Source of the DNA: Tahibacter aquaticus
GTDB taxonomy: Bacteria > Pseudomonadota > Gammaproteobacteria > Xanthomonadales > Rhodanobacteraceae
Direction of reading: 5' to 3'
NCBI RefSeq assembly: GCF_004363655.1
Contig: NZ_SNZH01000012.1
Span: forward strand, 1-64,000
DNA: 64,000 bases
Numbering within the stretch: the first letter of the stretch is position 1; every line of letters begins with the position of its first letter. Shown piece by piece: positions 1 to 64,000 of this stretch. The notes beneath the pieces are model-generated. The model made no database searches and had not been told where the DNA came from. It saw nothing but the letters and a program-made list of their open reading frames with translations. Position numbers and translations under genes: made by a program.

Positions 1-1769
1 GCCAGGCGGCCCTGGGTCAGCAGCGCCACCGGCGCGCAGTCGGCCAGCATGTAGGCGAGCCGGTCGGCCGGATAGGCCGGATCCAGCGGCACATATGCCG
101 CGCCAGCCTTGAGGATGCCGAGCAGGCCGACCACCAGGTCCAGCCCGCGCTGCACACAGATTGCCACGCGCTGGTCAGGCTTCACGCCCTGCGCCAGCAG
201 CGCATGCGCCAGCCGGTTCGCGCGCTGGTTCAATTCGGCATAGGTATACGTTTCTCCTTCGCTGCGCAGCGCCGGCGCCGTGCCGGCGCGCGCTACCTGC
301 GCCTCGAACAGGCTGGCGATGGTCTGCGCACCGGATGCGGCCTGCTGTGTCGCGTTGAAGCCCAGCAGTACTTGCTCGCGCTCACGCGGCGACAGCAGTG
401 GCAGGCGGCTGACGCGCTGCGTGCTGTCGGTGCACATACCGTCGAGCAGGACAACGAAACTGTCCGCCAGCCGTTCGATCGCGGCGGCGTCGAAACGCTC
501 GCTGTCGTAGGCGAAATCGCAGCGCAGTTGTTCGCCGAGGTCGAGCGTCTGCAGCGCCAGCGCCAGGCGGTCGCCGGCCACGCGCTGTTCCAGCGCGAAC
601 GGGCGCAATTCCAGCTCGCCCCAGCGCACGGCTGCAGCATCGCCCTGGCTGTTCCAAAGCCCGCTCAGCGCCTGGCCCCGGCGTGCGTTCTGGAACACGA
701 ACAGCGCCTGGAAGAATGGATGCACGCCCGCGCCACGCGCTGGCTGCAGGCGTTCGACCAGCTGCGAAAAAGGGTATTCCTGCTGCGCCATGCCTTTCAG
801 CGCCGTGCCGCGCACGCGGCGCAGTAGCTGGGCGACGCTGGGGTCGTCGCCGAACGTGGTGCGCAGGGCGATGACATTGACGAAATCGCCGACCACACCA
901 TCCCATTTCGCCTGCCCGCGGCCGGGCATGGGCGCCCCGACGACAATGTCGTCCTGGCCGGCATACCGGTGCAGCAAAGCCTGATAGCCCGCCAGCAGTA
1001 CGCTGAACAGCGTCGCTGCCTGCTGCCTGGCCAGCGCACCCAGGCGCTGCGTGAGCGCGCTGTCCAGCAGGCGCGTGACGATGCGCTGACGGCCGCCGGA
1101 CGCCGCCGGGCGCATGCTGTCGCCGGGCAGGTTGAGTACCGGCAGTTCGCCTGCAAGCTGCGATTCCCAATAGGCGAACTGGCGCTGCGCCTGGGCATCC
1201 TGAGCGAGCCATTCGCGCTGCCAGGCTACATAATCTGAATATCCCACAGTGGATTTGTCGGCAACTGCGCTGTGCTGGACATCCGACAGCAGCTTGCCCA
1301 GCTCTTCCAGCAGCAGCCAGTACGACCAGCCGTCGCAAATCAGGTGGTCGAGCGCGAACAGGAATGCCGACTCGGATTCGCTGCGCCGATACACAACGGC
1401 GCGGAACAGCGCGCTGCCGGACAGATCGAACGGCGCGTAGGCATCTTCGCTGACGCGCGACTGCAGCGCTGCGCTATCGAGCCCGCTCGCATCGACGATG
1501 CGCAGCGGCACCGGCGCGGCTTCGGCTATGCACTGCTGCGGCGCCTGGCCCTGCAGGCAGCGCAGGCGCGCCCGCAGCATTGGGTGGCGCGCGGCGAGGC
1601 GCGCGATCGCGCGGGACAGGGCTGCCTCGTCGACCCGCCCCCGCAAGCTGGCGGAAAAGACATTGTTGTGATTGCCCTGTCCGGCCGGATCGACCTGGTA
1701 CAGAAACCAGCGGCTGTTCTGCGCCGATGACAGAGGGAACCACGCGTCAATTGCCGAACTAGCATGCAT
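1..1769 (-). CDS. Non-ribosomal peptide synthetase, N-terminal part (condensation then adenylation domain), cut by window edge
   Basis: The open frame starts at ATG 1769 (M-H-A-S-S-A-I) and runs off the left edge; 589 complete codons are visible. Residues about 8-440 read as a condensation domain. It opens with the typical W-F-P-L-S-x-A-Q-x-R entry, and the HHxxxDG active-site motif appears as DHLICDG at residues 141-147: the second, catalytic His is kept and the first is Asp. From about residue 490 an adenylation domain begins: the A1-like stretch TYAELNQRANRLA is at about 508-520, followed by the A2-like LKAGAAYVPLDPAYP. No carrier domain precedes the condensation domain, so it should be the chain-initiating one. 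With a fatty-acyl-AMP ligase and a free carrier protein upstream, it probably N-acylates the first amino acid (inference). Adenylation specificity residues lie outside the window, so the product is unknown. A GGAA stretch lies upstream of the chosen start. The gap to the carrier gene is 244 bases, long for this operon. Confidence 0.9.
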   Translation of the reverse strand, partial: MHASSAIDAWFPLSSAQNSRWFLYQVDPAGQGNHNNVFSASLRGRVDEAALSRAIARLAARHPMLRARLRCLQGQAPQQCIAEAAPVPLRIVDASGLDSAALQSRVSEDAYAPFDLSGSALFRAVVYRRSESESAFLFALDHLICDGWSYWLLLEELGKLLSDVQHSAVADKSTVGYSDYVAWQREWLAQDAQAQRQFAYWESQLAGELPVLNLPGDSMRPAASGGRQRIVTRLLDSALTQRLGALARQQAATLFSVLLAGYQALLHRYAGQDDIVVGAPMPGRGQAKWDGVVGDFVNVIALRTTFGDDPSVAQLLRRVRGTALKGMAQQEYPFSQLVERLQPARGAGVHPFFQALFVFQNARRGQALSGLWNSQGDAAAVRWGELELRPFALEQRVAGDRLALALQTLDLGEQLRCDFAYDSERFDAAAIERLADSFVVLLDGMCTDSTQRVSRLPLLSPREREQVLLGFNATQQAASGAQTIASLFEAQVARAGTAPALRSEGETYTYAELNQRANRLAHALLAQGVKPDQRVAICVQRGLDLVVGLLGILKAGAAYVPLDPAYPADRLAYMLADCAPVALLTQGRL

Positions 1770-1956
1770 ATCGATATTCCATGTGCCGCCACGAGCGCAA
1801 CGCAGCCGGGAGTTGCCGCCTGTCCGACACCGCAACCTGCGGTATTCGGCCAGGCCGCTGGCAGCAGAATCTGCAGGATGCGGGGCTCAAACCCTGCGAC
1901 ATGCAAGCCTGCCGACGACAACACCGCTGCTCCAGCGCCGATTTGAAAATTTCCAT

Positions 1957-2000
1957 ACGGGAACAATTAGTCCCGTTGTATTTGCTGCATCATTTGCAGC
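1957..2000. repeat. Two small perfect hairpins in the carrier protein-NRPS gap
   Basis: The 244-base gap between the acyl carrier gene (ends 2014) and the NRPS start (1769) holds two inverted repeats. One is GCTGCA/TGCAGC at 1984-2000 with a 5-base loop. The other is ACGGGA/TCCCGT at 1957-1976 with an 8-base loop. Neither has a clear T-run on the minus strand, so they are not textbook terminators. They could set relative expression of carrier and synthetase or protect the mRNA. Nothing else coding is visible in the gap. Confidence 0.4.
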
Positions 2001-2013
2001 GACTACCCGCGTC

Positions 2014-2283
2014 TCAAGCCGTCTGGCGAGACTGCATGTCCGCAACACCGAATTTCCCGTCGAGAAATTCCGCCAGCTGGCGAATGCTCGGGTTGTCGAA
2101 CAGCCATTCCAGCTCGACCTCGGCCTGCAGGTGATCCTGGATTTCACGCGTGAAACGCAGCCCCAGCAACGAATCGAGACCGAGTTCCGCAAACGGCGTG
2201 GTCGGCGACAGCTCGTGCCTGTCGATCTGCAGCAGCTCAGCCAGCGCGCTCTGCAAGAACTGTTCGCGATTGCTAATTCCCAT
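2014..2283 (-). CDS. Free-standing acyl/peptidyl carrier protein
   Basis: An 89-residue protein of normal carrier-protein size. The phosphopantetheine attachment motif is ELGLDSLLGL (about residues 33-42), with Ser as the modified residue. Acidic helices around it (ELEWLFDNPSIRQLAEFL) match the helix IV region of PP-binding domains. It sits 56 bases downstream of the exporter/FAAL gene and upstream of the NRPS. Inference: it takes the acyl group from the fatty-acyl-AMP ligase domain and presents it to the NRPS starter condensation domain, as loading carriers do in other lipopeptide pathways. A GGAG lies about ten bases before ATG 2283. It could instead carry an amino acid, but no separate adenylation enzyme is visible next to it. 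Confidence 0.88.
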   Translation of the reverse strand: MGISNREQFLQSALAELLQIDRHELSPTTPFAELGLDSLLGLRFTREIQDHLQAEVELEWLFDNPSIRQLAEFLDGKFGVADMQSRQTA

Positions 2284-2339
2284 CCCATTCGACTCCGACA
2301 GATACGAACAACGGTTTCCGGCAGCCGGAACAACCGGCT

Positions 2340-5300
2340 TCAGGCACTTACGCCGGACGCCACATTATCCAGAACACCATCAATGTAATCTCTGCTGCAT
2401 TGTGATCGCCTGACCTTGCCGCTGGACGTGCGTGGCAGCGCGCCTGGCCTGATCAGTACGACATCGGCCACCGGCACGCCGAACTGGTCGCTGATGCGCG
2501 TACGTACGGCGCTGCGGATCGACGGCCATTCCTCCTCGCGGCGCAGCCAGTCGCGCTTGAGTTCGAACACGACGACGAGCCGCTCCACTTCGCCTGACGT
2601 CACGCCGAACGCCGCGCCGCCGGCCTGGCGCAATGCGTCGTGGGCAAGCTCGCATTCGTGTTCGATGTCCTGCGGCGAATACTTCCGGCCGTTGACGATG
2701 ATCAGATCCTTGAGCCGGCCGGTGACATAGAGCTGGCCGTCCTGCAGGAAACCCAGGTCGCCGGTGCGCAGGTACGCCGTGCCGTCGCCGTCGGCGATCT
2801 GCGCACGGAAGGTCTGCTGGCTGAGTTCGGGGCGCCGCCAATAGCCCTGCGCGACACTGCCGCCGCCTACCCAGATTTCGCCGGTCTCGCCTTCGCCCAG
2901 GCGCAGCAAGGTCTGCGGATCGACGATCTCGACCGTCGTGTCCAGCCGCGGCGCACCGCAACCGACGACGTCGACGCTGTCGCGGCGGCTGATGCGCACC
3001 GGCGTGCCGGCCTGGGCGCCGGTAATGAACAGGGTCGACTCGGCCATGCCGTAGCAGGGATAGAAGGCCTCGGCGCGGAAGCCCAGGCTGGCGAAGCGTT
3101 CGCTGAAACGCGCGATGGTGGCCGCACGTATCGGCTCGGCACCGCAGAAGGCCACGCGCCAGCCGGACAGGTCGATGCCATCGAGATCGCTGTCCTTGAT
3201 CGCGCGGGCAGCCAGGTCGAACATGAAATTCGGGCCGCCGCTGACGTTGACGCCGAACTTCGCAATGATCTGCAGCCAGCGTTCCGGGTACTGCACGAAC
3301 TCGGCCGGTGACAGGAAACCCGCGACGCAGCCGGAATACATCAGCTGCAGCACGCCGCCGACCAGGCCCATGTCGTGGAACAGCGGCAAGGCCGTGAACA
3401 GGGACGACGAGGACGAGATTTCCATCGCCTCGGCAATGACAGCGCAATTGCGCACCAGATTGCCGTGGCTGACGACGACACCCTTGGGGTCGCCGGTAGA
3501 GCCCGAGGTGTATTGCAGGAAGGCCGGCGCGTGTTCGTCGATGGGCGGCAGCGCAGCCGCCACCGCGACAGCTACGCCCTGCTGCGACAGCTGGCGCAGA
3601 TCGAACCGCAGCAGCCCTTCGCCGGCCGCCGTCCACTCGGCAATCTCGTCGCCGTCGAACAGGACTGCGCACGCCTGGGCATCGTCGGCGATCAGTTGCA
3701 GCCGCTCCAGCAGGTTGCGCCGCTTCGGCACTACCGACGGCACGGCGACGACGCCGCCGAGCAGGCAGGCGTAGAACGCAACGACGAACTGCTGCTGCGA
3801 CTTGCACACCAGCAAGGCACGCTGTCCGGCCAGTCCCTGGGTGCGCAACACCTGGGCCAGTGCAGCGGCCTGCTGCCACAGCTCGCCAAAGGTCAGGGTC
3901 TGCGGCACCAGGCTTGCGCCGCTGAAAAAACGGCAGGCGACACGCTGCGGCTGCAGGCGCGCGCGTTCGCGCATGATGTCGGGGAAGCACGGCGTGCGCT
4001 CCACTGCCTCGTCGAGCTGGCTGGGCTGTGCGTAGTCGGCCCCGCCGGTCCGCAGCAGCAGCGGCTCGGCGGGCGCTGCCACCGCCAGCGCTGCGCTGCC
4101 ATCGCTGGCGATCCTGCCTTCGCTCATCACGATCAGCCGGTCGGCTACGTTGAAATAACGGTCGTCGTGGGAGATCACGATCACCGCCTTACCCTTGGCC
4201 TTCAGCTCCGGCAGGATGCGGTTGTAGAACACCAGCTTGAACGAAGGATCCTGGTCGGCAGCCCATTCGTCGAACAGGTAAAGCTCGGCATCTTCGAGAT
4301 ACGCCGCCACCAGCGCCAGGCGGCGGCGCTGGCCGTCGGACAGGGACAGCGTGGAGAAACGGCCGTTCTCGAAGCTGACCTTGCTGTCGAGTTCCAGTGC
4401 CTTGAGATAGGCATCCACATCGGCCTGCACATCGCGGCCGTCCAGGCCCAGCGCCCGGTCGAACAGGTAGTAGTCGGAGTAGATCGCCGCGATACCACGG
4501 CGGAAACCAGCGAGGTTGTGTGTGTCGACGGTCTCGTCGTCGAAACGGATGGCACCGGCACTGGGGCTGTAGTGCAATGTCAGCAGCTTGCTCAGCGTCG
4601 ACTTGCCCGAGCCGTTGCCGCCGACGATGAAGGTGATTTCGCCCTTGCGCACTGTCAGGTTCAGCGGGCCGACACGGAAGCCCGCATCGCCCTTGCGGCC
4701 TTCGTACTGATAGCAGACCTCGTCGAAACGCAGCGTCTGCCAGTCGCGCCGGGCAGCACACTGGGTTTCGACCGGCTCGTGCTTGATCTGGCCGAACAGC
4801 TCGTTGACGCGGCGCAGGGCAACGCGCGCCGTGACCAGCTGCGGCACGAAGTTCAGCAGCACCGCGATGGGCCCGGTGACGTAGAGCAGCACCATGATCA
4901 CGCCGTTCATTTCCTGCGGCGTGATGGCGTGGTAGTTGGCGAAAACGAAGCTGACCGCACCGATGACGAAGAACGAGATCAGGTCACCGTAGTTCTGCGT
5001 GACGCGGATGATGGTATTGCCGGTCTTGCCCGCATCGCGCACGGCGTGCTCGTGCGCGGCAATTACATTGTGGAAATAGTCTTCTCGCTTGTCGCTGTTG
5101 AGCTTGAGCTCCTTGGCACCGTGGACCAGCCCGCGGATGGCTTCGTGCAGTCCGTCCAGATTGCGCCGGGCGCGGATCAGGTAGCGCCGGCCCAGCAGCA
5201 TCGGCGCCTGGTAGGTCAGCGCGCCGAAAAAGATGCACAGCATGACGAAGCGGAACACGGCCGAATTGAGGTAGTACACATAGCCGAGCATGCCGACCAG

Positions 5301-5753
5301 GGTGACGCAGCTGGTCAGCAGGTCGGGCAGCAGGCGTGCGCCGGCGATCAGCGCCGGCACGTCCGAGGTGATGGACGCGATCAGCCGCGGCATGCCGACG
5401 CGCTCCAGGTCGGCGATCGGCGCGTTGGATATGCGCCGGTACAGCGTGGTGCGCAGGTCGCTGGTGGCGTCCATGGACACGCGCGTGAGAATGACCTGCG
5501 AGGCTGTGCGCGCAGCGAGAATCAGCAGGCAGGCCAGCACGAAGCTCGCGGCAAACTTGAAATGCGAGATCTGCCAGCCGAACAGGAACGCAGACTCGCT
5601 GCCGACCGTGGGGAAGCTGCCGTCCTCGGGCGCCAGGCCGTTGAGCACCAGCGGAATGATCAGCGCGTAGGTCGCACCGGCGAGCACGCCGAGAATGATC
5701 GACAGGAAGACACGGTTGGGTGCCTTGTCGACCAGCAGTCCGAGCAGCTTCAT
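2340..5753 (-). CDS. Cyclic-peptide-type ABC exporter fused to a fatty-acyl-AMP ligase
   Basis: One uninterrupted 1137-residue frame. Residues 1-310 form an exporter membrane domain with about six hydrophobic segments (for example 15-37, 68-85, 145-185, 255-305). Residues 335-560 are the ATPase: Walker A GGNGSGKST at 378-386, signature LSLSDGQRRR at 469-478, Walker B LYLFDE at 491-496, switch His in VISHD at 526-530. The layout resembles the SyrD/PvdE cyclic-peptide exporter family. Residues from about 580 to the end are an acyl-adenylating enzyme: YTSGSTGDPKG at about 748-758, later YGMAEST, a TGRLKDLIIVNGRKYSPQDIE hinge and a C-terminal TSSGKVRR lysine. This is the fatty-acyl-AMP ligase pattern of lipopeptide loading modules. 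Start ATG 5753 overlaps the upstream acylase stop as ATGA, with a GGAG inside the acylase end. An exporter and a loading ligase in one chain is not an arrangement I know. Inferred role: activate the fatty acid at the membrane and export the finished acyl-peptide. Confidence 0.9.
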   Translation of the reverse strand: MKLLGLLVDKAPNRVFLSIILGVLAGATYALIIPLVLNGLAPEDGSFPTVGSESAFLFGWQISHFKFAASFVLACLLILAARTASQVILTRVSMDATSDLRTTLYRRISNAPIADLERVGMPRLIASITSDVPALIAGARLLPDLLTSCVTLVGMLGYVYYLNSAVFRFVMLCIFFGALTYQAPMLLGRRYLIRARRNLDGLHEAIRGLVHGAKELKLNSDKREDYFHNVIAAHEHAVRDAGKTGNTIIRVTQNYGDLISFFVIGAVSFVFANYHAITPQEMNGVIMVLLYVTGPIAVLLNFVPQLVTARVALRRVNELFGQIKHEPVETQCAARRDWQTLRFDEVCYQYEGRKGDAGFRVGPLNLTVRKGEITFIVGGNGSGKSTLSKLLTLHYSPSAGAIRFDDETVDTHNLAGFRRGIAAIYSDYYLFDRALGLDGRDVQADVDAYLKALELDSKVSFENGRFSTLSLSDGQRRRLALVAAYLEDAELYLFDEWAADQDPSFKLVFYNRILPELKAKGKAVIVISHDDRYFNVADRLIVMSEGRIASDGSAALAVAAPAEPLLLRTGGADYAQPSQLDEAVERTPCFPDIMRERARLQPQRVACRFFSGASLVPQTLTFGELWQQAAALAQVLRTQGLAGQRALLVCKSQQQFVVAFYACLLGGVVAVPSVVPKRRNLLERLQLIADDAQACAVLFDGDEIAEWTAAGEGLLRFDLRQLSQQGVAVAVAAALPPIDEHAPAFLQYTSGSTGDPKGVVVSHGNLVRNCAVIAEAMEISSSSSLFTALPLFHDMGLVGGVLQLMYSGCVAGFLSPAEFVQYPERWLQIIAKFGVNVSGGPNFMFDLAARAIKDSDLDGIDLSGWRVAFCGAEPIRAATIARFSERFASLGFRAEAFYPCYGMAESTLFITGAQAGTPVRISRRDSVDVVGCGAPRLDTTVEIVDPQTLLRLGEGETGEIWVGGGSVAQGYWRRPELSQQTFRAQIADGDGTAYLRTGDLGFLQDGQLYVTGRLKDLIIVNGRKYSPQDIEHECELAHDALRQAGGAAFGVTSGEVERLVVVFELKRDWLRREEEWPSIRSAVRTRISDQFGVPVADVVLIRPGALPRTSSGKVRRSQCSRDYIDGVLDNVASGVSA

Positions 5754-8212
5754 GGCGCCTGCTCCGCCGGCTGCCGCGGCGCCGCGGCAGGTATCAGGGT
5801 GATTCCCTGTGCGCCGCCGCTGTCGCTGCGCATAGCAGCATATTCCACATTGCGAAAACGTTCGACCATGTCGTCGTAGTGCTTGCTCATCACGTTGCCG
5901 GACTGCCCTGTCGAATTCATGTACAGATGCTCGACCGCGCCGGGCGCCAGTGCGATCAGCTGGCGGAAGCCCGCGCCGAAATCCTGCACATAGCCCGACT
6001 TGTCCAGCGAAAAATTGGCCACGTTGACACTGTCGGGCGAACCGCCGTTGCCGATGCGGCGCTGGAACACATCGCGCAGCACGCTGACATCGCTGAACGG
6101 CGTGTGCCGGTAGACGGTCTCGTGCATGCTGCTCCAGGCCCAGTCCTGCATCGAATCGTCGCCGTCGATCTTGAGCAGCTCGCGCAGGGCGCGGTTGAGC
6201 GAGACGTCGAGCACGTCGTCGCAGACCGGCTCGGGACTGACCGCATCGCGCGGACTGCACCACTGGCCCTGTTCGTCGTCGAGCACGCGCTGCAAGCTGT
6301 CCAGGTCGAGGCTGTCGACGACCGACCGGGTGTATTGGCTTTCGTCGCTCTTGTTCCAGTTGCCGCCGAGGTCGTTGGCCAGTAGCTGGCGCTTCAGATG
6401 CCGTGTCCAGGCATTGAAGATCGAGGCAGCCTGGCTGTCGCCGCGCATGTCGCCCTGCCAGTCCTTGAGGTAGCGATAGGCCAGCCGCTGGCGATCGCTG
6501 CTGGGTTCGTGCTGCAGCAGGCGGCCGAGCAGACGCCGTGCCGGTTCGCTCTGGCTGTCGCCCTGGATGCGCTGCATTGCGGCGAGATCCAGCGGCGTGC
6601 CTGCATCGCGCGCCTGCCCGAGCAGGGCCGTGATGCGGTCGGCCCGCGTCGGCGTGGCGAAATCGCTGCCGATCAGATACGGATAGTCGTCCGCGACCGG
6701 CTTGTTGTTAGCGCTGACCAGGAAGCCCGAGGCCGGGTTGTAGCTTCGCGGCCACGCGGTAAATGGAATGCTGCCGTTCCATTCGTAGCTGTCGGTCCAG
6801 CCCGGCACCGGCAGCATGCCGTCGCCACCGTGGCGCGTGGGAATGCGGCCCGCAGCGAGGTAGCCGATATTGCCGGCACGATCGGCATAGACAAAGTTCA
6901 TCGCCGGTGCGACCTGCTGGCTCAGCGCCTGCTGGAAGGCATCCCAGTCGCCGGCAAAGTTCAGGCGGAAGAAGGCTTCGTAGGACGAGTCGTCCGCATC
7001 CAGCGCTGTCCAGCGCAGGGCGGCGGGCTGTTCCAGCACCTTGAACATGTCGCTGACGATGGGGCCGTGGCGCGAGCTGCGCACGAGAATGCGCAAGGGC
7101 CGCAGCTTGTTGCGCAGGAAAGCCGGGAAATCCTGCTTGACCTGGATGAATTCCTCGCGCGTGTCGAACGGCACCCATTGCCCGTTCACGGCGTAATAGG
7201 CGTTGTCCTCGGGCTTGGCCTGTTCGAGATAGAGATCCTGCGCATCGGCCATGAGGTTGGTGCCGCCCCAGGCGATCTGCCGGTTGCGCCCGAACACCAC
7301 GACGGGCAGCCCGACCAGGGTCGCGCCGGCAACATCGAGCTGGTCGCCGCGCAGCGAGGCCATGTACCACAGCGAGGGAATCTGCAGCGCCAGGTGAGGA
7401 TCGTTCGCCAGCAGCGCCGCGCCGTTCGCGGTGAGCTTGCCCGATACCACCCAGGCATTGCTGCCGACGAAGCGGCCGCCGATCTGCAGCCTGGATTCCA
7501 GTGTTTTCTGGAATTGTGCAAGTTGCTGCAGAGGCTCCAGCGGCGCGGCACCGAGCTGCGCAACGGTCAGGGCAGCTCCTGCCGGATACTGCGGAAACAG
7601 CGCCTGCAGTGTGCGCGGGCTGGCGCTGCGGGCGACCATGAGGCGGTCGATCTCGCGCTGGAAATTGCCGCCGAGATCGAGCGCGAACACCTTGGCCCAG
7701 GCCAGCGAATCGAAAACCGTCCAGGGCTCGGGCCTGATGCCGAATACGGCGAACTCGGGCGGCAGCACAGGATTGCCCGCAAGCCAGCCGTTGATGCCGT
7801 CGGCATAGGCCTGTAGCGACTGTTGCGCCTGCGGACTGAGCGTCGTCCAGGCAGACCGCGCCGACTGGCTGAAGCCCAGCGTGCGGAACCAGATGTCCTG
7901 CGGGATGCTGTCCTTGCCGAACACTTCGGACAGCCGCCCGGCGGCGATGCGGCGCTGGATTTCGAGCTGCCACAGGCGATCCTGTGCGTGCACGAAACCC
8001 ATGGCGTAGAACGCGTCGCGGTCGCTGGCGGCAACGATATGCGGCACACCCATGGCATCGCGCTGCACGCTCACCGGCGCGGCGACGCCGGCCACTACCT
8101 CGCCCTGCACCGGCGGCAGGCTCTTACGCAGATGCCACAGCCCGCCGCCAGCCAGCGTCAGCGCCGGCGCGACGACAAAAACAAGCACCCGAGACAACAG
8201 CCCACCCAACAT
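5750..8212 (-). CDS. Penicillin-acylase-family Ntn hydrolase (putative periplasmic deacylase)
   Basis: An 820-residue precursor of the family size for penicillin acylase/AHL acylase (PvdQ/QuiP-like) Ntn hydrolases. An N-terminal hydrophobic segment (residues 3-24) looks like a signal peptide or anchor, so it should act in the periplasm. The pattern is family-like: RDxxGVPHIVA near residue 51, the FVHAQDRLWQLE block at 73-84, and the autocleavage site G250-S251 in GSNAWVVSG, Ser251 becoming the N-terminal nucleophile of the beta chain. Downstream, ANDPHL and NLMADAQDLY also fit. It is the first gene of the unit: AGGAGA precedes ATG 8212, and its stop overlaps the exporter start. The exporter, fatty-acyl ligase and NRPS next to it suggest it removes the fatty acyl chain from the exported peptide, as PvdQ does for pyoverdine precursors (inference). 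It could instead be a quorum-signal or antibiotic acylase. Confidence 0.88.
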   Translation of the reverse strand: MLGGLLSRVLVFVVAPALTLAGGGLWHLRKSLPPVQGEVVAGVAAPVSVQRDAMGVPHIVAASDRDAFYAMGFVHAQDRLWQLEIQRRIAAGRLSEVFGKDSIPQDIWFRTLGFSQSARSAWTTLSPQAQQSLQAYADGINGWLAGNPVLPPEFAVFGIRPEPWTVFDSLAWAKVFALDLGGNFQREIDRLMVARSASPRTLQALFPQYPAGAALTVAQLGAAPLEPLQQLAQFQKTLESRLQIGGRFVGSNAWVVSGKLTANGAALLANDPHLALQIPSLWYMASLRGDQLDVAGATLVGLPVVVFGRNRQIAWGGTNLMADAQDLYLEQAKPEDNAYYAVNGQWVPFDTREEFIQVKQDFPAFLRNKLRPLRILVRSSRHGPIVSDMFKVLEQPAALRWTALDADDSSYEAFFRLNFAGDWDAFQQALSQQVAPAMNFVYADRAGNIGYLAAGRIPTRHGGDGMLPVPGWTDSYEWNGSIPFTAWPRSYNPASGFLVSANNKPVADDYPYLIGSDFATPTRADRITALLGQARDAGTPLDLAAMQRIQGDSQSEPARRLLGRLLQHEPSSDRQRLAYRYLKDWQGDMRGDSQAASIFNAWTRHLKRQLLANDLGGNWNKSDESQYTRSVVDSLDLDSLQRVLDDEQGQWCSPRDAVSPEPVCDDVLDVSLNRALRELLKIDGDDSMQDWAWSSMHETVYRHTPFSDVSVLRDVFQRRIGNGGSPDSVNVANFSLDKSGYVQDFGAGFRQLIALAPGAVEHLYMNSTGQSGNVMSKHYDDMVERFRNVEYAAMRSDSGGAQGITLIPAAAPRQPAEQAP

Positions 8213-8865
8213 CCCTGTCTCCTAGACAAAGTGTGCGCAATGGCAGAAACGCATCTGCCGCTGTGACCGCCGCCGGCTCACCCCTGACCCGACGGCAGTG
8301 CCTGTATGGCCGGATGTCATCTCAACAGTCGAGACGACAGTCAACTCTGCCACTAATAAATTTATCCAATAACCGCATTACTTTTCTTTCGACGCACTAC
8401 GAGACATAGACGCATGGAGAAGCCGATCGCCGACACCGGCGGCGGCCGCGCCGCAGGAAAATTGCACAAAAATTCCAGAACAGGCGCACCAAAGCCTTGA
8501 TTGGGCGTTATTTGCCCACGCGTGTTCAGAATGTGTCCGTGTGCCCTGCAAGCCAGGCCCAGCCGTTGATCCGCCACGCAATTCAGCAGCGCGGCGATCC
8601 GTGGCTGCGCAATCTAGCCGGTGAATTGCTTATTCCACATTACAAATTATCGACGCAACAAGAGAGACACGAGGCCGCGCACACATTGCCGCAGCGACGG
8701 GCCCGCTCCGGCGCTGTAAGCACCTGGCGGACCAGCATCATTCCCACCAGGCCGCGGGACAGCAACCACAGCGGCTTCGTCAGATCACCATTGCAAACAT
8801 ACATACTAAATTTTTACATCTTTATCTCGAAATCCGCGACTGCGGAAAGCAAAAGACTGCCCTGC
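8213..8865. other. 653-base non-coding region upstream of the acylase operon
   Basis: I see no convincing gene. The part nearest the acylase holds its ribosome site (AGGAGA, about 8218-8223 on minus), a pair of ACAGTC copies at 8325-8330 and 8337-8342, and an AT-rich patch at about 8352-8380. The patch stands out from the GC-rich surroundings and is a plausible promoter/operator area for the minus-strand cluster. A second AT-rich patch lies at about 8800-8830. No clear sigma-70 pair or Fur box (GATAATGATAATC-like) is visible. Confidence 0.4.
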
Positions 8866-9258
8866 TCACGCCGGTGCCGTTTCCCTGCGCTGCAGACTGC
8901 GCACCATCTCGACCAGGCGCAGCCAGCCTTCTTCTGTGCAGGGACAGTTGTCGCGAAAGCTCATGGTCGCCACGGGCTCGAAGTCTTCCCAGGGCAGATC
9001 CTCCCGCGCCAGCATGAGCCGGCAGAGGGAATTCTCGATCGGCGTACGGGTCAGCAGCTGGAAGACCTGCATCTGACGCGTATTGAGTCTCAGCGCAAGC
9101 GACAGTTTGTCGATCGTGGCCGCCGACGGCATGCCCTTGTCGCCTTTTTCCAGGCGCCACACATACGCGTGATCGAGGCCGCCCGACAGTCGCTCGATAT
9201 CGCGGTAGCTCTGCTGGTTCTTCTGCCGCATCTGCGCGATGAATCCCGCCAAGTCCAT
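8866..9258 (-). CDS. XRE-family helix-turn-helix regulator
   Basis: Chosen start ATG 9258 gives 130 residues; a longer in-frame version would need a TTG codon at 9321. Residues 1-60 form a lambda-repressor-like domain: MDLAGFIAQMRQKNQQSYRD, then a recognition-helix region GGLDHAYVWRLEKGDKGMPS, then SAATIDKLSLALRL. The C-terminal half (LLTRTPIENSLCRLMLAR and beyond) is not a domain I recognise, but it is typical in length for sensor-less XRE regulators. A GGGG stretch precedes the start. It reads in the same direction as the acylase-exporter-NRPS unit, 650 bases upstream, and is the nearest regulator to it. A role in controlling that unit is possible but only positional inference. Confidence 0.75.
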   Translation of the reverse strand: MDLAGFIAQMRQKNQQSYRDIERLSGGLDHAYVWRLEKGDKGMPSAATIDKLSLALRLNTRQMQVFQLLTRTPIENSLCRLMLAREDLPWEDFEPVATMSFRDNCPCTEEGWLRLVEMVRSLQRRETAPA

Positions 9259-9915
9259 TCCCACCCCGTGCAACGCCCAGGCCGGCGCAAAATCTGTCCA
9301 GGCCGTTGTCTGGACAGACAACGGCAGTGATCACTATTTGGATTGCCACCACCGATCCGCGTGACCGCGGCGATGTTGCCCGAGTGAACAACGCCACACC
9401 GGCAATTGTTTCCATCAGAGCTTAGTTCACTCGTAGCTGCACCGCGCCGCGGATCAGCGCAGCGTGAAATTCGCCGCAATTAATTTGCTTGACAATTCGA
9501 GGCCAGGAAACAATGCGCGCCAGTACTGAGGTTGCGCAGACTCGGCACGGGTATAGCAAGCTCAGCAGCAAAATTGCATGCCCCCGACGGACGTGAGCAG
9601 CGCGGCACTCCAGTTCGCAGGGTCCCCAACCAGCCGGGGCGGCGCGTTCGACCACCTGCTGCCGCAGCCGTGCGGCGTCTGCAGCCTGGTTCGTCGGCCG
9701 CAGTGCGCTCATGCCCGGCAGATGACGTTGGCTGAGGCCGGTACGCAGGAACGCTTGCGCGCACGACGGTGAAAGAACCAGCGCCGAACCGCGGTCCCTT
9801 GGTTCGAACCGCTGAACGGCATCGCATAGGGACGCGCGGAGACCTGGTTCCCCGCTGTACCGCACGATGCCGGACTCGCCCCTTTTGTTCCATGCCCCGT
9901 TTCCGGAGCCGTGCC
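9259..9915. other. 657-base region between the XRE regulator and the msr gene
   Basis: No gene is supported here. Open frames on both strands lack recognisable domains and show no ribosome sites. The palindrome GGTTCGAACC at about 9811-9820 resembles a tRNA T-arm, but no acceptor or anticodon arms can be folded around it. The stretch probably contains the divergent promoters of the regulator and the msr gene. Confidence 0.4.
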
Positions 9916-11262
9916 ATGCCCCTTGTTCGCCATCTCCGACGCGCTGTCCTGAGCGTGTTCGCCTGCCTTGCGCTGGCCGCCTGCATGGCCGAATCGTCAG
10001 CGACCTTGCCGGCGAAACTTCCGGCAGCCAGCGGACCGGTCGACACGATCGTCCTCGGCATGGGCTGTTTCTGGGGTGCCGAAAAACGCATGTCCGCCCT
10101 GGCTGGCGTGGTCGACGTCGAGAGCGGCTACGCCAACGGCAGCATTCCGGCGACCTACAAAGCAGTGCTTGAACACGAGCAGGCGCTACAGCGGGGCAAG
10201 GCGACCGGCAGGAATCACGCCGAAGTCATCAAGGTGTCGTTCGATACGGCACAGGTTACGCTCGAAGACGTGCTGATCCGCTTCTGGGAAAGCCACGATC
10301 CGACCCAGGGCGATCGCCAGGGCAACGACGTCGGCAGCAATTACCGCAGCGCGATCTACACCGATTCGGATGCGCAGCAAACCATCGCCCTGGCCACCCG
10401 GGATGCCTACCAGAAAGCGCTGGCGGCGCAGGGACTGGGGACGATATCCACCGAGATCGCGCCGCTGCAAACCTACGGCGCCGCCGAGGACTACCACCAG
10501 GACTATCTGCAGAAAAATCCGAACGGCTACTGCGGGCTCGGTGGAACGGGCGTCGTGTATCCGCGCCAGGCGGGCGCTGGCACCTCGCCGATGCCGGCGC
10601 ACCCGGTCGCGGTGGCCACCGCGCTGGACGCCAGCAGCCTCGACGCCAATCGCCAGCTGGTCGTGTTTGAATCCAATGAGTGTCCGTACTGCGAACAGTT
10701 CAAGCGCGACGTGCTCGATCACTGGAAGTCGCCGGTTCCTGTCGCACGCAGCCTGAGCCCGGATGCGCCGCAGGGATGGTCGTTGCAGAAAGCCGTATTC
10801 GCGACCCCTACCATCGTGCTGTTCGAGCACGGCAAGGAGGTATCGCGCTACACCGGTTACAGCGGCGAGCAGGAACGCTTCTGGAAATGGCTGGGCTTCC
10901 GCCTGCTCACGCCCGAACAGCAGAAGATCGCGTTCGAGCAAGGCACGGAGCGGCCGTTCACCGGTTCGAACCTGGACGAGAAACGCGCGGGCACGTTCGT
11001 CGACCCGGTGACCGGCGTGGCCCTGTTCCGCAGCGACAGCAAGTTCGACAGCGGGACGGGCTGGCCAAGTTTCTTCAACCCGCTGGAAGGCGCCGTCACG
11101 CTGCACGAAGACGAATCGGCCGGCATGAAGCGCGTTGAAGTTCGCAGCGCAAGCTCGGGGATCCACCTCGGCCACGTGTTCGATGACGGGCCGCCGCCAA
11201 CCTACAAACGCTACTGCATCAACGGCAACGTGTTGAAGTTCGTTCCTGACCCCGGCGCTTAG
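9916..11262 (+). CDS. msrAB: Lipoprotein methionine sulfoxide reductase: MsrA-thioredoxin-MsrB fusion
   Basis: 448 residues that repair oxidised methionine in envelope proteins. A lipoprotein signal ends in L-A-A-C (Cys23), so it is anchored outside the cytoplasm. The MsrA domain (about 42-212) carries the catalytic GCFWG at 50-54 (Cys51) and a resolving Cys206 in GYCGLG. A thioredoxin-like segment (about 240-330) has CPYC at 256-259 and a cis-Pro region ATPT. The MsrB domain (about 335-445) has GTGWPSF at 380-386 and catalytic Cys434 in KRYCING. The two CxxC zinc pairs of many MsrB proteins are absent (DPVT and SASS instead), so this is the zinc-free type. Known PilB-type fusions run thioredoxin-MsrA-MsrB; here the thioredoxin fold sits in the middle. 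ATG 9916 follows GGAG by seven bases; an in-frame ATG at 9892 is less likely. Confidence 0.92.
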   Translation: MPLVRHLRRAVLSVFACLALAACMAESSATLPAKLPAASGPVDTIVLGMGCFWGAEKRMSALAGVVDVESGYANGSIPATYKAVLEHEQALQRGKATGRNHAEVIKVSFDTAQVTLEDVLIRFWESHDPTQGDRQGNDVGSNYRSAIYTDSDAQQTIALATRDAYQKALAAQGLGTISTEIAPLQTYGAAEDYHQDYLQKNPNGYCGLGGTGVVYPRQAGAGTSPMPAHPVAVATALDASSLDANRQLVVFESNECPYCEQFKRDVLDHWKSPVPVARSLSPDAPQGWSLQKAVFATPTIVLFEHGKEVSRYTGYSGEQERFWKWLGFRLLTPEQQKIAFEQGTERPFTGSNLDEKRAGTFVDPVTGVALFRSDSKFDSGTGWPSFFNPLEGAVTLHEDESAGMKRVEVRSASSGIHLGHVFDDGPPPTYKRYCINGNVLKFVPDPGA

Positions 11263-11279
11263 TTAATAGAAATTTATAT

Positions 11280-11564
11280 TCACTTGTTTTTATGACAGCA
11301 GAAACGAAGCAAGGCATGGCGAGCGCGTTGAGCCGAGCGCCAGCGCTCGGTTCGCTCGCCAGCAACAGTGCGCGCACGCTTCGGGCTGTGGGAATGCTGT
11401 GTCATTGAACGCATTTTTGCAGCCACCCAATCGCCCATGCTTTGGTCTACGTTGACGGCAAAAATACGGCGATAGGCTTCATTGCAGCGGATGAAACAAC
11501 CGTCATCCTCGGAAGCCACCGCTGCGGAATCGACGGCCGGCCAGTCTTCGCAGGATGACGTCAA
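11280..11564 (-). pseudogene. Possible remnant with a PAS-like stretch
   Basis: Immediately downstream of guaA on the same strand lies a 94-codon frame that can only start at TTG. About 40 residues read D-D-G-C-F-I-R-C-N-E-A-Y-R-R-I-F followed by V-N-V-D-Q-S-M-G, which resembles the start of a PAS sensor domain. After that the reading becomes Arg-rich noise. No complete domain, ribosome site or start is present. It may be the decayed tail of a sensory protein or chance similarity. Confidence 0.22.
11318..11360. repeat. Imperfect long hairpin between msr and guaA
   Basis: GGCGAGCG (11318-11325) pairs with CGCTCGCC (11353-11360), and inside it CCGAGCG (11333-11339) pairs with CGCTCGG (11344-11350), leaving an asymmetric internal loop. 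It lies between the convergent ends of msr and guaA and could stop transcription from either side, although no T-run follows. Confidence 0.4.
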
Positions 11565-11565
11565 A

Positions 11566-13212
11566 TCACTCCCACTCGATCGTCGCCGGCGGCTTGCCGC
11601 TGATGTCGTAGACCACGCGCGACACGCCGCGCAGTTCGTTGATGATGCGGTTGGAGACGGTGCCGAGGAAATCGTAGGGCAGATGCGCCCAGTGCGCGGT
11701 CATGAAGTCGATGGTCTCCACGGCACGCAGGGCAATCACCCATTCGTAGGCGCGCGCGTCGCCGACCACGCCGACGGATTTGACCGGCAGGAAGACGGCG
11801 AAGGCCTGGCTGGTCTTGTCGTACAGATTATGCGCGCGCAGTTCCTCGATGAAGATGTGATCGGCACGTTGCAACAATTCCACATAGTCAGGCTTTACTT
11901 CGCCGAGTATGCGCACGCCCAGGCCCGGGCCTGGGAACGGATGACGGTACACCATGGCGCGCGGCAGGCCGAGTTCCACGCCGAGGCGACGCACTTCGTC
12001 CTTGAACAGCTCGCGCAGCGGTTCGACCAGGCCGAGTTTCATGTGCTCGGGCAGGCCGCCGACGTTGTGGTGGCTTTTGATCACGTGGGCCTTGCCGGTC
12101 TTGGAGCCGGCGGACTCGATCACGTCGGGATAGATGGTGCCCTGGGCCAGCCATTTCACGTCGCTGAGCTTGGCGGATTCTTCCTCGAAGATCTCGACGA
12201 ACAGGCGACCGATGATCTTGCGCTTGGCCTCGGGGTCGTGCAAGCCGGCCAGGGCGGCGAAGTAGCGCTCGGCCGCGTTGACGCGGATCACGTTGACGCC
12301 CATGTGCTCGGCCATGGTTGCCATGACCTGGTCGCCTTCGCGCCAGCGCAGCAGGCCGGTATCGACGAATACGCAGACCAGCTGATCGCCGATGGCGCGC
12401 TTGAGCAGTGCAGCGACGACCGAGGAATCCACGCCGCCGGACAGGCCCAGCAATACCTTGTCGGAACCGACCTGGGCGCGCACGCGCGCGGCGGCGTCTT
12501 CGATGATGTTGGCCGCCGTCCACAAAGTAGCGCAGCCGGCAATATCCACAACGAAGCGGCGCAGCAGTTCGGCACCCTGCTTGGTATGGGTGACTTCCGG
12601 ATGGAACTGCACGCCGTAATAGCGGCGTGTTTCGTCGGCCATGGCTGCGTACTGCAGCGATTCGGTCGCGCCGACTGCGGCAAAGCCCGATGGCAGTTCG
12701 ACCACGCGGTCGCCGTGCGACATCCATACGTCCAGCGCAACGACACGTACAGCGTCTTCGTCGACGGCAGCGACCGCGCCCTGCACCCCCATCCAGGATT
12801 CGCCTTCGCCGTAGGCCGGCAGCTTGCCGTCGTCGCCGGAAAGGCCGCGGAACAAGCTGCAGGAGAGATCGGCCTTGACCTGGGCATAGCCGAATTCACG
12901 GTGATGCCCGCTTTCCACCTTGCCACCCAGCTGTTCGGCCAGGGTCTGCATGCCATAGCAGATGCCGAGCACGGGCACCCCCAGCTCGAACACGGCCTGC
13001 GGCGCGCGCGGCGAGTTGGCTTCGGTCACCGACTCGGGGCCGCCGGACAGAATGACCGCACGCGGCGCGAAGGCCGGAATATCGGCGGCATCGTGGTCCC
13101 AGGCCCAGATTTCGCAGTAGACGCCGAATTCGCGGATGCGCCGCGCAATCAGCTGGGTGTACTGGGCGCCGAAATCGAGGATCAGGATCTTGTCGTTGTG
13201 GATGTTCTGCAT
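11566..13212 (-). CDS. guaA: GMP synthase (glutamine-hydrolysing)
   Basis: 548 residues. Converts XMP to GMP using glutamine and ATP, the last step of guanine nucleotide synthesis, in the cytoplasm. The N-terminal half is a class I glutamine amidotransferase: [18 protein letters not shown] at the start, nucleophile Cys in [15 protein letters not shown], and the His/Glu pair in FHPEVTHT. The ATP-pyrophosphatase half has the P-loop [11 protein letters not shown]. The end KPPATIEWE is the invariant GuaA C-terminus. It is slightly longer than the roughly 525-residue E. coli enzyme because of a few extra N-terminal residues; start ATG 13212 is the first before the conserved I-L-I-L-D-F-G. It follows guaB by 80 bases that contain a terminator-like hairpin, so it may have its own promoter or depend on readthrough. 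Confidence 0.97.
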
Positions 13213-13255
13213 GTTCAGGGCTGTTCCTGGCGTTGATCGCCGCACGCGGAGTGCA

Positions 13256-13283
13256 GGAAAAATTTGGGGACCCGCAGGTCCCC
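13256..13283 (-). terminator. Rho-independent terminator/attenuator between guaB and guaA
   Basis: On the minus strand GGGGACC, a TGCG loop and GGTCCCC (13266-13283) are followed directly by AAATTTTT. This is a seven-pair GC-rich stem plus a T-tract, placed just after the guaB stop and before the guaA start. Confidence 0.75.
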
Positions 13284-13292
13284 AGTATTCGT

Positions 13293-14805
<1,513 letters not shown>

Positions 14806-14892
14806 ATAACCGAAGCATTGGCCGTGCCGAGTGCGGGGGAAGTGGCTCCTGCGGCGTCCGGTTCAAGGGGCGGGCCTCAGCACAGGCACGAT

Positions 14893-15519
14893 CTAGCTTT
14901 TTTCCGCCTGCGCCGCCTTGCGCAGGCTGTATGCCGTGGCGCGGGAAATACCGAGGATGGCGGCCATCTGTTCGACGGATTTGCGCGCTTCGAAAGCGCC
15001 CTGCTCGTCCAGGTGGCGTACCAGGGCCAGGCGCTGTTCGGCGTTGAGGGTTTCGACGGTGAGGCCGTGGTTTCTGATCCAGTCGTGGGTCAGCTGGTTG
15101 ATGCGTTCGCGCCAGTTGCGCGAGAACAGTTCCGAGGGCTGCTGCTGCGGAATGCTGGCGAGCTGCAGGATGGGATCGAAGGCGGAAATATCGAAGTTGA
15201 TGCACATCAGCATCGGCGAATCGCGATCGTCCAGCAGCGATACGCTGACGCATTTGAGGCGCTTGCCGTTCCAGTTGACCTTCTCGTACGGGCCATAGGG
15301 CGCGGAGTCGCGCTGGCGCGCGGGCAGCGAACGCAATAGCGAAGGGTCGCCTACCTTGCGCTTGGAAATGGGGTTCCAGATGGCGGCGATCTGGTCGCGC
15401 TCCACGTCGTGCAGCACCACCTCGGCAAAGGGGTGCAGCAGGTGCGAAACCCCCTCTGCCATCGCCAGCACCTGGGGGGCGATGACGAGATCCTTGGGTT
15501 TTGACTTTTTGTCTGACAT
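14893..15519 (-). CDS. YheO/DauR-type PAS-domain transcriptional regulator
   Basis: 208 residues, the usual size of the YheO-like PAS plus HTH family. The N-terminal two thirds ([20 protein letters not shown], then [20 protein letters not shown] and MCINFDIS) match the YheO PAS-like ligand domain. The C-terminus has an [24 protein letters not shown] (about 182-202). Characterised members such as Pseudomonas DauR respond to amino acids and regulate amino-acid catabolism. Only 39 bases separate its start from the divergent amidohydrolase gene at 15559, so it is a good candidate for that gene's regulator (inference). Confidence 0.85.
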
Positions 15520-15558
15520 GGATATACAGTCTAAATCAGGTCATCACAGGGTACCCAC
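15520..15558. promoter_or_regulatory. Very short divergent regulator/amidohydrolase intergenic region
   Basis: Only 39 bases lie between the YheO-like start (15519, minus) and the GTG of the amidohydrolase (15559, plus). It contains the ribosome-binding stretches for both and a moderately AT-rich core. Promoters for both directions must overlap each other and probably the coding ends. Confidence 0.4.
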
Positions 15559-17583
15559 GTGCACTCATTGCGGACAACACAATCCATGGCTTTGGCGGCG
15601 TTGGGCGCCTGCGCATTGCTGTTCATGCCGCTGCTGGCCGGCGCGCAGACCATCGAATACACGGTGCTGACGCTGGGCAAGCCCTCGGGCGCCGAAGTGG
15701 TCAACCATGCCAAGGACAAGTCGACCAGCACTTACACGTTCAATGACCGCGGCCGCGGCCCGGAACTGAAGTCGAGCTGGCGCGTGGACAGCAACGGCAT
15801 GCCGCTGCAACTGCAGATCAGCGGCAAGAGCTATATGAAAACGCCGCTGAGCGAGACATTTGCGCGCAGTGACGCGGGCGTGGGCTCGTGGACGGCGGGC
15901 GGCAAGAAGACCACGGCGGCCGCGCCAGGCGGTTTCTATCTGCCGCTGGATGCGCCGCCGTCGTACCAGGCACTGCTGGCGACAGCCTTGCTCAGGGCGC
16001 CGGGCAATTCCCTGCCGCTGCTGCCGGTAGGCACGGCGACAGCGCGGGAAGTGGCGCGCGAGCAGGTCAAGCTGTCCTCCGGCGAGAGCATGACGGTAAG
16101 GGCAATACAGATCTCGGGGATGAGTTACGAACCCACCGTGGTCTGGCTCGACGACAGCAACCGCCTTTTTGCCGATGTCAGCGGCTGGTTTTCAGTGGTG
16201 CGCAAGACAGCAACGAGCGAAGTGGACCGCCTGCTCGGCATTGAGGAGGCGATCGCACGCACATATCGCGAGGATCTGGCCAAAAGCCTCAGCGACATCC
16301 CGGCCGGACCGTTGCTGATCAGGAACAGCCGCCTGTTCGATCCGCGCACGCGGCAGGCCACGGCAGGCACCAGCGTGCTGGTGATCGGCAAGCGCATCGC
16401 AGCGGTAGGGCCCGACGGCAAGGTCCATGTACCGGAAGGCGTACGAACCATCGACGCGGGCCAGCGTTTCCTGATGCCAGGGCTGTGGGACAACCACGTT
16501 CATATCACCGGCGTCGATACCATCCTCAACCTGGCCTCGGGCATCACTTCGGTGCGTGACCTGGCCAACGACGAGCAGGTGCTGCCGGAGCTGGAGAAGC
16601 GTATCGACGCGGGCACCGAGCTGGGTCCGCGCATCGTGCGGGCCGGCTTCATCGATGCGGAAGGTCCGTTCTCCGGACCTACGCGGGCGCGCATCAAGAC
16701 ACAGGCCGACGCGGAACGCTGGATAGACTGGTACGCGCAGAATGGCTACCGGCAGATCAAGGTGTATTCGTCGATGGACCCGGCCATGATCGCGCCGCTG
16801 GCGAATTTCGCCCACGCGCGCGCGCTGCGCCTGTCCGGCCATGTGCCGGCCTTCATGACGGCGCAGCAGTTCGTCGAGGCCGGTGCCGACGAAATCCAGC
16901 ACCTGAATTTCATCTTCCTCAATTTCCTCGCCAAGGAAGCGGCGGATACGCGCGGCCCGACCCGATTCACTGCCGTGGGCCGGCATGCCATGGACATCGA
17001 TCCGGCCGATCCCCGTGTGAAGCAGTTCATCGATTTCCTAGTGGCGCGGCAGACCGTGCTCGATCCGACCATCAACATTTTCGAAGACATGTTCGAAGGT
17101 GCGCCGGACCGCATATCGCCGGGATACGAGAACATTGTCGGCCGGCTGCCGCCGGTGGTGGCCCGCAACATGGTCGGCGGCGAGGTCACGTCGACACCCG
17201 AAGACAAGCCGCGCTATGCCCAGGCCATGCCCGCGCTGAAGCGCATGCTGAAGGCACTGCACGAGGCCGGCGTTGCGATGGTTCCCGGCAGCGATTCGCC
17301 TTCCGGCTTCGGCCTGCTGCGCGAACTGGAAGTGTGGTCGGCCGCGGGCATATCGAATGCCGATGTGTTGCGCGCCGCTACGCTGACCTCGGCCCAGGTC
17401 AACCGCCGCGCGTCCGACGTCGGCGTCGTCGCGCCGGGCATGCTGGCCGATTTCATCCTGGTCGACGGCGATCCGCTGCAGAACATCTCGGACCTGCACA
17501 AAGTCCGCACGATTGTAAAAGATGGCGTTCTGTACGACGCTGCAAAACTCTATGCCGCGGTCGGTGTACAGCCGGCGCCGTAA
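15559..17583 (+). CDS. Exported metal-dependent amidohydrolase with an extra N-terminal domain
   Basis: 674 residues starting at GTG 15559 (AGGG upstream); ATG 15586 is an alternative without a ribosome site. A signal peptide covers about residues 1-30 and ends ...LLAGAQ. Residues 31-245 form a beta-rich domain I do not recognise. From about 250 it is an imidazolonepropionase/prolidase-type amidohydrolase: GPLLIRNSRLFDP opening, metal motif HVH at 313-315, Lys401 in IKVYSS, His428 in SGHVP, His448 in EIQHLNF, Asp579 in PGSDSP, and the closing PGMLADFILVDGDPL. So all usual metal ligands are present. It probably hydrolyses an amide or peptide-like compound in the periplasm; the substrate is unknown. 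A Tat-exported dipeptidase homologue follows 34 bases later, and a YheO-type regulator is divergent, suggesting a small peptide/amide-degrading unit. Confidence 0.85.
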   Translation: MHSLRTTQSMALAALGACALLFMPLLAGAQTIEYTVLTLGKPSGAEVVNHAKDKSTSTYTFNDRGRGPELKSSWRVDSNGMPLQLQISGKSYMKTPLSETFARSDAGVGSWTAGGKKTTAAAPGGFYLPLDAPPSYQALLATALLRAPGNSLPLLPVGTATAREVAREQVKLSSGESMTVRAIQISGMSYEPTVVWLDDSNRLFADVSGWFSVVRKTATSEVDRLLGIEEAIARTYREDLAKSLSDIPAGPLLIRNSRLFDPRTRQATAGTSVLVIGKRIAAVGPDGKVHVPEGVRTIDAGQRFLMPGLWDNHVHITGVDTILNLASGITSVRDLANDEQVLPELEKRIDAGTELGPRIVRAGFIDAEGPFSGPTRARIKTQADAERWIDWYAQNGYRQIKVYSSMDPAMIAPLANFAHARALRLSGHVPAFMTAQQFVEAGADEIQHLNFIFLNFLAKEAADTRGPTRFTAVGRHAMDIDPADPRVKQFIDFLVARQTVLDPTINIFEDMFEGAPDRISPGYENIVGRLPPVVARNMVGGEVTSTPEDKPRYAQAMPALKRMLKALHEAGVAMVPGSDSPSGFGLLRELEVWSAAGISNADVLRAATLTSAQVNRRASDVGVVAPGMLADFILVDGDPLQNISDLHKVRTIVKDGVLYDAAKLYAAVGVQPAP

Positions 17584-17617
17584 CTTTTTCCACCCCTACC
17601 GAAAAGGCTATCGCAGC

Positions 17618-18760
17618 ATGGCAAGCCGGCGTGAATTCCTGTCTACCAGTGGCCTGTCCGTCATTGCAGCACTCGGTGCCGGCGCCGCGACAGCGGCGGC
17701 GCAGAACCCCGGCAAGAAGCGCGACGGCGCGGCGGCGACGGCACCGTTGTGGATAGACGGTCTGGCCGTTCCCGGCGGCATCGATCCCGAGAAGGGGCCG
17801 GGACCGCTGACCCCGCAGCACCTGCTCGACCTGCGCAATTCCGGGCTGACGGCGGTCAATGTCACCGTCAGCGATGTCGGCAACGCAGCGGACGCGTTCG
17901 AGACGACGCTGTTCGGCATTGCAGACCAGGAACGCGAGATTGCGCAGCATCCGGCGCAGCTGCTGAAAATCCGCTCTGCCGCCGACCTGCAGCTGGCACG
18001 GGAAAAGCAGATGCTGGGACTGATCTACGGCTTCCAGGACAGCAGCCCTATCGGCTACGACCTGAAGCGGCTGGCGATGTTCCAGGGGCTGGGCGTTCGC
18101 ATCGTCCAGCTGACCTACAACAACCGTAATCTGTGCGGCGACGGCTGCCTGGAGCCCTCGGACGGTGGCGTCAGCCGCTTCGGCCTGGAGGTGATCGACG
18201 AACTGGCCCGGCTGAAGATCGTGCTGGACCTGAGCCACGCCTCGCCGCGCACGATGGAACAGGCCATCGCGCGGTGCAAGAACCCGGCTCTGATCTCGCA
18301 TACGGCCTGCCGCGATCTGGTCGACCGGCCGCGCAATACCTATGACCGCGTGCTGCGCCAGCTGGCCGACAAGGGCGGCGTGGCGGGCATCTACTTCATG
18401 CCCTTCCTGCGCGAAAGCGGCCAGCCCACAGGCGAGGATCTGCTGCGCCATATCGAACATGCGCTCAAGGTCTGCGGCGAAGACCATGTATCCATCGGCA
18501 CGGATGGATTCGTTTCACCGCCGCTGCTCGACGATGCGTATCGCAAGGCACATCGCGAGTTTGTCGAAAGCCGGCGCAAGAAAGGCATTTTCTCGGCGGG
18601 CGAAGATGCGGAAGTGCTCAACCTGGTGCCGGAATACAACCGCGTGGACCGCTTCCACCATCTGGCGGAACAACTGCAACAGCGCGGCTACGCGGCCGCG
18701 CGCATCGACAAGATCCTCGGCCTCAATCTGGCGCGGGTGATGGGCGAAGTCTGGGGCTGA
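17618..18760 (+). CDS. Tat-exported M19 (membrane dipeptidase) homologue with altered metal site
   Basis: 380 residues. N-terminus MASRREFLSTSGLSVIAALG is a twin-arginine signal (S-R-R-E-F-L) with Ala-rich cleavage region. The fold is that of renal/membrane dipeptidases: DLSHASPRTMEQAI (His207), ISHTACRDLVDRPRN (His228) and GTDGF (Asp296) match the C-terminal metal and substrate positions. However, the N-terminal HxD zinc pair expected in D-G-H-N-D-L is replaced by IDGLAVPGG (46-54), and the bridging Glu of G-I-E-G is Gln in GFQDSSPIG (138-146). It may therefore be a mononuclear, altered-specificity or inactive relative. Start ATG 17618 places the Tat motif at the N-terminus. It probably forms an operon with the preceding amidohydrolase (34-base gap). 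Confidence 0.82.
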   Translation: MASRREFLSTSGLSVIAALGAGAATAAAQNPGKKRDGAAATAPLWIDGLAVPGGIDPEKGPGPLTPQHLLDLRNSGLTAVNVTVSDVGNAADAFETTLFGIADQEREIAQHPAQLLKIRSAADLQLAREKQMLGLIYGFQDSSPIGYDLKRLAMFQGLGVRIVQLTYNNRNLCGDGCLEPSDGGVSRFGLEVIDELARLKIVLDLSHASPRTMEQAIARCKNPALISHTACRDLVDRPRNTYDRVLRQLADKGGVAGIYFMPFLRESGQPTGEDLLRHIEHALKVCGEDHVSIGTDGFVSPPLLDDAYRKAHREFVESRRKKGIFSAGEDAEVLNLVPEYNRVDRFHHLAEQLQQRGYAAARIDKILGLNLARVMGEVWG

Positions 18761-18808
18761 CGGCGCATCGCCAGGCGCTCCAGCGGCAGCGACGCTTGCT
18801 GCAAATCC

Positions 18809-18842
18809 CGGCGTAAACCCGCCAGTACGCGGGTTTACGCCG
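18809..18842. terminator. Perfect 14-bp hairpin between convergent dipeptidase and dctM genes
   Basis: CGGCGTAAACCCGC (18809-18822) and GCGGGTTTACGCCG (18829-18842) are exact reverse complements around a CAGTAC loop. It sits between two converging gene ends, so it probably works as a bidirectional terminator or RNA-stabilising stem. No T-run follows on either strand. Confidence 0.55.
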
Positions 18843-18873
18843 TATCACCGCGCCCGCAAGACGACGCCAGGCC

Positions 18874-20157
18874 TCAGCGCGCCAGCCACAGCGACAGGCC
18901 AGGCCAGTAGGTGATGATCAGGGTCGCCGCCAGCATGATGAGGAAGAACGGCACGGCCGCACGCACCAGAGTCATCACCGGCTGGCGGAAACGCGCCGAG
19001 GCGATGTAAAGGTTGATGCCCAGCGGCGGCAGGAAGATGCCGAGCTGCAGATTGGCCAGGAAGATGATGCCCAGGTGCACCGGATCGATGCCGTAGCGCA
19101 CCGCCACCGGCAATACCAGCGGCACCAGCAGGATGATGGCAGGGAACCCTTCCAGCAGCATGCCGAAGACCAGCAGGAAGATGTTCAGCGCGAGCAGGAA
19201 CAGGAACGGATTGCTTTCGGGAATGTGCGTGCGCAGGAACTGGAACAGTTTCTCCGGCACTTCCGCATCGATCAGCCAGTTGGTCAGCGCCAGCGAAAAG
19301 CCGAGGATGACGAGAATGCCGCCGACCAGCACCATCGCATGGCGGATCACCTGCGGCAATTGGGACAATTTTATTTCGCGGCGGATCAGCACAGTGACCA
19401 GCAGCACGTACAGCGCCGTCGCCGCAGCGGCTTCCGAGGCGGCCAGCTTGCCGGAATAGATGCCGATCAGGATCACGAACGGCAGCGGGATTTCCCAGGC
19501 CGCATCTTTCAGCGCAGCCCACAGTTCGCCCGCACTGGCGCGCTGTGGCCTGGCCACGTCGCGTACGTGCCAGGCGCTGTAGAGGCCGAGCATCACCACC
19601 ATGAGCAGGCAGGGCAGCACGCCGGCGCGGAACAAGGCGTCGATGCTGACCGGTGGCGTGGTCTGGAATTGCTGCGCGACGACGCCGTACAGGATCAGCG
19701 GCATCGACGGCACCAGCAGCAGTCCCAGGCTGCCCGAGGCAGTGAGCAGGCCCAGGCTGAATTTTTCGCCGTACTGTGCCTGGCGCAGCGCCGGATACAG
19801 TACGGCGCCCAGCGCGATGATGGTTACGCCCGTGGCGCCGGTGAACGCGGTAAAAAGTGTACAAGCCAGCACCGCAACGATGGCCAACCCGCCCGGCAGC
19901 CAGCCGACCAGGGCATTGGTCAGGCGCACCAGGCGCTGCGGCGTCTTGCTTTCCGCCAGGATGTAGCCAGCCAGGGTGAACAGCGGAATCGCGATCAGTG
20001 CCGGCATGTCGGAAAGGCGGTAGAACTCCACCGCCACGGCAATGCCTTCCTGCCCGGCCATGTGGAAGCCGATCAGGGCGATGGCGCCGAGGATCGCAAA
20101 CAGCGGTGCGCCCAGGGCGGCCAGAATCACCAGCACACCGATCAGCAGCCAGATCAT
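18874..20157 (-). CDS. dctM: TRAP transporter large permease (DctM type)
   Basis: 427 residues with about twelve hydrophobic segments over the whole length, the family norm. The N-terminal MIWLLIGVLVILAALGAPLF and the repeated glycine-rich membrane pattern (TAFTGATGVTIIALG, SGSLGLLLVPSMPLILYG) match DctM-type permeases. It forms the ion-driven channel of a tripartite periplasmic (TRAP) uptake system for an organic acid or similar solute. Its start overlaps the stop of the small permease gene (ATGA), so the two are translationally coupled. Last gene of the folD-tatT-dctP-dctQ-dctM unit. Confidence 0.93.
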   Translation of the reverse strand: MIWLLIGVLVILAALGAPLFAILGAIALIGFHMAGQEGIAVAVEFYRLSDMPALIAIPLFTLAGYILAESKTPQRLVRLTNALVGWLPGGLAIVAVLACTLFTAFTGATGVTIIALGAVLYPALRQAQYGEKFSLGLLTASGSLGLLLVPSMPLILYGVVAQQFQTTPPVSIDALFRAGVLPCLLMVVMLGLYSAWHVRDVARPQRASAGELWAALKDAAWEIPLPFVILIGIYSGKLAASEAAAATALYVLLVTVLIRREIKLSQLPQVIRHAMVLVGGILVILGFSLALTNWLIDAEVPEKLFQFLRTHIPESNPFLFLLALNIFLLVFGMLLEGFPAIILLVPLVLPVAVRYGIDPVHLGIIFLANLQLGIFLPPLGINLYIASARFRQPVMTLVRAAVPFFLIMLAATLIITYWPGLSLWLAR

Positions 20158-20657
20158 GCGCCGGCCTCCGGCAGCAGCTCGTGGCTTTTGGGTGGCAGTA
20201 CGGAACGGATCAGGAAGCGCAAGGCCATCAGGCCGAAGCCCAGCGGCAGGATCAGCTCCAGCATCCAGGCGGAAATGCCGAGCACGCCCTCGGTGCCGCC
20301 TTCCAGGTCCAGCTGCACCAGCGCCCAGCTATGCCAGGCCATCAGGCCGCACAGCACCGCGGCAAAGGTCAGCGCAATGAAGCGTGCGATGCGCAGCTTC
20401 ACACCGCTGACCCAGCGGCCGATGAAGTCCAGGCCGATATGCTGGTCTTCCCGCGTGGCGATGACCGCGCCGAGCATCGCACTCCACAGCACCAGTGCGC
20501 GCAGCAGCGGCTCGGCCCAGGCAAAGCCCGAGTCGAACACGTTGCGCAGCAGGATCTGCGCGCCGGCCAGCAGCACCATGAATACGACCAGCGCGGTGAG
20601 CAGCCAGTCCTCGAACCGGTGCAGCAGCGCCAGGTTGCGCTGGAACGCGGAATTCAT
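20154..20657 (-). CDS. dctQ: TRAP transporter small permease (DctQ type)
   Basis: 167 residues with four hydrophobic segments. Start ATG 20657 (MNSAFQRNLALL) is preceded by GGAG five bases upstream; longer in-frame starts have no ribosome site. The motifs EPLLRALVLWSAMLGAVIAT and EDQHIGLDFI are typical of DctQ (LLR...W..mlGa..a.r...Hi..D). It stabilises the large permease and contacts the solute-binding protein. 43 bases separate it from dctP upstream, and it overlaps dctM downstream. Confidence 0.9.
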   Translation of the reverse strand: MNSAFQRNLALLHRFEDWLLTALVVFMVLLAGAQILLRNVFDSGFAWAEPLLRALVLWSAMLGAVIATREDQHIGLDFIGRWVSGVKLRIARFIALTFAAVLCGLMAWHSWALVQLDLEGGTEGVLGISAWMLELILPLGFGLMALRFLIRSVLPPKSHELLPEAGA

Positions 20658-20700
20658 GGGCGCTCCCGGGCGGCCTGCAGTCATGGGCTGGTGTCCTGTC

Positions 20701-21696
20701 TTACTTCTTGCGCAACGCGGCAATTTCGTCGTTTAGCGCTTTGTACAGATCGCCAGAAAGTGCTTTTTCACCTTCCAGCTGCTTTGCGGAATCCACGCCT
20801 ACCTTCTGCCAGTTGGCGGTTTCCTCGGCGCTGGGCTGGTAGATGGTGATGCCCTGCTTCTTCAGCGCCTCTACCGCCTTGCCGTTGTCCTCGATGCTGA
20901 TCTGGTCCAGGCGCGCGAACGCCTTGCCCATTTCGTCCTTGAGTATGGCCTGGTCGGCCGCGCTGACCTTGTCGAAGGCCTTCTTGTCGACCACGATCAC
21001 ACCGACCACGTAGGACACCGGCAGGTCGACCACGTGCTTGATCTTGGTATGCCACTGGAACGCGATGGCGCCGGCCAGGGTATTCGCAGCGGTGTCGATC
21101 AGGCCGGTCTGCAGGCTGGTATAGACGTCGGCCAGCGGCAGCGAGATCGGCGTTACGCCGGCATTCTTGAATGCCACTTCGGCAATATGGTCGCCCTGCG
21201 GCACCCACACCTTGGACGCGGTGAGATCGTCGCGCGTCTTGATCGCACGCGTGCTCATGATGTACGCGAAACCGCCGCCGGAAAGGCCCAGCGCAACGAA
21301 GCCGCCTTTTTCGAAGCCGGCCTTGACGCGATCGTCCAGCTTGGCGCGCACGGCATCGACTTCGGCCTGGCTGCGGAACAGGAACGGCAGGCTGTACAGC
21401 TGCACGTCGCCGTTGACGTTGGAGATTTCGCCGCCGGTGAACGCGCCGCCCTGCAGCTGGCCAATCTTGATCTTGCGCTGGACGGTATTCGAATCGCCCA
21501 TCACGCCGCCGGGGTAGTACTTCAGTTCCACGCGGCCTTCGGTGCGGGTCCTGACCGCCTCGGCGCCGGCGCGCATTTCGCGCATCCAGGCGGTGCCGTC
21601 AGGCGCGGTGGTGGCGATCTTCAGCACCTCGGCCTGCGCCGCGCTGGCGGCAAGCAGGGCGAAGACACTGGTCAACAAACGCTGGCACACATTCAT
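20701..21696 (-). CDS. dctP: TRAP transporter periplasmic solute-binding protein (DctP type)
   Basis: 331 residues from ATG 21696, preceded by AGGAG at seven bases. Signal peptide RLLTSVFALLAASAAQA, then LKIATTAPDGTAWMREM, the usual DctP beginning for the subgroup found with TatT. Other family features are KYYPGGVMGDSN, the ligand-gripping Arg region, and PLADVYTSLQTGLIDTAAN, matching the P-x-x-E-x-Y-x-A-L-Q-x-G-x-I-D-G motif with variations. It binds the substrate in the periplasm and delivers it to DctQM; the substrate cannot be told from sequence. Confidence 0.92.
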   Translation of the reverse strand: MNVCQRLLTSVFALLAASAAQAEVLKIATTAPDGTAWMREMRAGAEAVRTRTEGRVELKYYPGGVMGDSNTVQRKIKIGQLQGGAFTGGEISNVNGDVQLYSLPFLFRSQAEVDAVRAKLDDRVKAGFEKGGFVALGLSGGGFAYIMSTRAIKTRDDLTASKVWVPQGDHIAEVAFKNAGVTPISLPLADVYTSLQTGLIDTAANTLAGAIAFQWHTKIKHVVDLPVSYVVGVIVVDKKAFDKVSAADQAILKDEMGKAFARLDQISIEDNGKAVEALKKQGITIYQPSAEETANWQKVGVDSAKQLEGEKALSGDLYKALNDEIAALRKK

Positions 21697-21742
21697 GCGG
21701 TAACTCCTGGCGTGCCTGGCGGGCACAGGGATCGACGTCGTT

Positions 21743-22606
21743 TCAGAAATAGTCCTTGCCGGAATCGAGCAGGGCCTTGGCCCGCTGCTGCGCCAGCACG
21801 TTCATCAGGGTGAGGCGCGGCGCTTCTGGCGGCGCAGCCAGCACTTCATTGAGCAAACGGTCGTGCAGCTCCTGGTCGAACACCAGGCGGGCGTAGTACT
21901 GCGCATACAGCGTCTTGGCCATCAGGTTGCGGCCCTGCGACTGGGCGATGGCGATCTCGAACTCGGCCTTGCCCAGCTCGGGCTTGCCGCCCAACGAAGC
22001 CGGGCGCAGCGAATGCAGCACGCCGAACACCATGTGCGGCTCGCCGCCTTCGTAGGCCGGGTCCAGCGCGATCACGCGTTCGGTCAGCAGCTGTACCTTG
22101 GGCAGGTCGGCAATGGCGCTCCAGTCGTCGCTGTCCTGCTGTATGCGTCCAGCCCAGGCCGAAGCCAGGCTGTAGAGCACGTCGATGTCCGCGATCGTCA
22201 CCTTGGCCACTTCGGCAGCGAACGGATCGAACGGCTGGTCGAGCACGGCGCAGAGACCGGCGTTGCGTGCGCAGACCGCGCGGCGGGCATAGTTGAAGGC
22301 GCGCAGGGCCAGGCGCTTGCCGCGCACGGGTTCGGTGACGAAGCCGCCGGCATAGGCGCCGTAGAGCTTGGCCGCGGACTGCAGGGTGCCGGCATTCTGC
22401 GGATCGCCTTCGATCATCGCATCGAGCAGCAGCAGGTAGGACGGCAGGCCGTCGCGCACCGTAGCCGGGTCGTCGGCGTTGAGGATGGCGGTGCGCAGAT
22501 TGTCGGAAAAGCGCTGCGTGGTCTTGTTGACCAGTCCGGCGCAACCGCCGAGCAGGCTCAGCGCGGCGCAAAAAAGCATTAAGTATATTTTTCTTGCAGT
22601 AGGCAT
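21743..22606 (-). CDS. TatT-type TPR lipoprotein associated with TRAP transporter
   Basis: 287 residues with a lipoprotein signal ending L-G-G-C (about residues 18-21). The body is helical with TPR-like spacing (ATVRDGLPSYLLLLDAMIEG, KLYGAYAGGFV, RALRAFNYARRA-type blocks), the pattern of TatT proteins. The characterised homologue, Treponema TP0956, forms a trimer that binds the TRAP solute-binding protein. Its place directly ahead of dctP (46-base gap) supports this. Start ATG 22606 lies 11 bases after the folD stop, with no strong ribosome site, so it probably relies on translational coupling; an internal ATG near 22579 would still keep the lipobox. Confidence 0.82.
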   Translation of the reverse strand: MPTARKIYLMLFCAALSLLGGCAGLVNKTTQRFSDNLRTAILNADDPATVRDGLPSYLLLLDAMIEGDPQNAGTLQSAAKLYGAYAGGFVTEPVRGKRLALRAFNYARRAVCARNAGLCAVLDQPFDPFAAEVAKVTIADIDVLYSLASAWAGRIQQDSDDWSAIADLPKVQLLTERVIALDPAYEGGEPHMVFGVLHSLRPASLGGKPELGKAEFEIAIAQSQGRNLMAKTLYAQYYARLVFDQELHDRLLNEVLAAPPEAPRLTLMNVLAQQRAKALLDSGKDYF

Positions 22607-22617
22607 GACGTTATCGA

Positions 22618-23472
22618 TCAGTCGAAAAAGGTTTCGGCCGCTTCCAGGGTGTTCTCGATCAGGGTCGCCACGGTCATGCGCCCCACTCCGCCCGGCACCG
22701 GCGTGATCCACGAGGCCCGGGCCGCGGCAGCGTCGAATTCCACGTCGCCGACCAGACTGCCGTCATCGAGGCGGTTGATGCCGATATCAATGACGATGGC
22801 GCCGGGCTTGATCCATTCGCCCTTGACCAGGCCGGGACGGCCTACTGCCACGACCAGAATATCGGCCTGGGCAACGAAGCCTGGCAGGTCGCGGGTGAAT
22901 TTATGGCATGAAGTCGTCGTACAGCCCGCCAGCAGCAGTTCCAGCGCCATCGGCCGGCCGACATGGTTGGATACGCCGACGATGACGGCATGCTGGCCGC
23001 GCACAGGGCGGTCGGTATGCGCCAGCAAGGTCATCACGCCCTTGGGCGTGCACGGGCGCAGGCCGCGCTGGCGCAGCACCAGCGAGCCGACGTTGGCGGC
23101 GTGGAAGCCGTCGACGTCCTTGCGCGGATCGATGCGGTTGATCAGCGCCGTCGCATCGATATGCGGCGGCAGCGGCAGTTGCACCAGGATGCCGTGGACA
23201 CGGGCATCGCTGTTGAGGCGATCGATCAGGGCGTAGAGATCGGCCTCGGGGGTTTCGGCGGGAAGGTCGTAGTCGAACGAACGGAAGGCGACTTCCTTGC
23301 AGGCCTTGCGCTTGTTCTTCACATACACCGCGGAAGCCGGATCGGCGCCGACCAGCACCACGGCCAGGCCGGGCTGCGACTTGCCGGCGGCGACGCGGAC
23401 ACTGACGCGCCCCTTGATGCGCTCCAGCAATTCATCGGCGATGCGTTTGCCGTCCAGTATGCGGGCGGTCAT
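22618..23472 (-). CDS. folD: Methylenetetrahydrofolate dehydrogenase/cyclohydrolase
   Basis: 284 residues, full FolD length. Interconverts methylene-, methenyl- and 10-formyl-tetrahydrofolate with NADP+, supplying one-carbon units for purine and formyl-Met synthesis. Visible signatures: [12 protein letters not shown] with the catalytic Lys, [10 protein letters not shown], the DVDGFH motif, and the C-terminal [18 protein letters not shown]. Start ATG 23472 gives MTARILDGK, the common beginning. It is the first gene of the unit leading into the TRAP genes, but shares no known pathway with them. Confidence 0.96.
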
Positions 23473-23652
23473 GTGTAGGCAGGTCCAGGGCCGGAGCACA
23501 GCCGGCAATGCAGGGGCGTCGAGCGCGACGCAACGTCGTCCATTGATGGGCCTTGCCCGGACGGCGCGCATTATCCATGTCCGGTGCAGCGGGCTCAAAC
23601 CGGCGTGCGGCCGCGGTCAGCTACCATGCAGTTTTCGCGCAAGGAAACCACC

Positions 23653-23952
23653 ATGCAAACACCGAGCACGACCGAACTCGAAGCGGCCGCGTTCCGCCGC
23701 CTTGTGGCGCATCTGCAGGCACGCCACGACGTGCAGAACATCGACCTGATGATCCTGGCCGGCTTCTGCCGCAACTGCCTGGGCGACTGGTATCGCGAAG
23801 CGGCCGCCGAACGCGGCCTGGAACTGGGCAAGGACGAGGCGCGCGAACGCGTCTACGGCATGCCGCTGGCGCAGTGGAAGCAGCAGTATCAGAAGGACGC
23901 CACGCCGGAGCAGCTGGCCGCCTTTGCGCAGGCGCAGCAGCAGCATGGCTGA
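23653..23952 (+). CDS. DUF1244 family small protein
   Basis: 99 residues starting at ATG 23653, seven bases after AAGGA. The family core is the FCRNCLGDWYREAAAERG stretch (about 37-54), with two conserved Cys, and the KDEARERVYGMPLAQWK block after it, which matches the widespread DUF1244 proteins of Proteobacteria. Function is not established. Monocistronic between folD (divergent) and serS (convergent). Confidence 0.88.
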   Translation: MQTPSTTELEAAAFRRLVAHLQARHDVQNIDLMILAGFCRNCLGDWYREAAAERGLELGKDEARERVYGMPLAQWKQQYQKDATPEQLAAFAQAQQQHG

Positions 23953-23990
23953 AACGGCGGCGGCGAAAGCGCGCAATCTGCGAGCGACAG

Positions 23991-24018
23991 CGGGCGGGCA
24001 TCGCCGATGCACCGCCCG
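23991..24018. terminator. Strong hairpin between converging DUF1244 and serS genes
   Basis: CGGGCGG (23991-23997) and GCATC (23998-24002) pair with GATGC (24006-24010) and CCGCCCG (24012-24018), leaving one bulged A. There is a long GC stem without a T-run on either side. Position between two gene ends suggests termination or mRNA end protection. Confidence 0.5.
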
Positions 24019-24033
24019 GCCACTACGCCAGAT

Positions 24034-26542
<2,509 letters not shown>

Positions 26543-26546
<4 letters not shown>

Positions 26547-27910
26547 TCGTCGGGTTCCTCACGCGGCGGCCGCGCCGCCAGGGCTGCGGCGCGGGCGGCG
26601 CGCAGTTCGGCAAGTTTCTGCGCGATCTTGGCTTCCAGGCCGCGTTCGGTCGGCTGGTAGAAGATGCGCCCGAGCAGCGCGTCGGGCAGGCATTGCTGGT
26701 CCAGCGCAATGCCGCCGGCAAGATCGTGGTCGTACTGGTAGCCCTTGCCATAGCCGAGGTTCTTCATCAGCCGGGTCGGCGCATTGCGTATCGCCATCGG
26801 TACGTCCAGCGTGCCGCTGGCCCGCACTTCGGCCCTGACCGCGCCGAACGCCGTATAGACCGCGTTGCTCTTGGCCGCCACGGCCATGTAGACGACCAGT
26901 TGCGCCAGGGCCAGATCGCCTTCGGGACTGCCCAGGCGGTCGTAGGTTTCCCAGGCCTCGATGGCCATGCCGATGGCGCGCGTATCGGCCAGGCCTACGT
27001 CTTCCACCGCCATGCGGGTCAGCCGGCGCGCCAGATATGCCGGATCGCAGCCGCCGTCGAGCATGCGCGTGAACCAGTACAGCGCGGCGTCCGGATCGGA
27101 CGAACGCACCGATTTGTGCAGGGCCGAAATCTGGTCGTAGAACTGCTCGCCGCCCTTGTCGAAGCGGCGCGTGCGGTCGGCCAGCACCTGGGTCAGCGTG
27201 GTGTCGTCGATGGCGCCGCCATCGGCCAGTTCGGCGGCGATTTCCAGCAACGTGAGGGCGCGCCGCACATCGCCGTCGGCGGCCTGGGCGATCAGGCCCA
27301 GCGACTCGCTGCTGATCTGCAGTCCCTGCCCGCCCAGACCGTGCTCTTCGTCATCCAGTGCGCGGCGCAGCGCAGCTTCGATGTCGCTTGCTGCAACGGC
27401 TTCCAGCACATGTACGCGGCAGCGCGACAGCAGCGCCGAATTCAGTTCGAACGACGGATTTTCCGTGGTCGCGCCAACGAAGATGATCACGCCTTTTTCG
27501 ATATGCGGCAGGAAGGCATCCTGCTGCGCCTTGTTGAAGCGGTGCACTTCGTCGACGAACAGCACAGTGCGCACGCCGCGGGCGAAATTCGCCGCGGCCT
27601 CGTCCAGCGCCACGCGCACATCGGGCAGGCCCGACAGTACCGCCGAGATGGCGCGGAATTCGGCCTGCGCATAGCGCGCCAGCAGTAGCGCCAGGGTGGT
27701 CTTGCCGCAGCCCGGCGGCCCCCACAGGATCATCGAATGCACATGGCCGGATTCGACCGCCCGGCGTAGCGGCTTGCCGGCGGAAAGCAGGCGCGACTGG
27801 CCGACGATGTCGTCGAGCGCACGCGGACGCATGCGCTCGGCCAGTGGTTTCAGGCCCTCGGGTTCGGCGAACAGGCCGGGGCTGGGAAGAGTGGGTTTGC
27901 GACGTGACAT
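26543..27910 (-). CDS. rarA: Replication-associated recombination protein A (AAA+ ATPase)
   Basis: 455 residues. Acts at stalled replication forks. AAA+ module: DDIVGQSRLLSAGKPLRRAV opening, Walker A GPPGCGKTTLALLLAR (about 45-60), Walker B VLFVDEVHRF, sensor motif GATTENPSFELN. The C-terminal tetramerisation/MgsA_C part ends with YKPTERGLEAKI-like text (FYQPTERGLEAKIAQKL). Divergent from the gene at 28103, with the MFS gene overlapping its end. No strong ribosome site precedes ATG 27910, but the start agrees with family alignment. Confidence 0.95.
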
Positions 27911-28102
27911 GGGGGCGAAGAGTAGCGCGTCGCCGCACTGCGGTGGGCGGCACCTGATCTATAAATTTTCATTTGTAAACACCAACTTACCCTGCCGGGC
28001 CCCAGGGCCTGGGCCCCGAGACCGAGGCGGCGCCCGGTCCATGCGCCCAGGCATGGCGATCTGCTAACGTGCGCCGATTGTCGTTGCCCGAGCCGTCGTT
28101 CG

Positions 28103-28717
28103 ATGAAATCCCGCCGTTGGCCGTACCTGGCCCTGTTTGCCGTCACTGCCCTGCTGGCCGCCCTGCCGCAGCTGGCCACCGCCGCCGTAATCTGCCATGC
28201 CGGCGCCAACCTGAGCGTGCCCGAGAGCAGCGAAGGGCTATACATCAATTTCGCCACCGGCGTCTCCGGGCCTACCGCCGGCAGCACCCCAGGCTACGAT
28301 TTCGACCCGTATGCCGCCGTCAATACCACGCCCAGCGGACAGCTGCGTTTCTACTGGAACGATATGTCCAGCGGCAATGGCGGCGTGGTCAGCTCCGGCG
28401 ACGTCTATGCGGTGCTCGGGCCTGGTGACAGCATCAGTGCCAGCTCCTTGTTCAGCCGCGCCGCCTTCGCAGGCAATACCGATATCTGGCGAGCCGGACT
28501 GACCGCCGCCTACCTCGGCTACCGTTTCAAGAACGAGACCACCAATGCGATCAACTACGGCTGGGTGCGGCTGACCACCTCGCCGCCGATGGGGTTCCCG
28601 CTGACTGTGATCGACTGGTGCTACGACGACACAGGCGCAGCCATCACGATTGCGCCGGCCTTGCCCGATACGATTTTCATCGACGAATTCGAGAGCCCTC
28701 CCCTCGCCGCTCAGTGA
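28103..28717 (+). CDS. Secreted protein of unknown function with an IF-IDEFE tail
   Basis: 204 residues. A signal peptide (YLALFAVTALLAALPQLATAA) is followed by ICHAGANLSVPESSEGLYIN, then Gly/Ser/Thr-rich beta-type sequence including GDVYAVLGPGDSIS and YLGYRFKNETTNAINYGWVRL. I cannot name the family; the Y-G-W-V-R-L text occurs in several secreted beta-sandwich proteins. The C-terminus reads L-P-D-T-I-F-I-D-E-F-E-S followed by a few residues. This resembles V-D-Q-I-F-R-N-G-F-E-P at the end of the protease at 60068 and may be a shared secretion or anchoring tag (inference). It is divergent from rarA. Confidence 0.7.
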   Translation: MKSRRWPYLALFAVTALLAALPQLATAAVICHAGANLSVPESSEGLYINFATGVSGPTAGSTPGYDFDPYAAVNTTPSGQLRFYWNDMSSGNGGVVSSGDVYAVLGPGDSISASSLFSRAAFAGNTDIWRAGLTAAYLGYRFKNETTNAINYGWVRLTTSPPMGFPLTVIDWCYDDTGAAITIAPALPDTIFIDEFESPPLAAQ

Positions 28718-28759
28718 GCGATGCGAAGCATGGCATCGCCCTCGTCCAGACTTCGCGGT

Positions 28760-28844
28760 GCAATTCGCGGTGCTCATCGCACCCTACGAAAGCGCAGCGC
28801 CGCGAAACGTGCACGCGTAGGGTGCGATGAGCGCAGCGAATTGC
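28760..28844. repeat. 29-bp inverted repeat, REP-like intergenic element
   Basis: The arms 28760-28788 and 28816-28844 match as reverse complements at 27 of 29 positions (core CGTAGGGTGCGATGAGC on the right arm), with a 27-base GC-rich spacer. It lies between the converging secreted-protein gene and the DUF1275 gene. The GTAGGGTGCGATGAGC core resembles dispersed intergenic repeats seen in many proteobacterial genomes, so more copies are expected elsewhere; it can also form a very stable hairpin. Confidence 0.7.
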
Positions 28845-28881
28845 GCCGCCCCCGGCTAGCCGCTAGCTCGCCGATACGGCG

Positions 28882-29544
28882 TTATTTCAAGCGGCGCTGC
28901 TGATAGACCGCGTAGGCCAGCCCGCTGGCGCCGGTGAGCAAGGCCGGCACCAGCAGCAGGTTTTCACCCAGATACGGAAAACCGCCACCTCCCGCCACCG
29001 CGCCGGCCAGGTAGCCCAGGCAGATCAGCAGATACAGATTGCGCCGCCGCGCATCCGTCGCGAGTCCGCGCAGGCGCTGGCCCAGCATGATGCCCAGGTC
29101 GGTCACGATGCCCGACAGATGGGTGGTGCGCAGCACGTGGCCGCTATAGGTGCTGGCCATCGCGTTCTGCAGACCGCAGGCAGCACTGGCCAGGCAGATG
29201 CCGGCGGTGCTGTGCTGGCGCAGCAGCGGAATCGACAGCAGCAGCAACAACGATTCCAGCATCAGGGCCACGCCGTAGCGGCGGCCCAGGCGCAAGGTGC
29301 TGTCGCGCAGCAAGGCGCCGCTGGCAGTGGCGCCGACGAAGAAACTGGTGAGAAACAGCAGCAACTCGATGGCAACGGCAGACTCGCGCCCGGCCAGGGC
29401 GACGCCGAGCAAGGTCGTGGTGCCAGTCAGGTGGGTGATGGCCTGGTGGCCGAAGGCGAGAAAACCGACGGCGTTGACCATGCCCGCGACCAGGGCCAGG
29501 GCGAAAGCGCCCAGGCCGACCCAGCGCGGCAGCGACGCGATCAT
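28882..29544 (-). CDS. DUF1275 (YoaK-type) membrane protein
   Basis: 220 residues with about six hydrophobic segments. The family text is GMVNAVGFLAFGHQAITHLTG near the start, the FFVGATASGAL helix, and GLQNAMASTYSGHVLRTTHLSG in the middle, all matching DUF1275/YoaK integral membrane proteins of unknown function. Its ATG overlaps the lolA stop by one base (TGATG), implying coupling to lolA. The function is not established, so no role in lipoprotein sorting should be assumed. Confidence 0.88.
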   Translation of the reverse strand: MIASLPRWVGLGAFALALVAGMVNAVGFLAFGHQAITHLTGTTTLLGVALAGRESAVAIELLLFLTSFFVGATASGALLRDSTLRLGRRYGVALMLESLLLLLSIPLLRQHSTAGICLASAACGLQNAMASTYSGHVLRTTHLSGIVTDLGIMLGQRLRGLATDARRRNLYLLICLGYLAGAVAGGGGFPYLGENLLLVPALLTGASGLAYAVYQQRRLK

Positions 29545-30239
29545 CAGTCCTTGACGGGATGTACTTCGGCTGCCGGCTTCACCTCGCCGATCACGTCAAC
29601 GCCGGCGGGCGGCTTGAAGCTGAACTGCTCGGCGGCGAGCCTGGGATTGCGCTGCCAGTTCGAAAAGCGCGTCTCGGTGCGATTGCCCAAGGTGTCCTTG
29701 AATTGCATGCGGCTGAGCACGACGGCACCGTTGCACGCACCGGCGGCCGCGTCGGCGCAGGCCAGGCCGAGATCGGCGTACTCGAACTGCGGCTCTTTCG
29801 CCTTGGATTTCAGGCGCAGCCAGAGCAGGCCTTCGCGTTCGCCCTGCTCGCTGGCGGAGAAATCGCGATCGAGCAGGCCGGCATCGGTCAGCAAGGTCAG
29901 TGGGCTATGCGCCTCTTCCAGGCTTTGATTGCGCACGGTGACCTGTTCCAGGTCCGGATCGTAGATCCACACGTGCATGCCGTCGGCGACGATCAGCTGC
30001 TGGTACGGCTTGGTCACGTCCCAGCGGAACTGCTTGGGCGCCTGTACCGCGAGCGTGCCGCTGGATTTCTTGCCCGGCTGGTCGTTCGGGTCGAATACGC
30101 TTTGCTCGAAATCAGCCGAGACGGTCTGCAGTCCCTTGGCGAAGGCATCCAGGCGCGCGCGCGCGGTTTCGGCGGAGGCCGTGCTCGCGGCGGCGCAGAG
30201 CAGGCAGAGTGCAAGCAGTCGGTTCGGCATGGTGATCAT
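29544..30239 (-). CDS. lolA: Outer-membrane lipoprotein carrier protein
   Basis: 231 residues. LolA receives lipoproteins from LolCDE and ferries them across the periplasm to LolB. Signal peptide RLLALCLLCAAASTASA, then the family opening ARARLDAFAKGLQTVSADFEQ, with the conserved KQFRWDVTKPYQQLIVADG and VWIYDPDLEQVTVR. It is slightly longer than E. coli LolA, with a Cys-containing insert (DLGLACADAAAGACNG). Two ATGs (30239 and 30230) are possible; neither has a good ribosome site. Lies between ftsK (180-base gap) and DUF1275 (overlap). Confidence 0.93.
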   Translation of the reverse strand: MITMPNRLLALCLLCAAASTASAETARARLDAFAKGLQTVSADFEQSVFDPNDQPGKKSSGTLAVQAPKQFRWDVTKPYQQLIVADGMHVWIYDPDLEQVTVRNQSLEEAHSPLTLLTDAGLLDRDFSASEQGEREGLLWLRLKSKAKEPQFEYADLGLACADAAAGACNGAVVLSRMQFKDTLGNRTETRFSNWQRNPRLAAEQFSFKPPAGVDVIGEVKPAAEVHPVKD

Positions 30240-30419
30240 TCGCTGTTAATGGAGGTCGCGCCCTGGACCGGCAGCCGGCGCCCAGGTTCCGCTGCCGCCG
30301 CACCGGCGTTCAGCCTGGCAGCGGCGATGTGATCTGCGCCGGTGTGCGAGGGACGGCGGGCGTGATTCACTGGCGCTTCGTCCCTGGTTGAAATGCATCG
30401 AAGTCGTTCAATTGCCGGC

Positions 30420-32720
<2,301 letters not shown>

Positions 32721-32818
32721 GGCTTTGGGAGGGCGTGACACCGCTGGACTATACCTCAAGAAATTGCCGCAAGGCGTTGTTCACGCAACAATTGTACGCA
32801 CCGAAAACGCGCATGCCG

Positions 32819-32849
32819 GAAAAATGAATCCCCGCCGTAGCGGGGATTC
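32819..32849 (-). terminator. Rho-independent terminator of ald
   Basis: On the minus strand GAATCCCCGC, a TACG loop and GCGGGGATTC (32826-32849) are followed by ATTTTTCC. A perfect ten-pair stem plus T-run stands 29 bases after the ald stop and before ftsK. Confidence 0.8.
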
Positions 32850-32877
32850 GAAGGATACGCGAACTGGATGGCCAGGC

Positions 32878-33945
32878 TTACAGCATGCCCTTGAGCGCCG
32901 GATGAACGATCTGCCCGCCGTCGACATTGATGCCGCGCTTGAGTGCTTCGTTCTCGCGCCACTGCGGACCGGCACCCATGCGCTGCACGTAGGGCAGGAT
33001 CGCCGCCGAAATGGCCTGCGACGAGGTCTGCGGCACGGCGCCGGGCATGTTGGTGACAGCGAAGTGAGTGACGCCGTCGACCACGTAGGTCGGCTCGGCC
33101 CAGGTGGTCGGACGGGCGGTTTCGAAGCAGCCGCCCTGGTCGATGGAAATGTCGACCAGCACGCTGCCGGCCTCCATCGTCTTGACCATGTCGCGGGTGA
33201 CCACGTGCGGCGCCTTGGCGCTGGGAATCAGCACGGCGCCGACGACCAGATCGGCCGTGGCGACTTCGCGCGCGACGTATTCCTCGTAGGGATACAGCGC
33301 GGTGACGTTGGTGCCCAGGGCCATCATCTGCGCCAGACGGTCCGGGCGCTTGTCGAATACCACGACATTGGCACCGCCGGCCGCGGCCAGCGCCGCCGAA
33401 TTGCCGCCGGCTGCGCCGGCGCCGAGAACGACGACCTTGCCGCGCTCGGTAGCCGGCAGGCCGCCGAGCAGCTTGCCCTTGCCGCCCATGGGCTGGTGCA
33501 GCAGGTGGGTGCCGACCTGGATGGCGATGCGGCCGGCGATGATGGACATCGGTGCCAGCAGCGGCAGCGAGCCGTCGGTTTCCTCGACGGATTCGAACGC
33601 GACACCGGTCAGGCCGATGTCGAGCAGGCGCCGGGTCAGCTCGGGCTCGGGCGCCAGATGCAGATAGCAGAACAGCTGGTGATGCTTGCGCAGGCGCTCC
33701 AGGTCTCCCTTGATCGGCTCCTTGACCTTGACGATCAGCTCGCCGCATTCGTACAGCGCGTCCGCATCGGCGGCGATCTTCACGCCGACGCGGGTGAAAT
33801 CGGCGTCGGAAAAGCCGCTCTTGACGCCCGCGCCCGCCTGCACATAGACCTCGTGACCGCGCTTGACCAGGTCCGCACAGGCGGCCGGCACCAGCGCGAC
33901 GCGGCCTTCCAGAGTCTTGGTTTCCGACGGAATACCGATACGCAT
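32878..33945 (-). CDS. ald: Alanine dehydrogenase
   Basis: 355 residues, slightly shorter than the usual 360-370. Reversibly deaminates L-alanine to pyruvate with NAD+. N-terminus MRIGIPSETKTLEGRVALVP is the family signature; conserved substrate residues fall in KVKEP and FCYLHLAPEPEL; the Rossmann fold has VVVLGAGAAGGNSA and later VDISIDQGGCFETARPTTW. Start ATG 33945 follows GAGGAA. It stands alone between ftsK and the divergent trxB. In E. coli the lrp gene occupies the trxB-ftsK gap; here an alanine-metabolism gene takes that place. Confidence 0.95.
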   Translation of the reverse strand: MRIGIPSETKTLEGRVALVPAACADLVKRGHEVYVQAGAGVKSGFSDADFTRVGVKIAADADALYECGELIVKVKEPIKGDLERLRKHHQLFCYLHLAPEPELTRRLLDIGLTGVAFESVEETDGSLPLLAPMSIIAGRIAIQVGTHLLHQPMGGKGKLLGGLPATERGKVVVLGAGAAGGNSAALAAAGGANVVVFDKRPDRLAQMMALGTNVTALYPYEEYVAREVATADLVVGAVLIPSAKAPHVVTRDMVKTMEAGSVLVDISIDQGGCFETARPTTWAEPTYVVDGVTHFAVTNMPGAVPQTSSQAISAAILPYVQRMGAGPQWRENEALKRGINVDGGQIVHPALKGML

Positions 33946-34121
33946 TGCAATTCCTCGTGGTGTGGATAGCTCATTCTTCGTCGTGACGCTGCGAGCCCTC
34001 CCGAGCTGCGCACCTGCTCTTGAATCGTTGTCGCGTTCTCCCCATCCTTGCGGGTTCTTGGTGACCCGAACGCCAGCCGCCACGCACTCTCTCGAGGCTG
34101 GCACCAGCGCACAAGGACTGA

Positions 34122-35177
<1,056 letters not shown>

Positions 35178-35198
35178 GCCGCGGCCGCGAGGTCGCCC

Positions 35199-36350
35199 AT
35201 GTCCGGTCCGCTGCGCCTGCGTGTACACGAGGGCCTCGACCAGATTCCCGCCGCGGACTGGGACGCCCTGCGCCCGGACGACAACCCGTTTCTCGCCCAT
35301 GCCTTCCTGGCCGGGCTGGAACGGCAGGGTTGCATCCAGCCCGAACTGGGCTGGCAACCCTGGCACCTGGGCGCCTATCGCGGCGAAACGCTGGTCGGCG
35401 CCCTGCCCTGTTATCTCAAGGGCAATTCCCACGGCGAGTTCGTGTTCGACTGGTCCTGGGCCGAAGCCTATGCGCGCTACGGCCTGGACTACTACCCCAA
35501 ACTGCTGGCCGGCGTGCCCTATTCGCCAGTGACCGGGCCGCGCCTGCTGGCACGCGACGAAACCGTCGCCCAGGCCCTGCTGCTGCAGTTGCGCAGCGAA
35601 TGTGCGCGCCGTCGCTTTTCCTCGGCCCACGTGAATTTCGTCGACTCGGTGCAAGCGCCCTGGTTCGACAGCGAACACTGGCTGGAACGCAACGACTGGC
35701 AATTCCACTGGCACAACGCCGGCTATCGCGATTTCGACGATTTCCTCGCCGCTCTGCTGCCGAAAAAGCGCAAGAACCTGCGCCAGGAACGCGCCAAGGT
35801 AGCTGCCCAGGAAGTGGAACTGCTGACCCTGCACGGCGATGAGCTGAGCGACGAGGATTGGCGCTTCGTCCACACCTGCTACAGCGCAACGTTTGAGGAA
35901 AAAGGCAATTATCCCGCCCTGACCGAAGGCTTCCTGCGCCATCTTGGCCAGACCATGCCGCGCTCGCTGGTGGTGTTTATGGCTCGCCGCCGCGGCCAGC
36001 GCCTGGCCATGGCCTTGTGCCTGCGCAGTTCCAGCACGCTGTACGGCCGCTACTGGGGCAGCCTGGAAGAAGTACCCGGCCTGCATTTCGAAACCTGCTA
36101 CTACCAGGGCATCGAATACTGCCTGCGCGAAGGACTTTCCCGCTTCGAACCCGGCGCCCAGGGCCAGCACAAGATCGCCCGCGGTTTCCTGCCGCAGCGC
36201 ACGCGATCGTTCCATTACATACAACGGGAAAATTTCCGCTCCGCCATTCGCACGGCGCTGCAGGCCGAACGCGACGATCTGCAGCGCTGGGGCGAGCAGC
36301 TGCAGTTGCAATCGCCGTTCGCCGCCGCCGTGGCGCAGCTGTCCGCATGA
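35199..36350 (+). CDS. FemAB/GNAT-like protein (DUF482, putative peptidoglycan-related acyltransferase)
   Basis: 383 residues. The sequence matches the DUF482 / GNAT family N-acetyltransferase group found across Proteobacteria: WDALRPDDNPFLAHAFLAGLE near the start, PCYLKGNSHGEFVFDWSWA, LPKKRKNLRQERAKV, and the C-terminal GLHFETCYYQGIEYC with FEPGAQGQHKIARGF. These are characteristic but no substrate has been proved; similarity to FemAB tRNA-dependent transferases suggests a cell-wall or amino-acyl transfer role (inference). It lies between trxB and aat, overlapping aat by four bases (ATGA). Confidence 0.85.
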   Translation: MSGPLRLRVHEGLDQIPAADWDALRPDDNPFLAHAFLAGLERQGCIQPELGWQPWHLGAYRGETLVGALPCYLKGNSHGEFVFDWSWAEAYARYGLDYYPKLLAGVPYSPVTGPRLLARDETVAQALLLQLRSECARRRFSSAHVNFVDSVQAPWFDSEHWLERNDWQFHWHNAGYRDFDDFLAALLPKKRKNLRQERAKVAAQEVELLTLHGDELSDEDWRFVHTCYSATFEEKGNYPALTEGFLRHLGQTMPRSLVVFMARRRGQRLAMALCLRSSSTLYGRYWGSLEEVPGLHFETCYYQGIEYCLREGLSRFEPGAQGQHKIARGFLPQRTRSFHYIQRENFRSAIRTALQAERDDLQRWGEQLQLQSPFAAAVAQLSA

Positions 36351-37078
36351 TCCGCATCGCGATACTGCGCGCCGGCAGGCGTGACGCCTTTCCGCCGGTC
36401 GAGCAGGCTCTGGCCGACCCCAACGGCCTGCTCGCCGCCGGCGGCGACCTCAGTCCGCAGCGCCTGCTCGATGCCTACGCCCAGGGCATCTTTCCGTGGT
36501 TTTCCGACGGCGAGCCGATACTCTGGTGGTCGCCCGACCCGCGCATGCTGTTCGACACCAGCGCCATGCACCTGCCGCGCAGGCTCAGGCGCTGGCTGCG
36601 CGACTGCGACTGGCAGATCCACGCCGATCGCGACTTTGCCGCGGTCATGCGTGCCTGCGCCGCGCCGCGCGCCGGACACAGCGGCACCTGGATCACCGAT
36701 GCCATGCTCGATGCCTACCAGCAGATGCATCGCCTTGGCCACGCGCATTCGGTCGAGGTGTATGCGGACGAAACCCTCGTCGGCGGCATCTATGGCGTCG
36801 CCATCGGCCAGATGTTCTTCGGCGAATCCATGTTCAGCCGCGCCAGCAACGGTTCCAAGGTAGCCTTGCTGGCGCTGGCCCGCCTGCTGCGCCGGCGCGG
36901 CTGGCCGCTGATCGATGCGCAGGTCAGCTCCGACCACCTCACCACCCTGGGCGCGTTCGAACTGCCGCGCACCGAGTTCGGCCGGCGTATCCGCGAACTG
37001 GGACAGCGCCCGGGCCGCATCGGCAGCTGGGAAGCGGACTGCAGCGGCTGGCGCGGAGCCGATCTGTTGCAGGAATGA
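36347..37078 (+). CDS. aat: Leucyl/phenylalanyl-tRNA-protein transferase
   Basis: 243 residues. Adds Leu or Phe from charged tRNA to proteins with N-terminal Arg or Lys, marking them for ClpS/ClpAP. Recognisable text: FPPVEQALADPNGLLAAGGDLS, YAQGIFPWFSDGEPILWWSPDPR, GGIYGVAIGQMFFGESMFS and LIDAQVSSDHLTTLGAFELPR. Start ATG 36347 overlaps the previous gene stop. The N-end rule partners clpA and clpS lie 1-3.5 kb downstream on the other strand. Confidence 0.95.
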   Translation: MIRIAILRAGRRDAFPPVEQALADPNGLLAAGGDLSPQRLLDAYAQGIFPWFSDGEPILWWSPDPRMLFDTSAMHLPRRLRRWLRDCDWQIHADRDFAAVMRACAAPRAGHSGTWITDAMLDAYQQMHRLGHAHSVEVYADETLVGGIYGVAIGQMFFGESMFSRASNGSKVALLALARLLRRRGWPLIDAQVSSDHLTTLGAFELPRTEFGRRIRELGQRPGRIGSWEADCSGWRGADLLQE

Positions 37079-37323
37079 GACTACTGCCGCAACCGCTTGC
37101 TTCCCGTCAGACGCCTAACGTGGCATCATCCCGCGCCGCTCTGCCAGGGGCTTGAAAAGGGGACAAGTCGCCCTTTCTCAATGCAGCGGCGCAGGCAAGG
37201 CTTGCGCACCCGCCGGGTGAGGCCGGCACAGCGGCCGCCATTGCGGCGAATTACTCCGGTACAGCGCCAGTAGCCTTGATTCCCCAAGGTTTCTGCTGCG
37301 ACCACAGCCAATACGAAGGGCCA

Positions 37324-37542
37324 ATGTCCAAAGACGATGTCATCGAGATGGAAGGTACGGTGCTTGAAACCCTGCCCAACACCATGTTCCGCGTGAAGCT
37401 GGAAAACGGCCACGTGGTTACCGCCCATATTTCGGGCCGCATGCGCAAGAACTACATTCGCATCCTGACCGGCGACAAGGTCAAGTGCGAAATGACGCCT
37501 TACGACCTGACCAAGGGTCGCATCACCTATCGCATGAAATAA
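37324..37542 (+). CDS. infA: Translation initiation factor IF-1
   Basis: 72 residues, exact family size. Binds the ribosomal A site with IF-2 and IF-3 during initiation. The OB-fold text [60 protein letters not shown] is nearly universal. Start ATG 37324 follows AAGGG. The 245-base gap upstream to aat is GC-rich and holds no tRNA gene, unlike E. coli where serW lies next to infA. A small lipoprotein gene follows after ten bases. Confidence 0.98.
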
Positions 37543-37552
37543 GCAGGCAACC

Positions 37553-38038
37553 ATGCGCAGCGTCGCCAGACCGTCGACTCTGCTTGCCTGCGCACTGCTG
37601 CTCAATGCCTGCAGCGGGGCCGAATCCGGTTCCCGCCTCCCCTGGCTACCGTCGTCCGACGCTGCCGCCCGCCTGCAAGGCCTCTGGTACGGCAACGCCA
37701 CCGTCGCTGGCGAAGGCACACCCGGAGACGTGCTGCTCGTGAACAACAGCGATGGCAGCTTCGTCGCTTATTTCCGCCTTTGCGCCCAGGGTGCCGTGGA
37801 CTGGGTGACGGTCGAAACTGGCACCTGGTCGCTATCCGGCAACGTGCAGACATCCGTCACTCTGAGCGTGGACGGGCAGGAAGCTCCCCGCACGGACTAC
37901 TTCGTGGAACGCTACCGGCTACGCTGGCTGGATGCCGATACCGTGGAAAAAACCCTCGAGCGCGACGGAACCTTGTTCAAGTCCAGGCGCGTGCGTGCCG
38001 GGTTCCAGCTGCCGCCCGAGCCCTGCAAGAACCTCTGA
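37553..38038 (+). CDS. Small lipoprotein of unknown function
   Basis: 161 residues. Lipobox L-L-N-A-C (Cys20) after a short hydrophobic signal. The rest (LQGLWYGNATVAGEGTPGDV, NSDGSFVAYFRLC, DWVTVETGTWSLSGNV) has the look of a small lipocalin-like or META-like beta barrel, but I cannot assign a family. Ten bases after infA and ahead of a strong terminator, so it probably shares the infA transcript. Confidence 0.7.
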   Translation: MRSVARPSTLLACALLLNACSGAESGSRLPWLPSSDAAARLQGLWYGNATVAGEGTPGDVLLVNNSDGSFVAYFRLCAQGAVDWVTVETGTWSLSGNVQTSVTLSVDGQEAPRTDYFVERYRLRWLDADTVEKTLERDGTLFKSRRVRAGFQLPPEPCKNL

Positions 38039-38055
38039 CCACAGTCACGCACACG

Positions 38056-38085
38056 AAAAAGGCCCGGATGCGATCCGGGCCTTTT
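38056..38085. terminator. Bidirectional terminator between infA unit and clpA
   Basis: GGCCCGGAT (38061-38069), a GCG loop and ATCCGGGCC (38073-38081) are flanked by AAAAA on the left and TTTT on the right. This gives a nine-pair stem plus T-run for transcripts from both directions, exactly between converging gene ends. Confidence 0.9.
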
Positions 38086-38109
38086 GCTGTTGCCGTCTGA
38101 AGCCTGCGC

Positions 38110-40386
38110 CTATTCGACCGTTGCTTCGACTTTTTCGTCGGCCTGCTCCACGCGCACGTCAAGCTTGCCGTCGGCAACCGAGAGGAATACGCGTCCGCCG
38201 TCCACCAGCTTGCCGAACAGCAGTTCGTCGGCCAATGCACGCTTGACGTTGTCCTGGATCACCCGCGACATCGGCCGCGCACCCATCTGCGGGTCGAAGC
38301 CGTGCTCGGCCAGCCAGCGCCTTGCGTCGAGGTCTACGTGCAGCGCGACGTGCTTCTCGTGCAGCTGCGTTTCCAGCTCGATCAGGAACTTGTCCACAAC
38401 ACGCAGGATGTGCTCCAGGTCCAGCGCACCGAACTGCACGATCGCGTCGAGGCGGTTGCGGAATTCCGGCGAGAACTGGCGGCGGATCGCCTCCATCGCA
38501 TCGGTGGCGTGGTTCTGCGCAACGAAGCCGATGGTACGGCGCGCCGCCTGGGTGGCACCGGCATTCGTCGTCATCACCACGATCACGTTCTTGAAGTTGG
38601 CTTCGCGACCGTTGGTGTCGGTCAGCGCGCCGCGGTCCATCACCTGCAACAGGATGTTGAACACATCCGGATGGGCTTTCTCGATCTCGTCCAGCAGCAG
38701 CACGCAATGCGGATGCTTGACGATCTGCTCAGTCAGCAGGCCGCCCTGGTCGAAGCCAACATAGCCCGGAGGTGCGCCGATCAGGCGCGACACCGAATGC
38801 GCTTCCATGTACTCGGACATGTCGAAGCGGATCAGCTCGATACCCAGCTGCAGCGCCAGCTGGCGCGTGACTTCGGTCTTGCCCACGCCGGTCGGGCCGG
38901 CGAGCAGGAAACTGCCGATCGGCTTGGTCGCATTGCTCAGGCCGGAGCGTGCCATCTTGATCGCGCTGGCGAGCGAATCGATGGCCTGATCCTGGCCGAA
39001 CACGACCATCTTGAGGTTACGGTCCAGGTTGCGCAGCACGTCGCGGTCGGAAGCCGATACCTGCTTGGGCGGGATACGGGCCATGCGCGCGACGATGAAT
39101 TCGATCTCGGGCACGTCGACGAGCTTCTTGCGCTCTTCTTCAGGCACCAGGCGCTGGCGCGCACCGGCTTCGTCGATCACGTCGATGGCCTTGTCCGGCA
39201 GCAGGCGGTCGGCAATGTGCTTGACCGACAGGTTGACCGCAGCGAGCAGGGCGTTGTTGGTGTATTCGACGTTGTGGTGCTCTTCGAAGCGCGAACGCAG
39301 GCCTTTGAGGATCTCGAACGAATCGGCGATCGACGGCTCGACTACGTCGATCTTCTGGAAGCGCCGCGCCAGCGCGCGGTCCTTCTCGAAGATGGCGCGG
39401 TATTCCTGGAACGTGGTGGAACCGATGCAGCGGATCTCGCCGGAGGCGAGCATGGGCTTGATCAGATTGGACGCGTCCATGGTGCCGCCCGAGGCCGAAC
39501 CCGCACCGATGATGGTGTGGATCTCGTCGATGAACAGCACGGCCTGAGGCTCTTTCTTGAGCTGGCCGATCACCGCCTTGAGGCGCTTTTCGAAATCGCC
39601 GCGGTATTTGGTGCCGGCCACCAGCGCGCCGAGGTCCAGCGCATAGATGGTGGCATCCTTGAGCACTTCCGGTACGTCGTTCTCGACGATGCGCTTGGCC
39701 AGCCCTTCGGCCAGGGCCGTCTTGCCGACGCCGGCCTCGCCGACATAGAGCGGGTTGTTCTTGCGCCGGCGGCACAGCACCTGGATGGTGCGTTCCACTT
39801 CCTCGGCACGGCCGATCAGCGGATCGATCTTGCCCTGGCGCGCCAGCTCGTTGAGGTTGGAGGCGAACTCGGTCAGCGGATTGCCCTTGGGCTCGCCGCC
39901 TTCCTCGGCCTCGCGCTCGCTGCCGCCGCCGGGCTGCTGCTGCGGCTCGTGGCCGATCTTGGCAATGCCGTGGGAAATGTAGTTGACCACGTCCAGCCGG
40001 GTGATTTCCTGCTGGTTGAGGAAATACACCGCGTGGGAATCCTTCTCGCCAAAGATGGCGACCAGCACGTTAGCGCCGGTGACTTCCTTGCGGCCAGAGG
40101 ATTGCACGTGGTAGACGGCGCGCTGCAACACGCGCTGGAAGCCCAGCGTCGGCTGCGTATCGCGTTCGTCGCTGGGCGGCAGCACCGGCACGGTCTCGGC
40201 GATGATCGCCTTCAGTTCCTTGCCTAGCTTGCCGATGTCCGCACCGCAGGCCCTAAGCACGGCGGCGGCAGACGGGTTTTCCAACAAAGCCAGCAGCAGA
40301 TGCTCCACTGTCATGAATTCGTGGCGCTGCTCGCGTGCATCCTTGTAGCACTGGCCAATGGTGAGTTCGAGGTCTTTGCTGAACAT
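38110..40386 (-). CDS. clpA: ATP-dependent Clp protease ATP-binding subunit ClpA
   Basis: 758 residues, E. coli-like size. Unfoldase that feeds substrates to ClpP. N-terminal double Clp repeat (about 1-150, HEFMTVEHLLLALLENPSAA). First AAA+ domain with Walker A GEAGVGKTALAEGLA and FIDEIHTIIGAGSASGG; second with GPTGVGKTEVTRQLA and LLDEIEKAHPDVFN. It contains the IGF-type ClpP loop region (RTIGFVAQNHATDAME). Follows clpS by 41 bases. With Aat and ClpS it forms the bacterial N-end rule pathway. Confidence 0.97.
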   Translation of the reverse strand: MFSKDLELTIGQCYKDAREQRHEFMTVEHLLLALLENPSAAAVLRACGADIGKLGKELKAIIAETVPVLPPSDERDTQPTLGFQRVLQRAVYHVQSSGRKEVTGANVLVAIFGEKDSHAVYFLNQQEITRLDVVNYISHGIAKIGHEPQQQPGGGSEREAEEGGEPKGNPLTEFASNLNELARQGKIDPLIGRAEEVERTIQVLCRRRKNNPLYVGEAGVGKTALAEGLAKRIVENDVPEVLKDATIYALDLGALVAGTKYRGDFEKRLKAVIGQLKKEPQAVLFIDEIHTIIGAGSASGGTMDASNLIKPMLASGEIRCIGSTTFQEYRAIFEKDRALARRFQKIDVVEPSIADSFEILKGLRSRFEEHHNVEYTNNALLAAVNLSVKHIADRLLPDKAIDVIDEAGARQRLVPEEERKKLVDVPEIEFIVARMARIPPKQVSASDRDVLRNLDRNLKMVVFGQDQAIDSLASAIKMARSGLSNATKPIGSFLLAGPTGVGKTEVTRQLALQLGIELIRFDMSEYMEAHSVSRLIGAPPGYVGFDQGGLLTEQIVKHPHCVLLLDEIEKAHPDVFNILLQVMDRGALTDTNGREANFKNVIVVMTTNAGATQAARRTIGFVAQNHATDAMEAIRRQFSPEFRNRLDAIVQFGALDLEHILRVVDKFLIELETQLHEKHVALHVDLDARRWLAEHGFDPQMGARPMSRVIQDNVKRALADELLFGKLVDGGRVFLSVADGKLDVRVEQADEKVEATVE

Positions 40387-40427
40387 GCCTTACCCCTGTA
40401 TCAGGATGCGCCGGAGATGGGGACCAC

Positions 40428-40754
40428 TCAGGCTTTTTCCATGGTGCACAACAACGGATGGTGGTTGGAACGTGAAAATTCGTTGACCTGAGTGACTTTG
40501 GTTTCTGCCACTTCCCGCGTATACAGCCCGCATACGCCACGGCCGCGCAAATGAACGCTCAGCATCACCTCGTGCGCGCGCTCGTAGGCGAGGCCAAAAA
40601 AGGACTGCAGGATATGGACCACAAAGTCCATGGGCGTGTAGTCGTCGTTCAGCAAAAGGACCTGGTACATGGGCGGCCGCGCCAATTCCGGGCGCGCTTC
40701 TTCGACCGCAAGGCCATGTTCGTGATCTGGACGATCTTCGGTATTGCCTGACAT
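40428..40754 (-). CDS. clpS: ClpS adaptor for the N-end rule
   Basis: 108 residues from ATG 40754; the upstream in-frame extension lacks family similarity. ClpS binds N-terminal Leu, Phe, Tyr or Trp and hands proteins to ClpA. The core [20 protein letters not shown] carries the N-D-D-Y-T-P-M-D-F pocket residues; [20 protein letters not shown] and the end [11 protein letters not shown] match the family. The disordered N-terminal tail (about 1-25) needed to dock on ClpA is present. Divergent from nudJ with a 110-base gap. Confidence 0.96.
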
Positions 40755-40864
40755 GGTTCGACCGCATTCCTGTGCCTGAATCGAGTATAGCGCCGCTAAT
40801 GGTGGCTTTAGCGGGCTTTGCAAGGTCGCCGGGGAACAGGCGTCGCTCGTGTAACATTGGCCGA

Positions 40865-41353
40865 ATGACTCCCGCAAACCCTGCCTCCGGCGCTGACGAC
40901 GATGCGATCTGGCGCCCCCGTGTCACCGTTGCGACTATCGTGCCGAAAGACGGCCGTTACCTGCTGGTGGAAGAGCATGTACATGGCCGGCTACTGCTGA
41001 ACCAGCCCGCCGGCCACCTGGAGCCGGGTGAGTCGCTGCTTGAGGCAGCCCGGCGCGAGACCCGCGAGGAAACAGGCTGGGATGTCGAAATCGTCAGCCT
41101 GGTCGGTGCGTACCAGTGGAGCAATTCGCCGCAGAACCGGCATTTCCTGCGCTTTACCTTTGCTGCCGCAGCGCTTCGCCACCATCCGGAACAGTCTCTC
41201 GACCAGGGCATACAGGCGGCGCTGTGGCTGAGCCGCAGCGAGATCGAGGCCGCCGGTGCGCGTCTGCGCAGCCCACTGATCCTCGCCAGCATCGACGCCT
41301 GGCTCGGCGGCCAGCGCCTGCCGCTGACGGCGCTGGACTACCGGACCGATTGA
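40865..41353 (+). CDS. nudJ: NUDIX hydrolase, NudJ type
   Basis: 162 residues. The Nudix box reads [23 protein letters not shown] (about 50-72), with the R-E-x-x-E-E core. Around it [20 protein letters not shown] and [16 protein letters not shown] are typical of NudJ, which hydrolyses hydroxymethylpyrimidine pyrophosphate and nucleoside triphosphates in E. coli. Directly followed by mnmA (12-base gap), the same order as in E. coli nudJ-mnmA-hflD. No clear ribosome site before ATG 40865. Confidence 0.9.
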
Positions 41354-41365
41354 TGGCGACGGCAC

Positions 41366-42472
41366 GTGGCTGAGCCCCTGATCATGCTTGGCGTCTCCGG
41401 CGGCGTGGACTCCTCCGTCGCCGCGCTGCTGCTCAAGCGCCAGGGCCGCAACGTCGCCGGACTGTTCATGAAGAACTGGGAAGACGACGGCCGCCTGGGC
41501 GAATGCGACGCGGACCGCGACCGGCTCGATGCCCTGCGCGTCTGCGCAGCGCTGGAGCTGCCGTTCCATGCGCGCAACTTCGCCGGCGAATACTGGGAGC
41601 AGGTGTTCACGCATTTCCTGGCGGAGTATCGCGCCGGGCGAACGCCGAATCCGGACGTACTGTGCAATCGCGAGATCAAGTTCCGCACCTTCCTGCAGCA
41701 TGCACGCGAACTGGGTGCCGACAAGATCGCGACCGGCCACTATGCCCGCGTCGCTGAAAGCGACGGACGCCACCGTCTGCTACGTGGGCGCGACGACAAC
41801 AAAGACCAGAGTTACTTTCTTTACACCCTGGGCCAGGAACAGCTGGCCGCTACCGAATTCCCCATCGGCGAGCTGCCCAAGCCGCAGGTGCGCGAACTTG
41901 CGCGCGAGGCCGGACTGGTCACGCATGCGAAGAAGGACTCGACCGGCATCTGCTTTATTGGCGAGCGCGACTTCCGCGCGTTCCTGGCCCAGTACATTCC
42001 TGCCCAGGCCGGAGAGATTCGGACAGCAGACGGCACTTTGCTCGGCCAGCACCAGGGCGTGATGTATTACACCCTGGGCCAGCGCCAGGGCCTGGGCATA
42101 GGCGGGCGCCGCGATGCCGGCAGCGAGCCCTGGTACGTCGTCGGCAAGAACGTCGCCGACAAGATTCTTTACGTTGCCCAGGGCAACAGCAATCACTGGC
42201 TGGATTCGTCGCGCCTGCGCGCCAGCGAAGCCAGCTGGACTGCGGGCAGCCCACCGCCAGATGGTTTTCGCTGTACCGCCAAGACCCGCTACCGCCAGAC
42301 CGACCAGCCCTGCACGCTGGAATTTGCCGTCGACGGCCTCATGGTGACATTCGATACCGCGCAGCGCGCAGTGACGCCCGGACAGTCCATCGTTTTCTAC
42401 CGCGAGGAGGAATGCCTGGGCGGCGCCATCATCGACGCCACTGACGCACCTTACGGCGGCCTACAGGGATGA
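41366..42472 (+). CDS. mnmA: tRNA 2-thiouridine synthase MnmA
   Basis: 368 residues. Thiolates U34 of tRNA-Glu, -Gln and -Lys using ATP and sulfur relayed from IscS. P-loop [16 protein letters not shown]; catalytic Cys pair in [13 protein letters not shown] and [22 protein letters not shown] motif. Start taken as GTG 41366 ([13 protein letters not shown]) because a later ATG (41384) would remove part of the P-loop strand. Lies between nudJ and hflD; four bases separate it from hflD. Confidence 0.95.
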
Positions 42473-42476
42473 AAGC

Positions 42477-43100
42477 ATGAACGAAGCACAAGTCGTCGCA
42501 CTAGCCGGGGTGTTCCAGTCCGCCGCGCTGGTGCGGGCGACAGCCACCACCGGATCGCAGGACGCGAGCGCCCTGGAGGCCAGCATTGCCAGCATCCTGC
42601 GCATCGACGTGAACGACGCGGCCGAGGCCTTCGGCGGCGTGGTCGGCGTGCGCATGGGCCTGGAGGCGCTGATCCAGCAACTGGAACGCAATCCGGGCGA
42701 ACTCGCCATCAGCCAGATCGCGGTGTCGGTACTGCGCGTGGAGCGCAAGCTTTCCGGCCGGCCGGGCATGCTGCAGACACTGCGCGAAGGCATCGAAGCG
42801 ATCCAGCGTCAGGTCGACCACCTCGGCGTAGTGCACACCAGCGTGCTGGCGCGCCTGTCCGAACTGTACGCTTCCACCTTGTCGAATCTGCGGCCGCGCG
42901 TCGTGGTACAGGGCAATCCGCTCTATCTGCAGCAGTCGGCACAGGTGGAGCGAATCCGCTCCACACTCCTCGCCGGGGTGCGCGCCGCCGTATTGTGGCG
43001 TCAGCTGGGCGGCAGCCAATGGCATCTGCTGTTCAAGCGCAAGCAGGTGGTGATGCTGGCGCGTGGCCTGCTGAGCCGGGCCAAGCTCGACGGCGGCTGA
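42477..43100 (+). CDS. hflD: HflD family protein (lysogenisation regulator homologue)
   Basis: 207 residues, the family length. Helical text QVVALAGVFQSAALVRATA, DVNDAAEAFGGVVGVRMGLEAL and GELAISQIAVSVLRVERKL matches HflD (YcfC). In E. coli it binds phage lambda CII; its cellular role is unclear. The mnmA-hflD linkage is conserved widely. In E. coli purB follows; here the next gene is acnA after 257 bases. Confidence 0.93.
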   Translation: MNEAQVVALAGVFQSAALVRATATTGSQDASALEASIASILRIDVNDAAEAFGGVVGVRMGLEALIQQLERNPGELAISQIAVSVLRVERKLSGRPGMLQTLREGIEAIQRQVDHLGVVHTSVLARLSELYASTLSNLRPRVVVQGNPLYLQQSAQVERIRSTLLAGVRAAVLWRQLGGSQWHLLFKRKQVVMLARGLLSRAKLDGG

Positions 43101-43357
43101 GATGAACTGGCCGAATTGAATCGGTCCAGCTGTTCCGGCTCGCGTATGCTCGTGCCGGTCGACCATCCAGCGATATGCCATTGCGGCACAAGGGCGACCA
43201 AAGTCGACGCGAAAGCCTCCAGTAAAACGCTCGTTTGAGGCATAATGTGCCGCTTTTTTTCGGGGTAGCCGCCGGGCCGGCCCGACTGTTCCGGCCGCCC
43301 GCGCATGTACTGCCCCCGCCCCACTCGGTTCCAGCCGCTGCACGCCAGGAGAACGGA

Positions 43358-46054
<2,697 letters not shown>

Positions 46055-46122
46055 GGCTTCGCGCCAGGCCGTTGGTAAGCGGTCGCCTTCTGCGTCGTGC
46101 GGAAGGCGTCCCGGCAAACTTC

Positions 46123-46156
46123 GCGACGTGCCGCCTTGAACAGGACGGCACGTCGC
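46123..46156. repeat. Perfect 11-bp inverted repeat between acnA and the RES toxin
   Basis: GCGACGTGCCG (46123-46133) and CGGCACGTCGC (46146-46156) are exact reverse complements with a 12-base loop. A second, shorter pair (CGCCTTC/GAAGGCG) lies just upstream at about 46084-46108. Between converging ends, so probably transcription termination, without a T-run. Confidence 0.5.
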
Positions 46157-46182
46157 AGCAGCGGCGCGCCGCAATGGCCTGC

Positions 46183-46680
46183 CTACTTGTTGCGCTTCTG
46201 CGCCGCGCGCGATTCCGCTTTCCACATGCGCTCGTCGTAGAAAAATTCTTCCGCGCTGACGATCTGCAACTGCTCGAATGCGGGCGAAGCCGCGCGCAGC
46301 AGCACGTTGCGCTCGCTCGACGACAGTACGCTGGGTACGCTCAGGCCCAGCGCCTGGGAATGCCGCGCCCAGTGATCGCCGACGGCCCGTGCAGCCGAGG
46401 GATCTTCGCTGCGCCAGTCGACGGATTTGTCGCCAGCGACGTCCTCGAAGTTCTCCACCAGCGCGTCGTCAGGCAGTTGTATGCGCAGTTTCACGTGCGG
46501 AATCGTGCGGAATTCCAGCGCCAGGTGGACGAATTTTTCCAGCAGGGCCAGCGATTCGCCCGATGCGGTATAAAGGACAGCCGTGCCCGCCGAATGCCAG
46601 CGGCCAGGCCAGGCCTTGGCCCCTTCCACCGACAGCGGCGAACGCAGAAATTCCTTGCGGATGATGCGCCAGAGGATCAC
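46183..46680 (-). CDS. RES-domain toxin (NAD+ phosphorylase/ADP-ribosyltransferase-like)
   Basis: 165 residues covering one RES domain. Conserved text: ILWRIIRKEF with the family Arg, GRWHSAGTAVLYTASGESLALLEKFVH with the Gly-Arg-Trp and Tyr/Glu positions, and GDHWARHSQALGLSVPSVL near the end. RES toxins deplete NAD+ when not held by their antitoxin. The ATG overlaps the antitoxin stop (ATGA), the normal antitoxin-first order of res-xre operons. Confidence 0.9.
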   Translation of the reverse strand: MILWRIIRKEFLRSPLSVEGAKAWPGRWHSAGTAVLYTASGESLALLEKFVHLALEFRTIPHVKLRIQLPDDALVENFEDVAGDKSVDWRSEDPSAARAVGDHWARHSQALGLSVPSVLSSSERNVLLRAASPAFEQLQIVSAEEFFYDERMWKAESRAAQKRNK

Positions 46681-47123
46681 GGCACGATGCCGTGATAGAT
46701 CTGCTCCAGCAGCAAGGTGACGGCTTCGGTACCGGCGGCGTTGTCGATCAGGTCCAGCGGAACACGCCCGCCCAGACCGGGCTGCGGCCGCGCCATCCAG
46801 GAACGCACATTCTCGTCGCTGACCAATACGCGCTGCGCCACGCCGAGCACGCCGATGATGCGATACAGCGCGTCGGCTTCCGCGCCGGTGAGATCGGCCT
46901 TGTCCTTGAAGCGTCGCTCCAGCGTGGACGGGCTGACGCGCAGCAGACGAGCCAGGCGTTCGCGCGGAATCCCCAGGGTGGCCACCGCGGCGTCGGCGAC
47001 CGACAAGGCCAGGCCTTTGCGCAACAAGGCGTCAAATTGCAGGGCCGTAGCCGGTACGCGAAAGCGGGCAGTACTGCGGTTGGATTGCAGGAAACGCGAG
47101 ACATCCACGGCCACGGCACTCAT
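46677..47123 (-). CDS. Xre/MbcA/ParS-type antitoxin
   Basis: 148 residues. The central HTH-like part (LSVADAAVATLGIPRERLARLLRVSPSTLERRFKDK) and the C-terminal toxin-binding part (DALYRIIGVLGVAQRVLVSDENVRSWMARPQPGLGGRVPLDLI) are the two halves of the DUF2384 antitoxin family. It neutralises the RES protein and should repress its own operon. The 180-base region upstream to the NTF2-like lipoprotein presumably holds the promoter. Confidence 0.9.
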   Translation of the reverse strand: MSAVAVDVSRFLQSNRSTARFRVPATALQFDALLRKGLALSVADAAVATLGIPRERLARLLRVSPSTLERRFKDKADLTGAEADALYRIIGVLGVAQRVLVSDENVRSWMARPQPGLGGRVPLDLIDNAAGTEAVTLLLEQIYHGIVP

Positions 47124-47304
47124 GCTTTACTCCCAAATGACAGTCAAGTATCCGTCAGATGGGGAATATACGCGGCGATTCCAGCCCACGCCAAGTCATC
47201 GAGGTTGCCGCGGCTGTGCATTTTTGTGGCATGGCGGAGCAAAATGGTGTCGGCGCAGTCGCTCCGGGCAGCGCTGCAGCGAACAGCCGCAGCAGCCCTG
47301 AACC

Positions 47305-47730
47305 TCAGCGCTGCTGCCAGCTCGCGCTGATGCATTGCCACTCGCCACCGTCCCGTTTCCAGCCCGACTCGATGTCGTAGATCGCTCCGCGCTCGGGAAT
47401 CCAGCCGCCGCTGCCACCGGTCAGGGTCGCTGTCATCTTTGCCGTGGCGCGCTCACCCTGCAGATTCACCTCGATCGGCCCCAGCAGCACGCTGATCCCT
47501 TGGTTGCCGAGAAACTGCGCGCGCATCAGGTTGTGCATGGCCGCGCGATCAAAACTCGCATCGGTGCCGATGAAATCGGGCGCGATATGTTCCATGAAGG
47601 CACGCGGTTCGCGCTTTTCCACGGCCTGCTCCATCGCCGCGATCGCGGCGCGGATACGTTCCTCGTCCGGCGTCCGGCTGCAGCCGGCCAGGCCCAGGAT
47701 CAGCAAAACCAGCAACAACAGACGGCGCAT
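47305..47730 (-). CDS. NTF2/SnoaL-like small lipoprotein
   Basis: 141 residues. Lipobox L-A-G-C (Cys17) then an NTF2-like cone fold: [31 protein letters not shown] in the first helices and a C-terminal beta sheet ([19 protein letters not shown]). Such domains serve as small-molecule pockets or as accessory lipoproteins; the function here is unknown. Divergent from the acyl-CoA synthetase gene with a 158-base gap. Confidence 0.75.
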
Positions 47731-47888
47731 GCGCAGCTTTCCGGCAAGAGATCAAGCCCGATTGGCGCATAGACCGATTCTCGCTGCAATGCCGCTTGCT
47801 GCATTTTCCGCCCGTGTGCTCCAATCGGGCGCATACGCCGCTTGACGGTGGCGTTCCCGCCCTTCCCGCATTCGAGGCATCAATCCCG

Positions 47889-49571
47889 ATGAGCATCCAA
47901 CGCCCCTGGCTCGCGAACTATCCATCCGGCGTTCCGGCCGAGATCGATCTTCAAGAGTTTTCCTCGGTCGTTGCGGTACTGGAGTCGGCCTGCGAGCGAT
48001 TCCGCCAGCGCCCGGCCTTTTCCAATATGGGCAAGGTGCTGAGCTATGACGACGTCGATCGCCTGAGCCGCCAGTTCGCCGCCTTCCTCACCGGCGATCT
48101 GGGTCTCAAGCGCGGTGACCGCGTCGCCCTGATGATGCCCAACGTGCTGCAGTATCCGGTGGCGATCTTCGGTGTGCTGCGTGCCGGCCTGACCGTGGTC
48201 AATACCAATCCCATGTATACGCCGCGCGAGCTGAAGCATCAGCTCAGCGATTCCGGTGCCGCCGCCATTGTGGTGCTGGACAATTTCGCCGCGACCGTCG
48301 CCGAAGTACTGCAGGACAGCGCCTGCAAGCACGTCATCACCACCGGCCTGGGCGACATGCTGTCGTTTCCGAAGTCGCTGGTTACCAACCTGGTGGTCAA
48401 GTACGTCAAGAAACTGGTGCCGGCCTACCAGATTCCCGGCCAGATCCGCTTCAACGATGCACTGGCCCGCGGTGCGAAGCAGACATTCCGACGCGCCGAG
48501 CTTACTCACGACGACATCGCCTTCCTGCAATACACCGGCGGCACGACAGGCGTGGCCAAGGGCGCCATGCTCACCCACGGCAACCTCGTCGCCAACATGC
48601 AGCAGGCCTCGACCTGGATAGGCCGCAACGCCAAGCTCGGCGAAGAAATCATCATCACGGCGCTGCCGCTGTACCACATCTTCGCGCTGACCGCGAACGG
48701 CCTCGTGTTCATGAAGTTCGGTGGCCTGAACTACCTCATCACCAATCCGCGCGACATGGCCGGCTTCGTCAAGGAACTGGGCCAGGTACCGTTCACCGCG
48801 ATCACCGGCGTCAATACCTTGTTCAACGGCCTGCTCAACACGCCCGGCTTCGACCAGGTGGATTTTTCCCATCTGCACCTGACCCTGGGCGGCGGCATGG
48901 CGGTGCAGCGTGCCGTGGCGGAACGCTGGAAGAAAGTCACCGGCGTCACGCTGATCGAAGCCTACGGCCTGACCGAGACCTCGCCGGCCGCCTGCATGAA
49001 CCCGCTGGATCTGCCCGAATACAACGGCGCCATCGGCCTGCCCATTTCCTCGACCGAGGTCTCCATTCAGGACGACGACGGCAACCAGCTGCCGATCGGC
49101 GAACGCGGCGAACTGTGCGTGCGCGGCCCGCAGGTCATGAAAGGCTATTGGAACCGCCCGGAAGAAACCGCCAAGGTGCTGACCGGCGAAGGCTGGCTGC
49201 ATACCGGCGACATCGCGCGCATGGACGAAAAAGGCTACGTGTATATTGTCGATCGCAAGAAAGACATGATCCTGGTGTCAGGCTTCAACGTCTATCCCAA
49301 CGAAGTCGAGGACGTGGTCGCCACCCATCCAGGCGTACTCGAAGTCGCCGCCATCGGCATACCCGACGAAAAGTCCGGCGAAGCCGTGAAGATCGTCGTG
49401 GTGAAGAAAGACCCGGCCCTGACCGCTGACGATCTGCGCGCCTATTGCAAGGCCAACCTGACCGGCTACAAGCAGCCGCGCTTCATCGAGTTCCGCGATA
49501 CGCTGCCCAAGAGCAATGTCGGCAAGATCCTGCGGCGCGAATTGCGCGATACGCCGAAAACCGCGGCCTGA
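47889..49571 (+). CDS. fadD: Long-chain fatty-acid-CoA ligase
   Basis: 560 residues, the FadD length. Activates fatty acids to acyl-CoA via acyl-AMP. ATP/AMP motif [13 protein letters not shown] (about 215-228), then [39 protein letters not shown] and the C-terminal catalytic Lys in [14 protein letters not shown]-terminus ERPWLANYP-like ([18 protein letters not shown]) is the FadD start. Start ATG 47889 matches that. It is the CoA-type enzyme, distinct from the fatty-acyl-AMP ligase domain of the left-edge cluster. Confidence 0.95.
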
Positions 49572-49592
49572 CCACACCTGGTCAGGTGCAAC

Positions 49593-49619
49593 AAAAAGCC
49601 CGCCGATGGCGGGCTTTTT
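49593..49619. terminator. Terminator after fadD
   Basis: AAAAA, GCCCGCC (49598-49604), a GAT loop, GGCGGGC (49608-49614), TTTTT. A seven-pair stem with T-run; can work in both directions, serving fadD and the converging PilZ gene. A second small palindrome, CACCTG-GT-CAGGTG, precedes it at about 49576-49589. Confidence 0.85.
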
Positions 49620-49714
49620 GGTTTGGCAATTCTGCAGTTTTTCCGGCGTTCCGCCATCACGGCAGCGCCTTTCACTTCAGGCCGGAACGTCGATAACCGG
49701 GTGCGCGTCCAGGC

Positions 49715-50062
49715 TCAGTTGCGATAGGCCTCAATCGAATCCGCATAGCCGCCAAGCAGGTTCCAAAGCGGCTCTTCCTTGTTTTCCGGAATCCGCGCAT
49801 AGGCGAAGCCGACACTTTCGTCGGTGACGCGGGCCACGGTCGCTTCGAGATGAATATTGAGTTCGTCGCCGATCATCATGTCCAGCACGAACATGTCACC
49901 AGCCTTGCCGGTGAAATGCTCGGGCCGGCGCACCAGCACGCCAGTAGCAGAGATGTCCTCCAACTCGCTGGACCACGCGTCGCCACCATGCATCATCATG
50001 ACGGCCGAGCGGATCTTCATGCGAGCCGGGCGCATGCCCGTGCGCACGTTGCGTTCATTCAT
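49715..50062 (-). CDS. PilZ-domain protein (putative cyclic-di-GMP receptor)
   Basis: 115 residues. Start ATG 50062 (MNERNVRTGMRPAR) follows AGGA by nine bases; an ATG three codons earlier is possible. The text has an RxxxR-like element near the N-terminus (RPARMKIR) and the second PilZ signature as LEDISATGVLVRR (D/N-x-S-x-x-G). This is the usual c-di-GMP binding layout. The beta barrel continues with GDMFVLDMMIGDELNIHLEATV. Monocistronic; output unknown. Confidence 0.8.
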   Translation of the reverse strand: MNERNVRTGMRPARMKIRSAVMMMHGGDAWSSELEDISATGVLVRRPEHFTGKAGDMFVLDMMIGDELNIHLEATVARVTDESVGFAYARIPENKEEPLWNLLGGYADSIEAYRN

Positions 50063-50209
50063 GCCTAGCATCCTGAAGCCCCCTGTGGTCTCGCTTCTTT
50101 TAGCGAAGCCTCGCGCCAAAATCAAATGGTTGCGAATCACAAATCGTGCCAAAGGCACACAAGCGGCCATCCTGGCGCCGGCCCTGGGGAATAGTCCGCC
50201 TCGACAGGC

Positions 50210-51397
50210 TCAGGATTCCTCAGGGCCAGGCTTGCGCGATTTCAGCACCACGCCACGCACCAGACTGCCACGGCCGAACTTGCGGTTGATGCGGTCAGCC
50301 AGCTGGTCGCGTCCGCCCTGCTCCGCCGGCGCGGCAAACAGGCCGCTCTGGGGAACGGGAGCAAACTGGCTCATGCCGATGCCGAGCAGGCGCAGGCTAG
50401 GGCTTTTCTCCGCTGCCCACCAGCGCCGCAGCAGCTCGCGCCCGGCATCGAGCAACACGTCGGTGGAGTCGCTCGGTTGCGGCAGGCTGAGCTGCCGCGT
50501 ATGCGTCTCGAACGGCGGCTTGCGCAGCTTGACCGTTACCGTGCGCCCTTGCAGGCCGTGCGCACGCAGGCGTTCGCCGACGCGTTCGGCCAGTTGCGCC
50601 AGCCATGACAATGACTGGTCGAGGGTGGTCAGGTCCGTGACAAAAGTGGACTCTGCACTGACCGATTTCTCCTCCGCCGCACTGTCCACCGGCCGCTCGT
50701 CCAGGCCATTGGCCAGGCGCTGCCACAGTGCCGCCTGGTTGCCACAGGCCTGCAACAGCCGGCGCGGTTCGGCAAAACGCAGTTCGCCGACGGTGTGGAT
50801 GCCAAGCCGGTGCAGGCTGGCTTCGGCAACCTTGCCGACCGTCCACAGTCGGCCTACCGGCAGCGGATCCAGCACCGCATGTACCTGGTCGGGCTGGATG
50901 CGCAGGAATCCGTCCGGCTTGGACAGTTCGCTCGCCAGCTTGGCCAGCAGCTTGTTGTGGGCCATGCCGACCGAGGCGTTGAGGCCGGTACGCTGATGGA
51001 TTTCCTGTTTCAGGTAGCGGCCGATGCGCTCCACTTCACCGCCGAACAGGCGCAAACTGCGCGTAACATCGAGGAAAGCCTCGTCCAGCGACAGGCCTTC
51101 GATCTCCGGACTCACCTCGGCAAAGACGCCGAACACCTCGGCCGATACCTCGCGATAGCGGCTCATGCGAACCGGCACGAACAGCGCCTGCGGGCACAGT
51201 CGCTGCGCCGCCAGCGTCGGCATGGCCGAACGGATACCGTAGCGGCGTGCCGCGTAACTTGCCGTCGACACCACGCTGCGCGGGCCCAGCTCGCCGACCA
51301 CCAGCGGCAGGCCGCGCCAGGGCGGGTGGTCGAGCTCCTCGATCGCCGCATAGAACGCGTCCATGTCGACGTGGATGATGGCGCGCAGCTTGCTCAT
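50210..51397 (-). CDS. dinB: DNA polymerase IV (Y family)
   Basis: 395 residues, slightly longer than the 351-residue E. coli protein. Translesion polymerase. Metal-binding acidic sites in IIHVDMDAFYAAIEE (residues 7-21) and SLDEAFLDVT; steric-gate Tyr region FYAAIE; thumb with helix-hairpin-helix VGRLWTVGKVAEASLHRLGI; little finger from about 235. Start ATG 51397 puts the palm strand at the N-terminus. Divergent from the yciO-like gene with a 54-base gap; a LexA box is not obvious. Confidence 0.95.
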   Translation of the reverse strand: MSKLRAIIHVDMDAFYAAIEELDHPPWRGLPLVVGELGPRSVVSTASYAARRYGIRSAMPTLAAQRLCPQALFVPVRMSRYREVSAEVFGVFAEVSPEIEGLSLDEAFLDVTRSLRLFGGEVERIGRYLKQEIHQRTGLNASVGMAHNKLLAKLASELSKPDGFLRIQPDQVHAVLDPLPVGRLWTVGKVAEASLHRLGIHTVGELRFAEPRRLLQACGNQAALWQRLANGLDERPVDSAAEEKSVSAESTFVTDLTTLDQSLSWLAQLAERVGERLRAHGLQGRTVTVKLRKPPFETHTRQLSLPQPSDSTDVLLDAGRELLRRWWAAEKSPSLRLLGIGMSQFAPVPQSGLFAAPAEQGGRDQLADRINRKFGRGSLVRGVVLKSRKPGPEES

Positions 51398-51451
51398 GTG
51401 CGCCAGTGTGCCGCGCTTGACGAAATCCGTCTGCGTGCCCAGGCTCGTCTG

Positions 51452-52069
51452 ATGGCCCAACGCACCGAAATACATCCCGCCAACCCGCAGACGCGGCTGA
51501 TACAGCAAGCCGTTGCCGAACTGGATCGCGGCGGACTCATCTGCTATCCCACCGATTCCGGCTACGCCCTGGGCTGGCGCCTGAACGCCCAGGCAGCACA
51601 GGAACGCGTTGTGCGATTGCGAAAGCTGGACAGCAGGCACAACTTCACTTTAATCTGTCGCAACTTGAGTGAGGTCGGCGCGTACGCCCGCATGCATGAC
51701 GCGGCGTTCCGAATAGTCCGATCCCTGACTCCCGGCCCCTACACCTTCCTTCTCCCTGCGGCTGCCGACGTACCCCGGCACTTGAAGCAGGCCAAGAAAC
51801 GTTCTGTAGGTATCCGAATTCCGGACCATCGCGTGGCATTGGCGCTGGTCGAGGCGTTAGGCGAGCCCCTTTCGAGCTCCAGCCTGATACTGCCGGACGA
51901 GGATATGGCAGGCTGGGAAGTCGACGACCTGTATGACCATGTTGGTTCCGCCGTCGATCTGTTTATCGACAGCGGATTCTGTGGCGACGAACCTACGACC
52001 GTGATCGATCTCCTGGACGACACGCCGCGGCTCGTACGCCAGGGCAAGGGCGAAGTGCCGTTCGCCTGA
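51452..52069 (+). CDS. yciO: YciO/Sua5/YrdC-family protein
   Basis: 205 residues with the YrdC-like fold: GGLICYPTDSGYALGWRLN with the substrate-binding strand, VVRLRKLDSRHNFTLICRNLSEV, SLTPGPYTFLLPA, KKRSVGIRIPDH, and the closing EPTTVIDLLDDTPRLVRQGKG. The text follows the YciO branch more closely than TsaC/TsaC2, so a threonylcarbamoyl-AMP synthase role is possible but unproved. Position next to scpA-scpB-rluB is conserved in related bacteria (recalled, not checked). Confidence 0.85.
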   Translation: MAQRTEIHPANPQTRLIQQAVAELDRGGLICYPTDSGYALGWRLNAQAAQERVVRLRKLDSRHNFTLICRNLSEVGAYARMHDAAFRIVRSLTPGPYTFLLPAAADVPRHLKQAKKRSVGIRIPDHRVALALVEALGEPLSSSSLILPDEDMAGWEVDDLYDHVGSAVDLFIDSGFCGDEPTTVIDLLDDTPRLVRQGKGEVPFA

Positions 52070-52145
52070 GTTCCACGCAATCGGCGATGTGGCGATTCAG
52101 CAGTTCGTTGAACAAGGATTTCGGATGGTTTTGGCCGCGGGGCAG

Positions 52146-52220
52146 GACACGCCGCGCAGTCGTACGCGAAGTACGCCTGCGGGAGGCAATGCCGCATACG
52201 GCCAGACACGCCGCAGTCGT
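52146..52220. repeat. Two near-identical copies of an 18-base sequence upstream of scpA
   Basis: GACACGCCGCGCAGTCGT (52146-52163) recurs as GACACGCCGCAGTCGT (52205-52220), missing two bases. Between them lies a small palindrome CGTAC-GCGAA-GTACG. They sit in the 234-base leader before scpA. Purpose unknown; the region may be a dispersed intergenic element or a structured leader. Confidence 0.45.
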
Positions 52221-52303
52221 TTGTACCCAATGGCCGAATCGGCCCCCTTCTGCCCGCAGGCCGCGGTGAACGCGGCGTAATAGCGAGAGACCAGCGCTTC
52301 TTG

Positions 52304-53218
52304 ATGACTACCGAGCCTGCCGAGCAACTCGCGCCCAGCGAGGGCCAAGGCATTTTCACGCCCGTACCGCAGCAGCAGGAAATGCCGCTGGCGACCGTGA
52401 AAGGCCAGCCCGTGCTGCAGATGCCGCAGGATCTGTACATCCCGCCGGATGCGCTGGAAGTCATCCTCGAAGCATTCGAAGGTCCGCTCGACCTGCTGCT
52501 CTACCTGATCCGCCGGCAGAATCTCGACATTCTCGACATCCCCGTCGCCGAGATCACGCGCCAGTACGTCGACTACATCGAGCTGATGAGCAATCTCAAG
52601 CTCGAGCTGGCGGCCGACTACCTGGTCATGGCTGCCATCCTGGCCGAGATCAAATCGCGCCTGCTGCTGCCGCGCCCGCCGGACGCCGAAGGCATCGAAG
52701 AAGACCCTCGCGCCGAACTGGTGCGCCGCCTGCAGGAATACGAACGCTTCAAGAAGGCCGCAGCCGATATCGAAATCATGCCGCGGCTGGAACGCGACTT
52801 CTCTATCGCCTCGGCCTACGTGCCGGAACGCGCCGTGGTGCGACTGCCGCCGCCGGTGGAACTGAAGGAACTGCTGCTCGCACTGAAAGACATATTGCGC
52901 CGCGCCGACCTCAGCGGCCACCACGCGATCCAGCGCGAAGCACTGTCGGTACGCCACCGCATGAGCGACGTACTCGGCCGTCTCGGCGACGGCGAATTCC
53001 ACAGTTTCGAAAGCCTGTTCAATGTGGAAGAAGGCCGCCGCGGCATCGTCGTGACCTTCCTCGCCATGCTCGAACTGGCCAAGGAAACCCTGATCGAAAT
53101 CGTACAGAACGACGTACCCGGCCCGATCTACATCAAGGCGATGGTCGTCGACGGCGACCATCCGTCGCTGCACGACGACGACGGCCGCGATGCCGCCACC
53201 GGGCAGGAAACGCACTAG
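52304..53218 (+). CDS. scpA: Segregation and condensation protein A
   Basis: 304 residues. Kleisin subunit of the Smc-ScpAB complex that organises chromosomes. The kleisin N-terminus is VILEAFEGPLDLLLYLIRRQNLDILDIPVAEI; YLVMAAILAEIKSRLLLP follows. The first ~45 residues are a Pro/Gln-rich extension. ATG 52304 is preferred over the TTG directly before it. The stop overlaps the GTG of scpB by one base. Confidence 0.95.
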   Translation: MTTEPAEQLAPSEGQGIFTPVPQQQEMPLATVKGQPVLQMPQDLYIPPDALEVILEAFEGPLDLLLYLIRRQNLDILDIPVAEITRQYVDYIELMSNLKLELAADYLVMAAILAEIKSRLLLPRPPDAEGIEEDPRAELVRRLQEYERFKKAAADIEIMPRLERDFSIASAYVPERAVVRLPPPVELKELLLALKDILRRADLSGHHAIQREALSVRHRMSDVLGRLGDGEFHSFESLFNVEEGRRGIVVTFLAMLELAKETLIEIVQNDVPGPIYIKAMVVDGDHPSLHDDDGRDAATGQETH

Positions 53219-54339
53219 TGGATCCGCAACTGCTCAAGCGTATCGTCGAAGCCGTGCTGCTGGCCGCCGCGCAGCCGTTGACGCTGGCCCAGCTCGTGGC
53301 GCTGTTCACGGAAGACGAAAACGTCGGCGGCGAGCAGGTGGCTGCGGCATTGGAGGCATTGACCGCCGATTACGCCGAGCGCGGCATCGAGCTGAAGGAA
53401 GTCGCTTCCGGTTTCCGTTTCCAGATCCGCGAGGATGTGCACAGCTATGTCACGCGGCTGTGGACCGAGCGCCAGGTCAAGTATTCCCGTGCGCTGCTGG
53501 AAACCCTGGCCCTCATCGCCTATCGCCAGCCGATCACGCGGGCGGAAATCGAACAGATCCGCGGCGTGGCCGTGTCCTCGTCCATCATCAAGACGCTGGA
53601 AGAGCGCGAATGGGTACGCGTCGTCGGCTATCGCGACGTACCCGGACGACCGGCACTGTTCGGCACGTCGCGAAATTTCCTCGACTATTTCAACCTCAAG
53701 TCGCTGGACGAACTGCCGCCGCTGGCAGAAATCCGCGATCTCGAAGAGTACGAGCCGCAGCTGGATCTGGCACCGGTGATTCCGCCGTCGCTGGAACTGC
53801 CGCCGGAAGACGAGGCGGCTATCGCTGCCGAGGTCGCAGAAGCCGCCGCCGCGGCCGGCAATGACGCAAACGACGATGATGCAGCTGACGAAATGCTGAC
53901 CGCGGCACCGGCAGACGCAGAAGATGCGGCAAGCGTAGAACCTGACAAAATTGCGGAAATTTCCGCAAACCCACAAAGTACAGAAACAGAAACAGATACT
54001 ACGCAAGGTTTCGACGGCGACGACGAAGCACAGTCGTCTGCCGCGGACGCCGCCGATGGCACGCCCGAAGCCAGTGCCCACACCTCCTTCGTACCCGCCG
54101 CCGACAATGCCGGCCGCAGCGAAGGCCACGAAACCCCGCTCGCCGACCTTGCCGATCAGGACAACGCCGACGAGATAGCCAATCCCGACCCGGTCGACGA
54201 CTGGCCCGACGCGGACGATTCCGCCGCAGGCCCCGCTGACTCCCCCGAATTCGCCGACAGCGATTTTTTCCCGGAAGACGATGACGTCGACCCGGCCGAC
54301 CCCACGACGTCCGACGACGTCCCGGAGCACACCGCATGA
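53218..54339 (+). CDS. scpB: Segregation and condensation protein B with long acidic tail
   Basis: 373 residues, about twice the usual length. Residues 1-180 are a complete ScpB with its two winged helices (LLKRIVEAVLLAAAQPLTL; ALLETLALIAYRQPITRAEI; VVGYRDVPGRPALFGTSRNFLDYF). From about 185 to the end the sequence is Asp/Glu/Ala-rich and presumably disordered (for example DANDDDAADEMLTAAPADAED and FFPEDDDVDPADP). GTG start at 53218 overlaps scpA, and its end overlaps the rluB start (ATGA). The extra tail is strongly acidic, opposite in charge to the RluB tail encoded next. Confidence 0.93.
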   Translation: MDPQLLKRIVEAVLLAAAQPLTLAQLVALFTEDENVGGEQVAAALEALTADYAERGIELKEVASGFRFQIREDVHSYVTRLWTERQVKYSRALLETLALIAYRQPITRAEIEQIRGVAVSSSIIKTLEEREWVRVVGYRDVPGRPALFGTSRNFLDYFNLKSLDELPPLAEIRDLEEYEPQLDLAPVIPPSLELPPEDEAAIAAEVAEAAAAAGNDANDDDAADEMLTAAPADAEDAASVEPDKIAEISANPQSTETETDTTQGFDGDDEAQSSAADAADGTPEASAHTSFVPAADNAGRSEGHETPLADLADQDNADEIANPDPVDDWPDADDSAAGPADSPEFADSDFFPEDDDVDPADPTTSDDVPEHTA

Positions 54340-56186
54340 CCGCTGCACCCCGCCGCACCCTGAGTCTCAAACGCCCGCAGCCCGACGACGCACCGGCCGT
54401 CGAAGAACGGCTGCACAAAGTGCTGGCGAATGCCGGCCTGGGATCGCGCCGCCTGCTGGAGCAACGGATCCAGAACGGCGAGATCTCCGTCAACGGCACG
54501 CCGGCCGGCATCGGCCTGAGCGTGAAGAGCGGCGATCGCGTCGAAGTCGACGGCAAGCTGTTCGTGGTGATCCGCGACGACGCCGAACAGGCGCAGATCC
54601 TGGTCTACCACAAGCCCGAGGGCGTGGTGACCACGCGCGAAGATCCGGAAGGCCGCCCGACCGTGTTCGAACAGCTGCCGCGCCTGAAAGGCCAGCGCTG
54701 GATCGCCGTCGGCCGTCTGGACATCAACACCACCGGCCTGCTGCTGCTGACCACCGACGGCAATCTGGCCAATGCGCTGATGCACCCGTCCAGCGAGATC
54801 GAACGCGAATACATCTGCCGCGTCCATGGCGAAGTACCCGACGACGTGCTGGAACGCCTGAAAGCCGGCATCGAGCTGGAAGACGGCCCGGCGCATTTCG
54901 ACGACATCGGTGTGATCAGCCGCAGCGGCAGCCATTCCTGGTTCCGTGTAGTGATCAAGGAAGGCCGCAACCGCGAAGTGCGCCGCCTGTGGGATGCCGC
55001 CGGATTCCTGGTCAGCCGCCTCAAGCGCGTGCGCTACGGCACCGTTGAAATGCCGCGGCCGCTCAAGCGTGGCCACTCGCAGGAACTGGACGCGGAAGAC
55101 ACCAAGGCGCTGCGCGAGCTCTGCGGCGCCAGCCAGTCCGAACCCACGTTGACCTTGCAGCCGGTGATCCATCAGCGCCGCGCCAGCCAGAGCGCCGTGA
55201 CCGAATACCGTCCGGCGCCACGCACCGGCCAGCAAGCCTGGATCGGCGCCGACCGCGCTGAAGCACGCGAACTGACCCGTTTCGATCGCATCCGCGATGA
55301 CGGCCCTGGCCGCCCGGGCGGCCGCCGCCCGGGTGGACCGAAGCGCTTCGGTCCCGGCGCCGGCAGCGGCGCACCGCGCGGTGCCGGCGGCCCCGCCCGC
55401 GGCGGCCGCAGCGTCGACGGCAACACCGACAAGCCGCAGCGGCGCGCTCCGGGACGCCGCGCCGCGCCAGGCCAGGAAGTGGTGATGCCGCGTACCTGGT
55501 CGGCCGGCGACGAATTCAACCGCGGCGGCAATCGCGGCAGCGGCGCCGGCCGCCCTGCCGGCCCGGGCCGGGGCGGTCCGCCGCGTGGTCCGCGCAGCGA
55601 CGCAGGCCCTGGCGCCAACCGTGGTCCGCGCGGAGACGGCGCAGCGCGCCCCTGGAGCAACGATCGCAGCGAAAATCGCGGCAATCGCGCCGACAGCAAC
55701 CGGGCCGACGACAATCGCGGCAACCGCTCGTCCCTGCCTTACGGCCATCCGGCCGGTGCTGGCGACGCTGGCAATCGCGCTGAACCCAATGGCAACCGCA
55801 TCGGCTATGGCGAACGTCCGGCCTATGGTGATCGCCAGGGCAATCGTGGCGGCCAGGGCGCCTCGCCGTATGGCGAGCGCAGCAGCCGCGGTCCCGGTGG
55901 TGGTGGCCGTCCGGGCGGTAGCCCGGGTGGACGTCCCGGTGGCGGCCCCGGCGGCGGTCGTCCGGGTGGTCCGGGCGCACGCTCCGGCGGTCCCGGTGCA
56001 CGCTCTGGCGGTCCGGGCGCTCGCGCTGGCGGCCCCGGCCGCCCGGCTGGCCCCGGCGGTTCCGCCGGCCCGGGCGGACGTCCCGGCGGCAATCGCGGCG
56101 AAGGCCGTCCTGCTGGCGGCGCCCGCCCGCCGGGCGGCGGCAGGCCCGGTGGCAACCGCGGTGGTCCCCGCAGCGGCAATCGCTGA
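54336..56186 (+). CDS. rluB: Pseudouridine synthase RluB with very long Gly/Arg/Pro-rich tail
   Basis: 616 residues; the catalytic core needs about 260. It makes pseudouridine 2605 of 23S rRNA in E. coli. S4-like RNA-binding domain: LHKVLANAGLGSRRLLEQRI (about 26-45); catalytic Asp129 in VGRLDINTTGLLLLT; RNREVRRLWDAAGF. Beyond about residue 265 the sequence becomes Arg/Gly/Pro/Asn/Ala-rich with short repeats such as GGPGARS and GGRPGG up to the end. This resembles RGG-type RNA-binding disordered regions. It is translationally coupled to scpB through ATGA. Confidence 0.93.
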   Translation: MTAAPRRTLSLKRPQPDDAPAVEERLHKVLANAGLGSRRLLEQRIQNGEISVNGTPAGIGLSVKSGDRVEVDGKLFVVIRDDAEQAQILVYHKPEGVVTTREDPEGRPTVFEQLPRLKGQRWIAVGRLDINTTGLLLLTTDGNLANALMHPSSEIEREYICRVHGEVPDDVLERLKAGIELEDGPAHFDDIGVISRSGSHSWFRVVIKEGRNREVRRLWDAAGFLVSRLKRVRYGTVEMPRPLKRGHSQELDAEDTKALRELCGASQSEPTLTLQPVIHQRRASQSAVTEYRPAPRTGQQAWIGADRAEARELTRFDRIRDDGPGRPGGRRPGGPKRFGPGAGSGAPRGAGGPARGGRSVDGNTDKPQRRAPGRRAAPGQEVVMPRTWSAGDEFNRGGNRGSGAGRPAGPGRGGPPRGPRSDAGPGANRGPRGDGAARPWSNDRSENRGNRADSNRADDNRGNRSSLPYGHPAGAGDAGNRAEPNGNRIGYGERPAYGDRQGNRGGQGASPYGERSSRGPGGGGRPGGSPGGRPGGGPGGGRPGGPGARSGGPGARSGGPGARAGGPGRPAGPGGSAGPGGRPGGNRGEGRPAGGARPPGGGRPGGNRGGPRSGNR

Positions 56187-56235
56187 TTGACGATTCAGCT
56201 AGCCCCGGCTCCACCAAAGAGCCAGGGTTCGGCCT

Positions 56236-56738
56236 TCAACTCAGCCGTGACGCACAGCGGCAGTAACGATCGAACCAAGCCACTTGCTCGGGCGTATCCG
56301 GAACTCCGACGCCACGGCTGCGGCTCAACTCCTCGAAAATTCGCGTCGCTGGCACACCAAGCTGCGCCAGCACGCAAGCGGCGACCAAGCCGAGCGGCCT
56401 ATTCCTGCTCGGCAATGAACTCCGACGCCGCGTGAATCGCGCAATGTTTCGACAATGCGCAGGATCAACGCATGAAACGCGTGTTCTGACGGCGGCACGC
56501 TGCGATCGGGCATTGGCAACGTCAGGAATGCGATGCCGTGCCGGACGCACAGCGCTGCCTCGGCATCAAGCCCAAGATCGCGTACCTCTTGCGCTTCCAG
56601 CAGGCAAACGACAGTCGCAATGCCTTCCCGCTGCCAGCCGATGACTTCGTCTTCCAGCCAATCGCCGGAGCGCGGCCTTGGCATCATCGCCAACCGTAAC
56701 GGCAAGACTGCGTCTACCCAATAGACATCAGGTCGCAT
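56236..56738 (-). pseudogene. Dual-specificity-type protein phosphatase, frameshifted
   Basis: From ATG 56738 the frame reads a cysteine-phosphatase-like domain: DVYWVDAVLPLRLAMMPRP, then the P-loop VHCRAGIGRS (Cys109). After the Ser codon (56391-56393) the frame changes to unrelated residues and stops at 56325. Adding one base there makes the sequence continue in the other frame as G-L-V-A-A-C-V-L-A-Q-L-G-V-P-A..., the expected helix after the P-loop, ending at 56236. So one G appears lost from a run of Gs on the minus strand. The repaired product would be 167 residues, like bacterial cyclin-dependent-kinase-inhibitor-3/DSP-type phosphatases. It may be a real decay event or a base-call error. 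Confidence 0.75.
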
Positions 56739-56783
56739 TGGAAGTCGTCCTTTGCCATGTGGCCGGCAAAATCATCATGCCCC

Positions 56784-56813
56784 AAAGTAAAACGGCACCC
56801 GCAAGGGTGCCGT
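56784..56813 (-). terminator. Terminator of the CsgG-like gene
   Basis: On the minus strand ACGGCACCC, a TTGC loop and GGGTGCCGT (56792-56813) are followed by TTTACTTT. Nine-pair stem with a T-rich tail, about 25 bases past the CsgG-like stop. Confidence 0.75.
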
Positions 56814-56837
56814 CGAAATACTGCACTGCGGCCGGAA

Positions 56838-57554
56838 CTAATCCAGCTTGAGCGATTTCTTGGTGCGTTCGCGGCGACCGGATTCCTTCGCCTGGTATTC
56901 GCTTTCGCAGCCGTTGCGCTCGACCATCACGCAATCCAGGTATTCACTGATTTCCACCAGCGCCGCGCGGATCGCCTTGCCGGCAGGCGTGTTCTTCTCG
57001 GAGGCGAGATTGCCACCGAAGCCGCCGCGATAGACACCGACCGCGACGCCACCGCCAGAAGCACGGCCCTCGATGGTGCGCGAGAACTCGATGTCGCCGG
57101 TGCTGGTATTGACGACGCGTACATCGACAGCGAGATAGGCATCGCTTTTCTTGCCACCGAGCGAAATGCCCTTGAAGCTGATGCCGCCGCCGGTGGACTG
57201 CGTGTTCTCTTCATACGAGGTCACGGTGCCCATGACCAGATAATCGGCGCCGGTGACCTTGCCCATCTTGGCGCCGGTACCCGCACGCGTGCGTCCCGAA
57301 GCGGCCAGGTTCTGCTCTTCCAGCACCTTGTCCAGCTTGGCGCGCTCGACAATAGTGAAATTGCCGCTGGAGCCCAGCTCGTTGGACAGCATGCCCGAGA
57401 GTTCCCAGCCCACGCCGCCGCGCCACCAGCCGGCTCCCGACTCGTTCTTGAATTCCGCCACGCCGATGGCGATCTTGCCGCCGGCCGCCAGCACCGGGCC
57501 CGCCCCGAAGGCGCCGGTCAGCACCAGTGCCACACCAAGGACCCACTGTTTCAT
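56838..57554 (-). CDS. CsgG/HfaB-family curli-assembly-like protein
   Basis: 238 residues with a cleavable signal (LGVALVLTGAFGAGPVLA) and no lipobox. The conserved CsgG fold is visible as KIAIGVAEFKNESG, LSNELGSSGNFTIVERAKLDKVLEEQNLA, GADYLVMGTVTSYEE, and DVRVVNTSTGDIEFSRTIEG. Family members include outer-membrane secretion pores for curli and many lone proteins of unclear function. With no curli genes around and no lipid anchor, it is more likely an envelope assembly factor of the second sort. Confidence 0.85.
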   Translation of the reverse strand: MKQWVLGVALVLTGAFGAGPVLAAGGKIAIGVAEFKNESGAGWWRGGVGWELSGMLSNELGSSGNFTIVERAKLDKVLEEQNLAASGRTRAGTGAKMGKVTGADYLVMGTVTSYEENTQSTGGGISFKGISLGGKKSDAYLAVDVRVVNTSTGDIEFSRTIEGRASGGGVAVGVYRGGFGGNLASEKNTPAGKAIRAALVEISEYLDCVMVERNGCESEYQAKESGRRERTKKSLKLD

Positions 57555-58122
57555 TTTCCTGCTCCTCGAATACCGCAGATAAGTAAGCTGCCCCCTGCCC
57601 CCGTTCGGTGCCCGGCTACTACCGGTATCCGCACAAGCAGGTCACCATCGACCGCGTTTGCTGCCGCGAACGGCGCCATTCTAGCGACCCCGCCATCAGC
57701 GTTGCCACCGCCACCGCAGTATGCAAACAGCCTGAACGCCGAGTCAGGGCAAAACCGGACATTGGCGCAGGCGAGTCTGCCTCCTGAATACGCATTTCCG
57801 TAGCAAAGGGCGTCATGGCGGGCGCGTGCTTCGTTCAGCTTGCTGAGGGATTTCCCCAGGGGGCCAGCCTGCCCTGCGGGCGCCCCTCGCCCGACCGCAA
57901 CGACACCGCCCGCGCGCAGCACCACCACATTGCATCTATATACAAATATTTAAATATTAATAAAATCGTATCGATATCGCAGCACCCGACCGTAACGCGC
58001 CGGGAACTCTGCCACCCTGGCGCTGTCGACCACCGTTAACCCAGTCGCAACCGTACGTTAACGTTACTTCCACATGGGCTGAGTATGCTCTGCGCCTCGC
58101 TCAAACCCGCTGGAGATCTGCT
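57555..58122. other. 568-base gene-free region with an AT-rich island
   Basis: No supported gene. The region contains an AT-rich stretch at about 57935-57979, in which AATATTTAAATATT (57945-57958) is a perfect 14-base palindrome; the surroundings are GC-rich. A second short AT-rich segment with AACGTTAACGTTA-like text is near 58050-58070. These may be promoters or protein-binding sites for the small gene at 58123. Confidence 0.4.
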
Positions 58123-58362
58123 ATGCGCACTTTGCGCACTTTGGAAACACGTGTACTCGGTTACGCGATCGAGCGCATCGACGAACGCGATCACCTGGGT
58201 ACCGTGCGCGCCAGCTGGTACGAAGTGCTTTGTCCGCAGCACGGCAACGTGCTGGGCAGCTGCGCCGGGCGCGCCGATGCCGAAAGGCTGGTGATCCGGC
58301 GCGAACTGGACCAGGCACGCCGCGCGCTGCGGCTGAATCCGGCCGCCGGCATCGCCGCCTGA
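58123..58362 (+). CDS. Small protein of unknown function
   Basis: 79 residues from ATG 58123, which follows GGAG by seven bases. The sequence RVLGYAIERIDERDHLGTVR... SWYEVLCPQHGNVLGSCAGRADAERLVI has no family I recognise. The pattern Y-x-V-x-x-P-x-x-G-x-x-L-G-x-C looks like a small beta-hairpin domain with a Cys pair. Good ribosome site and lack of overlap support a real gene. It lies between the CsgG-like gene (divergent) and the ArsC-like gene. Confidence 0.6.
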   Translation: MRTLRTLETRVLGYAIERIDERDHLGTVRASWYEVLCPQHGNVLGSCAGRADAERLVIRRELDQARRALRLNPAAGIAA

Positions 58363-58450
58363 GCCACGCCGCCAGCCGGCGGCCCTTTCCCGCTTGCCGC
58401 GGGCGCAGCGTGACGGCACAGTGTCGGCTGTTCCTACGCCTGCGTACCGC

Positions 58451-58798
58451 ATGAGCGACTGCACTGTCTATTACAACCCGCACTGCTCCAAATGCCGCGC
58501 GCTGCTGGAATGGCTCGCCGCCCGTGGCATCGCAGCGCAACTGATCGACTACCAGCGACAGCCGCCCGATGCCGCCACCCTGGCGCGGCTGTTGCACCTG
58601 CTGGGCGACGAAGCGCCCGCGTTGCTGCGCCGGGACGAAAGCGAATTAGCCGCGCTCGGCATCGCCAGCGACAGCAGCCCGATCGACATCGTGGCCACTC
58701 TTGTGCTCCACCCGCAGCTGATGCAGCGCCCGGTCATCGTCTGCGGCGAACGCGCGCTGATCGCGCGGCCGCCGCAACGCGCGCTGGAAATCCTCTGA
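58451..58798 (+). CDS. ArsC-family glutaredoxin-like protein (putative arsenate reductase)
   Basis: 115 residues. The thioredoxin-like start TVYYNPHCSKCRALLEWLAARGI carries the catalytic Cys (Cys-x-x-Cys form, CSKC at about residues 12-15), and the cis-Pro region RPVIVCGERALIARPPQRALEIL is typical of ArsC. The Arg triad of true arsenate reductases is partly visible (RPV, RPP). It may reduce arsenate with glutaredoxin or belong to the ArsC-like group with other substrates. A LysR gene begins at the next base after its stop, so the two form an operon. Confidence 0.8.
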   Translation: MSDCTVYYNPHCSKCRALLEWLAARGIAAQLIDYQRQPPDAATLARLLHLLGDEAPALLRRDESELAALGIASDSSPIDIVATLVLHPQLMQRPVIVCGERALIARPPQRALEIL

Positions 58799-59710
58799 AT
58801 GGACAAGCTGCAGGCCATGCAGTTGTTTGTCCGCGTCGTCGACGCAGGCAGCTATACGGCCGCCGCCGACCAGATGGAAATCTCGCGCGCACTGGCCAGC
58901 AAACTGGTGCAATCGCTGGAAGAACAACTCGGCGTTCGCCTGCTGCATCGCACCACGCGCAAGCTCAGCCTGACCGAAGCGGGCGAGCGCTACTACCAGC
59001 GCGTGAGTGAGATACTCGGCGCGCTCAACGAAGCCGAAGCCGTCGCCTCAGAATTGCAGGCCGACCCGCGCGGACGTCTGCGGGTCTCAGCGCCGATGTC
59101 CTTCGCCATCCATCACCTCGGCAGCGCGATCGCCGAATTCCAGCAGCGCCACCCGCGCATCGAGCTGGAGCTAAATCTCAACGACCGCCAGGTCGACCTC
59201 GTCGAAGAAGGTTTCGACATGGCCATCCGCATCGCGCGGCTGGCCGACTCCAGCCTCGTGGCGCGGCGCATTGCACCTTGCCGCCTGTTGCTGGTGGCCA
59301 GTCCGGCCTATCTGGCCCGCGCCGGCCAGCCGCAGCAGCCGCAGGATCTGGCCACACATAACTTCCTCAGCTATACCCTGGCCGCACGCCGCGACGAGAT
59401 CGTGCTGGTGCGTGGCAACGAGCGGCATACGGTCAATCTCAACGGCACATTGCGCGTCAACAACGGCGACGTGATCGCTTCGGCGGCCATCGCCGGCCTG
59501 GGCATCTGCCTGTCGCCGAGCTTTCTGGTCTGGCAACGCCTGCATCGCGGCGAGCTGGTACCGGTATTGCCGAGTTGGCAGATTCCCGACATCGCCGTGC
59601 ATGCGGTCTATGCCGCCGGCCGCACGGTACCTGCCAAGACGCGCAGCCTGATCGATTTCCTGGTCGAGCGCTTCGGCCCGGAACCGTACTGGGACCGTCC
59701 GCCCGGCTGA
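58799..59710 (+). CDS. LysR-family transcriptional regulator
   Basis: 303 residues. N-terminal winged HTH: LQAMQLFVRVVDAGSYTAAADQMEISRALASKLVQSLEEQLGVRLLHRTTRKLSLTEAG. The C-terminal effector domain starts at about 90 (GRLRVSAPMSFAIHHLGSAIAEF), and AARRDEIVLV and GLGICLSPSFLVWQRL fit the CrgA/DsdC-like subgroup. It immediately follows the ArsC-like gene with no intergenic bases, which is unusual because LysR genes are commonly divergent from their targets. Confidence 0.93.
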   Translation: MDKLQAMQLFVRVVDAGSYTAAADQMEISRALASKLVQSLEEQLGVRLLHRTTRKLSLTEAGERYYQRVSEILGALNEAEAVASELQADPRGRLRVSAPMSFAIHHLGSAIAEFQQRHPRIELELNLNDRQVDLVEEGFDMAIRIARLADSSLVARRIAPCRLLLVASPAYLARAGQPQQPQDLATHNFLSYTLAARRDEIVLVRGNERHTVNLNGTLRVNNGDVIASAAIAGLGICLSPSFLVWQRLHRGELVPVLPSWQIPDIAVHAVYAAGRTVPAKTRSLIDFLVERFGPEPYWDRPPG

Positions 59711-60067
59711 GCCCGTACTGCGCCGCAACTACCGCCCTGCTGCGGGCGCAGCGGCAATACCGTGCGAGCCCGTCGCCTGCCCGGCAAACGCCTCCGCCGC
59801 CACTCCAGGCACCCACCGTGCGCCGCCGTAGGCGCCCGTCGAATCTTGTCCTATAGTCGGCGATGACCTCCTGCACACGGACCCGAACGGTGCGACAGGG
59901 ACGCACCGGTATGGGAGGTCAGTCGGTCTGCATGCGGCTGCACCTGTAGCAGCCCTTGTCAGCCGATCCATTCCTGCCCGGCCAGGGAGGCAGCTACGGC
60001 GAGTTGCGCGTCGTCGCGGGCAGGAACAGCAAATGCTCATCTGCTGATTCAATCTTGGGGAGTCATC
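59711..60067. other. 357-base region upstream of the first subtilisin protease
   Basis: No gene is supported. It presumably contains the protease promoter; TATAGT at 59852-59857 could be a -10 element without a good -35. The protease's ribosome site GGGGAG is at about 60057-60062. The TCCTATAGTC text here loosely matches TCCTAGAGTC ahead of the second protease (about 63747-63756). Confidence 0.35.
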
Positions 60068-63000
60068 ATGCGTAAACCGTTGTATCTCGCTCTCGCTGCC
60101 TTGCTTGGCGGCAGCGCCCTGGCCCATGCCGCCGACACCGTCCGCGTGCGTCTGGACCATTCCGCCGGCTCAGTGCTTGAGGCCCTCTCCATTGCTCCGC
60201 TCAGCCGCGAGGGCTACGGCAGCTTCCAGGTGCTGGAACTCACCGCCGCCGACGCGCAGAAACTGCTGGCTCAAACGAAACAGGCCAGTGTGATCGAGGA
60301 TGCAGGCCGCATCCGCTTCAACCAGGTCGACTTCGATCCGCTGCGCAATCCGGCCCAGTCCCGCGCCGGCTTCTTCCCGACCACCAGCGATGGCTACGGC
60401 CTGCATCTGGTGCAATTCGATGCACCGATCAAGCAAGCCTGGCGCGACGAGCTGGAAGCGCGCGGACTGCGCGTGCTGCAGTACTATCCGGGCGAAGCTT
60501 TCCTGGTCTGGGGCCGCATGGACAGCGTCGCCGAAACTGTCGCCATGCCGCATGTGCGCTGGCAGGGCGGTTTCCTCGACAGCTTCAAGATCAATCCGGA
60601 ACTGAGCCGCTACAACGGCCGCATCCGCAATATCGATGTGCATTTCTACAATGATGGCAATGTCACCGGCCTGATCGGCGAGCTGGAAAAGCTGGGCGCC
60701 ACCGTGCTGACGCATGCGCCGGCGCAGCCGGACAAAGCCTTCTTCGACGCGTGGATCCAGGTCGACGCCGACAAGCTCGGCCAGCTGGCCGCGCTGCCGC
60801 AAGTCGTCGCGGTGGCCTATGCCAGCCCGCGCGGCTTTTTCGAAGACGAAATGTCCGACCAGATCGTGGCCGGCAACTACAACGCCTCGAACCAGCCGCA
60901 GCTCGGCTATTCGCCCTGGCTGACCACCTTCGGCTATAGCGGCGCCGGCGTGATCATGGGCGTGACCGACTCGGGCGTGGACCTGACCCATCCGGACCTG
61001 CAGGCGCGCATCGTCGGCGGCTATACCTTCCCCGGCTGCTCCAGCCCGGCCGGTGGCGACGATAATTCCAACGGTGGCCACGGTACCCACGTGGCCGGCA
61101 TCATCGCCGGCCAGGGCCTGGGCGACGGTCCCGGCGGCAGCGTCGCAGAAACCGATGCGGCCGGCTTCTACTACGGCCTGGGCGTGGCCAAGGGCGCGCA
61201 GATCTACGCCATGGCAACCGTCGACTGCGGTGCGCCGTGGCCGCCGGCCGCGGGCTGGCAGGAACTGTCCAAGCGCGGCATCGCCGGCAATGCCATCGGC
61301 ACCAATGCCAGCTGGACTACCGGCGAAGGTGCCAACCACGGCTATCAGGCCAGTGAACGTACCTTCGACACCATGGTGCGCGACGGCGATTTCGATACCG
61401 CCGGCAGCCAGCCGTACATCATTGCGTTCTCCGCCGGCAATTCCGGCCCGAATCCGAACACGCTGACCGCGCCCAAGGAAGCGAAAAATCCGATCATCAC
61501 CGCCGCCTCGCGCAACTTCCGCGTCGGTGCGATCAACGACATCGCCAGCTTCTCCAGCCGCGGCCCTGCGGTCGACGGCCGCGTGCTGCCGAACGTCGCT
61601 TCGCCGGGCGAGCAGATCGCCTCGACCATGCGTCGCGCCGGCGGCACCGCCTGTGCCACGGCCATCAGCGGCACAGCCAGCCACTACGCGATGTGCAGCG
61701 GCACCAGCATGGCCTCGCCGCATACTGCCGGCGCAGTCGCGGTGCTGACCGAATGGTGGCGTTCCAACCACAGCGGCGCGACGCCCAGCCCGGCCATGGC
61801 CAAGGCCCTGCTGGTCAACGGCGCCATCGACATCGGCGCCAGCGCCGACGTGCCGAACAACAACGAAGGCTGGGGCCGCATCAACCTGCCGCGCAGCGTC
61901 GGCGGTGCCTCGCCGCGCCATATGGTCGACCAGACCGTAGTGCTGGACAACGCTGGCGAAAGCCATATCGTCTCGGCCGGCATTGCCGATCCGACCAAGC
62001 CCGTGCGCATCACCCTGGCCTGGACCGACGCGCCCGGCGCGGTCGGTGCCAACCCGGCCCTGGTCAACAATCTCGACCTGGAAGTGACCAACGGCGCCAA
62101 CACCTACAAGGGCAACGTACTCACGGCAGGCATCTCCACCACCGGCGGAACCGCCGATGCGAAGAACAATGTGGAGAATGTATTCCTGCCCGCCGGTGCC
62201 AGCGGCTCGCTCATGGTCACGGTTCGCGCAACCACCCTGCCCGGCAACGGCATTCCCGCCACCGGCGACGCGACCGACCAGGACTTCGCCCTGATCTGCG
62301 ACAACTGCGCGCTGACGCCGAACTACAGCCTGCTCGCCACGCCCGGCTCGGTGGAACTGTGCTCGCCGGGTTCGACGGCTTTCACGGTCAACGTCGGCAG
62401 CATCCTGGGCTATACCACTCCGGTCGCCCTGACCACCAGCAACGTACCCGCCGGCGCCACGCTCAACGTGTCGCCGTCCAGCGTCGTACCGGGCAATTCG
62501 GCCACGGCCACCTTCGTCCCGGGTAGCGCGGCTGCAGGCAGCTACAGCATGAACGTCGATGCGAGTTCAGCCAGCGGCAACCAGACCCTGCCGCTGAGCC
62601 TGGTGCTGGCAACACTGACGCCGGCCGTGCCGACGCTGACCGCACCCGCCGACAACGCCACCCTAGTGGCCCTGAACCCCACCCTGAGCTGGTCGGCTTC
62701 GGCCCAGACCAAGAACTACACGGTGGAAGTGGCGACCGATGCAGGCTTCAGCGCCATCGTCTTCACCCAGAACGTGGTCGGTACCGCGAACTCGGTGGCA
62801 GTCGCCCCGGCACTCAACAGCAACACGCGCTACTACTGGCGTGTACGTGCCGCCAACGTCTGCGGCACCAGCAACAATGCTCCGGTGTTCACCTTCAAGA
62901 CCGCGCCGGCACCGGGCGATTGCGACGATGCACAGACGCCGAACGTGGTGTTCAGCAACGACATCGAAGGCGACATGAGCACCTGGGCCACCACCGGCAG

Positions 63001-63526
63001 CACCGGTGCCTCGACCTGGGCAGTCAGCTCGGCACGTCCGCTCTCGCCGACCAAGTCCTGGCTGGCTGTCGACCTGGCCACCACCAGCAACCAGCTGCTG
63101 ATCTCGCCGGCAGTTGTCCTGCCGGCCGGCCAGTCGCCGCTGACCCTGAGCTTCCAGAGCGACCTCAATCTGGAACCGCGCACGGCCGGCGGCTGCTGGG
63201 ATGGCGGCCTGCTGGAAATCTCCACCAACAACGGCACCAGCTGGACCCAGGTGCCGAACGCCCAGTTGCTGACCGATCCGTATACCGGCGCGCTCAACGA
63301 CGGTCCGGGCAACGGCCTGCAGGCCTGGTGCGGTACGCGTGCCTACAAGAAGTCGGTGGTCGACCTGAACAGCTATGCCGGGCAGACCGTGCGCTTCCGC
63401 TTCCGCGTCTCCTCTGACAGCAGCGTCGGCCTTACGCCGCACGGCTGGTACGTGGACGACGTCAAGGTACAGGGCTGCTCGGCCGCCCCGGTCGACCAGA
63501 TCTTCCGCAACGGCTTCGAACCGTAA
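60068..63526 (+). CDS. Secreted S8 (subtilisin-family) serine protease with C-terminal domains
   Basis: 1152 residues. Signal peptide MRKPLYLALAALLGGSALAHA (1-21). A propeptide-like region runs to about 265. The S8 catalytic triad is Asp301 (GVTDSGVDLTHPD), His338 (GGHGTHVAG) and Ser547 (CSGTSMASPH). A P/proprotein-like beta domain follows (about 560-750, with AWTDAPGAVG). Then there are Ig- or fibronectin-type repeats (YSLLATPGSVELCSPGSTAF and SWSASAQTKNYTVEVATDAG) and a MAM/jelly-roll-like terminal domain (FQSDLNLEPRTAGGCWDGG). It ends in V-D-Q-I-F-R-N-G-F-E-P. Exported, probably outer-membrane-secreted, and degrades extracellular protein. A paralogue with a near-identical signal starts 377 bases downstream. 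Confidence 0.95.
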   Translation: MRKPLYLALAALLGGSALAHAADTVRVRLDHSAGSVLEALSIAPLSREGYGSFQVLELTAADAQKLLAQTKQASVIEDAGRIRFNQVDFDPLRNPAQSRAGFFPTTSDGYGLHLVQFDAPIKQAWRDELEARGLRVLQYYPGEAFLVWGRMDSVAETVAMPHVRWQGGFLDSFKINPELSRYNGRIRNIDVHFYNDGNVTGLIGELEKLGATVLTHAPAQPDKAFFDAWIQVDADKLGQLAALPQVVAVAYASPRGFFEDEMSDQIVAGNYNASNQPQLGYSPWLTTFGYSGAGVIMGVTDSGVDLTHPDLQARIVGGYTFPGCSSPAGGDDNSNGGHGTHVAGIIAGQGLGDGPGGSVAETDAAGFYYGLGVAKGAQIYAMATVDCGAPWPPAAGWQELSKRGIAGNAIGTNASWTTGEGANHGYQASERTFDTMVRDGDFDTAGSQPYIIAFSAGNSGPNPNTLTAPKEAKNPIITAASRNFRVGAINDIASFSSRGPAVDGRVLPNVASPGEQIASTMRRAGGTACATAISGTASHYAMCSGTSMASPHTAGAVAVLTEWWRSNHSGATPSPAMAKALLVNGAIDIGASADVPNNNEGWGRINLPRSVGGASPRHMVDQTVVLDNAGESHIVSAGIADPTKPVRITLAWTDAPGAVGANPALVNNLDLEVTNGANTYKGNVLTAGISTTGGTADAKNNVENVFLPAGASGSLMVTVRATTLPGNGIPATGDATDQDFALICDNCALTPNYSLLATPGSVELCSPGSTAFTVNVGSILGYTTPVALTTSNVPAGATLNVSPSSVVPGNSATATFVPGSAAAGSYSMNVDASSASGNQTLPLSLVLATLTPAVPTLTAPADNATLVALNPTLSWSASAQTKNYTVEVATDAGFSAIVFTQNVVGTANSVAVAPALNSNTRYYWRVRAANVCGTSNNAPVFTFKTAPAPGDCDDAQTPNVVFSNDIEGDMSTWATTGSTGASTWAVSSARPLSPTKSWLAVDLATTSNQLLISPAVVLPAGQSPLTLSFQSDLNLEPRTAGGCWDGGLLEISTNNGTSWTQVPNAQLLTDPYTGALNDGPGNGLQAWCGTRAYKKSVVDLNSYAGQTVRFRFRVSSDSSVGLTPHGWYVDDVKVQGCSAAPVDQIFRNGFEP

Positions 63527-63560
63527 GCAGCAAATGCAGTGCCGGCTTGCCGGCAGCGTA

Positions 63561-63591
63561 AAAAAAGGCCGCCTCCGGGCGGCTTTTTTTT
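63561..63591. terminator. Terminator after the protease gene
   Basis: AAAAAAA, GCCGCC (63568-63573), a TCCG loop, GGCGGC (63578-63583), then TTTTTTTT. A classical intrinsic terminator 35 bases past the protease stop. Confidence 0.92.
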
Positions 63592-63672
63592 AGATGCGTA
63601 AATAATCCAATTTTCTATAAACCACACGTCTTCAAAATGACGTACGCATGCGCACTCACTGCGCAAACATTC

Positions 63673-63688
63673 CAGAATGTACATTCTG
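63673..63688. promoter_or_regulatory. Perfect 16-bp palindrome upstream of the second protease
   Basis: CAGAATGTACATTCTG is its own exact reverse complement. It lies 215 bases before the start of the downstream protease, in the 377-base gap that otherwise holds the terminator and an AT-rich stretch at 63598-63625. The form is that of a dimeric regulator's operator; which regulator cannot be told. The rest of the gap (63689-63903) has no gene. Confidence 0.5.
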
Positions 63689-63903
63689 TTGGCACGAAAC
63701 GCATAAGCCAACCAACGTATGGTCGCCCCTGGCCTACCCGCATCCTCCTAGAGTCGATGCCAGTCTGCCGGGCGACTGAAGCAGTGCTTCACCCCGAGGC
63801 ACAGGCGGCGGAGCAGCGGCCCGTCCGGCAGACCAAGGAAGCTGATGCGCAGGCCATTGCGCGCCGCGACATTCATCCACCTGCCCTTGCCCGGGATGAC
63901 CTA

Positions 63904-64000
63904 AATGCGCAAACCCCTGTATATCGCCCTGCTCGCCGCATTGATTGGCAGCAGCGTCACCGCTCTTGCCGCCGATAGCGTACGTGTCCGACTCGATCAT
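63904..64000 (+). CDS. Second S8-type secreted protease, 5' end only
   Basis: ATG 63904 starts MRKPLYIALLAALIGSSVTA, then L-A-A-D-S-V-R-V-R-L-D-H up to the window edge (32 codons). This matches the beginning of the protease at 60068 (MRKPLYLALAALLGGSALAH and A-A-D-T-V-R-V-R-L-D-H) in nearly every position, so it is a tandem paralogue, and the same signal and propeptide layout is expected. Only the start is visible; whether the catalytic domain follows intact cannot be told. A GGGATGACCTAA sequence precedes the start. Confidence 0.85.

Follow-up and report, generated by a model that had tools for sequence, protein, structure and literature searches.

Analysis of the window, i.e. the whole stretch of 64,000 nucleotides considered here, revealed a single gene in which a cyclic-peptide-type ABC exporter and a fatty acyl-AMP ligase (FAAL) are joined in one protein, a new combination of known parts. 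We take positions 2340-5753 to be a real gene fusion that belongs to a nonribosomal peptide pathway primed by a fatty acyl group; our probability of about 0.55 applies to the whole proposed mechanism together with the proposed origin. The fusion is known from one genome (n = 1).

Domain architecture of the fusion protein

As outlined in Table 1, the fusion gene lies on the minus strand, where it runs from ATG to TGA over 1137 codons with no internal stop, and stops are present on the plus strand over the same positions. The earlier note had described a single 1137-codon frame without giving its strand, and this frame is indeed uninterrupted. Furthermore, the residue numbers given there for Walker A (378-386), Walker B (491-496) and the core motif of the ligase (748-758) proved exact, and the proposed in-frame fusion of a complete exporter with a complete acyl-AMP ligase is corroborated by profile matches and motifs in both halves.

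The N-terminal half is a complete ABC exporter of the cyclic-peptide type, for which peptide export is predicted. It matched TIGR01194 (PvdE/SyrD type) at residues 3-554 with 393.1 bits, exceeding the curated cut-off of 286.2 across the whole model (8-553 of 554 model positions). In addition to the Walker motifs it carries the ABC signature from residue 469 and the H-loop His 529. The general ABC membrane model PF00664 gave 17.2 bits, below its cut-off of 28, and where six membrane helices would be expected before the ATPase, a hydropathy threshold of 1.5 gave seven partly overlapping windows, all within residues 19-303. The structure model of this half, which had three exporter rows besides the query, is poor and uninformative on the packing of the two halves.

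The C-terminal half, a complete acyl-AMP ligase, finds its best matches in both sequence and fold among FAALs, and the corresponding activity is predicted. PF00501 (AMP-binding) aligned at residues 595-972 (218.5 bits, cut-off 29.9) and PF23024 at residues 1016-1129 (30.3 bits, cut-off 27), and the ligase core motifs are present with A3 as the core motif mentioned above, A5 from residue 901 and the A10 Lys 1113. The half is nearer to FAAL than to CoA-ligase models (406.7 bits for PRK05850 and 360.2 for PRK09192 versus 170.7 for PRK06187), with 273.5 bits for PRK07768, a model named CoA ligase, and its scores lie below both curated FAAL cut-offs (775 and 600). The top 29 matches of the fold search were all FAAL-type structures, the best being the FAAL of the Synechococcus olefin synthase (E 1.3e-53). 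We assume that the FAAL-specific insertion sits after motif A5. In the insertion region the window ligase is 18 residues shorter than 7r7f, and its A5-A6 distance is 57, versus 73-75 in ten of eleven more distant FAALs and 61 in the eleventh (L033).

Table 1 Features of the fusion gene and its neighbors in the window.
Feature	Positions	Strand	Basis
ABC exporter-acyl-AMP ligase fusion, 1137 aa	2340..5753	-	open frame, Pfam/TIGR profile matches, motifs
Residues 1-554: ABC half-transporter of the cyclic-peptide-export type, with membrane part and ATPase	4092..5753	-	TIGR01194, motifs, hydropathy
Residues 552-589: linker, Ala/Pro-rich, low model confidence	3987..4100	-	codon use, hydropathy, structure model
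GTG codon 584: candidate internal ligase start, relict or working	4002..4004	-	anti-SD energy
Residues 590-1137: FAAL-type adenylate-forming enzyme	2340..3986	-	profiles, motifs, fold
Penicillin-amidase-family acylase, 820 aa	5750..8212 (start may be 8188)	-	PF01804 722.9 bits
Free acyl carrier protein (ACP), 89 aa	2014..2283	-	PF00550 66.2 bits, cut-off 20.8
NRPS start: condensation then adenylation domain, cut by contig end	3..1769 (start codon chosen among options)	-	PF00668 291.8 bits, PF00501 109.4 bits

Gene neighborhood and the pyoverdine parallel

Acylase, fusion, ACP and NRPS follow each other in this order on one strand. The upstream acylase gene and the fusion gene share 4 bases (ATGA), and in alignments with solved beta chains, that of PvdQ (5ubl) included, Ser251 of the acylase coincides with residue 1, the place of the nucleophile serine. 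As the PvdQ model NF051460 yielded 101.8 bits against a cut-off of 950, the enzyme was filed only as a member of the penicillin-amidase family; in the PDB it matches a D-succinylase best. The overlapping acylase and the free ACP behind the fusion point to a fatty-acyl-primed pathway. The first base of the window is also that of contig C12, which does not contain the remainder of the NRPS; a comparison of the first 200 bases of the cut NRPS with the other contigs gave only 73-80% matches at twelve places and no overlap. Rfam and tRNA scans of the window gave no matches.

According to the part of the pyoverdine literature available to us (PMC6206403), pyoverdine arises from an acylated precursor, which is exported most likely via PvdE and deacylated by PvdQ. 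The surroundings of the fusion are a pyoverdine-style set of parts, split differently: the window holds the same functions as the Pseudomonas set of PvdL (FAAL-ACP-C), PvdE and PvdQ described in that part, namely ligase, ACP, first condensation domain, cyclic-peptide-type ABC exporter and Ntn acylase, but its ligase is fused to the exporter, its ACP is free and its NRPS starts with the condensation domain. The NRPS profile PRK05691 aligns the window ligase (9-567) and then the window condensation domain (672-1026), in that order. The hydroxylase family PF13434 produced four weak matches in the genome itself (best 30.8 bits), none of them in the window, and it also matches in 12 of 14 control genomes. 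Because of these weak matches the pyoverdine parallel is drawn for logic, not for product. A siderophore was considered as the product of the window and is not supported, given the weak PF13434 matches and the neighboring frames of relatives, where 7 of the 10 scanned had a Pfam match, none of the 7 to a siderophore family, and 3 had no match.

Integrity of the junction

The linker comprises about 38 residues, and pLDDT is below 50 across residues 517-587. Its codon log-odds are +8.1 in the read frame versus -9.0 and -14.6 in the other two, at a GC3 of 0.89. Frames +1 and +2 contain no stop in the linker, the next stops being located near residues 620 and 1124. A frameshift at the junction is therefore rejected, since the linker is stop-free in the other two frames and coding-like in the read frame alone, and an indel would not give back two neat genes.

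A sequencing or assembly artefact that hides a stop codon or joins two genes could be suspected from the draft state of the assembly (82 contigs), from the restriction of the fusion to a single genome and from seven linker codons that are one substitution away from a stop. Apart from the frames, this is countered by the position of the junction about 4 kb inside a contig of 254,657 bases, by even GC across it and by a genome completeness of 100 with a contamination of 0.08. Consequently, a hidden sequencing error at the junction of this one genome is unlikely, and we consider an artefact of either kind very improbable. Neither the frameshift nor the misassembly which the earlier note had named as grounds for refutation is seen from frames, codon use, GC or contig position.

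Comparison with related loci

No second exporter-ligase fusion was found in overlapping genome searches at the limits used, in 80 named loci or among the listed plasmid matches (7 records with at least 80% query coverage), nor did searches of open-licence papers list an exporter-FAAL fusion protein. In the relatives read, exporter and ligase are separate, just as had been stated beforehand for known pathways, and the accompanying statement that ligases normally occur free or within a synthetase holds as well. In nine relatives the free ligase and its ACP lie on the opposite strand beside an acylase-exporter pair, as part of a FAAL-ACP-NRPS block; elsewhere the ligase is found in an NRPS or in frames of synthetase size (4089-4632 codons in seven other genomes). 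Two such Lysobacteraceae clusters, Lysobacter sp. ISL-50 (L030) and G395 (L026), contain the same parts as the window, with 53-66% identity for acylase, exporter, ligase and ACP and 43-49% for the first condensation domain, but there exporter and ligase are separate, divergently transcribed genes. On plasmid pMSC49a of Methylosinus sp. C49 (37-39% identity to the window) the exporter gene is, as in the fusion, directly followed by a FAAL-type domain, which in this case starts an NRPS; unlike in the window, the two genes are 65 bases apart, the ligase domain is in another frame and it is fused to the NRPS. The pMSC49a cluster is located among siderophore genes (receptor, ornithine oxygenase, MbtH).

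In the exporter tree the window exporter groups with G430, G999 and G1010 (support 100/99), which show the same-strand order acylase, exporter, NRPS domains and where no ligase was found with the exporter loci. In the ligase tree, the window ligase falls together with the nine FAALs from the divergently arranged clusters (support 95/96). By these comparisons, the fusion looks like an acylase-exporter block and a ligase-ACP-NRPS block that came together in head-to-tail orientation while the exporter lost its stop codon. Among 28 related records that were read through, the exporter terminates after about 548-615 residues, so the fused exporter retains its full tail, and the ligase part begins near the native start of free ligases.

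The stop codon may, on the other hand, have been lost by chance, in which case the halves would act like their free relatives without any coupling, and the linker or GTG584 may even supply free ligase. Such a neutral read-through is a strong rival to coupling: the fusion occurs only in its own genome among those searched, the linker is short, Ala/Pro-rich and modeled with low confidence, by eye it is similar to the free tail of L138, the nearest exporter, and GTG584, close to the native start of free ligases, is preceded by a fair SD-like stretch (anti-SD energy -5.9 kcal/mol). However, the spacing between this stretch and GTG584 amounts to only about two bases, and the gene contains 59 internal in-frame start codons, of which 4, GTG584 counted in, are equally good. 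Moreover, the coding-like codon use of the linker and the two intact halves show that the fusion has not decayed. We regard neutrality as a serious but rather doubtful explanation.

The relatives also bear on the fate of the acyl chain. The fatty acid might stay on the product, which would then be a true lipopeptide, with the acylase used otherwise, e.g. for signal hydrolysis or self-protection. FAAL-ACP starters make lipopeptides elsewhere: in the available part of the puwainaphycin account (PMC4219810), separate FAAL (PuwC) and ACP (PuwD) genes start the NRPS/PKS, similar to the separate ACP of the window, while no exporter fusion is described and the term "ABC transporter" is absent from that text. 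Rugamonas L032 and Janthinobacterium L021 possess FAAL-ACP-NRPS with no acylase or exporter of this kind detected within the stretches compared, and G090 has a related exporter with no acylase match within 20 kb, so that the acylase-exporter pair is not universal. Against retention of the acyl chain, the exporter was read in 27 genomes of the order, and in 26 of them the acylase directly precedes it, also where no FAAL was detected; in the window the two genes even share the ATGA overlap. A retained fatty acid appears rather unlikely.

Proposed mechanism

From the sequence, the domains, the gene order and the comparison with relatives we infer the following course for the fatty-acyl-primed pathway. 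The C-terminal ligase would adenylate a fatty acid in the cytoplasm and load it onto the free ACP encoded next, whereupon the first condensation domain of the NRPS would couple the fatty acyl group to the first amino acid. Once complete, the acyl-peptide would be exported by the N-terminal ABC half as a putative homodimer, so that each pump would carry two ligases, and the acyl chain would probably be removed in the periplasm by the acylase from the upstream gene. Thereby the fusion would keep the initiating enzyme, and via the ACP the synthetase, near the pump. The architecture suggests that initiation and export of the peptide operate next to each other, and by inference the fusion may couple loading with export.

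A tighter form of coupling is conceivable, in which the ATPase cycle of the pump gates the ligase in cis and priming stops when export is blocked. Only the architecture argues for such a regulated enzyme; the linker, with its pLDDT below 50, gives no sign of a fixed interface, and no conserved fusion family indicates selection, making this version very unlikely.

Significance

A 2024 study (PMC11172790) reports, in the part available, that PvdL, the starter of pyoverdine synthesis, is found mainly at the inner membrane; there the membrane retention of PvdL is called open and a contact between PvdL and PvdE is left unexplored. We tentatively propose that the fusion is a natural tether, anchoring the start of an acyl-primed NRPS on its own exporter, and hence a single-gene counterpart of the exporter-bound synthesis complex that was proposed, not isolated, for pyoverdine. 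Following the gene-fusion argument, free FAAL loading modules such as PvdL and the Lysobacteraceae FAAL-ACP pairs would be predicted to bind PvdE-type exporters.

The naturally occurring fusion of exporter and FAAL provides direct genetic evidence, albeit from a single case, that pump and initiating enzyme are able to act as a unit. It offers one protein for testing whether loading and export are coupled, and it may serve as a model for the retention of an acylated intermediate at the membrane.

Fusion gene and gene neighbourhood

The earlier note had described an ABC exporter and an acyl-AMP ligase joined in one frame of 1137 codons as the most unusual gene of the window. On recheck this minus-strand frame is open over the whole described range, and the residue positions of its motifs proved correct. 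The exporter half (residues 1-554) matched the cyclic peptide export model TIGR01194 over its whole length with 393.1 bits (curated cut-off 286.2). The ligase half (residues 590-1137) reached 218.5 bits against AMP-binding enzymes; its best profile scores were obtained with fatty acyl-AMP ligase (FAAL) models, yet they stayed below the curated cut-offs of these models, and fold comparison gave a FAAL match at E 1.3e-53. AlphaFold2 modelled the ligase half mostly with confidence but not the linker (residues 552-589), and its prediction of the exporter half, for which the alignment offered three exporter rows in addition to the query, was poor. Since the two hydrophobic windows of the ligase half (657-675 and 796-814) both fall in stretches common to the free ligases of relatives, we take the cytoplasmic side as its predicted location.

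Features of the fusion cluster and two further genes of the window
Feature	Position	Strand	Remarks
Exporter-ligase fusion	5753 down to 2340	minus	1137 open codons
Penicillin-amidase-family acylase, 820 residues	upstream of fusion, ATGA overlap		hydrophobic N-terminus
Carrier protein (ACP), 89 residues	56 bases downstream of fusion
Start of nonribosomal peptide synthetase (NRPS)	after carrier protein		condensation and adenylation domains; incomplete at contig edge
Separate AMP-binding ligase	47889-49571	plus	usual C-terminal domain; ~30% identity to fused ligase across 320 residues
Subtilase protein, 1152 residues	60068-63526	plus	subtilase domain 292-603; no further Pfam match at the limit used

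The A5-A6 stretch is 57 residues long in the ligase of the window and nine close relatives (L021, L025, L026, L030, L031, L032, L140, L149 and L151). Among the 11 more distant FAALs measured it has 73-75 residues in 10 and 61 in the eleventh, L033; the Methylosinus domain has 69. L036, L085, L145 and L157, which the motif patterns did not capture, lay outside the measurement. In the fused ligase and its nine close relatives the segment (residues ~912-926 of the window ligase) is hence 16-18 residues below most other FAALs measured. The insertion typical of FAALs, by which CoA is excluded, presumably lies in this stretch, and the shortening could, judging by length only, bear on CoA rejection.

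Ser251 of the acylase aligns with the nucleophile place of solved beta chains. Past the acylase, a short frame without Pfam match is followed by genes for methionine sulfoxide reductase, GMP synthase and IMP dehydrogenase, and because these are ordinary genes the cluster boundary seems to lie just past the acylase. At the other end the NRPS is incomplete, as the window starts at base 1 of its contig. Many more AMP-binding or NRPS-like stretches in long frames occur on further contigs of the same genome (C5, C9, C13, C20, C37, C38, C42, C46, C48 and C50), several of them on small contigs. The rest of the fusion-cluster NRPS may be among these contigs.

Integrity and anatomy of the junction

The junction sits ~4 kb within a contig of 254,657 bases. 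Linker residues 552-589 are coding-like in the read frame only, with log-odds of +8.1 versus -9.0 and -14.6 in the others, and their GC3 of 0.89 is close to the 0.86 and 0.84 of the flanks. The other two frames contain no stop within the linker, so that a missed indel would not produce two tidy genes. A wrong base may still mask a stop codon, as seven linker codons are a single step from a stop and the fusion is known from one genome alone. Very probably, the fusion is genuine.

Past their last conserved stretch, free exporters carry variable tails of a few to ~65 residues, and that of the nearest one (L138) looks, by eye, like the first half of the linker. On the ligase side, the free ligases of two related genomes (G319 and G395) have a possible start, selected by us, three codons ahead of the conserved F-P-E-I and preceded by a good SD. 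In the fusion, GTG codon 584 lies six codons ahead of the F, with an SD-like stretch of -5.9 kcal/mol at a spacing of merely ~2 bases; the SD energies of the acylase, fusion and ACP starts range from -5.8 to -7.3 kcal/mol. We infer from these sequences that the fusion is best read as an exporter whose stop was lost, so that translation now runs through what used to be the leader of the ligase.

Search for related architectures

Full-protein searches with E-value limits of 1e-150 to 1e-90 were carried out in overlapping genome sets. Matches were obtained in 5 of 233 genomes of the own family, 9 of 398 of the order, 1 of 369 of the class, 22 of 395 of the family of G395 and 28 of 289 of the phylum, and in three genera in 7 of 20, 3 of 7 and 5 of 20 genomes. 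No second fusion was found in these sets, the own genome giving the only single match that spanned both halves; in the five sets above genus level two or three candidates were scored per genome, so that a weak fusion could escape detection. Likewise, none of the 80 named loci kept from at least 558 FAAL relatives encoded the ligase in one frame with an exporter, although in some the contig begins just before the ligase, leaving little visible upstream. Among plasmids, 3,824 records matched; in each of the seven with at least 80% query coverage the match was in two pieces, and the annotation assigns exporter and synthetase to separate genes. Exporters were furthermore read to their stop in 28 distinct records, i.e. 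27 genomes of the order and one Alteromonas plasmid (L150 and L153 are repeats of L030 and L031), and ended after ~548-615 residues, in no case with a ligase in frame. This bears out the view that exporter and ligase are separate proteins in the relatives read, and the architecture, held to be unusual, is unique to the own genome within the sets searched.

Relatives and proposed origin of the two blocks

Of the 27 genomes of the order, 26 have the acylase directly ahead of the exporter. The exception is a related exporter (48%) from the window's own family, at 9224-10864 of locus L179 (genome G090), with no acylase match in the 20 kb covered. In the divergent clusters of nine genomes (L025, L026, L030, L031, L140, L141, L149, L151 and L152) FAAL and ACP head the NRPS, and acylase and exporter adjoin on the opposite strand; G926 has its FAAL-ACP pair on a different contig. 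In L140 (genome G945), homoserine dehydrogenase-type and alpha/beta hydrolase genes lie between ACP and NRPS (1537-3778), a hint at building blocks of related products. G430 and G1010 (loci L023 and L139) exhibit a same-strand series of acylase, exporter and an NRPS beginning with a condensation domain, but a FAAL was not detected in them at the threshold applied. In G999 the exporter is followed, at 1.4 kb, by an NRPS adenylation domain. As same-strand NRPS domains also lie behind the exporter in L027, L028, L029 and L146, the arrangement is not confined to a single clade.

In the exporter tree the window clusters with G430, G999 and G1010 (support 100/99), the sister group being a clade of eleven which includes the nine divergent clusters. 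In the ligase tree it joins the ligases of these nine clusters (95/96), branching outside all of them (87/85). The first condensation domain does not decide the origin of the blocks, since its identity is similar to both groups (43-56% to FAAL clusters, 44-45% to G430 and G1010). Our reading is that the window probably combines an acylase-exporter block of one kind with a ligase-ACP-NRPS block of the other; a single ancestor which had both blocks and was later rearranged fits as well.

Proposed pathway and significance

According to PMC6206403, pyoverdine is made via acylated ferribactin, which is exported most likely by PvdE and deacylated by PvdQ. A 2024 study places PvdL mainly at the inner membrane, leaving the means of anchoring open and the contact with PvdE unexplored (PMC11172790). 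From gene order and the pyoverdine precedent we infer a scheme in which the ligase half would act in the cytoplasm and load the free ACP, the NRPS would extend from the ACP-borne acyl chain, the exporter half would move the acyl-peptide out and the acylase would then trim it. Thereby the tether would hold the first step of the pathway at the pump; a neutral fusion, in which the tether is without importance, is a strong rival. The novelty is the domain combination, as the parts are known and the kind of pathway is familiar. The fusion is of more interest than an ordinary one, because its two halves would serve the initiation and the export of a single pathway, and because a testable prediction on the free relatives follows from it.
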